Source: Comamonas sp. (GTDB taxonomy: Bacteria; Pseudomonadota; Gammaproteobacteria; Burkholderiales; Burkholderiaceae_C). From it: a DNA stretch of 64,000 nt. Shown piece by piece: positions 1-64,000 of the stretch. The DNA is taken from the NCBI GenBank assembly GCA_015478895.1, contig JADMKK010000041.1, positions 1 through 64,000 on the forward strand. The letters are read 5' to 3'. The position numbers and the translations under genes are program-made. Position 1 is the first letter of the stretch, and each line of letters begins with the position of its first letter. The notes below the pieces were generated by a model. That model worked only from the letters and a program-made list of their open reading frames with translations. It did not search any database and had not been told where the DNA came from.

Positions 1-11
1 TTGGAATTTTA

Positions 12-195
12 GCTCGCTGCGATCAGCGAAGCCTTGTATTGTAGCACTAATTTCTTAGTGATTGCAAAAGAATTTTTCTTTTGCCTCGTAAACTGCTTGA
101 AGCATTGTTGTCTGCGAAGACCCTAATTCTATACCAGAATTTAAAGCGTCTGGGGAAATCCCTAGGATTTCCCGCACTCGCCTTTCGGCGAGTGC
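12..195. other. Cluster of seven perfect or near-perfect hairpins 3' of gshB
   Basis: This non-coding stretch is packed with inverted repeats: 12-32 (8 bp arms, one bulged A), 45-60 (CACTAA/TTAGTG), 64-84 (GCAAAAGAA/TTCTTTTGC), 110-121 (4 bp arms), 125-141 (AATTCT/AGAATT), 153-173 (GGGAAATCC/GGATTTCCC) and 174-195 (GCACTCGCC/GGCGAGTGC, TTTC loop). The last two lie right after the gshB stop and could end its transcript, though neither is followed by a good T-run on the minus strand. The rest look like the leader of whatever lies beyond the left edge. Confidence 0.7.
38..67 (-). promoter_or_regulatory. Sigma-70-like promoter reading out of the left edge
   Basis: On the minus strand there is TTGCAA (62-67), an 18-base spacer and TACAAT (38-43). 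The spacer itself is a 16-base inverted repeat, CACTAAgaaaTTAGTG (45-60), which could be an operator or simply part of the hairpin cluster. The promoter points away from gshB toward base 1, so its gene lies outside the window and cannot be named. Confidence 0.5.
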
Positions 196-206
196 TTTGC
201 TGCTTC

Positions 207-1160
207 TTACAGGGAAGTCTGGATAGCAAGTTCGAGCGCATCGACAAACAGCGAAGGTACATCGCACCCCGTTTGCTGCTGAATCTCTTGAAAGCAGGTT
301 GGGCTGGTAACGTTGATTTCAGTGACTTTGTCACCGATCACATCCAGACCGACCAGCAATAAACCACGTTTTAAAAGAACAGGCCCCAGCTTGACCGCAA
401 TAGCTTTGTCGCTCTCACTGAGTGCTTGTGCGACGCCCTTGCCACCAGCAGCCAGATTACCGCGCACTTCGTTGCCTTGCGGGATGCGTGCCAGACAGTA
501 AGGCACAGGCTTGCCGCCAATAATGAGGATGCGCTTGTCGCCCTCAGCAATGGCAGGCAAAAACTTTTGCACCATCACACTGGTGGCACCTTGCTGGTTC
601 AGTGTTTCGATGATGGAGCCCAGGTTCATGCCGTCTGCGCCTACGCGGAAGATGCCCATGCCGCCCATGCCGTCCAGAGGCTTGAGGATGATGTCTTGAT
701 GCTGGGCGTGAAAGTCGCGAATGTCCTGGGGGTTGCGTGTGATGAGCGTGGGGCCCAGGACTTCGGGGAACTCCATCACCGCCATCTTCTCAGGATGGTC
801 ACGCAGCGCTGCGGGCTTGTTATAGACCTTGGCGCCTTCACGCTCGGCCTGGCTGAGCATGTGGGTAGCGTAGAAGAACTCGCTGTCAAAGGGTGGATCT
901 TTGCGCATCAAGACCGCATCAAAGCTGGCCAAGGCTTGCTGTTCCACGACAACTTCTTCGTACCAATTGTGCAATTCTCCAGTCAGGCGCAACTGGTGCA
1001 CTTGCGCCATCACTTTGCCCCCTACTTCCCAGCTAATGCCTTTGGGTTCACAGAAGAAAACGACATGCCCGCGCTTTTGTGCTTCACGCATCATGGCGAA
1101 GGTGCTGTCCTTTTTAGTGTTGAAGGTGCTCAGGGGATCGGCAACGAAGAGAAATTGCAT
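207..1160 (-). CDS. gshB: Glutathione synthetase GshB
   Basis: This enzyme joins gamma-glutamylcysteine and glycine using ATP, the second step of glutathione synthesis in the cytoplasm. The 317 residues match the E. coli enzyme in length and along the whole sequence. Residues 84-95 read LMRKDPPFDSEF, residues 158-172 hold the ATP-grasp loop ILKPLDGMGGMGIFR, and near the C-terminus come ARIPQG, RGNLAAGG and EINVTSPTC, all family hallmarks. The start is the ATG at 1160, giving the usual short N-terminus before DPLSTFNTKKDST. It is the last of three genes on this strand and lies 48 bases after the transporter gene, so gshA, transporter and gshB may be co-expressed, although a 230-base gap separates gshA from the transporter. 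Confidence 0.97.
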   Translation of the reverse strand: MQFLFVADPLSTFNTKKDSTFAMMREAQKRGHVVFFCEPKGISWEVGGKVMAQVHQLRLTGELHNWYEEVVVEQQALASFDAVLMRKDPPFDSEFFYATHMLSQAEREGAKVYNKPAALRDHPEKMAVMEFPEVLGPTLITRNPQDIRDFHAQHQDIILKPLDGMGGMGIFRVGADGMNLGSIIETLNQQGATSVMVQKFLPAIAEGDKRILIIGGKPVPYCLARIPQGNEVRGNLAAGGKGVAQALSESDKAIAVKLGPVLLKRGLLLVGLDVIGDKVTEINVTSPTCFQEIQQQTGCDVPSLFVDALELAIQTSL

Positions 1161-1208
1161 GGCTTGCAGGAGCTAGGCCCCGGTCAATAAGAAAGAGAAG
1201 TGACAGCG

Positions 1209-2390
1209 TTACTTTGTACGCCAAGGTCGGTACTGTTGCACAAACAGGGCCAAGCTTCCGGCAACGACCCCCCAAAAGGCAGCGCCGATGCCGGCGAGAA
1301 CGACCCCACTGAGCGTAACCAAAAACGTAATCATCGCGGCTTCTCTGCTGCTGTCTTCTTTTAAAGCAACGAACAAGCCGCCACCGATGCTGCCCAGCAA
1401 CGCTAGGCCTGCAATGGCCATGACCAACTCTGGAGGAAAGGCTGCCAGCACGCCAGCCACCACTGCACCGAAGATACCGATCAAGATATAGATCAGCCCG
1501 CACCAGACGGCGGCGGTATAGCGCTTGGAAGCATCGGCATGCGCTTCAGGCCCCATGCAAATGGCTGCTGTGATGGCTGCGAAGTTGATGCCGAACGCGC
1601 CAAAGGGTGCCAGCACCAGGGTGGCCACGCCCGTCAATCCCACCAGCTTGGAGACGGGCATGGCATAGCCCGAAGCACGCATGACCGCCACGCCGGGCAA
1701 ATTCTGCGAAGCCATGGTGACCACAAACAACGGCAGCGCCAGACTGATACAGGCCTGCCACGTGAACACCGGCTGCACAAAAACGGGCATGGCCAACGAC
1801 CACTGCACCTGCGTCCATTGCATGTGCCCTTGCGCGGCGGCCCAGGCCACGCCCACCAGCAGTGTGACCATGACAGCGTAGCGCGGCCACAGGCGCCGCG
1901 ATAGCAAATAGGCCAGCAGCATGCTGAGCACCAGCGGCAACGCGGTTTGCGCCGACTCAAAGACCTGCAGCCCAAAGCGCGCCAACACGCCGGCCAGCAG
2001 CGCTGCGGCAATGGAGGCGGGAATACGGTCCATCAACTTTTCGAACCAGCCGCTGAAGCCAAACAGCGCAATCAATGCCGCACTCAGCATGAAAGCGCCG
2101 ACGGCTTCAGCCATCGAAAAGCCACCGGTCGCTCCTGCAGCTGCCAGAACGGCGGCGCCGGGTGTAGACCACGCCACCATAAATGGTTTGCGCAAAATCA
2201 GTGAAGGCACGACGCAGCACAGCCCAATGCCCCAGCCCAGGGCCCACATCCATGAGCTGATTTGTGCGGGTGTTGCGCCAAAGGACTGCGCTGCCTGAAA
2301 GACCAAAGCCACCGAGCTGGTGACACCCACGAGCACCGCCACAAAACCCGCGCTCAAGGCCGACAGGCTGAAGTCTTTGAAAAATTGCAT
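1209..2390 (-). CDS. benE: BenE-family benzoate:H+ symporter-like membrane protein
   Basis: This is a 393-residue, almost wholly hydrophobic protein with about 10-12 membrane segments. The motifs STPGAAVLAA, VVTMASQNLPGVAVMRA and GAFGINFAAITAAICMG are typical of the BenE family of aromatic-acid/proton symporters. The family is known for benzoate uptake, but the substrate cannot be read from sequence and no aromatic degradation genes lie nearby. It sits between gshA and gshB on the same strand, which does not point to a benzoate pathway. Start ATG at 2390 gives a short cytoplasmic N-terminus before the first segment. Confidence 0.88.
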   Translation of the reverse strand: MQFFKDFSLSALSAGFVAVLVGVTSSVALVFQAAQSFGATPAQISSWMWALGWGIGLCCVVPSLILRKPFMVAWSTPGAAVLAAAGATGGFSMAEAVGAFMLSAALIALFGFSGWFEKLMDRIPASIAAALLAGVLARFGLQVFESAQTALPLVLSMLLAYLLSRRLWPRYAVMVTLLVGVAWAAAQGHMQWTQVQWSLAMPVFVQPVFTWQACISLALPLFVVTMASQNLPGVAVMRASGYAMPVSKLVGLTGVATLVLAPFGAFGINFAAITAAICMGPEAHADASKRYTAAVWCGLIYILIGIFGAVVAGVLAAFPPELVMAIAGLALLGSIGGGLFVALKEDSSREAAMITFLVTLSGVVLAGIGAAFWGVVAGSLALFVQQYRPWRTK

Positions 2391-2493
2391 AGCTGCGCAT
2401 TGTGCGCAGCACTCGCCCTGAGCGCCACTGCCTTGGTGACGCTCAGAGGCAGCAGCGGCATAAAAAAAGCGCCATGCTTTCGCACCGCGCTTC

Positions 2494-2588
2494 TAAAAGA
2501 TGAGCTACTTGCCACTGTATTACAAAGACTTTAAATAGTTTCCTATTTGAAACTCAATAAACACTTAGGCTAGCTGCTATAGATTTTT
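2494..2588. repeat. Long-form intergenic palindromic repeat, copy B1
   Basis: It begins GAGCTACTTGCCACTGTATT (2502-2521) and ends GGCTAGCTGCTATAGATTTTT. The left end matches the element at 23913-24009 at most positions. The element fills most of the 229-base gap between gshA and the benE-like gene. It is the most diverged of the four long copies. Confidence 0.5.
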
Positions 2589-2619
2589 AACAACCACCTT
2601 GCTTTGCGGACCCCTTGGC

Positions 2620-3915
2620 TTAGTCGTACACCTCAGCTTCGGGGTTGGTGGCTTCCAGTTCATAGCTGGCGGCCAGCATGGCCAGGCGTGCAATCACGCC
2701 ATACATGTAAAAGCGATTGGGCGCGCTGGCACCGGGGTGCATGCCGGGCTGGGGCATGTGGTTGCTGTGCGAAAACGCCAAAGGCACATAGCTGGAGCCG
2801 GGGGCGTTGAGGTTTTCATCCATGCCGCGCTCGGGGTGCATGCGGTAAAAACCGCCGACCACGTAACGATCCAGCGTGTAGACCACGGGTTCTGCGACGG
2901 CGTCGTGCATGCGCTCCGAGGTCAGCACGCCTTCTTGAATGATGACGTCTTGCACCATCTGGCCGTCTTTGATGACGCCCATCTTGTTGCGTGCTTTTTT
3001 CGTCAAGTCATCCAGCTCTTTGGCGTCGCGCACCGTCATCACGCCCATGCCGTAAGTGCCGTTGTCGGCTTTGACTATGGCAAACGGCTTTTCCTTGATG
3101 CCGTATTCCTTGTATTTGCGGCGCACCTTGGTCAGCAGGCCGTCCACTTGCTCGGCCAGATCGCCCATGCTGCCGTCTTCATTGAAGTTCAAGCCTTCGG
3201 ACTTGGCAAACAAGGGGTGAATCAGCCAGTGGTCAATGCCCAGCAGCTTGCCAAAGCGCTTGGCCACTTCTTCGTAGCTTTGAAAATGGCGGCTCTTGCG
3301 GCGCACGCTCCAGCCTGCATGCAAGGGAGGCAGCAGGTATTGCTCGTACAACTCTTCCAAAATGCCAGGCGCACCAGCAGACAGGTCGTTGTTGAGCAAG
3401 ATGGTGCAGGGGTCAAAGTGCTTCAGACCAATGCGGCGCTTAGTGCGCAGCACGGGTTCGAGCAAGACCGACTCGCCATTGGGCAACTTGAGCTCTGTGG
3501 GCTTTTTGATATCCGGGCTGATGGAGCCCAGGCGCGTATTCAAACCTGCCATCTTGAAGATGCGCTGCAACTGGGCCAAGTTACTCAGGTAAGAAGGGTT
3601 GCGGTTGTGGTTCTCCGGAATGATCAGGAGATTGCGCGCTTCAGGGCAGATCTTTTCAATCGACGCCATCGTGGCCTGCACGGCCAAAGGCAGCATGGCG
3701 TCGGTCAAATTGTTCCAGTTGCCGGGGAACAGGTTGGTGTCCACGGGTGCCAGTTTGAAGCCCGAATTACGGATATCAACCGAGCTATAAAACGGCGGGG
3801 TGTGCTCCATCCACTCCAGGCGGAACCAGCGCTCAATCGCTGGCATGGAGTCGATGATGCGTTGTTCTAGCTCGTTGATCGGGCCAGTTAACGCGGTGAT
3901 GAGATGTGGAACCAT
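2620..3915 (-). CDS. gshA: Glutamate-cysteine ligase GshA (proteobacterial GshA family)
   Basis: This enzyme catalyses the first and limiting step of glutathione synthesis, ATP-dependent coupling of glutamate to cysteine. The protein has 431 residues and is of the GshA type common in betaproteobacteria, unlike the E. coli enzyme. Recognisable stretches are FYSSVDIRNSGFKLAPVDTNLFPGNWNN near the N-terminus, LLIIPENHNRN, and the C-terminal IVKADNGTYGMGVMTV with VVGGFYRMHPE. The start is set at the ATG at 3915, preceded by GAGGA five bases upstream; a TTG twelve bases further up is in frame but has no better site. It follows trkH by 95 bases on the same strand. Confidence 0.95.
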   Translation of the reverse strand: MVPHLITALTGPINELEQRIIDSMPAIERWFRLEWMEHTPPFYSSVDIRNSGFKLAPVDTNLFPGNWNNLTDAMLPLAVQATMASIEKICPEARNLLIIPENHNRNPSYLSNLAQLQRIFKMAGLNTRLGSISPDIKKPTELKLPNGESVLLEPVLRTKRRIGLKHFDPCTILLNNDLSAGAPGILEELYEQYLLPPLHAGWSVRRKSRHFQSYEEVAKRFGKLLGIDHWLIHPLFAKSEGLNFNEDGSMGDLAEQVDGLLTKVRRKYKEYGIKEKPFAIVKADNGTYGMGVMTVRDAKELDDLTKKARNKMGVIKDGQMVQDVIIQEGVLTSERMHDAVAEPVVYTLDRYVVGGFYRMHPERGMDENLNAPGSSYVPLAFSHSNHMPQPGMHPGASAPNRFYMYGVIARLAMLAASYELEATNPEAEVYD

Positions 3916-4010
3916 GAATGTCCTCAAACGACGGTGGTTGTGTAATTGTAGGGAGTCGCTGTAACGCTAAGTACTTACCCTTATTCCCTTAATCATACGC
4001 ATGTGCTCAC

Positions 4011-5477
4011 TCACCGCCTCCAGAATGCCGGAGTCAGCAGTGCGAGAAAGCTCAAAATCTCCAATCGGCCCAGCAGCATTCCCAGCGTACAAACCCAGAT
4101 TTGAAAGTCTGTCAGCGAAGCATAGGTGGATGCTGGCCCTACTTTACCCAAACCGATTCCTACGCAGTGCACACTGGCCACTACCGCTGAAAATGCAGTC
4201 ACGGGATCAAGGTCGGTCAGCATCAGCACCATACTCAGCAGCACAATCGTGCCGCCGTAGACAAGCATGAAAGCCATTACCGCAAAGATCATTCGGCTAT
4301 CCACAACACGCCCGCTTAGTACAACGGGTTGTACCGCACGCGGATGCACAAGTCTTGTCAGTTCACGCCGCGCCTGACTGAACAGAATCAGTACGCGCAT
4401 CATTTTGATACCACCGCCGGTAGAGCCAGCACTGGTCGCCATTCCGGACAAGATCAGCATGAATACAGGTGCAAAAACGGGCCACGCGAGAAAGTCTGTG
4501 GTCGCAAATCCAGTGGTGGTGGCCATCGAGACCGCATTGAACATACCAAAGCGCACCGCATCGGCAGGACTGTACACGCCCTTGGCCCATAAAAGCAGCG
4601 CCACCAGCACACTGGCGCCCAACAGTACGCCAACCGTGGCGCGCATCTCGGGGTCTTGCCAGAAACCGCGCCAATGGCCTTTTCGCAGGGCGATGAAATA
4701 CAGCGCAAAGTTGCAGCTGGCTGCCACCATGAAGACAAAGGCAATCGCTTCCAGCAGCGGCGACTGAAAGAAGGCAAAACTGGTGTCGTGTGCAGAAAAG
4801 CCACCCAGACTCACGGTGGTGAACATGTGCATCAGCGCATCAAGCGGTGCCATGCCGCCCAGCCAGAATGCACCAAAACAGCTCACAGAGAAAATGGCAT
4901 ACACACCCCACAGGCCTTTGGCAGTGCCGGTGATGCGCGGTGTCAGCTTCGTGTCTTTGACTGGCCCTGCTGCTTCCGCTCGAAACAACTGGCTGCCGCC
5001 CACACCCAGCAGCGGCATGATGGCCACGGCCAAAATCAAAATGCCCATGCCCCCCAGCCACTGCAAAAAGGTGCGCCAGATATTGAGCGAAACCGGCAGC
5101 GTATCCAGGTGCGAGAGCACCGAAGAGCCCGTGGTCGTCAGCCCCGATACGGCTTCAAAGTAGGCATAGGTAAAGGGTAGCTCCAAGCCCATATGGTTGT
5201 AGACCAGCATCATCGGCAAGGCTGCACTCAGCGGCAGGCACACCCACACCAGCGTCACCAAAATCACGCCGTGCCTTGGCTGCAACTCCTGACGGTGGTG
5301 GCGCATGCAAAACCAGACCACCAGCCCCACCATCACCGTCACACCCATGGCAGTCGGCCAGGCCTGCCACACACCGTCTTGCGCAAACCAGGAAGCGGTC
5401 AAGGGCACACTCATGCTGAATGCGAAGAACACCAGCAGCACACCCAACACACGTAAAACCGGAAAAAGATCGCGCAT
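4011..5477 (-). CDS. trkH: Trk potassium uptake protein TrkH
   Basis: This is the ion-conducting membrane subunit of the Trk K+ uptake system; it works with the TrkA nucleotide-binding ring. The 488 residues contain the four selectivity-filter repeats: SGLTTTGSSV, TTVSLGGFSAHD, SMATTTGFATTD and VHCVGIGLGKVGP. The last is more degenerate than the first three, as in other TrkH proteins. The segment GMATSAGSTGGGIKMMR before the final repeat is the conserved gating-loop region. The ATG at 5477 has AGGAG six bases upstream. The gene starts 14 bases after trkA, so the two form an operon. Confidence 0.96.
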   Translation of the reverse strand: MRDLFPVLRVLGVLLVFFAFSMSVPLTASWFAQDGVWQAWPTAMGVTVMVGLVVWFCMRHHRQELQPRHGVILVTLVWVCLPLSAALPMMLVYNHMGLELPFTYAYFEAVSGLTTTGSSVLSHLDTLPVSLNIWRTFLQWLGGMGILILAVAIMPLLGVGGSQLFRAEAAGPVKDTKLTPRITGTAKGLWGVYAIFSVSCFGAFWLGGMAPLDALMHMFTTVSLGGFSAHDTSFAFFQSPLLEAIAFVFMVAASCNFALYFIALRKGHWRGFWQDPEMRATVGVLLGASVLVALLLWAKGVYSPADAVRFGMFNAVSMATTTGFATTDFLAWPVFAPVFMLILSGMATSAGSTGGGIKMMRVLILFSQARRELTRLVHPRAVQPVVLSGRVVDSRMIFAVMAFMLVYGGTIVLLSMVLMLTDLDPVTAFSAVVASVHCVGIGLGKVGPASTYASLTDFQIWVCTLGMLLGRLEILSFLALLTPAFWRR

Positions 5478-5491
5478 GCACGACTCCTGCG

Positions 5492-6949
5492 CTAAAAAAA
5501 GGTGGCGCTGACGCGAAACAGGTGCTCCACCTCTTGCACTAAGCGCTTGTTGGGCAAGAAGAAGACCACATGGTCATTGCTCTCCACCACCGTATGGCTG
5601 CGCGGGATGATGACTTCGGGCTCCATCCCGTCAGATTGCGCGCGGATGTCCTCGGTATCAGGCAGGCCGCGAATGATCAAACCGATGTGCACTTCGGGCG
5701 GCAGTTTCAAATCGCCCACCTTGCGCCCCACCACTTTGGAGCTTCTACGATCACCGCGCGCCACGATCTCCAGCGCTTCGGCCACGCCACGGCGCAAGCT
5801 GTGCACGGCCTGTACATCGCCCTTGCGCACATGGGCCAGAAACTCACCCAGCATGGCCTGCGCAGGCGAGAGCGCAATATCAATTTGCGTGCCGTGCATT
5901 AAATCGGCATAGCTGCGCCGGTTGATCAGCGCCAGCACACGGCTGGCACCCAGGCGCTTGGCCAGGAGGCTGGCCATGATGTTGTTCTCGTCGTCTTCGG
6001 TGAGCGCCAGAAACAGATCGGTCTCTTCCACGTTCTCATCGGTAAACAACTCTTCATCGGTCGGGCTGCCGTGCAGCACCAGCACCTCGGGGGGCAACGC
6101 TGCGGCCAGCTGCTCACAGCGTTTGTCGTCGCTTTCGATGATCTTGATGATGAAGTGGCGTGATCGCGCTGCCAGCTCCTGCGCCAATTGCAAGCTCACT
6201 TGGTCGCCACCTGCTATCAAAATGCGACGCACGGCCCGCGCCTGCTGGCCGCAAGGACGGTGAAAGGCTTCTAATATTTCTTGCAGGTGCTCGCTGGCCG
6301 CCAGCACAAACACCTCATCACCGGGCTCAATGCGCGTGGCCCCGTCGCAGCGGATAAAGCGATCCGGCTCCTCAGGAAAGCGCCGATAAATGGCCACAAT
6401 GCGCAGCCCCAGATCAGGGTTATGCAGGCGCAAATCACCAATGCGCATGCCCACCGCCGGCGCTTTGGAGCGCGCACGCACCGAGGCCAGGCAAGCACGC
6501 CCGCCTGCAAACTCACGCACCTGCAGCGAATCCGGATATTCAATCAGCTTGTGGATATACCGCGTGAGCGAGGCTTCCGGGCAGATGATGGCATCGACCG
6601 CAAAGCCCTCTGGCCCCATCAAAGGCTGGCCCACATCGAAACCTGAAGAACGCACGCGCGCTACGCGGGTGGGAATGCCAAAGACCATGTGCCCGATCTT
6701 GCAGCACACAAGGTTGGTTTCATCTTGGGCCGCACAGGCGATCAGCAAGTCCGTATCGGCAGCGCCGGCTTCAGCCAGAACCTGGGTATCGATGCCGTTG
6801 CCCACCACCCCGCGCAGATCAAAACGGTCTTGCAGTTCCGCCACGCGCGCCGCGTCAGTGTCAATGACGGTGATGTCATTGCGCTCGGAGACCAGGCTCT
6901 CTGCCACGCTATAACCGACACGGCCCGCACCCAAAATAATGATCTTCAT
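5492..6949 (-). CDS. trkA: Trk system peripheral K+ regulator TrkA
   Basis: This is the cytoplasmic NAD-binding subunit that gates TrkH. At 485 residues it is slightly longer than the 458-residue E. coli protein. The N-terminal Rossmann motif MKIIILGAGRVGYSVAE is followed by an acidic strand end (VIDTD), then a TrkA-C domain, and the pattern repeats in the second half (RRILIAGGDQVSLQLAQEL), giving the usual two RCK units. The ATG at 6949 is preceded by AGGGA. The first gene of trkA-trkH; a terminator of the upstream proA lies before it. Confidence 0.96.
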   Translation of the reverse strand: MKIIILGAGRVGYSVAESLVSERNDITVIDTDAARVAELQDRFDLRGVVGNGIDTQVLAEAGAADTDLLIACAAQDETNLVCCKIGHMVFGIPTRVARVRSSGFDVGQPLMGPEGFAVDAIICPEASLTRYIHKLIEYPDSLQVREFAGGRACLASVRARSKAPAVGMRIGDLRLHNPDLGLRIVAIYRRFPEEPDRFIRCDGATRIEPGDEVFVLAASEHLQEILEAFHRPCGQQARAVRRILIAGGDQVSLQLAQELAARSRHFIIKIIESDDKRCEQLAAALPPEVLVLHGSPTDEELFTDENVEETDLFLALTEDDENNIMASLLAKRLGASRVLALINRRSYADLMHGTQIDIALSPAQAMLGEFLAHVRKGDVQAVHSLRRGVAEALEIVARGDRRSSKVVGRKVGDLKLPPEVHIGLIIRGLPDTEDIRAQSDGMEPEVIIPRSHTVVESNDHVVFFLPNKRLVQEVEHLFRVSATFF

Positions 6950-6984
6950 GCACTGTCCCTATGTTCAGGCGCATGTTGCAAAAG

Positions 6985-7008
6985 AAAAGGCAGCCGAAGC
7001 TGCCTTTT
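6985..7008 (-). terminator. Rho-independent terminator of proA
   Basis: A perfect 10-bp stem AAAAGGCAGC/GCTGCCTTTT with a TTCG loop on the minus strand is followed by CTTTTG. It lies 13 bases past the proA stop. Confidence 0.9.
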
Positions 7009-7021
7009 AAAAGTTGACCCA

Positions 7022-8302
7022 TCAGCCGCGTACGTCGCCCTCACCCAGCACCACATATTTGAGCGAGGTCAGGCCTTCAATGCCTACCGGCCCGCGTGCA
7101 TGGAACTTGTCAGTGCTGATGCCAATTTCAGCACCCAACCCGTACTCGAAACCATCCGCAAATCGCGTGCTGGCGTTGACCATGACGCTGGACGAATCGA
7201 CCTCGCGCAAGAACTTCTGCGCATGGACATGATTGGTGGTCAAGATCGCTTCGGTATGACCGCTGGAATACTGGTTGATGTGCGCAATGGCCGCACCCAC
7301 GCCGTCTATCACCTTCACGCTGATGATGGGGGCCAGGTATTCCTCGCTCCAGTCCGCTTCCGTGGCGGCTGCCAGTTGCAAACCATCGACCGCCTTCAGA
7401 ATCGCCAGCGATTCCGGACAGCCGCGCATTTCCACCCCCTTGGCGGCAAACACGGCGCCGATCTGGGGCAAGAAGTCCTGCGCCACGGCACGTGCCACCA
7501 ACAGGCTTTCGGTGGCATTGCAAGGGCTGTACTTGTGGGTCTTGGCGTTATCGGTCACTTTGATGGCCAATGCGATATCGCAAGGATCGTCCACATAGGT
7601 GTGGCAGTTGCCGTCCAAGTGTTTGATGACGGGCACCTTGGCTTCGCGGCTGATGCGCTCAATCAGGCTCTTGCCGCCGCGCGGAATGATCACGTCCACA
7701 TACGCAGGCATGGCGATCAACTGGCCCACGGCTTCGCGGTCCGTGGTCTCGACCAGTTGCACGCCTTCGGCCGGCAAACCGGCTTCTTGCATGGCCTGCG
7801 CCACCAGCTTGGCCAAGGCCTTGTTCGACTCAATCGCTTCCGAGCCACCCCGCAAGACGCAAGCGTTACCGCTCTTGATTGACAGGCTGGCCGCTTCAAT
7901 CGTCACATTCGGGCGGCTCTCAAAAATCATGCCAAAAACGCCAATGGGCACGCGCATCTGGCCCACGCGGATGCCGCTGGGCTGCTGCTTCATGCCCATG
8001 ATCTCGCCGATCACATCCGGCATGTGTGCCAGCTGCTCACAGCCCTGGGCGCAGGTTTCCAGAACCTTCGGTGTTAGGCGCAGGCGGTCCACCATGGGTG
8101 CTGCCAAACCGTTGGCTACGGCGCGCTCCACATCTTTGGCGTTATCGATCTGCAAAGCCTCGACATTGGCTCGCAGCAGGCGCGCCAATGTCAGCAAAGC
8201 TTTGCTTTTAGTAGCAGCATTCGCCCGTGCCATCTGGGCTGCAGCCACTTTTGCTTGCAAACCCAAGGTTTGCATATATTCGGCAATATTCAGCACATTC
8301 AT
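7022..8302 (-). CDS. proA: Gamma-glutamyl phosphate reductase ProA
   Basis: ProA reduces gamma-glutamyl phosphate to glutamate semialdehyde with NADPH, the second step of proline synthesis. The protein begins [18 protein letters not shown] and carries [42 protein letters not shown], and the catalytic-cysteine region [15 protein letters not shown]. The 426-residue form starting at 8302 fits the family; an in-frame ATG at 8347 has a better Shine-Dalgarno site (AGGG) and would add 15 residues, so the start is not certain. proB is not adjacent. A terminator follows at 6985-7008. Confidence 0.96.
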
Positions 8303-8390
8303 GCCCACATTCTCACTCAGTTCGCGGGGACACACCGACAGGGGCATGCCGCCACCCTACACTTCATCGCAGCCCTCCAAGGAAAGCTCC

Positions 8391-8681
8391 ATGAACGCAG
8401 AGACCGACGCCCTCATCCAACTCCAAGCCTTTCAAGATGCCGTGCTGCGCTTTGCCGATGGCAGCATCAGCGCATCGACCCTCAACGAACAAGCGCGTGC
8501 TTCGCAAGCTTTGTTGACGGCCTTGCCCGAACGCTATGGCCAAGTCTTGCTGCAACTGCTCGACAGGCTCGAATCCAGCGCGCTGTTCACCGAAGAAAGT
8601 TGCTCATTCAGCCAAAGCGATCTGCGCGACCATTTGCACGCTTGGGTGGACAAGGCACGCACGCAACTGACCGCTAGGTGA
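8391..8681 (+). CDS. Conserved hypothetical protein, 96 residues
   Basis: I do not recognise this protein. It is acidic to neutral and predicted mostly helical (LIQLQAFQDAVLRFADG, LLQLLDRLESSALF, LRDHLHAWVDKAR) with no signal peptide or membrane segment. The ATG at 8391 has AAGGAAAG eight bases upstream. It diverges from proA across about 90 bases, so the two may share a control region. The longer in-frame reading upstream runs antisense through proA and is not credible. Confidence 0.7.
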   Translation: MNAETDALIQLQAFQDAVLRFADGSISASTLNEQARASQALLTALPERYGQVLLQLLDRLESSALFTEESCSFSQSDLRDHLHAWVDKARTQLTAR

Positions 8682-8771
8682 ATAAGGGCTGGCCCTGTAA
8701 CATCCCGAGCACCTGAGTGCGTGGCATGCGGAAAGTCGCCAGATGCCCGCATACCGATGGAGACATACAAG

Positions 8772-9485
8772 ATGCAGCAAGCAATCGGACACCCCATTAC
8801 CCATAAATGGCCAGCCCAGTTTCCAGACTGGCTACAGCTTTATTCGTTACCCACTCCCAATGGCATCAAAGTCTCCGTCATGCTGGAAGAGGTGGGCATT
8901 CCCTACGAAGCCCACCGGGTAGACATCCAGGCCAACGCCCAGTTCTCGCCCGAGTTTCTGGCGCTCAACCCCAACAACAAAATCCCAGCCATTCTCGATC
9001 CGCATGGCCCAGGCGGTCAGCCGCTGGCGCTGTTTGAGTCCGGCGCCATCCTGATGTATCTGGCAGAGAAATCTGGTCAGCTCTTGCCAATCGATGCCGT
9101 GCACCGCTATGAAACCTTGCAATGGTTGATGTGGCAAATGGGTGGTGCAGGGCCGATGTTTGGCCAAGTGGGTTTCTTTTACCGCTATGCCGGCAAAGAC
9201 TTTGAAGACAAGCGCCCGTTGCAGCGCTATGTGACTGAAGCCAAGCGCCTGTTGCGCGTGCTGGACGAACGCCTGCAAGGGCGCGAATGGATCATGGGGC
9301 GCGACTACACGATTGCTGATATCGCCGTGCTGCCGTGGATTCGCTGCCTGCACGTGAATTACGAAGCCGATGAACTGCTGCAACTGCAGGACTATAAAAA
9401 CGTCCAACGCACCTTGAACGCATGGCTGGACCGCCCACCTGTGCAGCGCGGATTAAACATGCCACCCGCACCAAACGCGACTTAA
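8772..9485 (+). CDS. Glutathione S-transferase-family protein, YghU/YfcG-like
   Basis: The 237 residues contain an N-terminal thioredoxin-fold domain (LQLYSLPTPNGIKVSVMLEEVGIPYEAHRVDI, then NPNNKIPAI and LFESGAILMYLAEK) and a helical C-terminal domain (MWQMGGAGPMFGQVGFF, YTIADIAVLPW). TPNGIKVSVMLEE and the MGGAGPMFGQ stretch are typical of the nu-class proteins YghU and YfcG, which act on disulfides and peroxides with glutathione. The start is the ATG at 8772, with GGAG nine bases upstream; two further ATGs upstream lack support. A link with the glutathione genes at 0-4 kb is plausible but they are not co-transcribed. Confidence 0.93.
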   Translation: MQQAIGHPITHKWPAQFPDWLQLYSLPTPNGIKVSVMLEEVGIPYEAHRVDIQANAQFSPEFLALNPNNKIPAILDPHGPGGQPLALFESGAILMYLAEKSGQLLPIDAVHRYETLQWLMWQMGGAGPMFGQVGFFYRYAGKDFEDKRPLQRYVTEAKRLLRVLDERLQGREWIMGRDYTIADIAVLPWIRCLHVNYEADELLQLQDYKNVQRTLNAWLDRPPVQRGLNMPPAPNAT

Positions 9486-9586
9486 AACATCCACTGTCTT
9501 GTAGGTAGAACGCTCTGTTGCGGCTTCAGGGGCTTGGTAGGTTATTCCATAGCCCTTATCTTTGAGGCATTGCAACGCTGCAAGTT

Positions 9587-9607
9587 GCCGGCCCATAGGG
9601 GGCCGGC
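9587..9607 (+). other. Hairpin between GST gene and pirin gene
   Basis: A perfect 8-bp inverted repeat GCCGGCCC/GGGCCGGC with a 5-base loop ends 27 bases before the pirin start. There is no T-run, so it is not a clear terminator; it may slow polymerase or shape the pirin leader. Confidence 0.45.
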
Positions 9608-9634
9608 ATGGCGGCACCAAGCAGGAGCGACAGC

Positions 9635-10675
9635 ATGTCCGCATCCCCCATCATTCAAACTTTGCCTCTGGGCACCCAATGGCCCTGTCTCGACCCGTTT
9701 TTGTTTTGCGCCCACCACAACGATGCGTATCCCGCCGGTGACGGCAGCATGGGCGTGCAGGCCGTGGAGCTGGAAGACCGGCCCATGGGCAGCGATTTCA
9801 GCGGCAAAGATGGCTTCAACATGTACCACGGCGACCACGTGCCCGGTTTTCCCGGTCACCCGCACCGCGGTTTTGAGACCGTTACGCTGGTACGCAAGGG
9901 CTTGATTGACCATGCCGACTCACTGGGTGCCGCCGCACGCTTTGGCGGTGGTGACGTGCAGTGGGTGACGGCGGGCGAGGGCATCATGCACAGCGAGATG
10001 TTCCCTCTGCTGCACACTGACCAGCCCAACCCGCTGGAGCTGTTCCAGATCTGGCTCAACTTGCCGGCCAGCCACAAGATGGTGAAGCCCCACTTCACCA
10101 TGCTGTGGAACGAGCGCATTCCGCGCCTGCACCACACCGATGAAGCCGGCAAGACAACCACGGTGACCGTCATCGCTGGGGCGCTGGACAGTGCAGACCA
10201 GCCGTTGTCGCCTCCGCCTGAGTCTTGGGCTTCGCAAGATCGCGCGGATGTGGCGATCTGGACGATCAGTCTGGAGCCCGGTGCGCGCTGGACCATGCCG
10301 GGCGCCAAGGGTACGGAAACCCGCCGCATGCTGTATTGGTTTGTGGGTGAAGGACTGCGCCTGGAAGGTCAAGACATTCCAGAACACCTGGCGCTGCAAG
10401 TGGAGTCACGCCGCGCGCTGGAGCTGGTCAATACCGGCAACGACACGGTAGAGCTGGTGCTGCTGCAAGGCACTCCGATCCGCGAAGCCGTGGCACAGTA
10501 CGGCCCGTTTGTGATGAACACGCAGGACGAGATCCGGCAGGCCATGATGGATTTCCGCCGCACCCAGTTTGGCGGCTGGCCTTGGGACAGCAATGCCCCC
10601 GTGCACGGTGCAGAGCCCCGCCGCTTTGCCCGCCACCCCGGTCAGTCCGAGGACGAAGTGCCCACAGCAGGCTAA
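9635..10675 (+). CDS. Pirin-family cupin protein
   Basis: The 346-residue protein has the bicupin layout of pirin. The N-terminal cupin keeps the metal-binding motif GHPHRGFETVTLV and the downstream AGEGIMHSE, followed by LELFQIWLNLPASHK; the C-terminal cupin ends with REAVAQYGPFVMNTQDEIRQAMMDFR, a stretch common in pirins. Bacterial pirins have been assigned roles from quercetinase to regulation of pyruvate metabolism, and sequence alone does not tell which applies. AGGAG lies seven bases before the ATG at 9635; the ATG nine codons upstream is less likely. Confidence 0.94.
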   Translation: MSASPIIQTLPLGTQWPCLDPFLFCAHHNDAYPAGDGSMGVQAVELEDRPMGSDFSGKDGFNMYHGDHVPGFPGHPHRGFETVTLVRKGLIDHADSLGAAARFGGGDVQWVTAGEGIMHSEMFPLLHTDQPNPLELFQIWLNLPASHKMVKPHFTMLWNERIPRLHHTDEAGKTTTVTVIAGALDSADQPLSPPPESWASQDRADVAIWTISLEPGARWTMPGAKGTETRRMLYWFVGEGLRLEGQDIPEHLALQVESRRALELVNTGNDTVELVLLQGTPIREAVAQYGPFVMNTQDEIRQAMMDFRRTQFGGWPWDSNAPVHGAEPRRFARHPGQSEDEVPTAG

Positions 10676-10692
10676 CGCGTTGTTGCACCCTC

Positions 10693-10710
10693 CCACCGCT
10701 GCAGCGGTGG
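10693..10710. repeat. 18-bp perfect palindrome
   Basis: CCACCGCTG/CAGCGGTGG without a loop lies 17 bases after the pirin stop. It could be a protein-binding site or, with the second hairpin at 10741, part of a double terminator. Confidence 0.5.
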
Positions 10711-10740
10711 TGATGGTGGACAATGCGCTTCATTCCAACC

Positions 10741-10764
10741 ATGGCGGCCTGGCCGCCATTTTTT
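10741..10764 (+). terminator. Terminator between pirin and slyD-like gene
   Basis: A hairpin ATGGCGGCC/GGCCGCCAT is followed by six T (10759-10764). It ends only 6-12 bases before the two candidate start codons of the next gene, leaving no room for a normal ribosome binding site. Transcripts that read through would carry a hairpin at the start codon. Confidence 0.75.
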
Positions 10765-10776
10765 GTGGCAATGCAC

Positions 10777-11262
10777 ATGAACATCACCAAAGACACGGCT
10801 GTTACGCTGAACTACAAGATCCTTGAACTCCTGCAAGGCGGCATCGCCGGCACGCTGCAAGACCAGGGCGACGTGGCATATCTGCACGGCGGCTATGACA
10901 ATATTTTTGCCAAGGTGGAAGCCGCCTTGGAAGGCAAGGCAAGCGGCGCTACGCTGACGGTAGACCTGAGCGTGGAAGACGCTTTTGGCCCGCATGATCC
11001 CGCGTTGCAGCGCACCATTCCCAAGGGTGAATTCCCGGCAGGCGTGAAAGTGGGCGGCCAGTTGCGCGGCACCAATGAACAGGGTTTGCCGCAGATTTAC
11101 AACGTGGTCAAGATCAAAGGCCCCGTAGTGCAGCTGGACGGCAACCACCCTTTGGCCGGCAAGGCACTGCGCTTTAGCTGCAAGGTCACGGAAGTGCGCG
11201 CGGCTTCGGAAGAAGAAATCGCCCACCGCCACGTACACGGTGGCCACGGCCACCACCATTGA
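10777..11262 (+). CDS. slyD: SlyD-like FKBP-type peptidyl-prolyl isomerase
   Basis: The 161-residue protein starts MNITKDTAVTLNYKI and keeps the SlyD pattern: GGYDNIFAKVEAALEGKASG, the flap region SVEDAFGPHDPALQRTIPKGEFP, and VVQLDGNHPLAGKALRFSCKV, the NHPLAG motif of the family. The C-terminus is histidine-rich (HRHVHGGHGHHH), consistent with nickel or zinc binding. The start is either ATG 10771 or ATG 10777; neither has a Shine-Dalgarno site because the terminator sits directly upstream. Its role would be folding chaperone and metal handling in the cytoplasm. Confidence 0.9.
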   Translation: MNITKDTAVTLNYKILELLQGGIAGTLQDQGDVAYLHGGYDNIFAKVEAALEGKASGATLTVDLSVEDAFGPHDPALQRTIPKGEFPAGVKVGGQLRGTNEQGLPQIYNVVKIKGPVVQLDGNHPLAGKALRFSCKVTEVRAASEEEIAHRHVHGGHGHHH

Positions 11263-11266
11263 TGCG

Positions 11267-11364
11267 CAAAAAGATAGCTACTTGCTGTTGACATGACAAG
11301 CTTTCAGTATCAATTGATATTGAAAGTGAGACATAGCAAGGGCATGGCGCTCTTATTTTATTTT
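11267..11364. repeat. Long-form intergenic palindromic repeat, copy B2
   Basis: Left end AGCTACTTGCTGTTG (11276-11290); centre CTTTCAgTATCAATTGATAtTGAAAG, a 26-base palindrome with one mismatched pair; right end AAGGGCATGGCGCTCTTATTTT. The right end overlaps the stop codon of the next gene (11358-11360). The right terminus is nearly the same as that of the short copies at 16055 and 31715. Confidence 0.6.
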
Positions 11365-12236
11365 CTACGTAATAAAGCGCGACGCAGTACGCGGGCGGCG
11401 CGGTCGCGGATCTGGAACGGGCTGTGACTTTCGCCAGGGCGCGTTCTGGCGCGCTCGCAAGCGTTCAAAAAATCATTGAGCAGCACACTGCTGTCGATGA
11501 TGGGGCTTTCCTGGTCGCTAAATTCCGGGTGCCACTGCGTCGCAGCGATATAGCTTTTGCCCGAGGAGCTACGGTGGCGGTAGATGGCCTCGGGAATGTG
11601 GTCGGGCACGCTCCAGGCCTCCACTTCAAAGTCCGGCGCGACGTCTTTGATGCCCTGATGGTGGATGCTGTTGACGCGTGCCATATAGGTGTTGGGATAA
11701 AGCTGCGCCAGGCGCGAGCCTTTGACAATGTGAATGTCATGCTGGTGCTTGTCATAGGTAGTGGCGTTGCGGTGCACCTGCGCGCCGGGCACCTGCGTGA
11801 GGATGTCCTGGTAGAGCGTGCCGCCAAAGGCCACGTTGATGAGTTGCAAGCCCCGGCACACACCAAAAATCGGTTTTCCTGCCTGGCTAAAAGCTTCCAC
11901 CACCGCCAGGTCATACAGGTCGCGCACGCGGTCACCCAGCCATTCCGGGCGCAAGGGCTCCTCTCCATAGCTGCCGGGCCACACATCCGCACCACCGTGC
12001 ATGACCACGCCGTCCAGCCACTGCGCGTAATGCGCCAAAGTCACATCACCCTTGGCGGTCTCTCCCATGGGACAAGGCACCATCACCACCATTGCGCCAC
12101 TGGACATGATCCAGTGCGCGATTGACTGCTCCACATATTGCAATGTTTTACCAGTGAACAAAGGTCGGCTGGCATCCGCATGAGAAAAGCAGGCAGAAAG
12201 ACCAATCTTGAGTCTGCGCGAGGCGGGGAGGGACAT
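11358..12236 (-). CDS. puuD: Class I glutamine amidotransferase-like (gamma-glutamyl-GABA hydrolase family) protein
   Basis: The 292-residue protein has the triad of the C26 hydrolase family: nucleophile Cys127 in PIFGVCRGLQLINVAFGGTLYQD, and His236/Glu238 in TQWHPEFS. The oxyanion-hole stretch DGVVMHGGADVWP is also present. PuuD of E. coli, which removes glutamate from gamma-glutamyl-GABA, is the best-known member, but no putrescine genes are adjacent, so the substrate is not established and the symbol is a family label. The start at ATG 12236 fits the family; a GTG at 12308 with TAGGA upstream would add 24 residues. The C-terminus is arginine-rich (RVLRRALLRRK) and ends in repeat B2. Confidence 0.85.
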   Translation of the reverse strand: MSLPASRRLKIGLSACFSHADASRPLFTGKTLQYVEQSIAHWIMSSGAMVVMVPCPMGETAKGDVTLAHYAQWLDGVVMHGGADVWPGSYGEEPLRPEWLGDRVRDLYDLAVVEAFSQAGKPIFGVCRGLQLINVAFGGTLYQDILTQVPGAQVHRNATTYDKHQHDIHIVKGSRLAQLYPNTYMARVNSIHHQGIKDVAPDFEVEAWSVPDHIPEAIYRHRSSSGKSYIAATQWHPEFSDQESPIIDSSVLLNDFLNACERARTRPGESHSPFQIRDRAARVLRRALLRRK

Positions 12237-12622
12237 AGGGCGCAAGCAGTGGATAACAAAAAACCAGTTGTACCTGCCACTCCCTGCTTTGTCATGTAGG
12301 AGAGGCACCGCATTCCTAGAGCGAATTAGGAAAATCTCAATAACATCAATGGTTTTCAGCTATGCTTTTTGATTAATCAACCAGTCTACAGGCTGCGCTT
12401 TGTTGCTTTAGCCTGACGCTGGCTGCCGGTACTTATCAATTGATAGGCATCAATTGCCAGCATTGCGCTGACTTGCAAGCTGCATTTTTAGCCCCACACT
12501 GTGATGGACGCGCAGCCCGCTGCCTGGCACTGCTAGGATGTCATAGCGACCTGATTTCCGCTGGACTCAGCAAACCCCTTCGTGCCATGAGCGGCGCGAA
12601 TTTTGGTGATAAGGAGAGATGC
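12237..12622. other. Divergent intergenic region, no gene seen
   Basis: The 386 bases between the divergent hydrolase and HPF-like genes hold no credible reading frame. Two perfect 12-bp palindromes are visible: TTGATTAATCAA (12369-12380) and TATCAATTGATA (12434-12445), the second being the same 12-mer as the core of repeat B2. I see no promoter that I would stand behind. Confidence 0.5.
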
Positions 12623-12994
12623 ATGCAAGTACAAGTCCATACCGACGCAACCATTCAAGGCGGTGATTCGCTGGAAGCCTGGGCCCATGAAGAGATTCAT
12701 TCCAAGCTGGCAAGACTGAAAGAGTATGTGGTGCGGGTTGAAGTGTTTCTAACGGGCATAGAAGCCATGAAGAGCACAGGCGGACCCGGCAAAAAGTGCG
12801 TACTGGAAACCCGTGCCAACGGTCGCCCACCGATTGCGGTGAACGCAGAGGCAGAAAAGGTCAAAGACGCATTCAACGCCGCACTGGAAAAATTGCGCCG
12901 CGCGGTCGAGGCGGATCTGGACAAAGTGCGTGACAAAAACTTGCGTGAAAGCGTGCGCGGCGTGGATGATGTGATCACTGACACCGAGCAGTAA
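12623..12994 (+). CDS. HPF/RaiA-family (sigma-54 modulation, S30AE) protein
   Basis: The 123-residue protein begins MQVQVHTDATIQGGDSLEAWAHEEIHSKLARLKEYVVRVEVFLT and continues with KCVLETRANGRPPIAVNAEAEKVKDAFNAALEKLRRAVEADLDKV, the beta-alpha-beta-beta-beta-alpha arrangement of ribosome hibernation factors. This family binds 30S subunits in stationary phase. It is a paralog of the hpf gene at 22216-22563 and lacks that gene's ptsN context. The ATG at 12623 has AAGGAG six bases upstream. A strong terminator follows. Confidence 0.85.
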   Translation: MQVQVHTDATIQGGDSLEAWAHEEIHSKLARLKEYVVRVEVFLTGIEAMKSTGGPGKKCVLETRANGRPPIAVNAEAEKVKDAFNAALEKLRRAVEADLDKVRDKNLRESVRGVDDVITDTEQ

Positions 12995-13027
12995 AAACAG
13001 CGCTCCGCCGTGAGCGCCCCAAAGCAC

Positions 13028-13060
13028 AAAGCCACGTCCCGTGAAGGCCGTGGCTTTTTT
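13028..13060 (+). terminator. Terminator of the HPF-like gene
   Basis: AAAGCCACG pairs with CGTGGCTTT (13028-13036/13049-13057) around a 12-base loop, followed by T to 13060. Confidence 0.85.
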
Positions 13061-13103
13061 GTTGCGGAACTGCGAGCGTGGCGCAGACCAGTTTGCGCGG
13101 TGT

Positions 13104-14510
<1,407 letters not shown>

Positions 14511-14721
14511 GGCGCTGTGCTTTCAAAGGCTAGATAACAGGAATAGGTCGCAAAGGCCACCAGCAGGCCCCACAACGCACGCCGCACTCTCAAACGGCGC
14601 TGCCACACAGGTAAGCAAGTCATTACACACGTGGCAACGCCCTAAATCATTCATTGGTATTCAGGGCACAACGAAGGCTTAGGGCGCTGAAGGAAATTAT
14701 GAATCCGATTTAGACATAACT

Positions 14722-14738
14722 TGCACCACTTTTGTGCA
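14722..14738. promoter_or_regulatory. NtrC-like binding site 1
   Basis: TGCACCACTTTTGTGCA fits the enhancer consensus GCAC-N7-GTGC. It is 157 bases upstream of the -24/-12 element at 14895-14910. A weaker half-matching site, GCAC-N7-GGGT, begins at 14752. Confidence 0.55.
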
Positions 14739-14836
14739 TGACAACCATCTCGCACCAATTTTGGGTGGAAATAGCACTTATATGCTCATTAATTAATCGC
14801 AGAAATACTTTAAACGCATAATTTGGTTGTTTTCTT

Positions 14837-14867
14837 CGCATATCGCACTGAAATAGTGCGATATGCG
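14837..14867. promoter_or_regulatory. 31-base inverted repeat containing NtrC-like site 2
   Basis: CGCATATCGCACT and AGTGCGATATGCG are perfect 13-bp arms around GAAAT. The centre, GCAC-TGAAATA-GTGC (14845-14859), fits the NtrC consensus. It ends 27 bases before the sigma-54 element. Confidence 0.6.
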
Positions 14868-14894
14868 TTCAATTTGGTGCAAACGCACCTCCAG

Positions 14895-14910
14895 TGGCCG
14901 CCCCTTTGCT
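14895..14910 (+). promoter_or_regulatory. Sigma-54 type -24/-12 promoter
   Basis: TGGCCGCCCCTTTGCT has GG and GC in the required 10-base spacing, with the TTTGCT -12 box and TGGC -24 box. It lies 134 bases upstream of the small gene at 15044 and downstream of two NtrC-like sites, the normal order for nitrogen-regulated promoters. Confidence 0.6.
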
Positions 14911-15043
14911 TTCCAGAGAGTCGCTTGCGGTGTCAGAGGACGGCTTTTCGGCTGACAGACAAAGCGCCGGTCTCTGCATAAAGTAAAACGCTAAAGGCGG
15001 CTTAGCCCGTGGTTCAGCTCGTTTTCAAGTCATAGGAATAGCA

Positions 15044-15310
15044 ATGCCAACCAAAGCACAGACAGCGACAGAGAACTCCAGCACCGACTTGCCCGAACAT
15101 TTCACAGCACGTATTGATGGCAAGGTACAGCACCGCGTAGGTGACGGCCCTCTGGAAGATTTGCCCATCGGACAAGAAGTCCAAGTCGATGTGGCGATTG
15201 CCAGCATGGTGGTGTCTTGGCGCAGCGAGGGGCAGCCCATCACCACCACTTTGGCGCGTGAAGAATTTTTGCTGTATGTGGATGATGGCAGCATCACCAT
15301 CCTCAGTTAA
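15044..15310 (+). CDS. Hypothetical protein, 88 residues, behind an apparent sigma-54 promoter
   Basis: I do not recognise a family. The sequence is soluble and beta-rich (EHFTARIDGKVQHRV, QEVQVDVAIASMVVSW, REEFLLYVDDGSITIL) with no cysteine, signal or membrane segment. AGGAAT lies six bases before the ATG at 15044. It stands alone between the aspA control region and its own terminator at 15335. The promoter context suggests a role in nitrogen limitation, which is inference only. Confidence 0.7.
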   Translation: MPTKAQTATENSSTDLPEHFTARIDGKVQHRVGDGPLEDLPIGQEVQVDVAIASMVVSWRSEGQPITTTLAREEFLLYVDDGSITILS

Positions 15311-15334
15311 CAGCGCTGCGCTGCCCACCCTACC

Positions 15335-15358
15335 AAAGTCGGCCATACCGACTTTTTT
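15335..15358 (+). terminator. Terminator of the 88-residue gene
   Basis: AAAGTCGG/CCGACTTT with a CCATA loop, followed by T to 15358. Confidence 0.85.
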
Positions 15359-15485
15359 GTTTTATGGTGCTCCTCAAGAAACACCTGCAAACAGGCACTT
15401 GGTTGATTGCCTCGGTAGCGCTTGGCTGACAGGTGGAAATGTCGAATTTTTCTAGAGTAGTGCATTCATCAACTAGGAGCACGAC

Positions 15486-15989
15486 ATGGCTGTAGATGCA
15501 AATCCGCGCGAAACCCTGTGGGAACTGATCAAAGACATCCGATTTGCCATGATCACCCACCAGCATCCCGATGGTCAGCTACATGCCTGCCCGATGACAA
15601 CGGCCAACAAAGAGGGCATGAAAGAAGATCAGAACCTGTACTTTCTCGTCAGCAAAACCAGCGACTTGGCGCACTGCGTCGCGCAGCACCCGCAGATTAA
15701 CTTGGCCTATGCCGACACCGACAACGACAGCTATGTTTCAATCTCTGCCCGTGCCCATCTCAGTGAAGACATGGCGCTCAAAGAGGAGCTGTTCAGCGCC
15801 ATGGCCAAGGCCTGGTTTCCGGGCGGTGTAGAAGACCCCCAATTGGCTATCCTTGTGGCGCGCGCTGAGCAGGCCGAGTATTGGGATGTGCAACAAAGCA
15901 AACTGGTGCAGCTGTTTGCCATGGCCAAAAGTGCCGTCACCGGCAATAAGCCCGATGCCATGGGCCACCACCAGCATGTGCCGCTCTAG
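15486..15989 (+). CDS. Pyridoxamine 5'-phosphate oxidase-like flavin-binding (general stress type) protein
   Basis: The 167 residues form a split-barrel protein: ETLWELIKDIRFAMITHQHPDGQLHACPMTT, LYFLVSKTSDLAHCVAQHPQINLAYADTDNDSYVSISARAHL, and a C-terminal VARAEQAEYWDVQQSKLVQLFAMAKSAVTG. This is the pattern of the general-stress FMN/pyridoxamine-phosphate-oxidase-like proteins. The enzymatic reaction is unknown; true vitamin B6 oxidase is unlikely because its longer C-terminal region is missing. AGGAGCACG precedes the ATG. A short palindromic repeat follows. Confidence 0.88.
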   Translation: MAVDANPRETLWELIKDIRFAMITHQHPDGQLHACPMTTANKEGMKEDQNLYFLVSKTSDLAHCVAQHPQINLAYADTDNDSYVSISARAHLSEDMALKEELFSAMAKAWFPGGVEDPQLAILVARAEQAEYWDVQQSKLVQLFAMAKSAVTGNKPDAMGHHQHVPL

Positions 15990-16050
15990 GCATTGAGCAG
16001 CCCAGCTGGGTCGCGCTAGACCTAAGTTATCTTTAGAGGGCTTCAGAGGC

Positions 16051-16090
16051 CGCCAGCCCTTATATATCAAGGGCTGATAGCTCTTATTTT
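16051..16090. repeat. Short-form intergenic palindromic repeat, copy A1
   Basis: Stem AGCCCTT (16055-16061), 7-base loop, AAGGGCT (16069-16075), then GATAGCTCTTATTTT. It lies downstream of the flavin-binding protein gene and before ssb. Same layout as copies at 31715, 41493 and 44143. Confidence 0.7.
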
Positions 16091-16272
16091 TACTAAGCTG
16101 TCTCGCTAAACCTACAACCCGCAGGGGGCTAGGCACGCAGGGATAGGTGGACTCTCATCCCTCGGTATATGCTGCGTTCCTGCAGTCGTTTCGGGGAGCA
16201 CTGCAATCTCTGATTTGGCACGGGCCCTCCCCACTTTTGTCCGTGCTACACCCTCTAATAAGGTATTGAGCC

Positions 16273-16839
16273 ATGGCATCTGTAAACAAAGTCACCATCG
16301 TCGGCAATCTGGGCCGTGACCCAGAAATGCGAACCTTCCCCAGTGGTGACCAAGTCGCCAATGTCACCATCGCCACCACCGACCGCTGGCGCGACAAAAA
16401 TACCGGTGAGAACAAAGAATCGACTGAATGGCACCGCGTGGTGTTCAACGGTCGTCTGGCCGAGATCGTGGGCCAATACCTGCGCAAAGGCAGCCAAGTC
16501 TATGTAGAAGGCAGCCTGCGTACGCGCAAGTGGACGGATCAAGCCACAGGTCAGGAACGTTATGCGACCGAAATCCGCGCAGATTCCATGCAAATGCTGG
16601 GCAGCCGCCAAGGTATGGGCGGCGGACAAGGCCAAAGCTTTGGCGATGATGCCGGCTATGGTGACAACGCTGGCTACGATGCCGCGGCCCCTCGCCGCGC
16701 CCCCGCTGCTGCTGCAGCCCCTCGCAGTGCAGCGCCGCAGCGTATGGCTCCACCCGCTGCAGCACCTGCACCCATGGCGCCACCTCCGCAGCGTGCAGCG
16801 TCTGGCTTTGACGACATGGACGACGATATTCCGTTCTAA
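16273..16839 (+). CDS. ssb: Single-stranded DNA-binding protein Ssb
   Basis: The OB-fold begins [42 protein letters not shown] and includes [30 protein letters not shown]. Residues from about 113 form a low-complexity Gly/Gln then Ala/Pro linker, ending in the acidic tip DDMDDDIPF that recruits replication and repair proteins. At 188 residues it is close to E. coli Ssb. A terminator follows at 16885. Confidence 0.98.
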
Positions 16840-16884
16840 AAGAATTTTTCTGGGTTGTGGACAAACACCGCAATGCCTCTTACG

Positions 16885-16907
16885 AACCCGCTTTGGCGGG
16901 TTTTTTT
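16885..16907 (+). terminator. Terminator of ssb
   Basis: AACCCGC/GCGGGTT with TTTG loop, running into seven T (16901-16907). Confidence 0.9.
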
Positions 16908-17035
16908 ATGGACATACGCCTCCTAAAACCATTTTTAAGGCTTGCGGGAAGCTAGGTTTTATGACTGCCTTGCCCGCTATGCGCGGCAAAGCAGCAGACT
17001 GTAAGAATTGTTGAAGCTTTGTAGGTTACTCGCCA

Positions 17036-18382
17036 ATGTTCTCTTTTTACGCCAGCGAATGGCGCAGTTTGTTGCATGGTTTTGACGCCGAAACCAGTGC
17101 TGTCCTTGCCCGTATCGCGCAGACCAAGCACCAAAAGCTCGCAGAGCACTTCTACAGCGCAATGCTGGAAGATGAAGCAGCCTCCGGCCTGCTCTCCCAT
17201 GAACAGGTGCATTCGCGGCTGCTGGGTTCTATGCAGCGCTGGATCGTCCAGGTCCTAGGGACACCCGAGGAAGAAGATCTGGAGGCCTTGGTAGCGCAGC
17301 AAGTCAAGATTGGCGAGGTGCATGCACGCATCGATGTGCCTGTGCACTTGGTGTTGCGTGGCGCTCGCAGCCTTAAAAAGGCCTTGCAGATTGAAATTCA
17401 ACGCGAAGCCCCTGCGTTGCGGGCAGCCACTATGGAAATAGCAGGCACCTTGATTGACCATGCCATGGAAGCCATGGCCCAGGGTTATGCTCTTTCCCGG
17501 GATAACAATTCACGCAACAAAGAATCGTATCGCCTGTTCACCGTGACACAAAACTTGGCCACCGTGCGGGAACAGCGTCGCGCGGAGTTACTGGATTGGG
17601 AAAACCAGTGCTTGTATCTGCACGCAATGGGTGCAGACAATCAGCCCTTGAGTAATTTGGCAACATCGGACTTTGGCTTGTGGTTTCGCCACAAAGGCGT
17701 CGATATGTTCCAAGGCGCGCCTGCGACCCAAAGCATTTTGGAAACGATGGAGCGCATTGATAGTGAGCTGTTGCCCAGGCTGATGCACTCCAAAGGCAGT
17801 GATAGTGCGGGTCCATTACTGCAGTTGCGTGAGCACGCGCGCCATATTGGGATGAGCCTAGAGTCGTTATTCACGCAAAACCGCGAGCTGGACGCCGGGC
17901 GCGATGTGCTGACCCAATTGCTCAACCGCAAGTTCTTGCCCGTAGTGTTGGCCAAAGAGGTGCAATACGCACGCAAGAGTGCTTCGGTCTTTAGCGTAGT
18001 GAGCATTGATATTGACCATTTCAAGCTTATCAACGATCAGCACGGACATGAAGGCGGAGACGTGGTGCTACAGCAAGTTGCCGCAGTGCTCAATAACAAT
18101 ATTCGCGGTAGCGACTACCTGTTTCGCTTGGGCGGTGAAGAGTTTTTGATGATCTTGGTCGATACCTCTTCGGCGGGCGCTGCGAGCGTGGCAGAAAAAT
18201 TGCGGGCACAAATAGCGCGCGAAGCGTTTCACTTGCCTGCCAATCAAAAACAGCGTGTCACGATCAGCTTGGGGGTCGCCAGCTTTGATGGACACCCAGA
18301 TTTTCAACGCATCTTGCGACAGAGTGACGAAGCGCTTTACCGCGCCAAGCGCCAGGGGCGTAACTGCGTGGCCATCGCCTAA
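17036..18382 (+). CDS. dosC: Globin-coupled diguanylate cyclase, DosC-like
   Basis: The 448-residue protein makes cyclic di-GMP and probably senses oxygen through heme. Residues 1-150 form a sensor globin: proximal His96 in KIGEVHARIDVPVHLVLRG and distal-pocket positions Tyr40 (EHFYSAML), Gln57 and Leu62 (SHEQVHSRLLGSM) that match Tyr43, Gln60 and Leu65 of E. coli DosC. A middle helical region links to a GGDEF domain with an intact GGEEF (366-370) and an upstream RxxD inhibitory site (357-360). It is thus predicted active and feedback-inhibited. No DosP-like phosphodiesterase is adjacent. Confidence 0.92.
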   Translation: MFSFYASEWRSLLHGFDAETSAVLARIAQTKHQKLAEHFYSAMLEDEAASGLLSHEQVHSRLLGSMQRWIVQVLGTPEEEDLEALVAQQVKIGEVHARIDVPVHLVLRGARSLKKALQIEIQREAPALRAATMEIAGTLIDHAMEAMAQGYALSRDNNSRNKESYRLFTVTQNLATVREQRRAELLDWENQCLYLHAMGADNQPLSNLATSDFGLWFRHKGVDMFQGAPATQSILETMERIDSELLPRLMHSKGSDSAGPLLQLREHARHIGMSLESLFTQNRELDAGRDVLTQLLNRKFLPVVLAKEVQYARKSASVFSVVSIDIDHFKLINDQHGHEGGDVVLQQVAAVLNNNIRGSDYLFRLGGEEFLMILVDTSSAGAASVAEKLRAQIAREAFHLPANQKQRVTISLGVASFDGHPDFQRILRQSDEALYRAKRQGRNCVAIA

Positions 18383-18396
18383 AGCATTGCTGCAAC

Positions 18397-18438
18397 AAAA
18401 AAGCCTTCCCTACTCTGGTGAGTAGGGAAGGCTTTTTT
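18397..18438. terminator. Bidirectional terminator between diguanylate cyclase and dapB
   Basis: A perfect 18-bp stem (18397-18414/18421-18438) starts with six A and ends with six T around a 6-base loop, serving both convergent genes. Confidence 0.95.
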
Positions 18439-18458
18439 GATTGTTGCTTGCGGGTGCT

Positions 18459-19283
18459 TTAACGCAGGTTCAGCACATCAAACATGTCGAACTGGCCAGT
18501 GCTTTGCCCCGCCAGAAAACGCACGGCCCGCAAGCTGCCTTCTGCGTAGGTGGCACGGCTGCTGGATTTGTGGGTGATCTCAATGCGCTCGCCGGTACCG
18601 GCAAACAACACGGTGTGGTCGCCCACGATGTCGCCGCCGCGCACTGTGGCAAAGCCAATGGTGTTTTCTTTGCGCTCACCTGTATGACCAAAGCGCTCGT
18701 ACACCGCACGGTCTTCCAGCTTGGTGCCCTGTGCCTGCGCAATCACTTCTCCCATCTTGATGGCTGTGCCTGAAGGAGCGTCCACCTTGTGCTTGTGGTG
18801 GGCTTCTACAATTTCAATGTCGTAGCCAGTATCGAGTGCCTTGGCTGCCATCTCCAGCAGCTTCAAGGTCACGTTCACCCCTACGCTCATATTGGGGGCC
18901 AGCATGATGGCGGTTTTTTGCGCAAACGCGGCAATCTGCAGCTTTTCTTCTTCGCTAAATCCCGTCGTACCAATCACGACCTTGACCCCAAGGTCTGCAC
19001 AGACGGCCAAGTGAGCCAGCGTGCCTTCAGGGCGCGTGAAGTCGATCAGAAAATCCGCTTTGGACAAGGCACTTTTCAAATCGCTTTCGATCAGTGCGCC
19101 GGTACTTTGGCCCAAGAAGGCTGCGGCATCAGTCCCCAGTGCCGGACTGCCCGGCAAATCCAGCGCAGCTGCCAAAACACAGTCGGGGCTAGCCTGAATG
19201 GCTTCTACCAGCATACGGCCCATACGACCAGAAGCTCCTGCTACAGCGACACGCAAAGGAGAAGAGGAAGACGTTATGTTCAT
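18459..19283 (-). CDS. dapB: 4-hydroxy-tetrahydrodipicolinate reductase DapB
   Basis: DapB reduces hydroxy-tetrahydrodipicolinate in lysine and diaminopimelate synthesis. The 274 residues contain the nucleotide-binding [13 protein letters not shown] (12-24), [30 protein letters not shown] and the catalytic [19 protein letters not shown]. The ATG at 19283 gives a short tail before the Rossmann fold; the reading frame is open further upstream without support. bamE lies upstream on the same strand, separated by 102 bases and a terminator. Confidence 0.96.
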
Positions 19284-19323
19284 GGTTGTCGAGTATCGGT
19301 GGCCTATCAAGGCATCAAACAAA

Positions 19324-19346
19324 CAAGGCCGCGCGATGCGGCCTTG
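19324..19346 (-). terminator. Probable terminator of bamE
   Basis: CAAGGCCGC/GCGGCCTTG with a 5-base loop; on the minus strand it is followed by TTTGTTTG. Confidence 0.65.
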
Positions 19347-19385
19347 GAAAGGCAGCAAGGCAGCCCGCCTTACCCCGTCATTGGG

Positions 19386-19931
19386 TCACTGTTTTTCCAA
19401 GGGGGGATAGCTGCGCTGAGGCGGCGCTACTTCTTCGAGGGCGGAGGTTTTTTCATTGCTCCTGCGCACCGGAAATTTGGCCAATTGCTCTTCGGTGGCT
19501 TGCAAGTTGGGAACCTTGACTTTGCCCACAGGTTTACCCAGCGCCGCGACAAATTCGGTTTCTGTCGGCATTTCATCGCCTTCAGCCCGGACAAACCGGT
19601 CCGCCTCAAAGAACACGGTCAGCTTGCGCGATTGCTCGGGCACGTCTTTGCGCTTGATCGTGAAGACATATTCCCAGCGGTCAGCGTGAAAAACGCTGGT
19701 GATGAGCGGGGTGCCCAAAATCTCGCGGACATGCTGGCGACTCATGCCAACTTGCAGAGCCTCGACTTGTTCACGAGAGACAAAGTTGCCCTGCACCACT
19801 TCCACCTTGTAAGGTGTCACAGCACTCATTGCGCTGCGTGTAGTGTCACTAATGCTGCTGCATGCAGCCAAGAGCGAGGCGAGAGCCAGAGTCAGCGCAA
19901 CCCGGAGATTGCAACGAGCTTTTACATGCAT
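19386..19931 (-). CDS. bamE: Outer membrane assembly lipoprotein BamE (OmlA)
   Basis: BamE is a small lipoprotein of the beta-barrel assembly machine. The 181-residue product has a signal peptide with lipobox LAAC (Cys24) and the SmpA/OmlA domain: YKVEVVQGNFVSREQVEALQVGMSRQHVREILGTPLITSVFHADRWEYVF. The C-terminal tail after about residue 130 is longer than in E. coli, with a basic/proline-rich end. It diverges from fur, the usual order in many proteobacteria. A TACAAT box at 19963-19968 on the minus strand is a possible -10. Confidence 0.94.
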   Translation of the reverse strand: MHVKARCNLRVALTLALASLLAACSSISDTTRSAMSAVTPYKVEVVQGNFVSREQVEALQVGMSRQHVREILGTPLITSVFHADRWEYVFTIKRKDVPEQSRKLTVFFEADRFVRAEGDEMPTETEFVAALGKPVGKVKVPNLQATEEQLAKFPVRRSNEKTSALEEVAPPQRSYPPLEKQ

Positions 19932-20081
19932 GGTTAATAAGCCAGGGGATATGATCTGCCCCATTGTAGCGGCAGGTTTTATCAGGGTTGTGACGGTTGT
20001 TGAGCCCTTAGAGAACTGCACTTTAATGACTGTGTTTTGCTGGTCTTAGGCTGGCGAATTCACCACCTACCGATTGCGACA

Positions 20082-20507
20082 ATGAAGAATATTGAAGACC
20101 TTAAAAACACAGGCCTCAAGGCCACATTGCCGCGTCTGAAGATCTTGGAAATTTTTCAAGGTGGTAAGCAGCGCCATATGACGGCAGAAGACGTGTTTCG
20201 CGTTCTGCTGGATGAACGCTCTGATATTGGCTTGGCCACGGTCTATCGTGTGCTGACCCAATTTGAGCAAGCTGGTATTTTGTTGCGCAGCAATTTCGAA
20301 AGTGGCAAAGCCGTCTATGAGCTCAACGAAGGCCAGCACCATGACCACTTTGTCTGTACCTCGTGCGGCAAAGTGGAAGAGTTTTACGACGCTGAAATCG
20401 AAAAGCGCCAGCAAATGATTGCCGATCAGATGGGCTGGAGCATTCAGGATCACGCCATGTCGCTGTATGGACAGTGTGCGGATTGCGCGAGCAAGCCAAA
20501 GCGCTAG
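20082..20507 (+). CDS. fur: Ferric uptake regulator Fur
   Basis: The 141-residue repressor begins [25 protein letters not shown] and contains the recognition helix region [20 protein letters not shown], the metal ligands [16 protein letters not shown], and a C-terminal CADC pair. It controls iron-uptake genes with Fe2+ as corepressor. It diverges from bamE across 150 bases. I could not identify a convincing Fur box in that gap. Confidence 0.97.
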
Positions 20508-20529
20508 ATAGCTGTCACGATCTAGATAC

Positions 20530-20556
20530 AGAAAGCCGCTCAATGAGCGGCTTTCT
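20530..20556. terminator. Bidirectional terminator between fur and hprK
   Basis: Perfect 11-bp stem AGAAAGCCGCT/AGCGGCTTTCT with a 5-base loop between convergent genes. Confidence 0.85.
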
Positions 20557-20582
20557 ACTGGGTGGGCTCAACTGCAGCGTCC

Positions 20583-21551
20583 TCACATAGAACTGCCTTT
20601 GCCCATGTCTCGTTCCATGGCTTGGCGGTGGCGGTCCACAAATTCTTGGTACGTATCAATGCCTCGGAACTGCAAGATGGTATTGCGCACGGCAGCTTCC
20701 ACCAGTACCGCGATATTTCGCCCCGCGACCACTTGAATGACGACTTTGCGCACCGGAATGCCCAACACATCCTGGGTGAGTGGTTCTTGCGGCAGGCGTT
20801 CGTATTCACGCTCCATGGTCTCTTTGCGCACCAAGTGCACGATGAGCTTCAAGCGCATTTTGCGGCGTACCGCCGTTTCACCAAAAATGGCACGAATGTC
20901 CAGCAAGCCAATGCCGCGCACTTCCAGCAGGTTTTGCAGCAACTCCGGACACTTGCCCTCAATGGTGGTCTGGTTGATGCGGTAAAGATCCACAGCATCA
21001 TCTGCAACCAGCCCATTGCCCCGAGTAATCAGTTCCAGGCCGAGCTCACTTTTGCCCAAGCCCGATTCTCCGGTGATGAGTACACCCAGCCCCAAAATAT
21101 CCATGAACACACCATGCATGGTGGTGCGATCAGCGAAATGTTTGGACAGGTAGGCGCGCAGTACATCAATGACGAAGGCTGATGCCTCTGCCGTGGAGAA
21201 CATGGGGATTTGCGCCTGCTCGCACATGGACAGCAGGGCGGCTGGCGCCTGCTGTCCGTCCGCCAGCACCAAAACTGGAGGCTCCAGCTTGACGATGCGG
21301 GCTACACGGCGTGCACAGTCTTCGGGCGTGGCGTTCGTCAGGTAAGCGACTTCGCGCTCCCCCAGCACTTGCAAGCGGTAAGGGTGGATGTAGTTGAGAT
21401 AGCCCACCAAGTCTGCACCGGAACGGGCGGAGCGAACCGCCATTTCATCAAAACGCCGCTCGGAGGCTCCTAGACCAGCCAGCCATTCCCACCGAAGTGT
21501 TTCGCGAAAGGCGGCAAACAGCCGATTGGCGTTGATGGCTTTATGGCGCAT
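20583..21551 (-). CDS. hprK: HPr kinase/phosphorylase HprK
   Basis: HprK phosphorylates and dephosphorylates Ser46 of HPr. In betaproteobacteria it belongs to a regulatory PTS rather than sugar import. The 322 residues include His146 in TTMHGVFMD, Walker A GESGLGKS (161-168), [10 protein letters not shown] and the C-terminal family signature [22 protein letters not shown]. It is third in hpf-ptsN-hprK on the minus strand, 62 bases after ptsN. Confidence 0.96.
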
Positions 21552-21613
21552 GGCAGTGCAATCTCACTCCAGAGCTGCCCACGGCTGGGCAGCGTAATCA
21601 AAGAACTGAATGC

Positions 21614-22084
21614 TCAGCTGGCGGAGCTGGCCGGCTGCCAATTGCTGATGAGCTGGAACAAGGCTTCTGCGTCGGTCGTGCTCTTCATGGTCTCGCGCAA
21701 GATGCTGTCGCTGAGCAACTCGGCAATCTCCGACAGGATTTCCAAGTGCTGCTGGGTGGCCGCTTCTGGCACTAGCAAGAAGATAAGCAGCTGCACAGGT
21801 TGTTCATCGGGCGCGTCAAATCCAATCGGGCGCGTCAGCTGAAAGACGGCAGCCATGGGCGCCTTCAAACCTTTGATGCGGCCATGGGGAATGGCTACGC
21901 CGTGGCCCAAGCCTGTAGAGCCTAAGCGTTCACGGGCAAAGAGGCTGTCGGTAATCAATGCGCGTGCCAGACCATGGAGGCCTTCAAACAAAAGACCGGC
22001 TTCTTCAAAAGCGCGCTTCTTGCTGGTGGCATCGACGCTCACGACGACTTGAGCGGGAGACAGGATAGAGGCTAGACGGTTCAT
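21614..22084 (-). CDS. ptsN: Nitrogen-regulatory PTS EIIA protein PtsN
   Basis: This EIIA-type phosphocarrier takes a phosphate on His67 in GLGHGVAIPHGRI. The 156 residues show KKRAFEEAGLLFE, ITDSLFARERLGSTG and VQLLIFLLVPEAATQQHLEILSEIAELLSD, as in EIIA-Ntr. It regulates potassium transport and other processes in many proteobacteria, which is of note given trkAH in the same window. It lies between hpf and hprK. Confidence 0.95.
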   Translation of the reverse strand: MNRLASILSPAQVVVSVDATSKKRAFEEAGLLFEGLHGLARALITDSLFARERLGSTGLGHGVAIPHGRIKGLKAPMAAVFQLTRPIGFDAPDEQPVQLLIFLLVPEAATQQHLEILSEIAELLSDSILRETMKSTTDAEALFQLISNWQPASSAS

Positions 22085-22142
22085 GTAAAAGCAATTATGT
22101 GTCGCCCGAACACAGGCTGTTGGCTGGCTTGCAGGAGCGAAA

Positions 22143-22162
22143 GGGCCGCCTTTCGGCGGCCC
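22143..22162 (-). other. Hairpin between hpf and ptsN
   Basis: GGGCCGCC/GGCGGCCC with a 4-base loop. On the minus strand only three T follow, so it is more likely a processing or attenuating hairpin than a full terminator. Confidence 0.5.
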
Positions 22163-22215
22163 GTGTCAATCGCAAATGTACCTAAATATGGGCCGGAGCA
22201 ACAGTCCGGCGGGCA

Positions 22216-22563
22216 TCACATGGTTGCGAGGGTGGCAATTTCTCGTTTTACCGGCAGACAACGCCAGCCTTTTACCTTGGTTTTGTGGCTCACCACTTGG
22301 CGATCAAGCTTGTCGGTGAGTGCATCAATGGCAGCGTACAGATCAAAGTGGGCAGTACCTGCATGCAGCGCATTGCCTTTGACGTGAATGCTGCATTCAG
22401 CACGCTGGCGTCGCTCTTTTTGCGATTCATTGTGTTTGGAGAGCAGGACTTTGACGTGGATCACCTGGTCAAAGTGGCGCAGCACGCGTTCGAGCTTGGA
22501 GATAACGTAGGCACGCAAGGCGGGACTCACTTCCAAGTGGTGCCCGCTGATGGTCAAGTTCAT
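22216..22563 (-). CDS. hpf: Ribosome hibernation promoting factor HPF
   Basis: The 115-residue protein begins MNLTISGHHLEVSPALRAYVISKLERVLRHFDQVIHVKVLLS and ends with YAAIDALTDKLDRQVVSHKTKVKGW, a clear short HPF that dimerises or silences ribosomes in stationary phase. A perfect AGGAGG lies eight bases before the ATG. Followed by ptsN and hprK. The rpoN gene that usually precedes hpf is not here; the next gene upstream is purC on the other strand. Confidence 0.93.
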   Translation of the reverse strand: MNLTISGHHLEVSPALRAYVISKLERVLRHFDQVIHVKVLLSKHNESQKERRQRAECSIHVKGNALHAGTAHFDLYAAIDALTDKLDRQVVSHKTKVKGWRCLPVKREIATLATM

Positions 22564-22940
22564 AAATCAACCTCCTGTGCATTCAGGTTCACGAAAACTA
22601 GGGGCTGGCCTGGCGGCCAGCGGTGGCGGTGAATGCGCATTCGTCGCTTGCGGGCCACTATGCGCCTGTTGCGATGGGGGCGCAACGGCATTTCGGCATG
22701 CGCAGCTAGGGTATGAGCGACCTACAGACGCGGGTATGAAAACAACGCAAAATGGTCTGTTTTTGCTGATACGTTCAGGCGCGGCTTCTCGCGCCACCCC
22801 ATGAGCGGCATCGACATTGAAGTAGTCGAAATTGTCCGCATTGCGCGCGCTAGACCGGCCCTAAAATCCCTGCTCGGAGCACCGGCGCTTTTCCGTAAAC
22901 CGCCCTGCCACGTTCCGAACACTCTTTTGTCTGCGATTCC
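22564..22940. other. Divergent hpf/purC intergenic region
   Basis: These 377 bases carry no credible gene. rpoN is absent from this place. A TAAAAT box about 80 bases before purC (near 22862) is a possible -10 for purC, without a good -35 partner. Confidence 0.4.
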
Positions 22941-23861
22941 ATGACACAGCCCACGACTTCTGCTTTGCACACTTCCAACATCACCTCGCTGCCCCTGCTG
23001 GCTCGCGGCAAGGTGCGTGACAACTACGCCGTGGGTGATGACCGCATTTTGATGGTGGCTTCAGACCGTCTTTCAGCCTTTGATGTGATCATGGGTGAGC
23101 CCATTCCCGGCAAGGGCGTGCTGTTGACGCAAATGGCGCTGTTCTGGTTTGACAAGCTGGGCCATATCTGCCCCAACCACCTGACGGGTGAGGCACCAGA
23201 GTCCGCCGTCAAGCCCGAGGAAATCAAGCAGGTGCAAGGCCGCTCCATGCTGGTCAAGCGCCTCCAGCCCATCATGATTGAAGCGGTGGTGCGCGGCTAT
23301 CTGGCTGGTAGCGGCTGGAAGGAATACCAGGAGAACCAGGCCGTGTGCGGCGTGCCGTTGCCTGCGGGTTTGGTCAATTCGGCCAAGTTGCCTGAGCCTA
23401 TTTACACCCCGGCTGCCAAGGCCGAGATGGGCGACCACGACGAAAACATCACCTACGAGCGCACGGTAGAGATGGTGGGCGAAGCGCTGGCCGCCAAGAT
23501 CCGCGACACTGCGATCCGCATCTACAAGGAAGCGGCCGAGATTGCGCTGACCAAGGGGATGATCATTGCCGACACCAAGTTCGAATTCGGCCTGACCGAC
23601 GACGGCGAGCTGGTGCTGATGGACGAAGTGCTGACGCCCGACAGCTCGCGCTACTGGCCTGTGGAAGGCTATGAAGATGCGCTGAAGGCCGGCGTGAACC
23701 CACCCAGCTACGACAAGCAGTTTGTGCGCGACTGGCTGGAGCAGGCCAAGGTCAATGGACGCCTGTGGGACAAGACGGCACCTGCGCCGCGTCTGCCTCA
23801 GGAAGTGATTGAAAAGACCGCCGCCAAGTACCGCGAAGCGCTGGAACGCCTGACTGCTTAA
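22941..23861 (+). CDS. purC: SAICAR synthetase PurC
   Basis: PurC joins CAIR and aspartate in purine synthesis. The 306-residue protein is the longer plant/yeast-like type common in betaproteobacteria: [94 protein letters not shown]. The start ATG at 22941 leaves about 15 residues before the conserved core. A strong terminator follows. Confidence 0.97.
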
Positions 23862-23875
23862 ACGCAGCCCCCATC

Positions 23876-23903
23876 AAAAAAGCAGCTGACAAGCTGCTTT
23901 TTT
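23876..23903 (+). terminator. Terminator of purC
   Basis: Perfect 12-bp stem AAAAAAGCAGCT/AGCTGCTTTTTT with a 4-base loop. Confidence 0.93.
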
Positions 23904-23912
23904 GTGTTGTGC

Positions 23913-24009
23913 TCTTTTAAAAGGAGCTGCTTGCCGTTGTATTCCAAGCGTTTCAGCATCAAAAGTATCTGAAGTTGTTATTTGGCAAGGGCATGCAGCT
24001 ACTTTTTTA
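23913..24009. repeat. Long-form intergenic palindromic repeat, copy B3
   Basis: Left end GGAGCTGCTTGCCGTTGTAT, centre AAGCGTTTCAGCATC, right end CAAGGGCATGCAGCTACTTTT. It fills the gap between the purC terminator and holA and overlaps the holA stop codon (24007-24009), so the very end of holA is provided by the element. Confidence 0.6.
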
Positions 24010-25071
24010 TCTGCGTGCTGGTTGCGCCTGTAATGCGGCGACCACGTCTACGGCCAGCTTGCGCAGTGCCTGCCAGCCGTTGCTGGGCCAGCCATCGGCG
24101 GGCAGGCCTTTGACAATGCCGTCCACCACATGGGCGGAATGCAGCAGGCGCACAGCAGCGTTGGTCGACAGCCGTGGAACCACCCGCTCAAACAGCTTTT
24201 CCTTGTTGCCCCAGATGCGCAGGCTGCGCAGCACCATGGGCAGTGGCTGGCCGCTGGCCAGCGCATCTTTGGCGCGCTGGAGGTTGCGGATGTCTTCGGC
24301 CAGCGTCCAGTGCACCAGCACCTCGGCTGTGCCTTCGGCTTGCAGACCGTCCATCATGCGCATCACACGCGGCAGATTGCCCGACAGCACGGCTTCAGAC
24401 AGTTTGAACACGTCGTAGCGCGCCACATTGAGTACGGCTTGCTCCACCACTTCATAGCTCAGCTCGCCTTCCGGCTGCAACAGGCCGAGCTTCTGGATTT
24501 CCTGGTGGGCGGCCAGCAGGTTGCCTTCGACACGATCCGCAAAAAACTGCAGGGTGCGCTGGCCTGCTTCGCCCGAGGCGACGCGCTGGCCTTGCTGCGA
24601 CAGGCGCTGGGCAATCCAGCCGGGCAGTGCGGCGCGCTCGATGGGGTCGATCTGGATGGTGGTGCCATTGGCTTCCAGCGCAGCAAACCAGGCGCCCTTT
24701 TTGGTCTGGGCATCCAGACGCGGCAGGGTGACGATGGTCAGCGTGTTCTCGTCCTGCGCGGCATGGCTGGCCAGTTGCTGAATGGCCGTGCTGCCATCTT
24801 TGCCGGGTTTGCCGGAGGGAATGCGGATTTCGACCAGCTGCTTGTCGGCAAACAGGCTGAGCGAGCCGCCAGCGGCCAGCACATGACTCCAGTCAAAATG
24901 CGCGCCTTGTACGGTGTGTACGCTGCGCTCGGTGTGGCCCGCCGCGCGTGCCGCAGCGCGAATGGCGTCGGCGGCTTCCTGCAGTTGCAGCGGCTCATCG
25001 CCGTGCAGGGTATACAAAGGCCGCAGACCTTTTTGCAGGTGTGCGGCCAATTGGTTCAGTGCCAGTTGCAT
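24007..25071 (-). CDS. holA: DNA polymerase III delta subunit HolA
   Basis: Delta opens the beta clamp within the clamp loader. The 354-residue protein starts MQLALNQLAAHLQKGLRPLYTLHGDEPLQLQEAADAIRAAAR and has the AAA+-like fold with LPGWIAQRLSQQG, LLAAHQEIQKLGLL and a C-terminal domain with SEAVLSGNLPRVMRMMDGLQAEGTAEVLVHWTLAEDIRNL. It is the last gene of leuS-lptE-holA and starts 6 bases after lptE. Confidence 0.94.
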   Translation of the reverse strand: MQLALNQLAAHLQKGLRPLYTLHGDEPLQLQEAADAIRAAARAAGHTERSVHTVQGAHFDWSHVLAAGGSLSLFADKQLVEIRIPSGKPGKDGSTAIQQLASHAAQDENTLTIVTLPRLDAQTKKGAWFAALEANGTTIQIDPIERAALPGWIAQRLSQQGQRVASGEAGQRTLQFFADRVEGNLLAAHQEIQKLGLLQPEGELSYEVVEQAVLNVARYDVFKLSEAVLSGNLPRVMRMMDGLQAEGTAEVLVHWTLAEDIRNLQRAKDALASGQPLPMVLRSLRIWGNKEKLFERVVPRLSTNAAVRLLHSAHVVDGIVKGLPADGWPSNGWQALRKLAVDVVAALQAQPARR

Positions 25072-25077
25072 GCGGCC

Positions 25078-25614
25078 TTATTCGTCAACCGGAGGCTGTG
25101 AGGCAGCCAGGCGGCGCAGCAGCTGCTGCGCCAAGTCGGAGTACATATTGCGATACAGCGCGGCTTCTTCCTCGTCCTTGGCCAGGGCCAGAGATTCGCT
25201 GTAGCTCATAGTGCGCGTTTGGCGCATTTCGGTGTCTTCAATCCAGACGCGACCGTCTTTGTCGACCAGCCTGAAGCGGGCAAACAAGCGCAGCTCCACC
25301 TCGCGCACCTGGCCCGAAACCGTCTTGGCCAGCACCACGCGTTCGCGGCGTTCGCCCATCAGGTGCAAAGTGGCATCGGCCTCTATGGGCTTGGGTGGTG
25401 CCGTGCCCACGGCTTCCACCGACGGCAAGATCACCTTCAAATTACCGCCTGCCGTGGCCAGATTGCGCAGGACTTCGCGCGTGAAGGGCGAACCTGCAGG
25501 CACGTTGACATACAAGGTGGTGAATGGAAAGGACGGCACGCCACGCAGGCGAAAACCGCAGGCACTGACCATAGGGGCCAGTACCAACATGGAAAGCAGC
25601 GTACGTTTGCGCAT
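25078..25614 (-). CDS. lptE: LPS assembly lipoprotein LptE
   Basis: LptE plugs the LptD barrel and helps place lipopolysaccharide in the outer leaflet. The 178-residue product has a short signal with Cys in MVSACGFRLRGVPSFPFTTLYVN, the family start CGFxLRG. ATG 25614 is preferred over ATG 25623 because an AAGG lies at a workable distance. It follows leuS by 23 bases and precedes holA, the standard order. Confidence 0.93.
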   Translation of the reverse strand: MRKRTLLSMLVLAPMVSACGFRLRGVPSFPFTTLYVNVPAGSPFTREVLRNLATAGGNLKVILPSVEAVGTAPPKPIEADATLHLMGERRERVVLAKTVSGQVREVELRLFARFRLVDKDGRVWIEDTEMRQTRTMSYSESLALAKDEEEAALYRNMYSDLAQQLLRRLAASQPPVDE

Positions 25615-25637
25615 GGCGTGCATCCTTTGAGCAGGGC

Positions 25638-28343
25638 TTAGACGACGATATTGACCAAACGGCCCGGCACCACAATCACCTTCTTGGGCGCAGCGCCATT
25701 GGTGAACTTCAGCGCATCTTCATTGGCCAGAGCGACGGCTTCGATCTGCGCCTTGTCGGCAGTGGCAGGCACGCGGATGGAGCCGCGCAGCTTGCCGTTG
25801 ACCTGCAGCATCAGCTCCAGCTCGTCTTGCACCAGCGCCTTGGGGTCCACTGCAGGCCAGGCCGCATCCAGCAGATCGCCTTGCTTTTTGGCGTAGCCCA
25901 GCTCCTTCCACAAGGTGTGGGTCAGGTGCGGGGTGGCGGGGTAGAGCACGCGCAGCAAGATGCCAAAACCCTCAATCATGGCGATCTGGCCTTCCGCCGT
26001 GTCGCCGCCCTTGAAGGACTCCAGTGCGTTGATCATTTTCATCGCGCCCGAGACCACGGTGTTGTACTGCATGCGGCTGTAGTCATAGTCCACCTGCTTG
26101 AGCACGCTGTGCATCTCCAGACGCAGGGCCTTGGCCTCCTTGTCAAACTGCACGTCGTCCAGGCTATCGAGGCCCAGCGCCAGCATAATGGCCGGCGTGT
26201 AGTTGATGCCCAGCAGCTTGTGGCCAAAGTTGTACACGCGGCGCAGGAAGCGGTAGCTGCCTTCCACGCCCGCATCGTTCCACTCCAGCGTCAGCTCAGG
26301 CGGCGAGGTGAACATGGTGTACAGGCGCGCGGTGTCGGCGCCGTACTTTTCGATCAGGTCTTGCGGGTCAATGCCGTTGTTCTTGGACTTGGACATGGTG
26401 CCCACGCCCTCGTAGTCAATGGCGGTGCCCACGGGCAGCATGCCGTCGGCGCTGTCCACTTCGACCTTCAGCTTGGCGCCAATGATCTTGCCGGTTTCGT
26501 CATGGACGTGTTCCACATCCTTGGGCCAGAAGTATTCCTTGGCACCCTTGGCCGTACGGCGGCTGTAGATGTGGTTGAGCACCATGCCCTGCGTGAGCAG
26601 CTGGGTGAAAGGCTCGTCCACCTTCACCAACCCCAGATCGCGCATCACCTTGGTCCAGAAACGGGCGTACAGCAAGTGCAAGATGGCGTGTTCAATACCG
26701 CCGATGTACTGGTCCATGGGCATCCAGTAGTCAGCACCATCGCCCACCATCTTTTCGCTGTTCTTCGCATCGCAATAGCGCATGAAGTACCACGAGCTGT
26801 CCACAAACGTGTCCATGGTGTCGGTTTCGCGGCGGGCAGGTTTTCCGCAGCAAGGGCATACCACGCCTGCGTGGAATGCTTCGCTCTTGATCAGCGGGTT
26901 GCCCGATCCATCGGGCACCAGATCCTGCGGCAGCACCACGGGCAAGTCCTTCTCGGGCACAGGCTGCGCACCGCAATCCTCGCAATGGATGATCGGGATA
27001 GGAGTGCCCCAGTAGCGCTGGCGGCTCACACCCCAGTCGCGCAGGCGCCAAGTGGTCTTTTTCTCGCCCAGGCCCTTGGCGGCCAGCAGCTCAGCCACTT
27101 TGTCCACGGCTTGTACGTGGTTCAGGCCGTCCAGCGCGCCAGAGTTCACGCAGATGCACTTTTGCTTGTCGCCATACCACTCGGCCCAGGCGTCGGTGCT
27201 GAAGGTCTGGCCTTCTACCGTGACCACTTGCTCGATAGGCAGGCTGTACTTTTTGGCAAAGGCAAAGTCGCGCTCGTCGTGGGCGGGTACGCCCATCACG
27301 GCGCCGTCGCCATAGCTCATCAGCACATAGTTGCCCACCCAGACTTCAACTTGCTTGCCGGTCAGGGGGTGGGTGACGAACAGGCCTGTGGGCATGCCCT
27401 CTTTTTCCTTGACGGCCAGCTCGGCTTCGGTGGTGCCGCCCTTTTTGCACTCTTCAATAAAGGCTGCCAGCTGCGCGTTCGAGGCAGCGGCGTGCATGGC
27501 CAGGGGGTGCTCAGGCGCCACGGCGCAGAAGGTGACGCCCATGATGGTGTCGGCACGCGTGGTGAAGACGTACATCTGGCCGTCCTGGATCAACTGGCCA
27601 GCGGTGTCCTTGATGTCGTGGGTGAAGGCAAAGCGCACACCGGCGCTCTTGCCGATCCAGTTTTCCTGCATCAGGCGCACTTTGTCGGGCCAGCCGGTCA
27701 GCGTGGCGTTCTCGTTGCCCACTTGCACGTGGTCCAGCAGCTCTTGCGCGTACTGGGTGATGGCCAAGTAGTAACCAGGAATCTCGCGCTTTTCCACGGG
27801 GGCGCCCGTGCGCCAGCCGCGGCCGTCAATCACCTGCTCGTTAGCCAGCACGGTCTGGTCGACGGGGTCCCAGTTCACCACCTGGGTCTTGCGGTAGGCA
27901 ATGCCCTTGTCCAGCATTTTGAGGAACAGCCACTGGTTCCACTTGTAGTACTCGGGGTCGCAGGTGGCAATCTCGCGGCTCCAGTCGATGGCCAAGCCCA
28001 TGGCCTGCATCTGCTTTTTCATGTACGCGATGTTGTCGTACGTCCACTTGGCAGGCGGCACCTTGTTCTTCAGGGCAGCGTTCTCAGCGGGCAGACCGAA
28101 GGCATCCCAGCCCATGGGCATCAAGACGTTGTAACCCTTCATGCGCAGCTGGCGCGTGAGCATGTCATTGATGGTGTAGTTGCGCACGTGGCCCATGTGC
28201 AGCTTGCCGCTGGGGTAGGGCAGCATCGAGCAGGCGTAGAACTTTTTCTTGTTGCTGTCTTCTACGACGGTGTAGGCATCGGTGGCGGCCCAGTGGTCGT
28301 GCGCGGCGCGCTCGACCTCAATGTGGTTGTATTTGTCTTGCAT
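25638..28343 (-). CDS. leuS: Leucyl-tRNA synthetase LeuS
   Basis: Class I synthetase of 901 residues. The HIGH motif appears as HMGH in [22 protein letters not shown], with [13 protein letters not shown], the editing domain with [11 protein letters not shown] and [16 protein letters not shown], and KMSKS-type [13 protein letters not shown]. The ATG at 28343 ([18 protein letters not shown]) matches other LeuS N-termini; an ATG at 28406 would add 21 unrelated residues. Head of the leuS-lptE-holA operon; it diverges from the MscS gene. Confidence 0.97.
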
Positions 28344-28553
28344 GGAACTGGTTGGTGGTGCTGCAGTCACAATACTGCTTTGCGTGGATTTTAGGCGCTT
28401 GGGCATAGCTTATCGGGTTGATGAGCGCACGCCCCCGCTGCTCTCTGCGCCTCTGCGGCCAAATGGCCGTTTTTTGTTGGGCAGCTGCAGGCTGCTTTCC
28501 CGTATTTGATTGATCGCAGCACGCAGGTGCTGTCCGTTGAGAGGTTTGCTCCG

Positions 28554-29831
28554 GTGAGTGTGTCTTCGACTGTTTTGTCCATGTATACCGAGATGGAGCC
28601 TTGGGCCCAGGCTACGGCAGGTTTGATGTTGCTGGCCTTGGTGGCCATTGTTTCGCGTTTTATTGCCCAAGGGGTGCTGTTTCACTTTGTGCGGCTGTGG
28701 CGCAGCCGCCTGCCCATGGGTTGGGCGCATATCTTGCTGCACGACCATGTGCTGCTGCGCATTGCCAAGATCGTGCCTTCGGTGGTGGTGCAGTTGGGCA
28801 TTCACTGGGTGCAGCACCTGCCGGCGGGACCGTTGACGGCCATTCGCAATGCTGCGGCCGCTTTCACGATTTACCACGTGTTGCGCGCCTTTACGGCCTT
28901 GCTCAGCGAGATGAACGAAGCGCATGAGCGCCACGACGGCCCCAAGGCCACGCAGAGCCGCTCCATCAAAAGCTATGTGCAGTTGGGGAAATTGCTGGCC
29001 TACGGCCTGGCCAGCTTGTTGATTGTGGCCACCCTCATGGACCGTTCGCCGCTGCTGCTGCTGTCGGGGCTGGGCGCCATGTCGGCCGTGCTGATGCTGG
29101 TGTTCAAAGACACCATCATGTCGTTTGTGGCCGGCGTGCAGCTGTCGTCCAACGACATGCTGCGCGTGGGCGACTGGATGGAAATGCCCCAGGTGGGCGC
29201 TGATGGCTTTGTGGTGGACATTGCGCTGAACACCGTCAAGGTACAGAACTGGGACAAGACCATCACCACCATTCCCACCTGGAAGCTGATGAGCGAGAGC
29301 TTCAAGAACTGGCGTGGCATGTTTGATGCCGGGGGGCGCCGCATCTTGCGCGCCATGCACCTAGATGCGGCCACGGTGCACTTGCTGACGGCCGAAGAGC
29401 GCAGCGCGCTGGCCGGCATCGAGCTGCTGAAAAACTACTGGAACGAGCGCGACGGGCTGCTGGCCCAGCCAGAATCGGCCGAGCACGCCATTCCTACGCT
29501 GGCGATTGCCCCCGACATGGTGACCAATCTGGCCGCCTTCAAAGCTTATGCCTATGCGTATTTGCTGGCGCATCCGCGCATTGCCAAGGGCCCCGGCATG
29601 TTCTTGCTGGCACGCACGCTGGAGCCATCGCCCACCGGCATTCCGCTGCAGCTGTTTTGCTACACCAACACCACGGTGTGGGTCGAGTACGAAGGCATTC
29701 AGGGCGAGATTTTTGACCACCTGATCGGCACCATGCCGCTGTTTGGTCTGTCGCTCTACCAGCGCTCGTCCGACCACAGCAACCGCCAGATCGTGCAGGC
29801 GCTGAGCCACGACGACGTGGCCCGCCCCTGA
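28554..29831 (+). CDS. MscS-family mechanosensitive channel, YbdG/MscM-like
   Basis: The protein of about 425 residues has N-terminal membrane segments and the MscS pore-region/beta-domain: [82 protein letters not shown]. The C-terminal [45 protein letters not shown] is typical of the YbdG subgroup, which responds to mild hypo-osmotic stress. Start uncertain: GTG 28554 has GAGAGG upstream; TTG 28506 and ATG 28581 are alternatives. Confidence 0.92.
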
Positions 29832-29878
29832 GAAACCGCGCCCGCACCTGCCTGCGGGCGCCCAGCCATAATTTCGCT

Positions 29879-31000
29879 ATGACCAAGCACCGTGTAGTCG
29901 TTGGCCTGTCCGGCGGCGTAGATTCAGCAGTGACCGCCTATTTGCTCAAGCAGCAAGGCCATGACGTGGTCGGCATCTTCATGAAGAACTGGGAAGATGA
30001 CGACGACAGCGAGTTTTGCTCCAGCCGCCAGGACTTTCTGGACGCGGCCAGCGTGGCCGATGTGCTGGGCATCGAGATTGAGCACGTCAACTTTGCGTCC
30101 GACTACAAAGACCGCGTGTTTGCCGAGTTTCTGCGTGAATACCAGGCCGGGCGCACGCCCAACCCCGACGTGCTGTGCAATGCCGAGATCAAGTTCAAAG
30201 CCTTTCTGGACCACGCCATGCGCCTGGGCGCCGAAAAAATTGCCACCGGCCACTACGCCCGCGTGCGCCAGAACGACAGCACCGGCCTGTTCGAGCTGCT
30301 CAAGGGCGTGGACAACAGCAAAGACCAAAGCTACTTCTTGCACCGCCTGAACCAGGCCCAGCTGTCCAAAGCGCTGTTCCCCGTGGGAGAGCTGTGCAAG
30401 ACCGAAGTGCGCCGCATTGCCGAAGAAATTGGCCTGCCCAACGCCAAAAAGAAAGATTCCACCGGCATCTGCTTTATTGGCGAGCGCCCGTTCCGCGAGT
30501 TCTTGAACCGCTACATCAGCAAGGAACCGGGCTGGATCCTGGACGAGCGCAACCGCCGCCTGGGCAAGCACGTGGGCCTGAGCTTTTACACCTTGGGCCA
30601 GCGCTCCGGTCTGGGCATTGGCGGCGTCAAGGAAAAAGGCGCGGCGCGCGGCGCGGGCGACCATTCGCCGTGGTTTGTGGCCGCCAAGGAGATGGACAAA
30701 AACGTGCTGCGCGTGGTGCAAGGCCATGACCACCCCATGCTGCTGTCGCACCGCCTGGATGCGGACAGCGCCAGCTGGGTGGCCGGCCAGCCGCCGGCTG
30801 CGGGCACTTATGGCTCCAAAACGCGCTACCGCCAGCCCGATTCGCCAGCCGTCATTGGCAGCGCGGCCACCAACAGCCACTTTCGCCTGGACTTTCCCGA
30901 GGCGCAGTGGGCCGTCACGCCGGGCCAGTCGGCCGTGCTGTATGACGGTGATGTGTGTCTGGGCGGCGGCATGATTGCCGCGGTTGACCCGAACGAGTAA
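29879..31000 (+). CDS. mnmA: tRNA 2-thiouridylase MnmA
   Basis: MnmA thiolates U34 of tRNA for Lys, Glu and Gln. The 373 residues have the PP-loop SGGVDSA (11-17), catalytic Cys100 in [16 protein letters not shown] and Cys198 in [15 protein letters not shown]. The C-terminal beta barrel is complete. It lies 47 bases after the channel gene. There is no clear ribosome binding site before the ATG. Confidence 0.97.
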
Positions 31001-31020
31001 GCCTGCGCGCTTTCCAAAAC

Positions 31021-31044
31021 AAAGGCAGCCTTGGGCTACCTTTA
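31021..31044 (+). terminator. Possible terminator of mnmA
   Basis: AAAGGCAGCC pairs with GGCTACCTTT with one mismatch, followed by ATT only. Weak. Confidence 0.4.
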
Positions 31045-31072
31045 TTGGTTATCGAAGGTATCGGAGGACGTT

Positions 31073-31633
31073 TTACGGGGCGGGCTTGGTTTCAATCGCC
31101 ACATCCAGGCCCTGCTCGGTCACAGTAATCGCGCCGGGTTGCAGGCCCAGGCTGTCCGCCAGTTCCAACTCTTCAGGGGGTACGGTGTAGAGCGGAAAGT
31201 CTTCCAGCGCCTGCATGGCCAAGCGGCTACCGTAGGCCGCCATCATGTCGGCAACGGCGGGGGCCGCACCCTCCAGCTGCAGGTTCAGCACCTCGACACG
31301 GTGGGCGCGGACGGTACGGTCTTTCGCTTGGTAGCGCAAAGCAAAGCGCACATCCATGACGCCTTGGTAGCTCTGCTTCAAAGCGGGCCCAGACAGCTGT
31401 ACTTTGACTGCAGATTGCAGCTGGTTGCGCTCGGGCAGCAGCTGCAAATGGGGCTGCTGCATCTCAAATTGCAGCAAACCTGCTACAGGAAAACGCTTGG
31501 GAAAGTGCGCTTGCATGCCTTGCTCAAGCTGCGTCTGGGGCACGCTGATCTTGGTGGGGACAGCTTGGGAGCAAGCGCTGAACCACAGGGTGCTGGCTGC
31601 GGCGGTGGCCAGTAAGAAACGGCGGCGGAACAT
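31073..31633 (-). CDS. DUF1439-type lipoprotein
   Basis: The 186-residue product starts MFRRRFLLATAAASTLWFSAC, a signal with basic start and lipobox FSAC. The mature part is beta-rich (KISVPQTQLEQGMQAHFPKRFPVAGLLQFEMQQPHLQLLPERNQLQSAVKVQLSGP) as in YceB-like DUF1439 lipoproteins, whose function is unknown. It is convergent with mnmA and lies downstream of the phosphatase, from which repeat A2 separates it. Confidence 0.8.
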   Translation of the reverse strand: MFRRRFLLATAAASTLWFSACSQAVPTKISVPQTQLEQGMQAHFPKRFPVAGLLQFEMQQPHLQLLPERNQLQSAVKVQLSGPALKQSYQGVMDVRFALRYQAKDRTVRAHRVEVLNLQLEGAAPAVADMMAAYGSRLAMQALEDFPLYTVPPEELELADSLGLQPGAITVTEQGLDVAIETKPAP

Positions 31634-31710
31634 GGCGTGGATTCTCGGTGCGGGCAAAAGCTGCGCCCTTGAGGCAGCAGCCGTGCATAATCAATTTGAT
31701 ACAAATAGGG

Positions 31711-31750
31711 CTCTAGCCCTTATGCAACAAGGGCTTGGTGCTCTTAATTT
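31711..31750. repeat. Short-form intergenic palindromic repeat, copy A2
   Basis: AGCCCTT (31715-31721), 7-base loop, AAGGGCT (31729-31735), then TGGTGCTCTTAATTT. It lies between two minus-strand genes. Confidence 0.7.
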
Positions 31751-31769
31751 GTTCAGTTTATCCCAAGCT

Positions 31770-32537
31770 TCAACGGGGCGCTACCAAATAGCGGCGGCGC
31801 AGCTCTTGAAGGGCCGGGGTATCGAGCTGCATGGCCTCGCGCAAGTAGGTGTCGATGCTGCCGTATTCACGTTCCACCATGTCGTAGGCACTGCTGAGGA
31901 ACTCGGGTTGCACTTTCCACAGGACGTCCAGAATCTCTTGTGGCACTGTTTGGGCCGCACGCGCTGCCAAGGCGGTGGGACGCTGGTAGAACTGGTTGGT
32001 GAGCAGGTAATCGTGCTCAATATCGGCGCGGCTCACACCCAGCGCTTCCAGAACGAGGGCCGCAGCCCAGCCGGTGCGGTCTTTCCCGGCGGTGCAGTGA
32101 AAGACGGTGGGCTCCTCAGACTCCAGCAGCAAGGCAAACAACTCGGCAAAGCGCGCAGCGTTCTCGCGGACAAAGCTGCGGTAGGTGTCCTGCATCAGCC
32201 CCACCGTCTCGGCGGCGGTGAGTGTGCCGCCTGCATGGACCAGCGCGATGGCTTTTTGCACCACGGTGGGCTCCACAGTCAGTGCGTGAACTGCCAGCTG
32301 GGGCCAGAGATAGCCATCGACCGTGCGCTCCTGCACGCCGCGAAAGTCCGCACTGCGGCGCACGCCCAAGCTGTTCAGGGTCTGCAACGCCTCGGGCGAT
32401 AACCCCGCGAGATGGTCGGAGCGAAACAGCACACGCCAACGCACGCTGTGCCCGGCGTGACCGGCGTAACCTCCCAGGTCACGAAAGTTGGTGGTCCCTG
32501 GCAGGGCAATATGGCGAGAAGGTGGGTTCTGGGTCAT
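31770..32537 (-). CDS. Tyrosine/serine protein phosphatase-family protein
   Basis: The 255-residue protein has the cysteine-phosphatase loop HCTAGKDRTG with nucleophile Cys148 and Arg154, the N-terminal IALPGTTNFRDLGGYAGHAGHSVRWRVLFRSDHLAGLS typical of the Y_phosphatase3 family, and a C-terminal DYLLTNQFY and SIDTYLREAM. Related enzymes act on phosphotyrosine or phosphoinositides; the substrate here is unknown. ATG 32537 has GGAGAA seven bases upstream. Confidence 0.9.
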   Translation of the reverse strand: MTQNPPSRHIALPGTTNFRDLGGYAGHAGHSVRWRVLFRSDHLAGLSPEALQTLNSLGVRRSADFRGVQERTVDGYLWPQLAVHALTVEPTVVQKAIALVHAGGTLTAAETVGLMQDTYRSFVRENAARFAELFALLLESEEPTVFHCTAGKDRTGWAAALVLEALGVSRADIEHDYLLTNQFYQRPTALAARAAQTVPQEILDVLWKVQPEFLSSAYDMVEREYGSIDTYLREAMQLDTPALQELRRRYLVAPR

Positions 32538-32554
32538 GCAAATTCTCCGAAGAA

Positions 32555-32610
32555 ACAAAAACGCCGTACGGCCTCTCCAGCTATTGGAGCGCAGTACGGC
32601 GGGTTTGTCA
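32555..32610 (-). terminator. Composite terminator of topB
   Basis: Outer arms CGCCGTAC/GTACGGCG (32562-32569/32594-32601) enclose a second small hairpin (CTCCA/TGGAG). On the minus strand the stem is followed by TTTTTGTTTC. It lies 35 bases past the topB stop. Confidence 0.75.
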
Positions 32611-32636
32611 GTCACCCAGTGAGGGGGCGGCAGTCC

Positions 32637-35558
32637 TCAGTCGTTGCTGACCAAGTGCTGGCCCACGAGGCCGGTCAACTCAAACATGTTGATGCGATCT
32701 TTGCCAAACACAGGCAGCAACTTGTCGTCGGCCACAATCACGCGCTTGTCCTTGGGGTCTTGCAGGTTGTGCGCTTTGACGTAATCCCAGAGCTTCTTGA
32801 CCACTTCAGTGCGGGCCACGGGGCCTTCGCCAATGACTGCCGCCAAAGCGGCATCCGGGCGGTAATTGGCGGCGGCGGGTTTGCGTGCCGTGGTTTTCTT
32901 GGCGGCCGGAGCTTTCTTGGCAGCAGGTGCTTTTTTGGCTGTAGCCCCCGTCTTGGCTGGGGTGGTAGCTCCTGTTTTTGCAGGCGCTGCAGTTTTACGT
33001 GCGGGGTACTTGCTGGGCTCGAACTCAAAGTTCACCTTGCTGGCCACCGCATCCCACGCCAAGAAAGCCTTGAAGTTGCGGCGTGTGCGGTTAGAGACAA
33101 ATTTCTCCATCAAATCCGTTTTGCCTGTGGCCAGCAGCTTGCTCATCTGTTCGCGCTCAATCGGCTGCTGCAAGATGATCTGGCCGCTCTTGAAGTCGCA
33201 GCTCGGTGTGGGCTGGGCTTGCGTGGGCGCGGCTTTGCTGCACACGTAGTTGGCACCATGCTCAAACACGGGTGCGCCGCACTTGGGGCAATTGCCCAAA
33301 CTTTGCTGCGCGCTGAAGTCCACAATCTCGCCAGACTCTTCTTCCTTGTCATCGCCAAAGTCGAATTCCAGCTTGTAGTTCTTGGCTTCTTCATCGTGCA
33401 CGATGGCCACTTCGGCCACAAAGGGCCAACCCGCCTTGGAACGGAAACCGTCCAGCGGGCCGATGCGGCGCTCGCGCAGCAGGGTTTCTGCTTCGGCCGT
33501 TTCAAACGTACGGCCTGCAGGCGACTTGGTGAACGAAAAGCCGCAGCCGTCGCTGTGGCCGTCGGCCCCGGCGCAGGCATAGCGGCGGTAGTTTTCCTTC
33601 ACGATGCCGCTGCAGTTGGGGCACGGTGCTTCCAGGGTGGCGTAGTCGCCCGGAATGGTGTCGCGGTCATATTCCTTGGCTTTTTTCACCATGCGCTCGG
33701 TCATGGCGGCAATCTCTTGCATGAAGGCCGTGCGCGACAGCGCGCCCTTTTCCATTTGCGACAGCTTGTATTCCCACTCGCCGGTCAGCTCGGCCTGGCA
33801 CAGCTCGGCCACTTCCAGGCCGCGCAGCAGCGTCATCAGCTGGAAGGCCTTGGCCGTGGGAATCAGCTCCCGGCCTTCACGCAGCATGTATTTTTCGGTC
33901 AGCAGGCCTTCGATGATGGACGCGCGCGTAGCCGGCGTGCCCAGGCCTTTTTCCTGCATGGCGCTGCGCAGCTCTTCGTCGTCAATCTGCTTGCCGGCGC
34001 TTTCCATGGCGCCCAGCAGTGTCGCTTCCGAGTAGCGGGCGGGGGGCTTGGTCTTCAGGCCCTTGGCCTGCGCACCGGAGGTCATAGGCTGCTCGCCGGG
34101 CTGCACCGCCACCAGAGGCTGGCCCTTGTCACCTTCCTTGGCGTCATCGACTTCGCTGGCGGCTTCCTTGCCGTAAATGGCCAGCCAACCGGGTTTGACC
34201 AGCACCTTGCCTTCGGTCTTGAAGTGGTGCTGCTCAATCTGCGAGATGCGTGTGGTGACTTGGTACTCGGCGCTGGGGAAGAACACCGACATAAAGCGGC
34301 GCACGACCAGGTCGTACAGCTTTTGCTCGGCCTCAGAAAGGCCTGAGGGCGCCTGCAGCGTGGGGATGATGGCAAAGTGATCCGACACCTTGCTGTTGTC
34401 AAAAATACGCTTGCTAGGGCGCACATAGTGGCCAGTGATAGCCTGCTGCGCAAACGGTGCCAGATGGCCCATGCCGCTGTGCGCCAGCATCTCAAAGGTC
34501 TGGTGCGCCACGGCCACGTAGTCTTCGGGCAGCGCGCGCGAATCGGTACGGGGGTAAGTCAGTGCCTTGTGACGCTCGTACAGGCTTTGCGCCAGCGCCA
34601 GCGTGGTCTTGGCCGAGAAGCCGAACTTGCCGTTGGCTTCACGCTGCAGACTGGTCAAGTCAAACAGCAGAGGCGATGCCTGCGTGGTGGGCTTGCTCTC
34701 TTCGGTGACCTTGGCAGACTTGCCTTTGACAGCAGCAGCAATGGCATTGGCTTCCGCCGCGCTCCACACGCGGTCAGCGCGCGCTTCGGCGTCTTCGCTT
34801 TTCTTCCATTGCGGGTTGAACCACTTGCCCAGGTACTGACCCGCTTGCGCATCGAACGTGCCGTGCACTTCCCAGTAATCGCGGCTGATGAACTTGCGAA
34901 TCTTGTCTTCGCGCTCCACCACCACGGACAGCGTCGGCGTCTGCACGCGGCCTACCGTGGTCAAAAAGAAGCCGCCATCGCGCGAGTTAAACGCAGTCAT
35001 AGCGCGCGTGCCGTTGATGCCCACCAGCCAGTCGGCTTCGGAGCGGCTGCGTGCAGCATCGGCCAGGCCTTGCATCTGTTGCTCAGAGCGCAGCTTGTCA
35101 AAGCCATCCCGAATGGCCTGGGGCGTCATGGACTGCAACCACAGGCGCTGGATCGGCTTACCCAAGCCGCCCTTGGCGCCACCGGCGTACTGCTCAATCA
35201 GGCGGAAGATCAGCTCGCCTTCACGGCCCGCGTCACAGGCATTGATGAGTTGAGTCACATCTTTGCGCTTGGCCTGCTTGACCACGGCGTTCAAGCGCGT
35301 CTTGGTCTTATCCACGGGTTTCAAGTCAAAGCGCGGGGGAATCACCGGCAGATTGGCAAAGCTCCACTTGCCGCGTTTGACGTCGAATTCTTCCGGCGCC
35401 TGGATCTCGACTAGGTGACCCACCGCACTGGTGACCACGAACTGATCGTTCTCAAAGTGGTCGTCGTGCTTTTCAAATTTGCCGTGGGCGGGCGTAAGCG
35501 CCCGCACGATGTCCTGTGCCACCGACGGTTTTTCCGCTATTACCAAGGTCTTTGTCAT
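32637..35558 (-). CDS. topB: DNA topoisomerase III with C-terminal SWIB domain
   Basis: A type IA topoisomerase of 973 residues that relaxes and decatenates DNA. The Toprim domain opens TKTLVIAEKPSVAQDI with DAGREGELIFRL (109-120); catalytic Tyr335 lies in KALTYPRTDS. Two four-cysteine zinc modules follow: Cys646/649/662/672 and Cys757/760/773/787. Residues 850-898 are a Lys/Ala/Pro linker (KKAPAAKKAPAAKK) resembling histone H1 tails. Residues 899-970 form a SWIB domain (YRPDAALAAVIGEG, KKLWDYVKAHNLQDPKDKR, NMFELTGLVGQHL). E. coli TopB (653 residues) lacks the SWIB part. It diverges from the SET-domain gene across a Z-DNA-prone tract. Confidence 0.95.
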   Translation of the reverse strand: MTKTLVIAEKPSVAQDIVRALTPAHGKFEKHDDHFENDQFVVTSAVGHLVEIQAPEEFDVKRGKWSFANLPVIPPRFDLKPVDKTKTRLNAVVKQAKRKDVTQLINACDAGREGELIFRLIEQYAGGAKGGLGKPIQRLWLQSMTPQAIRDGFDKLRSEQQMQGLADAARSRSEADWLVGINGTRAMTAFNSRDGGFFLTTVGRVQTPTLSVVVEREDKIRKFISRDYWEVHGTFDAQAGQYLGKWFNPQWKKSEDAEARADRVWSAAEANAIAAAVKGKSAKVTEESKPTTQASPLLFDLTSLQREANGKFGFSAKTTLALAQSLYERHKALTYPRTDSRALPEDYVAVAHQTFEMLAHSGMGHLAPFAQQAITGHYVRPSKRIFDNSKVSDHFAIIPTLQAPSGLSEAEQKLYDLVVRRFMSVFFPSAEYQVTTRISQIEQHHFKTEGKVLVKPGWLAIYGKEAASEVDDAKEGDKGQPLVAVQPGEQPMTSGAQAKGLKTKPPARYSEATLLGAMESAGKQIDDEELRSAMQEKGLGTPATRASIIEGLLTEKYMLREGRELIPTAKAFQLMTLLRGLEVAELCQAELTGEWEYKLSQMEKGALSRTAFMQEIAAMTERMVKKAKEYDRDTIPGDYATLEAPCPNCSGIVKENYRRYACAGADGHSDGCGFSFTKSPAGRTFETAEAETLLRERRIGPLDGFRSKAGWPFVAEVAIVHDEEAKNYKLEFDFGDDKEEESGEIVDFSAQQSLGNCPKCGAPVFEHGANYVCSKAAPTQAQPTPSCDFKSGQIILQQPIEREQMSKLLATGKTDLMEKFVSNRTRRNFKAFLAWDAVASKVNFEFEPSKYPARKTAAPAKTGATTPAKTGATAKKAPAAKKAPAAKKTTARKPAAANYRPDAALAAVIGEGPVARTEVVKKLWDYVKAHNLQDPKDKRVIVADDKLLPVFGKDRINMFELTGLVGQHLVSND

Positions 35559-35625
35559 TGAGTGTTCTCGTTATTTGCTACAGCCGCTAACGCACAGGAT
35601 AGCCGCCGCTTCTACAATCCATCTT

Positions 35626-35688
35626 CACGCACGCGTGCGTGCGCATATGTACATGTACGCATGTGCGCGCACGTGCATGTGTGCATAT
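35626..35688. other. 63-base alternating pyrimidine-purine tract (Z-DNA-prone)
   Basis: Every base from C35626 to T35688 alternates pyrimidine and purine without one exception, mixing CG, CA/TG and TA steps. It contains the palindrome ACGCACGCGTGCGT (14 bp) and GTGCGCGCAC. It sits 67 bases from the topB start and 20 bases from the SET gene start, so it is in both upstream regions and probably in the leader of the SET gene. Confidence 0.9.
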
Positions 35689-35708
35689 TTAAGTTATCAG
35701 AGATTTCA

Positions 35709-36233
35709 ATGCCCAGCACATCACGCCCTTCTTCCGCGGTCAAACGCATCCAGACACGCCGCTCCGGCGTCCATGGCAAGGGGGTGTTTGCCGTGCAGGA
35801 CATTGCCGCAGGCCAGACGCTGATCGAGTACGTCGGCGAGGTCATCAGCTGGGAAGAAGCCCAAGATCGCCACCCCCATGACCCCAGTCAACCGAACCAT
35901 ACGTTCTACTTTCATGTGGATGATGACGTGGTGATTGACGCCGCACATGGCGGCAACTCGGCGCGCTGGATCAACCACAGTTGCGCGCCCAATTGCTACA
36001 CCGATGAGCGCAATGAGCGTATCTTCATCGTGGCGTTGCGTAACATAAAAGCTGGTGAAGAGTTGTGCTACGACTATGGCCTGATCATCGAGGAGCGCTA
36101 CACCAAAAAGCTCAAGGCCGAGTACGCCTGCTACTGCGGTGCGGCCAGCTGCCGGGGCACCATGCTGGCCCCTAAGCGTGGCTGGCGCCCGCCCATGCCC
36201 GAAGATTTCGCGGCGGACGGGAGCGCATTATGA
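35709..36233 (+). CDS. SET-domain protein lysine methyltransferase
   Basis: The 174-residue protein is a complete SET domain. It has GKGVFAVQDIAAGQTLIEYVGEVIS (SET-N), the pseudoknot motif INHSCAPNC (88-96), ELCYDYG (Tyr121-Tyr123) and a post-SET Cys cluster CYCGAASCRG (Cys141, 143, 148), with Cys96 as likely fourth zinc ligand. The family transfers methyl groups from S-adenosylmethionine to lysine. The start ATG 35709 follows a weak AGAG; extending the frame upstream would translate the alternating tract and is rejected. It overlaps birA by four bases (ATGA). The target is unknown; the lysine-rich tail of the adjacent TopB is a candidate. Confidence 0.93.
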   Translation: MPSTSRPSSAVKRIQTRRSGVHGKGVFAVQDIAAGQTLIEYVGEVISWEEAQDRHPHDPSQPNHTFYFHVDDDVVIDAAHGGNSARWINHSCAPNCYTDERNERIFIVALRNIKAGEELCYDYGLIIEERYTKKLKAEYACYCGAASCRGTMLAPKRGWRPPMPEDFAADGSAL

Positions 36234-37084
36234 AGGCCCAACCAACTCGCTGGGCTGCAGAGGACCTGTGGCTGTCGATAGTTACGTTGCTACCGGGCTT
36301 TACTGTGGAAGTGCTGCCCGAAGTGGATTCCACCAACACCGAACTGATGCGCCGCGCGCGCGCGGGCCGTGCAGAGCCTATCGTCCTGGTCGCCGAGTCC
36401 CAGACTGCAGGCCGCGGTCGACAAGGCCGCACCTGGGTCAATCAGCCCGGCGACTGCCTGATGTACTCGCTGGGCTTGATGCTCAATCCAGTGGACTGGT
36501 CGGGTCTGTCATTGGTGGTCGGACTGAGCATTGCCGAGTCGCTGCAAGCGGCGGGCGTGTCCGGTGGGCCTGAAATTGGTGTGAAGTGGCCCAATGACCT
36601 GTGGCTGCGCGATGGCCGCAAGCTGGGGGGCACCCTGATCGAAACCGCCAATGTGCCCGCAGGCATAGATGCCGCATGCTTTGGCGCTGGTCAAGGCACG
36701 CCGCGCTTTGTCATCATCGGCACGGGCATTAATGTGCGCCCGCCCCAAGCCAGCGCCGTGCTGACGACGCCGGCCACCTGTTTGCAGGCGCTGGATCCGC
36801 GCTGGACAGCGCCTACCGCGTTGCAGCGGTTATTGCCCCATTTGGTCAAGGACTTGCTCCATTTCGCTGACCATGGCTTTGCCCCATTCGTCGAGCGCTT
36901 TGCCCAGCGTGATGTGCTGCAAGGTCAAGCCGTGCATTTAAGCGATGGCCGCTCTGGGGTTGCCTGTGGGGTGTCCGCTGATGGAACACTGCGCATCCGT
37001 ACCGCACAAGGTGTCGAGCAGGTGTTGAGTGGTGAGGTCAGCGTGCGCCCAGCAAGCATGGCGTTGCCAGTCAGCGGCCTTTAA
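36230..37084 (+). CDS. birA: Biotin-[acetyl-CoA carboxylase] ligase BirA
   Basis: This enzyme attaches biotin to the carboxyl carrier protein. The 284 residues contain STNTELMRRARAG, AESQTAGRGRQGRTWVNQPG (the biotinyl-AMP loop), VKWPNDLWLRDGRKLGGTLIET and a C-terminal SH3-like barrel (RFAQRDVLQGQAVHLSDGRSGVACGVSADGTLRI). The DNA-binding N-terminal domain of E. coli BirA is absent, so it should be catalytic only. It is translationally coupled to the SET gene and followed 22 bases later by the SPOR gene. Confidence 0.95.
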   Translation: MKAQPTRWAAEDLWLSIVTLLPGFTVEVLPEVDSTNTELMRRARAGRAEPIVLVAESQTAGRGRQGRTWVNQPGDCLMYSLGLMLNPVDWSGLSLVVGLSIAESLQAAGVSGGPEIGVKWPNDLWLRDGRKLGGTLIETANVPAGIDAACFGAGQGTPRFVIIGTGINVRPPQASAVLTTPATCLQALDPRWTAPTALQRLLPHLVKDLLHFADHGFAPFVERFAQRDVLQGQAVHLSDGRSGVACGVSADGTLRIRTAQGVEQVLSGEVSVRPASMALPVSGL

Positions 37085-37106
37085 ATTTCGACAGGAGCTT
37101 GCCCGC

Positions 37107-37838
37107 ATGTTGCGTTTTACTTTGCTTGTGCTGCTGTTGGCCAATGGAGGCTATTTTGCGTGGTCGCATGGCTGGATGGCTTCTTTGGGTTGGATGCCGC
37201 AGGTGCAATCCGAACCGCACCGCTTGCAGCAGCAAGTACGGCCCGATGTGGTGCGCTTGGTGGAAGCTTCCAGTCCTGTCGTAGCGCCTCCCGAAAGCGC
37301 GCTTCCGGCCACGCCGCCTCCGACTCCTGAATCCGTTCTGGTGGCGCCTGACGACGCGCTGACCCAGGTTGCTCGCGCTGAACCTGCCATCTGTCTGCAG
37401 GCCGGCAGTTTTGATGAAGAGCAGTCCAAGCGGGTGGAGCAAGCAGTGCGCAGACTGTCCTTGCCTTCTGGCAGTTGGGAGATGGTGCCGACACAGATTG
37501 CCGGGCGCTGGATGGTATACGTAGGTAAATTTGCCAACGAAGTAGCGCTGGAAAAACGCAGAGCTGAGCTGCGCAATCGCAAAATTGCTTATGACCGGGC
37601 CGGGGGTCAGTTAGAGCCTGGATTGTCTCTGGGTCGCTTTTCGACCGAGGAGGCTGCTACCCGTGAACTGACCTCCATGCTTCAGCAAGGCGTGCGCGGT
37701 GCCCGTGTGGTGCAAGAGCGCGCCGCCAGTACGCTGTATACGCTGCGCTTGCCGCAAGTCACCACGGCGCAACGCAGCGTGTTGCAGGCGTTAGAGCCTG
37801 TTTTGCTGGAAAAACCGTTGCGCCGTTGTATTGAGTAA
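37107..37838 (+). CDS. SPOR-domain membrane-anchored protein
   Basis: The 243-residue protein has one N-terminal membrane segment (MLRFTLLVLLLANGGYFAWSHGW), a proline-rich periplasmic linker (VVAPPESALPATPPPTPES) and a C-terminal SPOR-like fold from about residue 115: AICLQAGSFDEEQSKRVEQAVRRL, RWMVYVGKFANEVALEKRRAELR, LSLGRFSTEEAATREL. SPOR domains bind denuded peptidoglycan at division sites. AGGAG is nine bases before ATG 37107. Third gene of SET-birA-SPOR. Confidence 0.85.
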   Translation: MLRFTLLVLLLANGGYFAWSHGWMASLGWMPQVQSEPHRLQQQVRPDVVRLVEASSPVVAPPESALPATPPPTPESVLVAPDDALTQVARAEPAICLQAGSFDEEQSKRVEQAVRRLSLPSGSWEMVPTQIAGRWMVYVGKFANEVALEKRRAELRNRKIAYDRAGGQLEPGLSLGRFSTEEAATRELTSMLQQGVRGARVVQERAASTLYTLRLPQVTTAQRSVLQALEPVLLEKPLRRCIE

Positions 37839-37851
37839 TTGGCTGCGGACC

Positions 37852-37903
37852 CCGCACAAAAAAAGCCCCGCTGACTTTCGTAGGTGGCGCTTTTTTTGTG
37901 CGG
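37852..37903. terminator. Bidirectional terminator between SPOR and Bug genes
   Basis: Perfect 15-bp arms CCGCACAAAAAAAGC/GCTTTTTTTGTGCGG (37852-37866/37889-37903) enclose a 22-base loop. Confidence 0.85.
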
Positions 37904-37912
37904 CAGAGGTGC

Positions 37913-38884
37913 TTAGTTGACGGAGATGTTGGCAGACGTTGCCACGACCTTCATCTTTTGCACTTCGCTGGCGATTTGCCGGGTGAACGCTTCGCTGGAC
38001 GTGCCTGAGGGGTACAGACCCTGCGCATCCATGCGTTTTTTCACTGCAGGGTCTTGCAAGGCCTGAGTGACCGCCTTTTGAACGCGTGCGACCTGCTCTG
38101 CAGGGACGTTTTTAGGGGCAACCAAGCCGAACCATGAAGGATCATTCAATTCAGGGTGCCCGGCTTCTGCGTAGGTGGGGACATCGGGCAAAACGGCCAA
38201 CCGTTCATTCCACGACACCGCAATGGCGCGCAGTTTGCCGCCTTGAATGTGGGGCAGCGACGAGGCAACCTGGTCAAAGTAGACCGGCACTTGACCGCCC
38301 AGCACGTCATTGATCGCCGGTCCCGCGCCACGGTAAGGAATGTGCAGCATGTCCACACCGGTGGACTTGATGAACTGCGCCCCCCACATATGGCCAATGG
38401 TGCCGTTGCCGGGGGTGGCGTAGCTGACCTTGCCAGGGTTGGCTTTCAGGTAAGCCACCAGTTCGGCGAAATTCTTTGCCGGAATCAGCTTGGGGTTGAT
38501 GACGATCACGCCAGGGGCTTTGACGATTTCGGTCACGCCGACAAAGTCTTCGGTCGCGTTGTAAGGCAGCTTGGCATAGACCGCAGGATTCACCCCGTGG
38601 GTGGACAGGGTGGCAATACCAAAGGTCAGTCCATCGGTGGCACGGGCCACTTCCGACATGCCAATGGAACCACCGGCACCGGCTTTGTTTTCAATGATGA
38701 CCGGCTGACCCAGCAATTTGCCCAGTACATCCTGGAGGTTGCGCGGCACCATATCGGTGGAGCCTCCTGCAGGAAATGGAACAATGATGCGCAGTGGCCG
38801 CGTATCAGTTTGGGCCATAGTGATGGTGGGAACAGACATTGCGGCAACTGCTGCAACCGTGGAGAGAAAGTGGCGACGTTGCAT
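37913..38884 (-). CDS. Bug/TctC-family tripartite tricarboxylate transport substrate-binding protein
   Basis: The 323-residue periplasmic protein begins MQRRHFLSTVAAVAAMSVPTITMAQ, a signal with twin-arginine-like RRHF. The mature part has the Bug pattern: RIIVPFPAGGSTDMVPRNLQDVLGKLLGQPVIIENKAGAGGSIG, GTIGHMWGAQFI, IPYRGAGPAINDVLGGQVPVYFD. Ligands of such proteins range from carboxylates to amides and cannot be told here. No tctA or tctB membrane genes are adjacent, so it is an orphan binding protein, divergent from a LysR gene. Confidence 0.93.
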   Translation of the reverse strand: MQRRHFLSTVAAVAAMSVPTITMAQTDTRPLRIIVPFPAGGSTDMVPRNLQDVLGKLLGQPVIIENKAGAGGSIGMSEVARATDGLTFGIATLSTHGVNPAVYAKLPYNATEDFVGVTEIVKAPGVIVINPKLIPAKNFAELVAYLKANPGKVSYATPGNGTIGHMWGAQFIKSTGVDMLHIPYRGAGPAINDVLGGQVPVYFDQVASSLPHIQGGKLRAIAVSWNERLAVLPDVPTYAEAGHPELNDPSWFGLVAPKNVPAEQVARVQKAVTQALQDPAVKKRMDAQGLYPSGTSSEAFTRQIASEVQKMKVVATSANISVN

Positions 38885-38944
38885 CGTGGGGTTCTCGTGT
38901 CGGGTGGGGAGAGTCTCAAAGACTGATGCATAGAGGTTAGGAGA

Positions 38945-38998
38945 ATTCCCTCTTGACACCAATCAAATCCTCCTATTGTTATTATTCCCTCGAGGAAT
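38945..38998 (+). promoter_or_regulatory. Promoter and putative LysR operator between bug and lysR genes
   Basis: TTGACA (38953-38958), an 18-base spacer and TGTTAT (38977-38982) form a plus-strand promoter about 25 bases before the LysR start. ATTCCctcgaGGAAT (38984-38998) is a T-N11-A palindrome of LysR type. ATTCCCTC occurs again at 38945-38952, 39 bases upstream in direct repeat, matching the two-site binding of LysR tetramers. Confidence 0.6.
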
Positions 38999-39006
38999 AA
39001 ACCAAA

Positions 39007-40029
39007 GTGTCCACTAGCTTACTTCCATTACGCCGTCTCACCCCGCCCGTGCATTTGTTGCGGGCTTTTTCCACCGTGGCCCGTTTTGGTGGCGTGTCAC
39101 GCGCTGCGGAAGCGCTGCACCTGACGCAAAGCGCTGTCAGCAAGCAGATTCAAGAGCTTGAGAAGTGGGTGGGCGTTGAGCTGTTTGAGCGCAGTCGCAA
39201 ACGCCTGTCACTGACGCCTGCTGGCGAGCGTTATGAAAAGGCTGTCCGTGCTTTGTTGTCGCAACTGGAATCAGCCACGCTGGAACTCATCACCAGCACC
39301 GACGGTGGTGGCGCACTGCATCTGTCCAGCTTGCCCACCTTTGGCGCCAGCTGGCTAATTCGGCGTTTGCCGCAGTTCCAGCAGCAGCATCCGCAGGTCA
39401 CGCTGCACTTTGTGCCTTACACCCAGGGTTATGACTTTGAAAGTCCGAATCTGGACTGCTCCATTTTGTTTGGCGAAGGCCACTGGCCCGGCGCACGGGC
39501 CCACTATCTGGAGGGTCAAGATGTGGCGTTGATTGCGCCGCCCGCCAGCTTGGGCGGCCCGGTGATACGCAGCCCCCATGATGTGGCCCAGTACACACGC
39601 TTGCGCCACTTGGCGGTGCCACACGCGTGGCTCACCTGGACGCAGGCGTGGGAAGTGGAGAACCTCGATCCCTTAGCTGGTCTGCAGTTCGACCAGTTCC
39701 AGACCATCATTCAGGCCGTCACGGCGGGAATGGGGGTGGCCCTGGTTCCGCGCTGTTTGGTGGAGACGCAAATTGCCAGCGGTCTGGTGAGCGAGCCGCT
39801 GCCAGGGCACGGGGTCGTCAGCAACCTGGGCTACTGGCTGTGCTACCCCGAATCGCGGGCCAATATTCCGCCATTGGTGGCTTTTCGGCAGTGGCTGCTC
39901 AGTCAGGCGCAAGCCCAGCGCGAACCTACGGCTGCCAGCCTGGCCATGCAGCAAAAAAGCCGCAGCAAACCCCGCTCCTACAGCAGCGAAACCAGTTCCT
40001 CTAATGAGGTAGTTCGCGCACGCCCTTGA
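39007..40029 (+). CDS. LysR-family transcriptional regulator
   Basis: The 340-residue regulator starts with GTG at 39007. Its helix-turn-helix reads LLRAFSTVARFGGVSRAAEALHLTQSAVSKQIQELEKWVGVELFERSRKRLSLTPAGERYE; the rest is the periplasmic-binding-like effector domain (HLSSLPTFGASWLIRRLPQFQQQHPQVTLHF, VTAGMGVALVPRCLVE). The sequence resembles the GcvA-type subgroup. It diverges from the Bug gene and probably controls it. Its last 29 bases overlap the 3' end of the convergent kinase gene; the C-terminal 40 residues are low-complexity Ser/Arg/Gln. Confidence 0.93.
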   Translation: MSTSLLPLRRLTPPVHLLRAFSTVARFGGVSRAAEALHLTQSAVSKQIQELEKWVGVELFERSRKRLSLTPAGERYEKAVRALLSQLESATLELITSTDGGGALHLSSLPTFGASWLIRRLPQFQQQHPQVTLHFVPYTQGYDFESPNLDCSILFGEGHWPGARAHYLEGQDVALIAPPASLGGPVIRSPHDVAQYTRLRHLAVPHAWLTWTQAWEVENLDPLAGLQFDQFQTIIQAVTAGMGVALVPRCLVETQIASGLVSEPLPGHGVVSNLGYWLCYPESRANIPPLVAFRQWLLSQAQAQREPTAASLAMQQKSRSKPRSYSSETSSSNEVVRARP

Positions 40030-41455
40030 AACGCACGGAAAAGCGTGCCCCGGGCGGCTGGCGCTCCGGGTGGGCATCTTCCAGCTCCACCTCGGCCAAA
40101 TGCTGGCGGGCAATTTCTTGCACGATGGGCAGCCCCAGCCCGGAACCATCGGCTTCAGTGCCTAACGCACGGTAAAATGGCTGAAACACCAGATCGCGCT
40201 CTTCCAGCGGTACTCCGGGGCCGGTGTCTTCCACCTGCAGCAGCACGACACGGCCAAAAGGGTCCGCCAGCACGCGCGCAGTCACCACTGCGGGCTGCGC
40301 TGCGCTGGAGGGGCTGTAGTTGATGGCGTTGGTCAGCAGGTTGCGCGCCAGCTCTTGCAACAAGGTGGCATTGCCCATGACCCCGACACCGGGGCTTCCG
40401 GGCTCTGCCCCCTCGTAGCCAATATCCACGTGCTTGTCCATGGCTTGCGGCAGCAGGTCTTGCACCACCTCAATGACCAACTGGGCCAAATCACAGCGCG
40501 TGCGCTGCAGGCCCATGCCGGCGGCTTCGGCCCGGGCCAGTGAGAGCAACTGGTTGACCGTGTGCGTGGCACGAATGCTGGACCGGCCGATCTGCTCCAG
40601 TGAACGCATGAGTTCTTGGGCACTGGTACCTTCGCGTTGCGCCAAATCGGCTTGCATGCGCAGCCCCGCCAACGGCGTTTTGAGTTGGTGTGCGGCATCG
40701 GCCAAAAAGCGTTTCTGCGTTGCCAGTGATTCATTCAAGCGGCGCAGCAAGTCGTTCACGGCATCCACCAGCGGCATCACCTCCATGGGCACAGCGCGCA
40801 GGTTCAGGGGCGATAAATCTTCGGGTTTTCGGGCGCGAATGCGCTCTTCCAAGCGGTGCAGTGGCTTGATGCCGCGCGCCAGCGCCAGCCACACCAGCAA
40901 GACGGCCATCGGCAAGATCACAAACTGCGGCAGCATCACGCCTTTGATGATTTCAGCGGCCAGCACGCTGCGCTTTTCGCGTGTTTCTGCCACCTGGACC
41001 AAGGCCAGGGCTTCTTCTCCGGCCAAAGGCAAGCGCACCCACAGTGCGGCCACCCGAATGTCGATGCCGCGCAAATCGTCATCGCGCAAAACGACCTGGC
41101 CCGGAGGTACTTCATAGCGCGGATGGGCTGCAGGAAAGTCGCGGTCGCCAGAAAGGTGCATGCCCTTGTTGTCCAGCACTTGGTAGAACACCAGGTCCGA
41201 CTCATCAGCGCGCAGGATTTCGGTGGCCGGCAGCGGCAGGTTGAACTGGATGCGCTGGTCATCCTCCACCATGATGAGCTGGGCCAGTGCATGCGCGTTG
41301 TATTCCAGCGCCCGGTCAAAAGGCTTGTTGGCCAGCGACTGCGCCACCAGCCACGTCAGCGCCAGCCCCACGGGCCACAGCAACAGCAGTGGCGTGAGCA
41401 TCCAGTCCAGAATTTCGCCGAACAGGGAGCGCTGCTCACGCTGGAAAATCTTCAC
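40001..41455 (-). CDS. tctE: TctE-like sensor histidine kinase
   Basis: The 484-residue kinase has an N-terminal membrane segment (MLTPLLLLWPVGLALTWLVAQSL), a periplasmic domain to about 165, a second membrane segment, HAMP-like linker, His256 in RFLADAAHQLKTPLAGLRMQADLAQ, N-box LARNLLTNAINYSP, and G-boxes DTGPGVP and GSGLGLPIV. The N-terminus KIFQREQRSLFGEILDWML is of the TctE (2CSK_N) group, which senses carboxylates; QseC is the other close relative. It starts with GTG at 41455. Repeat A3 lies between it and its regulator gene. Confidence 0.85.
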   Translation of the reverse strand: MKIFQREQRSLFGEILDWMLTPLLLLWPVGLALTWLVAQSLANKPFDRALEYNAHALAQLIMVEDDQRIQFNLPLPATEILRADESDLVFYQVLDNKGMHLSGDRDFPAAHPRYEVPPGQVVLRDDDLRGIDIRVAALWVRLPLAGEEALALVQVAETREKRSVLAAEIIKGVMLPQFVILPMAVLLVWLALARGIKPLHRLEERIRARKPEDLSPLNLRAVPMEVMPLVDAVNDLLRRLNESLATQKRFLADAAHQLKTPLAGLRMQADLAQREGTSAQELMRSLEQIGRSSIRATHTVNQLLSLARAEAAGMGLQRTRCDLAQLVIEVVQDLLPQAMDKHVDIGYEGAEPGSPGVGVMGNATLLQELARNLLTNAINYSPSSAAQPAVVTARVLADPFGRVVLLQVEDTGPGVPLEERDLVFQPFYRALGTEADGSGLGLPIVQEIARQHLAEVELEDAHPERQPPGARFSVRFKGVRELPH

Positions 41456-41486
41456 GGGCCGGTTTTAAAAATAATTGGTGTTTTTA

Positions 41487-41530
41487 GGCTCTAGCCCTTA
41501 TCCATCAAGGGCAGGTAGCTATTAATTAAG
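41487..41530. repeat. Short-form intergenic palindromic repeat, copy A3, inside a two-component operon
   Basis: AGCCCTT (41493-41499), 7-base loop, AAGGGCA (one mismatch at the last base), then GGTAGCTATTAATT. It lies within the 84-base gap between the response-regulator stop and the kinase start, where a hairpin could lower kinase expression. Confidence 0.7.
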
Positions 41531-41539
41531 CGTTATGCA

Positions 41540-42214
41540 TTAATTGGGAATCTTCTCAAGGCAATAGCCTAGCCCACGCACCGTGGCAATGCGAACCGGG
41601 CCGCGCTCAATCTTCTTGCGCAGGCGGTGGATGTAGACCTCAATCGCGTTGTTGCTCACCTCTTCGCCCCACTCGCACAGGCGCTCCACCAGCTGGTCTT
41701 TGCTCACCAGCCGGCCCGCACGTTGCAGCAGCACTTCCAGCAGGCCCAGCTCGCGGGCGGACAGCTCCACCATCTTGCCGTCGATGGTGGCCACGCGGCC
41801 AGCCTGGTCATACACCAGTGGCCCGTGCTTGATGGTGCTGCTGGCCCCGCCCATGCCGCGTCGCGTGAGGGCGCGCACGCGCGCTTCCAGCTCTTGCAGG
41901 CTAAACGGCTTGGCCATGTAGTCATCCGCGCCAAAGTCCAGCCCTTTGACGCGCTCTTCTACGCTGTCTGCCGCAGTGAGGATCAGCACCGGCAGCGAAT
42001 CGCCCCGGCTGCGCATGCGTTTGAGCACTTCCAGCCCATGCAGGCGGGGCAGGCCCAGATCCAGAATGAGCAAGTCAAAGTGATTGCTGGTGACCAGCGC
42101 GGTATCGGCTTCTGCGCCGTTGGCCACGTGATCGACCACAGCCCCCGCGCCGCGCAAGCTGCGCAACAGGCCGTCGGCCAACACTTGATCGTCTTCCGCT
42201 ATGAGGATGCGCAT
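41540..42214 (-). CDS. tctD: TctD/QseB-like response regulator
   Basis: The 224-residue OmpR-type regulator has acidic pocket AEDD (6-9), phosphoacceptor Asp52 in LLILDLGLPRLHG, and TAADSVEERVKGLDFGADDYMAKPF. The winged helix ends NNAIEVYIHRLRKKIERGPVRIATVRGLGYCLEK. AGGAGACC precedes ATG 42214. First gene of the two-component pair. Genus-level assignment to TctD rather than QseB rests on the kinase partner and is moderate. Confidence 0.88.
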   Translation of the reverse strand: MRILIAEDDQVLADGLLRSLRGAGAVVDHVANGAEADTALVTSNHFDLLILDLGLPRLHGLEVLKRMRSRGDSLPVLILTAADSVEERVKGLDFGADDYMAKPFSLQELEARVRALTRRGMGGASSTIKHGPLVYDQAGRVATIDGKMVELSARELGLLEVLLQRAGRLVSKDQLVERLCEWGEEVSNNAIEVYIHRLRKKIERGPVRIATVRGLGYCLEKIPN

Positions 42215-42341
42215 GGGTGGTCTCCTGATCGCGCCCTGGCTGGAGCCAGAGGCTGCGAATGTGTGCCGCCCATTCTAGAAGTCGCCATACATCGTTCTCA
42301 CCCGTATTTACGTGGGTGCTGCGCCGCAGCAATGTAGTGCT

Positions 42342-42845
42342 TCAGGCCATATCGCCCACATCGCTGCCATAAGCCTCCAGGCCCAGCCGAACCACGGTGG
42401 CAATGTCTTCACCCACGGCGTCCACAAACTCGGCCTCTGCTTGCTGCACCGCACGCTGAAATGCCCAATGCCAGTTGATGCCGCTGTCGGTATAAATCAC
42501 ACGCTTGGCCCGGCGGTCGCCGGGGTCAGGTTCGCGCAGTACCAGCCCCCAGGCTTCGCATTGATCGACCAGATCGGTCATGGCCTGCTTGCTCATGCCT
42601 GCGCGCTCCGCCAGATCGGTAATGCGGTCACCTTGCAGGGAAAGATGGCGCGTAATGTGAATGTGTGCGGCCCCCACCTTGTCGCGTGCTGCCAGGTTGG
42701 ACAGGGCCAGCGGGGTCTCATCGTCTTGCGCCATCAGACTGCGCACCCGTTCATCAAACCTGCGCATGGCATGGCCCATCAGGCGGCCCAGGTGGATATG
42801 CCGCCAAGCGTCATCGTAGGCAAAAGGCGTGGAATGAATAGACAT
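42342..42845 (-). CDS. MarR-family transcriptional regulator
   Basis: The 167-residue protein has a winged helix: ALSNLAARDKVGAAHIHITRHLSLQGDRITDLAERAGMSKQAMTDLVDQCEAWGLVLREPDPGDRRAKRVIYTDSG. The DPGDRRAK wing is typical of MarR. The ligand is unknown. It diverges from recA across about 140 bases that include LexA sites. Confidence 0.88.
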   Translation of the reverse strand: MSIHSTPFAYDDAWRHIHLGRLMGHAMRRFDERVRSLMAQDDETPLALSNLAARDKVGAAHIHITRHLSLQGDRITDLAERAGMSKQAMTDLVDQCEAWGLVLREPDPGDRRAKRVIYTDSGINWHWAFQRAVQQAEAEFVDAVGEDIATVVRLGLEAYGSDVGDMA

Positions 42846-42907
42846 AGTCAGTTTTACGAATAGTCAGGCAAGCTGAATATAAATTAGTTGCCATTGCTTA
42901 TAAACTA

Positions 42908-42940
42908 CTGTTCAAGCATCCAGCCTGTGAACAATAACAG
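42908..42940. promoter_or_regulatory. LexA (SOS) boxes upstream of recA
   Basis: CTGTGAACAATAACAG (42925-42940) is a perfect CTGT-N8-ACAG operator. A second, CTGTTCAAGCATCCAG (42908-42923), fits CTG-N10-CAG. The perfect one lies 49 bases before the recA start, so recA is under SOS control as expected. I found no convincing -35/-10 pair nearby. Confidence 0.85.
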
Positions 42941-42989
42941 GGGGTGCACTTGTGAAGTCCATTCCCTTTCTTTCTTCAAGGAACCCACC

Positions 42990-44111
42990 ATGAACGCTAT
43001 TACCCGCAACAACGACGCCAACAGCGAAAAATCCAAGGCCTTGGCCGCCGCTCTGGCCCAAATTGAAAAACAATTTGGCAAGGGCACCATCATGAAGCTG
43101 GGTGAAGGCGAAGTGGTGGCAGACATTCAGGTCGTCTCCACGGGCTCGCTGGGTTTGGATATTGCGCTGGGCGTAGGCGGCTTGCCGCGTGGCCGCGTGA
43201 TTGAAATCTACGGCCCCGAGTCGTCCGGCAAAACCACGCTGACGCTGCAAGTGATTGCCGAAATGCAAAAGCTCGCCGGCACCTGCGCCTTCATCGACGC
43301 CGAGCACGCGCTGGACACGGCCTATGCCCAAAACCTCGGTGTGAACCTCAATGATTTGCTGATTAGCCAGCCCGACACGGGCGAACAGGCACTGGAAATT
43401 TGCGACAGCCTGGTGCGCTCAGGTGCGGTCGATCTGATCGTGATTGACTCAGTGGCCGCTTTGGTGCCCAAGGCCGAAATCGAAGGCGAAATGGGCGATT
43501 CGCTGCCCGGCCTGCAAGCGCGCTTGATGAGCCAGGCACTGCGCAAGCTGACCGCCACCATCAAAAAGACCAACTGCACCGTCATCTTCATCAACCAGAT
43601 CCGCATGAAGATTGGCGTGATGTTCGGCTCGCCGGAAACTACGACGGGCGGTAATGCCCTGAAGTTCTACGCCTCGGTGCGTCTGGACATCCGCCGCACC
43701 GGCACCATCAAAAAGGGTGACAACGCCATTGGTAACGAAACCAAAGTCAAAGTGGTCAAGAACAAAGTCTCGCCCCCGTTCAAGACGGCGCAGTTCGACA
43801 TCATGTTTGGCGAAGGCATCAGCCGCGAAGGCGAGGTGCTGGACATGGGCGTGGAAGCCAAAATGATTGAAAAGTCGGGCGCCTGGTATGCCTACAACGG
43901 CGAAAAAATCGGCCAGGGCCGTGACAACGCTCGGGAGTTTTTGAAAGAGAACCCGGCGCTGGCCATCGAGATCGAAAACAAAGTGCGTGAAAGCCTGGGT
44001 ATCAGCCTGATTGCCGCCGGCGAAGGCAATGCACCCACCAAGCCTGCCAAGGGCAAAAAAGCGGAGAAAGCCGCTGCTCCCGCAGCAGATGAAGATGGCG
44101 TAATCGGTTAA
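42990..44111 (+). CDS. recA: Recombinase RecA
   Basis: The 373-residue protein begins [40 protein letters not shown], then Walker [67 protein letters not shown], and a C-terminal lysine-alanine tail ([23 protein letters not shown]). It drives strand exchange and LexA cleavage. AAGGAA is seven bases before ATG 42990. Followed by a terminator formed by repeat A4 and then recX. Confidence 0.98.
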
Positions 44112-44142
44112 TCCATCAGGCCTTTGTTTTAGGCATAAAACG

Positions 44143-44184
44143 GCTGCTAGCCCTTATAGATAAAGGGCTAGCAGCTATTTTTTT
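44143..44184 (+). terminator. recA terminator formed by short repeat copy A4
   Basis: Perfect 13-bp stem GCTGCTAGCCCTT/AAGGGCTAGCAGC (44143-44155/44163-44175) with a 7-base loop, followed by TA and seven T (44178-44184). The core AGCCCTT-N7-AAGGGCT is the same as the other short repeats; here the arms are extended and the T-run makes it a terminator. recX starts 9 bases downstream. Confidence 0.85.
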
Positions 44185-44192
44185 GGGATGTT

Positions 44193-44648
44193 ATGGGATT
44201 CAACAAACTCTCACTCACAGGCCGCGCGCTCAAATACTTATCCCAGCGTGAGCACTCGCGTTTGGAGCTGGAGCGCAAACTGACGCCGCACGCCGAGGAA
44301 GGTGAAGACCTGACGGCGGTGCTGGACGCGCTGGAGGCCAAGGACTTCATCAGCCCCGAGCGCGTGGCGCAGTCGGTGCTGTACCGGCGCAGCGGCAAGC
44401 TGGGCACGTCGCGCGTGCTGCACGAATTGCGCAGCAAAGGGCTGGATGATGAAGTGGTGCGCGCTGCGGCCGAGCAGCTCAAAGATACCGAACACGCCCG
44501 CGCCTGGGAGGTCTGGCAGCGCAAATTTGGCGAACCTGCAACGACCCCGCAAGAGCGCATGAAACAGATGCGCTTTCTGGCCAGCCGGGGCTTTGGCGGC
44601 GACGTGGTGAGCAAAGTGCTGCGCGGCCAAGCACCCGACGAAGCGTAA
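44193..44648 (+). CDS. recX: Regulatory protein RecX
   Basis: RecX limits RecA filament growth. The 151 residues show the tandem three-helix repeats: SLTGRALKYLSQREHSRLELERKLTPH, LDALEAKDFISPERVAQSVLYRRSGKLGTSRVLHELRSKGLDDEVV, and RMKQMRFLASRGFGGDVVSKVL. It lies 81 bases after recA, immediately behind the recA terminator, so it is expected to be made at low level by read-through. Its stop is 6 bases from the stop of convergent yddG. Confidence 0.95.
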   Translation: MGFNKLSLTGRALKYLSQREHSRLELERKLTPHAEEGEDLTAVLDALEAKDFISPERVAQSVLYRRSGKLGTSRVLHELRSKGLDDEVVRAAAEQLKDTEHARAWEVWQRKFGEPATTPQERMKQMRFLASRGFGGDVVSKVLRGQAPDEA

Positions 44649-44654
44649 AACGTA

Positions 44655-45581
44655 TCAGGGCTTGCGCGTTGCCCACCAGCACACCAGCGAGCCGCCTGTA
44701 ATCAGCACCACACCTTGCCAAAACGGCCAACCCGGCTGCACCGACAACCACACGCTGGCCAGCAGTGCCGACAGCACCGGCGTGAAATATGAGCCCGCCG
44801 CCATCACCGCCAGATTGCCGCGCTGGATGCCGTATTCCCAGCAGCTATAGCCCAGCGCTGTGGCTGCGCCCACGGTCAACACCTGCAGCGCAACGCTCCA
44901 GCTCCACTGCATGGGCGGCACCTCCAGCGCCAGCCATTGCAGCCAGAGCAAAGCTGAAGTCAGCAACAAAAACAGCCCCACGCCGTTAAAACCGCCCCCA
45001 AACATGCGCGCCAGCACTGAATACGCGGGCCACATCATGGCCGCACCAAACGCCAAAGCGTAGGCCAGCGGGTTGGCCGCCATGTGCGCGCCCAAGTTGT
45101 GCCACCACGGGGCGGCGCTGGCTTGGTCGCCCTCCCCCATCACCAGAATCAAGCCCCACAAGCACAGCGCCACGCCGGGCCACAACCACCAGCGTGCGCG
45201 CTGCTGGCGGCAGACCACGGCCAGCACAATGGTCAGGCAGGGCCAGAGGTAATTGATCATGCCCAGCTCCAGCGATTGCGGGCGGTCGTGCGCCAGCCCA
45301 ATCGCCACGGACAGGCAAATTTCGTAGAGCGCAAACAGCAAGCCACACCCCATCAGATACACCCGCGAAACCTGGCTCAACTGCGCCCGCGATGGCATGC
45401 CTTTGACCAGCAGCACCAAGGCCGCGCTGACGCTGTAGAGCACGGCAGCGCCACCCAATGCACCCAATGCCTCGGCCACCGAGCGCATCAGGCCGACAGT
45501 GCAGCTCCAGCAGAGCACCGCAACCAGGCCAATCAATGTAGCGCGGCGAATGTGTGCAGAGCGGGCGGAAGATGCAGGCAT
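44655..45581 (-). CDS. yddG: YddG-like aromatic amino acid/drug exporter (EamA superfamily)
   Basis: The 308-residue, ten-segment membrane protein aligns along its length with E. coli YddG: RRATLIGLVAVLCWSCTVGLMRSVAEALGALGGAAVLYS, FALYEICLSVAIGLA, LELGMINYLWPCLTIVLAV, ARMFGGGFNGVGLFLLLT, GNLAVMAAGSYFTPVLSALLASVWLS, FWQGVVLITGGSLVCWWATRK. YddG exports aromatic amino acids in E. coli; the substrate here is inferred from that. Confidence 0.9.
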   Translation of the reverse strand: MPASSARSAHIRRATLIGLVAVLCWSCTVGLMRSVAEALGALGGAAVLYSVSAALVLLVKGMPSRAQLSQVSRVYLMGCGLLFALYEICLSVAIGLAHDRPQSLELGMINYLWPCLTIVLAVVCRQQRARWWLWPGVALCLWGLILVMGEGDQASAAPWWHNLGAHMAANPLAYALAFGAAMMWPAYSVLARMFGGGFNGVGLFLLLTSALLWLQWLALEVPPMQWSWSVALQVLTVGAATALGYSCWEYGIQRGNLAVMAAGSYFTPVLSALLASVWLSVQPGWPFWQGVVLITGGSLVCWWATRKP

Positions 45582-45698
45582 GGATGATGAAAAAAATAGC
45601 AGCTTGCCTTGGATTTAAAAGGCTTTGCTGTTGTTTATTAGCGCAAAACTAATAAGAACAACGGCCAGACGCTATGAATTATTAAGTTATGACGGTGT

Positions 45699-45722
45699 AA
45701 AAAAGCGGCCGCAGGGCCGCTT
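45699..45722 (-). terminator. Terminator of argC
   Basis: On the minus strand AAGCGGCC/GGCCGCTT with a 4-base loop runs into six T. It lies about 40 bases past the argC stop. Further left, TTATTAG/CTAATAA (45635-45655) is a separate inverted repeat between yddG and argC. Confidence 0.85.
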
Positions 45723-45761
45723 GTCTGCACACAAGGTGCCAGGAGTGCAAGGGCCGCAGGT

Positions 45762-46694
45762 TTACAGACCCAGCATCAACTGCAAGTTCTGTACCGCTGC
45801 GCCGCTGGCGCCCTTGCCCAGATTGTCCAGTCGCGCAATCAGGACCGCTTGGCGGTACTGCTCATTGGCGAAGACGCGCAGCTCCAACTGGTTGGTATTG
45901 GCCAAGGTGTCGGCAGCCAGCTTGCTGTCTTCGGTCGGCGGCAGCACCTTGACCCACTGCGCAGGCGCATTGGTCTTGGCGTAATGGCTGGCCAGTGCAT
46001 CGTGCAGATCAGCGGCCTTGGGCGCGCCGGGCAGCAAGTCCAGATGCAAAGGCAATTGCACCAGCATGCCCTGGGCAAAATTGCCCACTGCGGGAATGAA
46101 GACGGGGCGGCGTGTCAGCCCGGTGTAGTGCAAGATTTCCGGAATGTGCTTGTGGCCCAGACCCAGCGCATACGCCTCATAAGGCGCAGCATTGCCAGCT
46201 TCATACGCTTCCATCATCGGGCGACCGCCGCCGGAATACCCAGACACGGAAGGCAAGCTCAAACCAAAGTCTGCCGGGATCAAGCCTGCATCGACCAGCG
46301 GGCGCAGCAAAGCAATCGCGCCGGTGGCGTAGCAGCCGGGGTTGGACACGCGCGTGGCGGTCTTCACCGCTTCCAGCTGGCCTGCGCACAGCTCTGGAAA
46401 GCCGTACACCCAGCCGGGCGCTACGCGGTGCGCGGTCGAAGCATCAATGATCTTGATGGCGCGGCCAGTCTCGGCACTGACTGCATCCACCATCGCCGTG
46501 GTTTCGCGGGCGGCATCGTCGTGCAGACACAAAATCACCAGATCCACACCGGCGATCAATGCTCGCTTGGCGGCAGGGTTTTTGCGCAACGCTGGCGCAA
46601 TGCTGACCAGCTCTACGCCTGCCATACCCTGCAAGCGGTCACGAATTTGCAAACCCGTGGTACCCGCCTCGCCATCAATAAAGACTTTGGACAT
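45762..46694 (-). CDS. argC: N-acetyl-gamma-glutamyl-phosphate reductase ArgC (type 2)
   Basis: ArgC reduces N-acetylglutamyl phosphate in arginine synthesis. The 310-residue protein begins [21 protein letters not shown] and has catalytic Cys in [38 protein letters not shown] and [11 protein letters not shown], the short type-2 form. ATG 46694 is preceded by AGGAG at eight bases; the frame upstream is open but unsupported. It stands alone. Confidence 0.95.
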
Positions 46695-47013
46695 TTCAAG
46701 CTCCTGCGCCAGTGGCGCATCGGTGCCACAGCGTCTGTGCAGCACTATCTTCGGTAAAAACGCGGATTGTCCACTGCTTGGGCATGCCGCGCACAAATTT
46801 GGAGATATCCAGCCTCTGTCGACCACGGCGCAGATGCCTCCAACATGCTTTTCCTACGTATGGAAGTACGTAGCACCCACTTGACAAAGCGCTTTTTGGT
46901 TGCAATGCAACATGGTACATTCTTCGATTGCCATGTCATACGAGCCCGGCTCCGCATGTTTAGGCAGCAGGAAAACGGGCAATTTCTCCCTCCGTTTCAG
47001 AGAGACAAGACTC
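46695..47013. other. Divergent argC/sucC intergenic region
   Basis: In these 319 bases I see no gene. CTACGTA-tggaag-TACGTAG (46854-46873) is a 7-bp inverted repeat just upstream of TTGACA (46881-46886), a possible -35 for sucC without a clear -10. The repeat is a candidate operator. Confidence 0.4.
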
Positions 47014-48174
<1,161 letters not shown>

Positions 48175-48194
48175 CACGCCCCGGAGATAAAAAC

Positions 48195-49097
48195 ATGTCG
48201 ATCTTTATCAACAAAGACACCAAAGTCATCACCCAGGGCATTACCGGCAAGACCGGTCAGTTCCACACTGAAAAGTGCCAGGAATACGCCAACGGCAAGA
48301 ACGCCTTCGTGGCCGGTGTGAACCCCAAAAAGGCCGGCGAGCGCATTTTTGACATCCCAATCTACGGCTCCGTGCGTGACGCAGCCAAAGAAACCGGTGC
48401 CACTGTCTCCGTCATCTACGTGCCACCAGCAGGCGCAGCTGCCGCCATCTGGGAAGCCGTTGAAGCCGATCTGGATCTGGCCATCTGTATCACTGAAGGC
48501 ATCCCAGTGCGTGACATGCTGGAAGTGCGCAACAAAATGCGCGCCAAGGTGGCTGCCGGCGGCAAAGAAACCCTGTTGCTGGGCCCCAACTGCCCCGGCC
48601 TGATTACACCGGACGAAATCAAGATCGGCATCATGCCCGGTCACATCCACAAAAAGGGCCGCATTGGCGTGGTCAGCCGCTCCGGCACGCTGACTTACGA
48701 AGCGGTGGCCCAGCTGACCGAACTGGGCATTGGTCAGTCGTCGGCCGTCGGCATTGGTGGTGACCCCATCAATGGCCTCAAGCACATCGACGTGATGCGC
48801 GCCTTCAACGACGATCCAGATACCGACGCCGTCATCATGATTGGCGAAATCGGTGGCCCGGACGAAGCTGAAGCCGCTGAATGGTGCAAGGCCAACATGA
48901 AGAAGCCTATCGTGGGCTTTATCGCTGGCGTCACAGCCCCCCCTGGCAAGCGCATGGGCCACGCCGGCGCGCTGATCTCGGGTGGTGCAGACACAGCCGA
49001 TGCCAAGCTGGCCATCATGGAAGAGTGTGGTTTCACCATCACGCGCAACCCCTCGGAGATGGGCCGTCTGCTGCAAGGCCTGATCAAGAAGGCTTAA
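48195..49097 (+). CDS. sucD: Succinyl-CoA synthetase alpha subunit SucD
   Basis: The 300-residue alpha subunit begins [34 protein letters not shown] and has [43 protein letters not shown] and the phosphohistidine region [24 protein letters not shown] lies nine bases before the ATG. Second gene of sucCD. Confidence 0.98.
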
Positions 49098-49109
49098 AGC
49101 CCTCAGACA

Positions 49110-49174
49110 CTTTCAACCACTGCATTGCGTAGTGGTTGAAAGCACCCAGCCAGTCTGCAAAGGCTGGCTTTTTT
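49110..49174 (+). terminator. Tandem terminator of sucCD
   Basis: First hairpin CTTTCAACCACT/AGTGGTTGAAAG (49110-49121/49131-49142), then AGCCAG/CTGGCT (49148-49153/49164-49169) running into six T. Confidence 0.85.
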
Positions 49175-49497
49175 ACGTTTTGGCCTGCCTGCAACACAAT
49201 TGTTAATGATCAAAAACTGAAGCGGCATGCCATTGTGAAGACTCACTTTCAGCGGGAAAATATCGTGAAACGCTTTGCGAAAAAGGGCAGATAGCTTCTT
49301 TTTGTATAGCGTTCGAGGGATGTTGTGTAATTGACAAAAAAGTCAGCCTGCATGACGCTTATCAAGCTGAAAGTGACATTTTTCGCCGTTTGCAAGGCAA
49401 ACTTTCCACAACTGTGAGCTTGCTCTGCAGAACAGCGCTAGCAAACCGTTTTCAGCCTCAGGCACGCATTTTCTTTTTTTATTCCAAGGAGCTTTTT
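49175..49497. other. pilA upstream region
   Basis: No gene is visible in these 323 bases. TCACTTTCAGC (49243-49253) and GCTGAAAGTGA (49366-49376) form an 11-bp inverted repeat 112 bases apart. I searched for a sigma-54 GG-N10-GC element, as in many pilA promoters, and found none on the plus strand. Confidence 0.45.
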
Positions 49498-49947
49498 ATG
49501 AAGCGTACGATGCAAAAGGGTTTCACCCTGATCGAACTGATGATCGTGGTCGCGATTATTGGTATTTTGGCGGCTGTGGCTTTGCCGGCTTATCAAGACT
49601 ACACTGTGCGTTCTAGAGTTTCTGAATTGGCAATTCAAGCTTCTGCAGCCAAAGCATCAATTTCAGAATCCATCATCAATGCCGGGGTAACAACCGCATC
49701 TGGGCTGACTGCATTAGGTTCTGCTGCCTGCCGTGGAGTCACAACAATCGCATCGGCAAATGCAACGAAAAATACAAAATCACTAACCTGCTCAGTTGGC
49801 GTAATCACGGCAACTGGAACGACTGAAGCTAAAGGGGTCGCATTAACGTTTACACCAACCGCCTCTGAACGTGGCGTTTCATGGAAATGTACTACTACAA
49901 GTACAAACTTCAAATACGTTCCTTCTGAGTGCCGCCAATCGTCATAA
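49498..49947 (+). CDS. pilA: Type IV major pilin PilA
   Basis: The 149-residue prepilin has the cleavage/methylation site [32 protein letters not shown], with Glu13 (position 5 of the mature chain), followed by [25 protein letters not shown]. Cysteines 131 and 145 would close the C-terminal loop; Cys78 and Cys98 can form a second pair. The chain ends CRQSS, with serines just after the loop cysteine. AAGGAG precedes ATG 49498. The DNA becomes less GC-rich through the gene (about 48% in the 60 bases from 49801). Terminator follows, then an AT-rich gene. Confidence 0.95.
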
Positions 49948-49967
49948 CACAGTTTAATTTTCCAGAT

Positions 49968-49990
49968 AATGGGGCCCTTGGCCCCATTTT
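49968..49990 (+). terminator. Terminator of pilA, abutting the next start codon
   Basis: AATGGGGCC/GGCCCCATT with a 3-base loop followed by TTTT. The next ATG is at 49993, so the following gene has no room for a standard ribosome binding site and probably depends on read-through. Confidence 0.85.
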
Positions 49991-49992
49991 GT

Positions 49993-51312
49993 ATGAGCAA
50001 AATAAAAATACTATTCTTACTCTTTGTTGTATTAAATATTGAGACTATTTTTTTGTTTTTATTTGACAGAAACGTAAAAAACTATATTCCCATAGAGAAT
50101 ATTTTTGCACTATCATTCCTACTTTTTACAAGGAAAAAGATATTTCACTACGGGCTATACTCATTGCTATTTTTTCTATTTTTTCTGGAGATTATCCCCA
50201 ACACATTTAAAAATCTAAACAAATTAAATATTTACGACAGCCTTATTCTAATAAAAAACCTTGACAATAACTGGAAAATAATTTCCGCTATATTTTTCAT
50301 TGCTGTTATCACTATTCTTATAGCAAAGACGGAGATTTTATTTAGATTAACAAAAAATATTACCCCCTCCCAACACTTATTACTACTAACTTTTATTTCA
50401 ACATTATTAGTGATAGATTTCTACAAAGATGGCAAACAAAACATATTACAAAGCAGAATATTAAATTATCAAAACAGGTACCTTGATATTGAAGGACCTT
50501 TATTTTTCGACAAAACTTCAATTAGGCTTTTACCTTGGAATCACGAAACTGCTACAGATAATTTATTATCAAGCATTAATAAAAAAAAAGCGTTAGTAAT
50601 TGTTGAATCATGGGGAATCCCAAAAAATAAAGAGATTATTAATAGTCAAATTGAAATTTTCAGTGAAATAAAAAATGCAAAAGTCACTTATAAGGAAATA
50701 AAATTTTCCGGAAGCACTATTCACGCAGAAATCCGAGAACTTTGTAGACTATTCCCTAATAGCACGACGATAGATAGCATCCCTAATTCGTCAGAATGCA
50801 TTCCAAATTTATTAAAAAATAAAGGCTACAAAACGTTTGCTTATCATGCAGGTAATGGAGACTATTACCAGAGAAAATATTGGTATCCAGAAATTGGATT
50901 CGATCAGATTCTCTTTTTCTCAGAAGATGCAAAATTCAGAAACTGTTATAGTTGGGCTGGACATTGCGATATCGATTTAGCAGAATTATTTTTCAAAAAT
51001 ATAAAAAAGCATGAGAAGAGTTTTTCATATTGGATGACATTAAATTCACATGCCCCATATGACAAACGAGATATAAAAATAAGTCAAATTAATGATTGCA
51101 AGAAAGTTAATGAAGAAACAAATTCATCAATTTGCCATAACTACTTAATTATAAGAGATTTATTTTTAACAATAAAAAAAGGATTATTTGATTTAGAGGA
51201 TATTGAAATTTTCATAGTGGGGGACCATCCTCCTCCATTTTTCCTTCCGTCAGACCGAGAAAGATATGGAAAAATTGATTTAGTCCCTTCAATCCATATA
51301 AAAATAAATTAA
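49993..51312 (+). CDS. Membrane-bound LtaS/MdoB-like sulfatase-fold transferase, probable pilin-linked
   Basis: This AT-rich gene (hand counts of 23% and 27% GC in two 60-base lines) encodes 439 residues. About five membrane segments fill residues 4-140; the rest is an extracytoplasmic alkaline-phosphatase-superfamily domain. The catalytic positions of lipoteichoic-acid-synthase-type enzymes are all present: Glu205 (VIVESWG), Thr242 (FSGSTIHAE), His353 (TLNSHAPYD) and Asp411-His412 (VGDHPPPF), with spacing close to S. aureus LtaS (255/300/416/475-476). Such enzymes move phosphoglycerol or phosphoethanolamine from lipids. Position right after pilA suggests pilin modification; this is inference. 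Phosphoethanolamine transferase or glycan phosphoglycerol transferase are the alternatives. Confidence 0.8.
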   Translation: MSKIKILFLLFVVLNIETIFLFLFDRNVKNYIPIENIFALSFLLFTRKKIFHYGLYSLLFFLFFLEIIPNTFKNLNKLNIYDSLILIKNLDNNWKIISAIFFIAVITILIAKTEILFRLTKNITPSQHLLLLTFISTLLVIDFYKDGKQNILQSRILNYQNRYLDIEGPLFFDKTSIRLLPWNHETATDNLLSSINKKKALVIVESWGIPKNKEIINSQIEIFSEIKNAKVTYKEIKFSGSTIHAEIRELCRLFPNSTTIDSIPNSSECIPNLLKNKGYKTFAYHAGNGDYYQRKYWYPEIGFDQILFFSEDAKFRNCYSWAGHCDIDLAELFFKNIKKHEKSFSYWMTLNSHAPYDKRDIKISQINDCKKVNEETNSSICHNYLIIRDLFLTIKKGLFDLEDIEIFIVGDHPPPFFLPSDRERYGKIDLVPSIHIKIN

Positions 51313-51316
51313 ATAC

Positions 51317-51799
51317 CTAATTGCTTTTACCACCTTTTTTGTAATTTAGCTTAATTTCATTAAAAAACATCTCTTTATCTACAGCCTTGCACATGTCATA
51401 CACAGTTAGTAAAGCGATTTGCACTGCGGTCAAAGCCTCCATCTCCACCCCCGTCTTGCCATGCAACTCTACCGTCGCTTCACAGCGCACAGCATTCTCC
51501 GCAGGCAATAGCTCAAAATCCACCGCCACACGCGTTAATGCCAAGGGATGGCACAGCGGAATCAAATTGCTGGTTTGCTTGGCGGCCATAATCCCCGCAA
51601 TACGTGCCACGCCCAGCACATCGCCTTTTTTGGCCGTGCCTTTCTGAATAATCTCCAGCGTCTCGGGCTTCATCACAATCTTGCCCTCAGCCACTGCCAC
51701 GCGGTGCGTGGGTGCTTTGCCTCCCACATCGACCATGTGCGCTTGGCCGTGGGTGTCAAAGTGGGTCAGGCCGTCGTTGGGCAAAGGAGTGTGGCTCAT
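51317..51799 (-). CDS. moaC: Cyclic pyranopterin monophosphate synthase MoaC
   Basis: MoaC makes cyclic pyranopterin monophosphate for molybdenum cofactor. The 160 residues have [48 protein letters not shown] and [26 protein letters not shown]. The last 25 residues ([18 protein letters not shown]) use AT-rich codons unlike the rest, though the end GGKS is the family norm. ATG 51799 lacks a strong ribosome site. Its 3' end abuts the AT-rich pilin gene block. Confidence 0.95.
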
Positions 51800-51919
51800 G
51801 GTGCTAAAGCTTTCAAAGGTAAGCGCAGCCACCCCATGTAAAGCTGGGAACAGTGGCGCGATACGGGCATCATAAGAGTCTGCTTTTGTCTCCGATGGCT
51901 TTGTGCCTTTGTGCTCCAC

Positions 51920-53464
51920 ATGATGTTGTCCCATTCGCTTTCTGTTGCACGGTCTCTTCGATATGGCTTACTGGCTTTGGCGCTGTGCATGCCGCTGTGG
52001 CATAGCGCGCCCGTACAGGCGCAGTTGGCTTTGCCCAGTATGGGTGACGGCGCAGACATCACCACCAGCGAGGAGCGGCAGTTGGGGGATCGCATTATTC
52101 GCTCGCTCTATCGAGATCCGGACTATGTCGATGATCCGCAGTTGCAGGCTTATGTGATGCGTATCTGGGCGCCTTTGGTGCAGGCAGCCAAACAGCGCGG
52201 GGATATGTCGGAGGAGTTGAGCGAACGCTTTGCCTGGCAAATTTTGCTGGGGCGAGATCAAAGCATTAATGCGTTTGCTTTGCCAGGTGGCTATTTGGGT
52301 GTGCACTTGGGGCTGATTGCCGCAGTCTCTAGCAGCGATGAACTTGCAACAGTCTTGGCGCACGAGTTGACGCATGTGACCCAGCGGCATATCGCGCGCA
52401 TGATTGGCGAGGAGAAAAAGAGCATGCCGCTTATGGTGGCAAGCCTGTTGTTAGGCGCTTTGGCGGCAAGCAAGAGCCCTGATGCCGCGAACGCGTTGAT
52501 TGTGGGCGGGCAAGCTGCCGCCATACAAAATCAGCTGGGTTTCTCACGGGACATGGAGCGCGAGGCCGATCGCATTGGCTACAGCCTGCTGGCCCCTGCG
52601 GGTTTCGCCCCACAAGGCGCCGTCAGCATGTTTGAAAAGCTGCAGCAGGCCAGCCGGCTCAATGACAATGGAAGCTGGCCTTACCTGCGCAGCCATCCAT
52701 TAACGACGGAGCGCATGGCAGACATGCAGGCGCGTGCACCGCAGGGCCGTCTGCAGCCGCCCAAGCCTTCCATGGAGCACACCATGATGGCCGCACGGGC
52801 GCGGGTGCTGGGGCGTCCTTCTGCGGATAAGTTGCGGGAATGGGCCAAGCAGCCCCAACAGCCAGAGTTTGCACAACGCAGTGTGCTTGAACAAGCAGGC
52901 CAATGGTATGCCTCTGCATTGAGCTACGCACAGTTGCGCGATGCAGATCGCGCCCGCCAAAGTTGGGAGGCGTTGCACGCCTTATTGAATGCACAGGGTG
53001 ATGTACGGGCCCGCCAACAGGCAAAGTGGCTTCGCATGGAAATTGAATTGGCTGCAGGCAAGCCGAACGTGGCCCTGCAATGGGCGGCGACTGGCAACGA
53101 TGCGGCGGGCAATACAAGGCCCGAACTTTTATTGAGCAGCCGGGCGTGGCTGGCGGCAGGGCAGGCTTCTAAAGTGTCAGACCGTCTGCAAACTTGGGTG
53201 CTGGATGACCCCCGGGATGCTGCCGCGTGGCATTTGTTGGCGCAGGCATGGCAAGCACAAGGGCATGTTTTACGCGGCTTGCGTGCAGAAGCGGAGGCGT
53301 ATGTGGCGCATTACGACTATCCTGCCGCGATAGATCGATTGAAGGCAGGGCAAGATGCCGCTCGACAGGCATCTACAACGTCCGACTATATGGACGCTTC
53401 TATCATCGACACGCGGCTGCGCGAAGTGCAGTCACTTTGGCGGGAACAATCGCGCGAGCAGTGA
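51920..53464 (+). CDS. bepA: M48-family metalloprotease with TPR-like C-terminus, BepA-like
   Basis: The protein of about 514 residues has a signal peptide ([21 protein letters not shown]), zinc motif [16 protein letters not shown] with downstream [23 protein letters not shown] (third ligand Glu), and a C-terminal helical-repeat region ([29 protein letters not shown]). This is the layout of BepA/YfgC, a periplasmic protease of outer-membrane protein quality control. It diverges from moaC. Start ATG 51920 or 51923. Its last 33 bases overlap the convergent next gene. Confidence 0.9.
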
Positions 53465-53785
53465 TTCGATCACCATCCCAAACAAGGCATACAGCAATCC
53501 GCCCCATACAGCGGCCCAGAAACCCGTGACGTGCAGGCCGCCTATAAGGCCAGACGCAGCCCAGAGCATAAGTCCGTTGACGACGAACAAAAACAAGCCC
53601 ACGGTGAGGATCGTGACTGGCAGTGTCAACACCACCAAAATGGGGCGCACCAAGGTGTTGAGCAAACTAATCACCACCACAGCCCATAGCGCAGAGCTGT
53701 AACTTTGCACTTGCACGCCGCTATAGATGGTTGCAACCAATAGCAAAGCGCCAGCGCTGAGCAACCATTTCAACAAGATTTTCAT
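53432..53785 (-). CDS. Phage holin family 4-TM protein (YvlD/PF04020-like)
   Basis: The 117-residue protein has four membrane segments: ILLKWLLSAGALLLVATIY, ALWAVVVISLLNTLVRPILVVLTLPVTILTVGLFLFVVNGLMLWAASGLIGGLHV and [51 protein letters not shown] is the signature of this widely spread family of unknown function; despite the name it is not phage DNA. ATG 53785 begins MKILLKWLLSAG. Confidence 0.88.
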   Translation of the reverse strand: MKILLKWLLSAGALLLVATIYSGVQVQSYSSALWAVVVISLLNTLVRPILVVLTLPVTILTVGLFLFVVNGLMLWAASGLIGGLHVTGFWAAVWGGLLYALFGMVIESLLARLFPPK

Positions 53786-53834
53786 AAAACTAAGGGCGTA
53801 GTGCACGCGGAAACGAAGGCAGGATCGCCAATTT

Positions 53835-54317
53835 TCAAGCCGAAAGCGTTTCGCCGAGCAGCACCGTCCACACAGCGCCCATGCTTGCCAGCAGGCTACC
53901 CAGCTTGGGCACGCTGGAAACAGCGGGAACTGCTGCAGGTTCGCTCATTTTGGGGCGGCGCAAATCCACCACTTGCACGTTGGCGCCGTACTCCGACTGG
54001 ATGTCTGCCAATAGCTCTGTCAAAGGGCCTTTGGCCAAAACGGTGCTGAGTTTGCCAGCATTAGGCTGGAGCAGTGGTTCGCACCCTTGAAATAGTTTTT
54101 CTGCCCATTTGTTGCGCCAGTTTTCGCGAGAGCGGTTGCTAGCAAATTTACTCACGCGGTGGGTCACACGCGGTGCGCAGGCGACGAGGATCCAGTGGGT
54201 ACGGTTCGCGCTCGGGGTTTGAGCCATGGCTTGTAGGAACGGCTGTGCGTATTGCACATCGTCTGCATACACGATGATGGTGTCCACGTTGGTCGGTCTT
54301 TCGTAATCAAAAACCAT
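53835..54317 (-). CDS. Conserved hypothetical protein, 160 residues
   Basis: I do not recognise a family. The N-terminal half has alternating strands and helices (NVDTIIVYADDVQYAQPFLQAMAQ, HWILVACAPRVTHRVSKFASNRSRENWRNKWAEKLF), reminiscent of a universal-stress-like or nucleotide-binding alpha/beta fold, then a Pro/Val/Ser-rich stretch and a hydrophobic C-terminus (LGSLLASMGAVWTVLLGETLSA) that could be a membrane segment. It follows terC on the same strand after a terminator, and precedes the holin-family gene. Confidence 0.65.
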   Translation of the reverse strand: MVFDYERPTNVDTIIVYADDVQYAQPFLQAMAQTPSANRTHWILVACAPRVTHRVSKFASNRSRENWRNKWAEKLFQGCEPLLQPNAGKLSTVLAKGPLTELLADIQSEYGANVQVVDLRRPKMSEPAAVPAVSSVPKLGSLLASMGAVWTVLLGETLSA

Positions 54318-54366
54318 GAAAAAAGCAGCCTAACTGAGACGAGATATAGAACCGTTGGTTCCAGAC

Positions 54367-54382
54367 CCAATCTGCAGATTGG
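54367..54382. repeat. 16-bp perfect palindrome upstream of the 160-residue gene
   Basis: CCAATCTGCAGATTGG lies about 50 bases before the start of the hypothetical gene on the minus strand and is a candidate operator. Confidence 0.5.
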
Positions 54383-54395
54383 CTGCTTTTGTCAA

Positions 54396-54426
54396 TAAAG
54401 AAGCATGGGAGGCGCCCACGCTTCTT
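54396..54426 (-). terminator. Terminator of terC
   Basis: On the minus strand AAGAAGC-GTGGGC / GCCCATGCTTCTT forms an almost perfect long stem followed by T-rich sequence, 12 bases past the terC stop. Confidence 0.75.
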
Positions 54427-54438
54427 TATCGGATGGAA

Positions 54439-55188
54439 TTAAGCTTTGCTGCCTTTTTTAGCTGCAACCAGCTTGCCCAGTGCCAGCACGAACAAAGCGC
54501 CGCCAACGTGAGCTACCCAGTACAAGGTGGAGGAGATCACCGGCAGGCTGTTCTCGTCCATGGTGCCAAGTTTGGGCATCCACATCCACTTGTCAGGGTT
54601 GGTAAAGACAGGGTCAGTGACCAGCATGCCGCCCGCAATCCAGCCCAGCAGCATGCCGCCGGCAACGATGATCAGGGGGAAGCGCTCCATCAATTTGATG
54701 ACGAATTGCGAGCCCCAGACGATGATGGGGATAGAGATCAGCAGGCCCAAAACGATCAGGAGCATTTGGTGCTCACCCGAGCTTTGCGCGGCGCCTGCAA
54801 TCGCAATCACGTTGTCTACCGACATGACCAGGTCGGCCACGATAATGGTTTTGATCGCCGCGAAAAGCTTGTCGCTGCCTTCAATGTTGTCGTGACCTTC
54901 TTCGTCCGGCGCAACCAGCTTGATACCAATCCAGACCAGCAGCAATGCACCTACGACCTTCAGGAAAGGCAATTGCAGCAGCGTCATGGCAAACGCGATC
55001 AAGATCACGCGCAAAATAATGGCGCCAGCCGTACCCCAGAGAATGCCTTTGGTGCGCTGCTCAGGTGGCAGCTTGCGACACGCCAGCGCGATCACCACCG
55101 CGTTATCACCACCCAACAAAATGTCGATGATGATGATTTGCCCGAGTGCAATCCAAAACGGGGTATGGGTTAGAAAATCCAGATCCAT
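54439..55188 (-). CDS. TerC-family integral membrane protein (probable manganese exporter)
   Basis: The 249-residue protein has seven membrane segments with the paired acidic motifs DILLGGDNAVVIALACRKLP and DLVMSVDNVIAIAGAA, typical of the TerC/YjbE group. Several TerC proteins export Mn2+; the riboswitch upstream supports this. GAGG lies six bases before ATG 55188. Confidence 0.92.
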   Translation of the reverse strand: MDLDFLTHTPFWIALGQIIIIDILLGGDNAVVIALACRKLPPEQRTKGILWGTAGAIILRVILIAFAMTLLQLPFLKVVGALLLVWIGIKLVAPDEEGHDNIEGSDKLFAAIKTIIVADLVMSVDNVIAIAGAAQSSGEHQMLLIVLGLLISIPIIVWGSQFVIKLMERFPLIIVAGGMLLGWIAGGMLVTDPVFTNPDKWMWMPKLGTMDENSLPVISSTLYWVAHVGGALFVLALGKLVAAKKGSKA

Positions 55189-55334
55189 ATAAAACCTCAG
55201 TAAGAAGCCATGCGCGCGCAGTACGGCACGGCGGTTATTTACTACGCATATTCACCTGAGGGGAAGTCTGTGTGTGCAGTCAGCAATGACCTGAACACTG
55301 TGGGAGTTCCTTGGGGTGATTATGTGTAATCAGT

Positions 55335-55479
55335 CGCCCAAAGGTCTTGCCCGCAATATTCATGTCCGAATATTACCTGGCAGGCCGGAAACCGAAGCTT
55401 CGTACTGACGACCTGTCAACCCGCAAAGGCTCGGCTGTATGGCGAAGCTTTGCGGGGAGCTACTCCCCTTTGAAGGGCG
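55335..55479 (-). ncRNA. yybP-ykoY manganese riboswitch upstream of terC
   Basis: Read on the minus strand, CGCCC-ttc-AAAGG at the 5' end pairs with CCTTTGGGCG at the 3' end as P1. Just inside lie the class hallmarks GGGGAGTAGC and, at the 3' side, GCGGGCAAGACC, with GGTCGTCAGTAC and CCGGCCTGCCAGG between. These are the conserved loops of the yybP-ykoY aptamer that binds Mn2+. The aptamer ends 147 bases before the terC start; the expression platform between was not resolved by eye. Confidence 0.9.
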
Positions 55480-55619
55480 TAATTTGAACACAAGTCAAGG
55501 CGCTATGCATACAAAAGTGCATGTGGATTGTGCGGATGCACGCATGCCATTAGCGCTGTCTCTGGCCTAGGGCAGGGCTTTGGAGGGTAGCGTTGCGGTG
55601 CGCCTGGCTGCCTGATGCG
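55480..55619. other. Gap between chemoreceptor stop and riboswitch
   Basis: No gene. The minus-strand promoter of the riboswitch must lie here; TTGTATGCATAG is AT-rich but I cannot pick a -35/-10 pair with confidence. Confidence 0.3.
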
Positions 55620-57569
55620 TCACGGCTGCATGGTGGATTCGCCATGGACGCTAAAGAACGAGACCGCCTGCACCAGCTCCTCACCCTGCAAGCGCAAGCT
55701 GTTGGCTGCGGCGGCCATCTCTTCCACCAGTGCGGCATTTTGCTGGGTCGCTTGATCCATCTGGGTGACAGCTTCGCCCACTTGCGCCACACCGTTGGCC
55801 TGTTCCTGGCTGGCACTGCTAATGGCTGAGACGATGTGGTTGACCTTTTGAATCGCGGTGACGATATCGCCCATGGTGCTGCCGGCTTTTTGCACCAGCG
55901 CATTGCCTTCACCCACGCGCAAGACGCTGGCGTCAATCAGCTGTTTGATCTGCTTGGCCGCTTCTGCACTGCGCTGCGCCAAGCTACGCACTTCCCCAGC
56001 GACCACGGCAAAACCCCGGCCTTGTTCGCCTGCCCGGGCGGCTTCGACCGCAGCGTTGAGCGCCAAGATATTGGTCTGAAACGCAATGCCATCAATCACG
56101 CTGATGATTTCGGCAATCTTGTGGCTGCTGTCGTTGATGCCCTGCATGGTCTGCACCACCTGTGCCACCACGTCACCGCCTTGCACGGCCACATCGCGTG
56201 CGGAGCTGGCCAGCAAGCTCGCTTCCCGGGCGTTATCTGCGTTGTGGCGCACGGTGGCGCTGAGTTCCTCCATGGAGGCTGCGGTTTCTTCCAGCGCACT
56301 GGCTTGCTGCTCGGTACGGCCTGACAAATCCATATTGCCTTGCGCAATTTCTGCACTGGCCAAGGCCACGCTGTCGGCGCCGCTGCGCACCTGCGCCACC
56401 ATAGGACGCAAACGTGCGCGCATGGCTTGCTGCGCTTGCAGTAGCTCGCCCACTTCGTTGGTGCCGGCGGCGTGGTTCGCACCACTCAAATCACCTTGTG
56501 AAACAGCCTGCGCCAGTTGCACCGCTTGGTGCAAAGGGGCAGTGATAGAGCGGATAAAAACCAATGCGAGCCACAGGGACAGCGCAATTGCCAAGGCCAT
56601 CGACGCCAGGACTGTGATGAGTTGCTGGCGTTGCGCGCTTTCCTGCGCGCGCAGAGATTGGGCCAACAGGTCAGAACCGCCTGTGACCACGGCATTGACG
56701 GCTTCAATGGCACGCGTCAAGGTATCAAAAAACACGGGGGCGGCAAGTGTGAGTGTGGGGGCTTCCATCAATTGTTCGTTGGCCAGCTTCAAGCTCTGGC
56801 CAACCAGTGCCTGCATTTTTTCGACCGGTGCAGTCATTGAGGCACGCAAGCCTTCATTGAGTGCCATCGCACGCTGGAGGGAATAGCCGGTATCGCCTTG
56901 CAAATCCAGCACGCGGCGCTGCAGGGCGCGCAGTGCTCCCCGGTTTTCGGGAGGTAGTTCTCCTTGCGCAAGGAAACCCGCTCCCTGGCCGCGCAGCAGG
57001 CCCAGGTTTTCCGTCAACAACGGCGCTTGCGCCAGCACAGCTTGGATTAGTGCCTGGCTGTCGGCATGCGGCGTAAGACTGAGCTTGAAGGCATGCATTA
57101 ATTCCTGGTTGAGGAGCAAGAGCTGGCTGACCAGCTGTGTGTGCTGCGCCATGCTTTGCGGTGCGGCAAGGCGGCGGCTATCGACCGCCTTTTCCAGTTC
57201 CTGCCAGCTTTGCACCATCTGCTTAAGTTGCTGCTGCAAGGCATCAGGAGCCTGTGCCTGGCGCAAGGCTTGTTGGGCCTGATTCAAATGCTGGCTGACC
57301 GCTTCTCGAATGGCAGGGCGGCGTAAAGCCATGGTGTTATCACCACCGAGCATGGCTGCAGAGGTGCCACGATGAACTTGCAGCTGCTGCACAACACTAT
57401 TGACAGCCATCAACGAAGGCATGCCTTCAGCTTCTTGGCGTGCCTGACGCAGTTCACCCAGGATATCGGTGACATACAAGGTGAGTGGGATGCCAGTCAT
57501 CACCAATACGATCAGGCCAAGGATAGAAATTTTGTGCGAGAGGTGAAGTCGATGGAGCCAGTGGTGCAT
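55620..57569 (-). CDS. Methyl-accepting chemotaxis protein
   Basis: The 649-residue receptor begins [35 protein letters not shown], with a first membrane segment, a large all-helical periplasmic domain of about 300 residues, a second segment ([23 protein letters not shown]), a HAMP domain and a signalling domain whose hairpin tip reads [66 protein letters not shown] near the N-terminus resembles NIT-type sensor domains. The ligand is unknown. No CheR-binding pentapeptide at the C-terminus. No chemotaxis genes are adjacent. Confidence 0.93.
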
Positions 57570-57812
57570 GAAGTGCTTTCGGTGGCTGAGCGCTACAGAA
57601 GGCTGGACCACTTGAAGTTGAAAAAAGTTGCAACAACAAGTATCAACTTTAGGCATTCGCAGACCAAGGGTAATTACGCATTAGCGTGGTAACTTCGCCA
57701 CGCTATTGATGCACCTCAAAAATCAGGCGCGTGCTGTTCACCGCCCCAGCTCGTGTCAAAGCTTCTCGGACAGGAGTAATGTCAGGGCCTGGCTGGACAT
57801 GAAAGACGAGCG

Positions 57813-58955
57813 ATGAGTGATACGACGTGGGATGTGATTGTGGTGGGCGCCGGTATGGCGGGTGCGTCGGTGGGCTGGCACCTGGCACAGGACGGGCAAC
57901 GTGTGCTGGTGTTGGAACGTGAAAGCCAGCCCGGCTATCACACCACGGGGCGTTCTGCGGCATTGTTCGAAGAGCACTACGGCCCTCCGCAAGTGCAGGC
58001 CCTGACGCGTGCGAGCCGCGCTTTTTATGAGCACCCTCCCGCTGGTTTTGTGGAGTCAGCACTATTGCAGCCGCGCGGTGTGATGTATGTTGGCACGGCG
58101 GCGCAAAAGACGTTGCTCGATACAGCCTACGCCGTGGCGGCGCAGCACTCGCCCGACGCCCAGCGCCTGGACGGTGAGGCCTTGCGCACCATTGTGCCAG
58201 TGCTCAACGACAGCATCGTGGATGGCTTTGTGGACGAGGGCGCGCGCGATATTGATGTGCACGCCTTGCACCAAGGTTTTCTGCGCGGTTTGCGCCAGGC
58301 CGGGGGCGCGCAGTGGAGCCATGCAGAAGTCAGTGTGCTGGAGCATGACAGTGCGGCGCGCATGTGGAAAGTTACCCTGCAGGATGGGCGCCGTGTGCAA
58401 GCGACTTTCTTAGTGAATGCTGCGGGTGCGTGGGCCGACGTGATCGGCGAGCTGGCGGGGGCACGAGCCATTGGTCTGGTGCCCGCGCGCCGCAGCGCAT
58501 TCACATTTTCCGCACCGCAAGACATGGATGCCACGCACTGGCCTGCCGTGATCAGTGCCGACGAAAGCTTTTATTTCAAACCCGATGCAGGACAGCTGCT
58601 GGGCTCACCAGCCAATGCTGACGCGACCTACCCACACGATGTGCAGCCCGAGGAAGAAGACATTGCCACCGGTATCTGGAACATTGAGCAAGCCACCACG
58701 CTGCAAATCCGCCGCCCTTCGCACACCTGGGCAGGGCTGCGCTCGTTTGTGGCCGATGGCGAGATGGTGATTGGCTGGGACAGCAGCTTGCCGCATTTCT
58801 TCTGGGTGGCCGCGCAAGGCGGCTATGGCATACAAAGCGCAGCAGCCTATGGCTTGCTGGCGCGCAACCTGATGCTGAACCAGCCGATTGCGCCGAGCTT
58901 GTTGGAGCAAGGTGTCAATGTCGAGGCTTTACAGCCCGCACGTTTGCAGAAATAA
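57813..58955 (+). CDS. FAD-dependent D-amino-acid-oxidase-family dehydrogenase
   Basis: The 380-residue enzyme opens with WDVIVVGAGMAGASVGWHLAQDGQRVLVLERE, a FAD-binding Rossmann motif, then GYHTTGRSAALFEEHYGP, NAAGAWADVIGELAGA and a C-terminal HTWAGLRSFVADGEMVIGWDSSLPHFFWVAAQGGYGIQSAAAYGLLARNL. The GRSAALFEEHYG and WVAAQGGYGIQ parts resemble bacterial D-arginine dehydrogenases, but related sarcosine/glycine oxidases cannot be ruled out. Single gene. Confidence 0.9.
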   Translation: MSDTTWDVIVVGAGMAGASVGWHLAQDGQRVLVLERESQPGYHTTGRSAALFEEHYGPPQVQALTRASRAFYEHPPAGFVESALLQPRGVMYVGTAAQKTLLDTAYAVAAQHSPDAQRLDGEALRTIVPVLNDSIVDGFVDEGARDIDVHALHQGFLRGLRQAGGAQWSHAEVSVLEHDSAARMWKVTLQDGRRVQATFLVNAAGAWADVIGELAGARAIGLVPARRSAFTFSAPQDMDATHWPAVISADESFYFKPDAGQLLGSPANADATYPHDVQPEEEDIATGIWNIEQATTLQIRRPSHTWAGLRSFVADGEMVIGWDSSLPHFFWVAAQGGYGIQSAAAYGLLARNLMLNQPIAPSLLEQGVNVEALQPARLQK

Positions 58956-58983
58956 CGTGCAACCTGTTGCGGCTCATGTGAAA

Positions 58984-59023
58984 AAGGCATGGAATACAGC
59001 GCTTCGCGCCATCTCCATGCCTT
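58984..59023. terminator. Bidirectional terminator between the oxidase gene and gap
   Basis: AAGGCATGGA/TCCATGCCTT (58984-58993/59014-59023) with A-run before and ATT after, between convergent genes. Confidence 0.75.
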
Positions 59024-59060
59024 ATTCGCAGCCCCCTATCGGGCTATAAATCCCGGGGGA

Positions 59061-60074
<1,014 letters not shown>

Positions 60075-60130
60075 CTATGGATAGTGGAGATGGAAAACTG
60101 AAACGAAAACTCAAAACCGTGGACTGTACG

Positions 60131-60170
60131 TAAAACACCCGCCGGAGCCAAGGCCGAGGCGGGTGTTTTA
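60131..60170 (-). terminator. Terminator of tkt
   Basis: Perfect 13-bp arms TAAAACACCCGCC/GGCGGGTGTTTTA (60131-60143/60158-60170), so the gap gene downstream probably has its own promoter. Confidence 0.9.
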
Positions 60171-60178
60171 TTGATGCA

Positions 60179-62221
60179 TTATTTGTTGCGTTGGATCGCT
60201 TCGATCACCGTGGCGGTCACGTTTTCCGGCGTGAAACCAAAGTGCTGGAACAGCACCGGGGCGGGGGCCGATTCGCCGTAGGTGTCGATACCGACCACCG
60301 CTGCGCAACCGTACTTCCACCAGAAGTCTGTGACGCCCATTTCCACGGCAATGCGCGGCAGGTCTGCAGGCAGCACAGAAGTTTTGTACTTGACGTCTTG
60401 TTTGTCGAAAGTGGTGGTGCTGGGCATGGAGACCACACGCACGCCAATCTTTTGCGCAGCCAGCATCTTCTGTGCAGCCAAAGCCAGTTGCACTTCAGAG
60501 CCGGTGGCGATGATTACGGCTTGCGCCTTGCCCTTGACGCCCACGTCCTTGGGTTCGCTCAATACATAAGCGCCGCAGGCGATGTTGTCCAAAGCCGCTT
60601 CGGTCTTGGGCGAGTAAGCCAGGTTCTGGCGGCTCAGCAGCAAGGCGGTGGGGCGGTTCTTCTGGCTCAGTGCCACGGTCCAAGCCATCGCGGTTTCGGT
60701 GGTGTCGGCAGGGCGCCAGACATCCAGACCGGGAATGATGCGCAGGCTGGCAGCATGTTCCACCGACTGGTGGGTGGGGCCGTCTTCGCCCAGACCGATG
60801 GAGTCGTGGGTGAACACGTGAATCACGCGCTGCTTCATCAGCGCAGCCATGCGGATCGCATTGCGGCTGTAGTCCGAGAAGGTCATGAAGGTGCCGCCGT
60901 AGGGGATGTAACCACCGTGCAGCGCCACGCCGTTCATGATGGCGGCCATACCGAACTCACGCACACCGTAGTTGATGTGGCGGCCGATCTTGCCGTCTTC
61001 GGTCTTGACCACATTGCCCTTGGCATCCACGCGGAAGGCGGGGGTGGACTTGGTGTTGGTCAGGTTCGAACCGGTCAGGTCGGCCGAGCCGCCCAGCAGT
61101 TCTGGCAAAGCCGCAGTCAAACCTTCCAGCGCCAGCTGGCTGGCCTTGCGGCTGGCCACGGTGGCGGCCTGGTCGTGCGCTTCGGAGGCGATGTGCATCG
61201 CCGTTTCCAGGAAGTTGGCGGGCAATTCACCGGCCATGCGGCGCGTGAACTCAGCGGCAAGTTCTGGGAAGGCCTTGGTGTAGGCGGCAAACTTCTTGTC
61301 CCAGGCAGCTTCCAGCTTGGCGCCGTTGGCCTTGCCATCCCAATCCTTGTACACCTCGGCAGGAATGTCGAACGGTGCAGCGTTCCAGTTCAGTTCTGCG
61401 CGGGCCAGCGCGATTTCGTCGTGGCCCAGAGGCTCGCCGTGCGCCTTGGCAGTACCGGCACGGTTGGGCGAACCCTTGCCGATGCTGGTCTTGCAGCAAA
61501 TCAGGGTGGGCTTGTCTTTGCTCTTCTTGGCGGCGGCAATCGCGGCGTCCACGGCGTCCACATTGTGGCCGTCCACGGCGCGGATCACGTTCCAGCCGTA
61601 GGCTTCAAAGCGGGCGGGGGTGTTGTCGGCGAACCAAGGGGTGACCTTGCCGTCGATGGAGATTTCGTTGTCGTCCCACAGGGCGATCAGCTTGTTCAGC
61701 TTCCAGGCACCAGCCAGCGAAGCGGCTTCGTGCGAGATGCCTTCCATCAGGCAACCGTCGCCCATGAAGACGAAGGTGTGGTGGTCAACGATGGCGTGCT
61801 TGGGCTGGTTGAACTCAGCGGCCAGCAACTTTTCAGCCAGGGCAAAACCGACGGCATTGGTCACGCCTTGGCCCAGCGGGCCGGTGGTGGTTTCCACACC
61901 GGGTGTCACGCCCACTTCGGGGTGGCCTGCGGTCTTGCTGTGCAGCTGGCGGAAGTTCTTGATCTCGGCCATGGGCAGGTCGTAACCGCTCAGGTGCAGC
62001 AATGCGTAGATCAGCATCGAGCCGTGGCCGTTGGACAGAATGAAACGGTCGCGGTTGGCCCACTGGGGGTTGCTGGGGTTGTGCTGCAGGTGGCGGCTCC
62101 ACAGGGCAACTGCCATGTCGGCCATGCCCATGGGGGCACCGGGGTGGCCGGAGTTAGCTTGTTGCACTGCGTCCATGGCCAAAGCGCGGATTGCGTTGGC
62201 CATCATTGGGGTGTTTGCCAT
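60179..62221 (-). CDS. tkt: Transketolase
   Basis: Thiamine-diphosphate enzyme of 680 residues in the pentose phosphate pathway. It has [55 protein letters not shown], the ThDP motif [69 protein letters not shown] and [27 protein letters not shown] 62221 is chosen; a TTG ten codons upstream is unlikely. Together with gap it forms a carbon-metabolism pair. Confidence 0.98.
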
Positions 62222-62372
62222 GGGAGGAAGGTTCCGGTGGGAATGATTCAAAAGATGGCGGGATTTTACCGATGTGGACTTTCTGCGGTTTCCATGCGAT
62301 TACATAGCCCCCGCATGACCTAAAGTGTCACTTGCAGCGCATGCCTTAACGCGTTAAGAAATCCACTCTCCC

Positions 62373-63146
62373 ATGACACCTTTCAACCTCCCCGCCATGT
62401 TGCTGGCCGCAGGCCGCGGCGAGCGCATGCGACCGCTGACCGACACCACGCCCAAACCCTTGCTGAACGTGCAAGGCAAGGCTTTGCTGGACTGGCACAT
62501 GGCGGCGCTGCAGCGCGACGGCGTGCGCAGCGTGGTGGTCAACACCGCATGGCTGGGCGCGCAGATTCCGGCGCACCTGGATGCGCACTGGCCGCAGCAC
62601 GGCATGCAACTGCAGTACTCGCACGAGCAAGATGATTTCGGCCATGCGCTGGAAACTGCGGGCGGTATTGCGCGTGCCCTGCCCTTGCTGGGCGAGGCCT
62701 TCTGGCTGGCCGCGGGCGATGTATTTGCACCGGACTTTGTGTTTGACAGCGCAGAGGCACAGACATTTGCCGCATCGAACGATTTGGCCCATGTGTGGCT
62801 GGTGCCCAACCCGGCGCACAACCTCAAGGGCGACTTTGGGCTGGCGGAAAGCACGCCCGGCAGCGGCACGGGCCGTGCGGTGAACTTACCGCCTGCCGAT
62901 GTGGCGCGCGATCTGCGCCCGCGTTTCACCTACAGCACCATCGCCTTGCTCAAGGCAGACTTGTTCCGTGCGCCGTGGTGCGACATCGCACCGGGCAATC
63001 CGCAAGGGGTGGCCGCCCCGCTGGCACCGCTGTTGCGCCGCGCCATGGATGCCGGGCGCTGCGGGGCCACGCTCTACACCGGTCGCTGGACGGATGTGGG
63101 TACGCCCGAGCGCTTGGCGGCATTGAACACTGCAGGCAATCATTAA
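62373..63146 (+). CDS. murU: MurU-like N-acetylmuramate-1-phosphate uridylyltransferase
   Basis: The 257-residue nucleotidyltransferase starts AMLLAAGRGERMRPLTDTTPKPLLNVQGKALLDWHMAAL and has the second motif WLAAGDVFAPDF and C-terminal RWTDVGTPERLAAL. It is the length and type of Pseudomonas MurU, which recycles muramic acid to UDP-MurNAc. The partner kinase amgK is not in the window. Next to it is pepP. Its stop is followed at once by repeat B4. Confidence 0.85.
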   Translation: MTPFNLPAMLLAAGRGERMRPLTDTTPKPLLNVQGKALLDWHMAALQRDGVRSVVVNTAWLGAQIPAHLDAHWPQHGMQLQYSHEQDDFGHALETAGGIARALPLLGEAFWLAAGDVFAPDFVFDSAEAQTFAASNDLAHVWLVPNPAHNLKGDFGLAESTPGSGTGRAVNLPPADVARDLRPRFTYSTIALLKADLFRAPWCDIAPGNPQGVAAPLAPLLRRAMDAGRCGATLYTGRWTDVGTPERLAALNTAGNH

Positions 63147-63236
63147 AAAAGGGAGCTACTTGCCGTTGATGAGCAAGCATTTCAATATGAAAACTATGTG
63201 AAATGCTTGAAAACACACGGCAAGCAGCTCATATTT
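63144..63236. repeat. Long-form intergenic palindromic repeat, copy B4
   Basis: The clearest copy. Outer arms AGCTACTTGCCG (63154-63165) and CGGCAAGCAGCT (63218-63229) pair at 11 of 12 bases; inner arms AAGCATTTCA (63175-63184) and TGAAATGCTT (63199-63208) pair perfectly. It starts right at the murU stop codon. Confidence 0.7.
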
Positions 63237-63281
63237 CCTAGAACACGCAACGCCGTATTGGCCGCGCATTACGATGCTGGT

Positions 63282-64000
63282 ATGACCTCTGTTTACGCAC
63301 AACGCCGCGCCCGTCTGGCTGCCCAGCTGGGCGATGGCGGTATTGCCATCATTCCCACCGCCCCTGAGCGTGGCCGCAACCGCGACAACAGCCATCTGTA
63401 CCGCCACGACAGTTACTTTTACTACCTGACCGGCTTTACAGAACCGAATGCGTGTCTGGTGCTCAAGGCCGATGGCAGCAGCACGCTGTTTTGCCAGCCC
63501 AAGGACCTGGAGCGCGAAATCTGGGACGGTTACCGCCTCGGCCCTGAAGCTGCTGCTGGCACGCTGGGCGTGAGCGATGCCGCCTCCATCGACGACATCG
63601 ACACCCGCTTGCCGCGCCTGCTGGAAAACCAGACTACGGTCTGGTGGCCGTTTGCCACGCACGAGGGCTTGGCCGCGCGCGTGGAGGCTTGGCTACAGCA
63701 AGTGCGCAACCGCACCCGTGCGGGCGCACTGTGCCCCAGCCAGCAAGGCGATGTCTGCACGCTGCTCGATGAAATGCGCCTCATCAAAGACGCGCACGAG
63801 CTGACCATCATGCGCCGCGCCGGCCAGATCAGCGCGCAAGCCCATATCCGCGCCATGCAGCGCAGCGCCCGCATGCTGCGTGCGGGTGAAGATTGCCGCG
63901 AATACCACCTGGATGCCGAACTGCTGCACGAATTCCGCCAGGGCGGTGCCAACGGCGTGGCGTATGACTCCATCGTGGCCGCTGGCCCCAACGCCTGCGT
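63282..64000 (+). CDS. pepP: Xaa-Pro aminopeptidase PepP, 5' part
   Basis: The frame from ATG 63282 is open to the window end (239 codons). It begins MTSVYAQRRARLAAQLGDGG and shows the aminopeptidase P N-terminal domain: IAIIPTAPERGRNRDNSHLYRHDSYFYYLTGFTEPNACLVL, EREIWDGYRLG, then the start of the pita-bread domain LLDEMRLIKDAHELTIMRRAGQISAQAHIRAM and GVAYDSIVAAGPNAC. The metal ligands lie beyond the edge. The enzyme removes N-terminal residues preceding proline. Confidence 0.95.
   Translation, partial: MTSVYAQRRARLAAQLGDGGIAIIPTAPERGRNRDNSHLYRHDSYFYYLTGFTEPNACLVLKADGSSTLFCQPKDLEREIWDGYRLGPEAAAGTLGVSDAASIDDIDTRLPRLLENQTTVWWPFATHEGLAARVEAWLQQVRNRTRAGALCPSQQGDVCTLLDEMRLIKDAHELTIMRRAGQISAQAHIRAMQRSARMLRAGEDCREYHLDAELLHEFRQGGANGVAYDSIVAAGPNAC

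Follow-up and report, generated by a model that had tools for sequence, protein, structure and literature searches.

We conclude that the AT-rich gene directly downstream of pilA in this Comamonas sp. contig probably encodes a PptB-family pilin phosphoglycerol transferase that, judging from sequence comparison, would form an exchangeable cassette with its partner pilin. The window, by which we mean the whole 64,000-nucleotide stretch that was analyzed (positions 1 to 64,000 of contig JADMKK010000041.1), yielded computed observations of gene order, fold, active-site residues, membership in a PptB clade, alternation of accessory genes, and an association with terminal Ser or Thr on the pilin. 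A first-pass annotation had proposed that the pilin and a modifying enzyme of its own form an exchangeable cassette, and the evidence, comparative throughout, favors that proposal. The kind of enzyme and its target are already known; the linkage to pilA, the taxonomic spread, and the terminal-serine association appear to be new. Among the matches listed in a search of the open literature, titles and abstract openings linked no sulfatase-fold or PptB-like gene to pilA, which is weak evidence, as most subscription papers lie outside that literature. The word "sulfatase" is also absent from the available sections of a survey of TfpY-like accessory proteins (PMC11841053).

The gene downstream of pilA

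The transferase reading frame has a GC content of 29% (26 to 32% in 400-base windows), and the window away from the pilA interval has about 54 to 63%. This agrees with the initial description of an AT-rich gene placed directly after pilA, although the 63% GC given there for the region near 52.0 kb is too high (windows at that point have 56 to 58%). The frame is not a chance one: its 439 codons are open, its catalytic residues are complete, and related genes occur in many genera. Its start at 49993 is likelier than the earlier alternative at 49969, which falls within the hairpin that follows pilA (Table 1).

Residues 201 to 362 of the product match Pfam Sulfatase PF00884 (6e-14), and no other PF00884 gene was found in its own genome. 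The structure model (mean pLDDT, 84) has helices at residues 3 to 24 (kinked), 34 to 45, 50 to 71, 92 to 121, and 125 to 144, all before the catalytic domain. This fits a transferase with five membrane segments, and the claimed architecture of such segments plus a sulfatase-fold domain is thus supported by both the Pfam match and the modeled helices. Glu205, Thr242, His353, Asp411, and His412, picked out beforehand from the letters alone, are conserved without exception in an alignment of 27 members; six cysteines are equally invariant. In LtaS-type enzymes, the metal site comprises Glu, Thr, Asp, and His, and the Thr is the nucleophile (PMC4192460, available portions). The equivalent residues here (Glu205, Thr242, Asp411, and His412) are found in 27 of 27 members, and His285, Tyr292, Arg294, and His353 are candidate substrate-site residues. 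An ordinary arylsulfatase was considered and rejected. Arylsulfatases have a Cys/Ser-type formylglycine nucleophile motif, and the nucleophile position is occupied by Thr, not Cys or Ser, in all 27 members.

The hairpin between the two genes folds with a z score of -2.04 (6 of 200 shuffles were equally good) and was not listed in a consensus terminator scan of the window, probably because its T run is short. A hairpin follows pilA in all nine loci where the pilin and transferase genes are directly paired, with z scores in the folded stretches ranging from -2.0 (the window) to -6.4; those of the window and L030 are the weakest. In the window, the transferase start codon lies ~5 bases past the hairpin (region 49968 to 49995, which covers both), no ribosome-binding site is seen by eye, and translation of the gene may be weak. 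The pilin itself ends as first described, with two serines beyond the last cysteine, and is one of nine N_methyl matches in the genome. The minus-strand gene to the right, which we take to be moaC, served as an anchor; this name, like sucC, sucD, M48 protease, uvrA, FHA, and PP2C, was assigned on reading the translations and is presumptive.

Table 1. Features of the pilA locus in the window and of related pilin loci
Feature	Position	Strand	Basis or remark
pilA, major type IVa pilin, 149-aa precursor	49498..49947	+	Pfam Pilin PF00114, 6e-14; N_methyl PF07963, 3.3e-10
Pilin C-terminal tail CRQSS, proposed acceptor	49930..49944	+	Translation; tail counts of linked pilins
Terminator-like hairpin in the pilA/transferase gene gap	49968..49988	+	Stem of 8 to 9 pairs, loop CTT, short T tail
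Putative PptB-family sulfatase-fold membrane transferase, 439 aa	49993..51312	+	Pfam, alignment, structure model, tree
Presumed moaC, conserved right border of the exchangeable slot	51317..51799	-	Start by eye; open frame reaches 51934
Serine hydrolase	L012 7749-8915, L013 8360-9526, L035 6685-7851, L020 11012-12178, L023 10738-11946		Beside the transferase gene in pilin cassettes
CptA-like gene region in the pilin slot	L011 9202-13168, L129 4953-8920, L095 5396-7117		Second sulfatase-fold gene
Two convergent cassettes	L033 8951-12521		Acinetobacter sp. ANC 3813
Transferase gene amid pilin genes	L038 5949-11990		Moraxella lacunata

Linkage to pilins and relationship to Neisseria PptB

Relatives were collected by a search of 199 related genomes at an E value of 0.001, in which 10 matched (its own genome included), and by a pattern-based scan of species genomes that reaches only loci fitting two peptide patterns and gave 56 loci. 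The weak matches L016 to L019 were set aside by eye as other families; in L018, a pilin gene sits inside a glycan operon. Of 62 sequences (the fragment L065 left out), 25 have a type IVa pilin gene on the same strand no more than 3 kb away, 33 have none, and 4 lie at a contig edge. In a first tree, computed without L037, L028, and L031, the clade of the window's protein is pilin-linked in 24 of 28 rows, and the other side in 0 of 31. The enlarged tree adds two loci and the Neisseria gene, drops one edge row, and excludes L037, L028, L031, L065, and L069. In it, a type IVa pilin gene is found at a distance of 3 kb or less for 26 of the 31 rows in the window's clade (support, 100/99), compared with 0 of 30 in the sister clade; these 26 rows are 23 loci, as L024b, L032b, and L034b are tandem paralogues of other rows, and L021 was scored as linked on a broken-looking 61-residue pilin-like frame plus a second short motif match. 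Wide occurrence of the gene away from pilA, named beforehand as evidence against the cassette, is therefore not what the clade displays. Its rows away from pilins are Neisseria PptB, L036, L044, and L045, with one more at a contig edge. Members come from Comamonadaceae, Zoogloeaceae, Pseudomonas, Psychrobacter, Acinetobacter, Moraxella, Microbulbifer, Marinospirillum, and Chromatiaceae, among others.

The window's protein is a long branch (1.86), and the program warns that placement of such rows is unsure; it is at most 29% identical over the aligned length to any tree row. When held out, it scores 287 bits against the pilin-clade profile and 205 bits against that of the sister clade, a smaller gap than for nine other members treated alike (390 to 486 versus 200 to 269 bits). 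The gene is sparsely distributed: with at most four candidates scored per genome, so that all counts are lower bounds, matches were found in at least 1 of 369 genomes in the class search (its own; E value, 1e-20), at least 3 of 399 in the order search (its own, G178 of the sister clade, and G780, a fragment beside a pilin gene; E value, 1e-20), and at least 8 of 339 in the family search. The 369 class genomes gave no clade member besides that of its own genome. The family matches comprise four that are pilin-linked (G000, G070, G1096, and G266) and four that are not (G264, G250, G1097, and G1021), the latter in apparent polysaccharide loci.

A phage-borne origin was rejected, as a phage collection contained no match, and so was a plasmid-borne one. 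Both matches in the plasmid collection are 2.17-Mb Neisseria gonorrhoeae records (NZ_CP119140.1 and NZ_CP119142.1), evidently chromosomes filed as plasmids. Each carries one gene whose product is 31% identical to the window's protein over residues 183 to 438 (best E value by tblastn, 2e-31). Its identity as pptB rests on published meningococcal pptB primers: the forward quantitative PCR primer fits the gonococcal frame with two mismatches, where zero chance matches are expected; the reverse primer has no match in the gene within three mismatches, and it fits over 20 bases, by eye, once a four-base repeat in the printed sequence is disregarded. The 27-member profile aligns with this gene over 446 columns (5.3e-86). 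Gonococcal PptB is sister to the Moraxella members (100/100) in an inner clade (99/97) of the pilin-linked group, and it shares with the window's enzyme the active-site residues and the cysteines. The first-pass annotation had invoked Neisseria PptA. The common superfold stands, but the nearest characterized enzyme that was placed is PptB, the PptA sequence lying outside the comparison.

According to available portions of two papers (PMC8445170 and PMC10948894), PptB acts on a type IV pilin, adding phosphoglycerol to PilE at serine 93 in one account and serine 69 in the other. Unlike that of PptB, which modifies an internal serine and has no convincing pilin gene nearby, the gene of the window's type travels with pilA. 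No convincing pilin gene was seen in 16.8 kb around gonococcal pptB, where a single 68-residue motif match lies more than 6 kb off.

Acceptor, donor, and competing explanations

Every pilin directly paired with a transferase gene (L020, L023, L025, L027, L029, L030, L033, L043, and the window) has Ser or Thr as its last residue (9 of 9; 8 end in Ser and 7 in Gly-Ser), the effective number being below nine because L020, L023, and L027 are 52 to 64% alike. Beyond the N-terminal helix, the median identity of the nine is 30% (36 pairs). The remaining type IVa pilins of the fetched loci have a terminal Ser or Thr in 10 of 61 cases, with identical mature pilins counted once, three with an upstream transferase excluded, and the duplicates L001 to L010, L136 to L145, L014, L015, and L037 removed. 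In a class-wide control with one pilin per genome, the figure is 9 of 65 (5 in Ser and none in Gly-Ser; Fisher test for direct pairs versus control, 4.4e-7). This control drew on 69 of 153 matching genomes, taking the best matches to the window's pilin first; three loci gave no pilin and one was cut by a contig end. The terminal Ser of directly linked pilins suggests that this residue is the acceptor, in contrast to the internal serine of PptB. The first-pass proposal of a C-terminal serine target is thus upheld for direct pairs and fails where a TfpX/Z gene intervenes, as all nine pilins of that arrangement end in CR. A terminal Ser is not universal elsewhere either: one of three pilins in hydrolase-first loci ends in it, none of three pilins with the transferase gene upstream ends in Ser or Thr, and those of L012 and L013 end in GTGTP or GSGTP. 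The TfpX/Z-type members and Neisseria PptB must use other acceptor sites.

We infer transferase activity, topology, donor, acceptor protein, acceptor site, and biological effect from these comparisons, as follows. The five helices would anchor the enzyme in the inner membrane, with the sulfatase-fold domain in the periplasm. Thr242, bound to the metal, would accept the glycerol phosphate head group from phosphatidylglycerol, forming a covalent intermediate, and then transfer it to a pilin serine hydroxyl prior to assembly, the acceptor in direct pairs probably being the C-terminal serine (CRQSS in the window). The hairpin may keep enzyme expression below that of pilin, as proposed for Pseudomonas pilin accessory genes. 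That the enzyme of direct pairs caps the pilin C-terminal serine with phosphoglycerol is a proposition to which we give even chances.

Alternatively, the transferase may add phosphoglycerol not to the pilin chain but to a pilin-attached glycan made by another enzyme. Sister-clade members in what look by eye like polysaccharide gene clusters (L060 and L148 to L151) would accord with this, as would an O-antigen-ligase-like gene that shares the cassette in L014/L035, L025, and L043; in L025 and L043, where it lies 3' of the transferase gene, that gene could itself explain the terminal Ser. However, no ligase-like gene is seen by eye within ~4 kb downstream in the window, L027, or L029 (L030 is uninformative, its contig ending 635 bases on), the partner seen in L020 and L023 is a serine hydrolase, and PptB is reported, in the same portions of PMC8445170 and PMC10948894, to modify a pilin serine directly. 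Environmental isolates in which a direct pair is seen with no ligase gene next to it include Pseudomonas profundi and Marinospirillum perlucidum. We regard a glycan acceptor as rather unlikely and prefer modification of the pilin chain.

As for the donor, the first-pass annotation had left phosphoglycerol and phosphoethanolamine side by side. Fold and sequence comparison favors the former, with phosphatidylglycerol as the indicated donor, and speaks against the latter. At a threshold of 0.01, 11 of the 27 members match NCBIfam LtaS entries, and there are three matches to phosphoglycerol transferase I-type entries and two evident chance matches; Ept, CptA, and MCR models match none of the 27. 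The matches to the LtaS equivalog NF053595 are weak (11 of 27; best, 1.2e-6) and do not reach its curated cutoff, PptB scoring 21 bits against a cutoff of 970. Structural fold ranks likewise favor phosphoglycerol enzymes, with 14 to 17% identity in the alignments with LtaS, LtaP, and GacH and lower Z scores for EptA and MCR-1. Transfer of phosphoethanolamine, as by PptA or EptA, would draw on a superfold held in common and on the CptA-like genes that occupy the same slot in L011, L129, and L095, where such pilin chemistry is plausible. Given the lack of Ept-type matches among the 27 members, the fold ranks, and the nesting of PptB within the clade, we rejected this identity for the window's enzyme as distinctly improbable. 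Finally, modification of lipopolysaccharide or another envelope glycan, with the position after pilA incidental, could appeal to the three clade members and Neisseria pptB that lie away from pilin genes, but it is highly improbable given that pilin linkage in the clade (26 of 31 rows versus 0 of 30) spans several arrangements and families and that pilin tails covary with direct linkage.

An exchangeable slot and its implications

The check posed beforehand was whether the place after pilA is taken in turn by sulfatase-fold genes, TfpO, and others; within the window's genus, it is. On the evidence of 48 loci of the genus and four that carry the transferase, the slot between pilA and moaC is occupied by O-oligosaccharyltransferase genes, TfpX/Z genes, the sulfatase-fold transferase gene, or none of them, so that the transferase is one of several accessory genes that replace one another at a single locus. 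The four strongest relatives besides the window all sit between pilA and moaC; gene orders include pilA-TfpX/Z-transferase (G070), pilA-serine hydrolase-transferase (G019 and G038), and pilA-hydrolase-O-antigen-ligase-transferase (G047). Clade-wide, the transferase gene may follow the pilin gene immediately, be separated from it by TfpX/Z or by a serine hydrolase gene, or precede it. Where it follows the pilin gene behind a terminator-like hairpin, as in the window, it has the layout of a pilin accessory cassette.

Several of these loci have features of their own. A beta-lactamase-family serine hydrolase, presumably with SxxK and YxN motifs, lies alongside the transferase in five pilin cassettes (PF00144 was found in the L012, L020, and L023 copies). 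The CptA-like neighbors in L011, L129, and L095, apparent phosphoethanolamine transferases, match Ept/CptA/MCR models strongly; in L011, which holds both transferase families, MFS-like and spermidine-synthase-like genes follow, and L129 has a similar pair by eye, the second gene of which matches aminopropyltransferase models. In L024, L032, and L034, pilA and TfpX/Z are succeeded by duplicate transferase genes in tandem, as if the copies had different acceptors or donors. In L033, a pilin-transferase cassette converges on one of pilin and an O-antigen-ligase-like gene. In L038, a TfpX/Z-like gene lies on the opposite strand, and the region is possibly the known invertible pilin region.

The window's locus thus overlaps only in part with known systems. 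It resembles those of TfpO/PilO and TfpM in having a modifying gene near that of a pilin with a C-terminal Ser (Ser or Thr for TfpM), the reported site of these enzymes (PMC12645811, Table 1, available portions), and that of TfpO/PilO in the terminator separating the two genes, as described in Pseudomonas and others in the available sections of PMC11841053. It differs in that its fold is unrelated and that TfpO/PilO and TfpM use a lipid-linked sugar, compared with the predicted phospholipid head group here. LtaS, LtaP, and GacH share the fold, metal site, threonine nucleophile, and phosphate-binding residues, but their substrates are glycolipid, teichoic acid, or polysaccharide (the last in the case of GacH) in Gram-positive bacteria. 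PptA and EptA/CptA/MCR share the superfold, with a membrane part and a catalytic domain, and PptA also modifies pilin (PMC10948894, available portions); the EptA/CptA/MCR group differs in the Ept-type profile and (for EptA and MCR-1) structural comparisons given above.

In Neisseria, pilus phosphoglycerol affects bundling and dispersal (PMC8445170, available portions). If our reading is true, pilus phosphoglycerol would also occur in scattered environmental beta- and gammaproteobacteria, moving between strains with its pilin, and one class of pilin accessory gene would gain a function. The modified residue would be predictable from the pilin sequence, and the pairs would be genetically simple material for studying protein-acceptor recognition. 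If the C-terminal serine is indeed capped, the same pilin site would be used by the unrelated TfpO, TfpM, and the window's enzyme with different chemistries, and the slot after pilA would serve as a reservoir of interchangeable coats for the pilus, made of glycan, of phosphoglycerol, and perhaps also of phosphoethanolamine that a spermidine-synthase-like enzyme modifies further. By analogy with TfpO and TfpW, pilus-specific phages might be affected as well (PMC11841053, available sections). The cassettes suggest that, in some bacteria, a pilin and its modifying enzyme are exchanged together.
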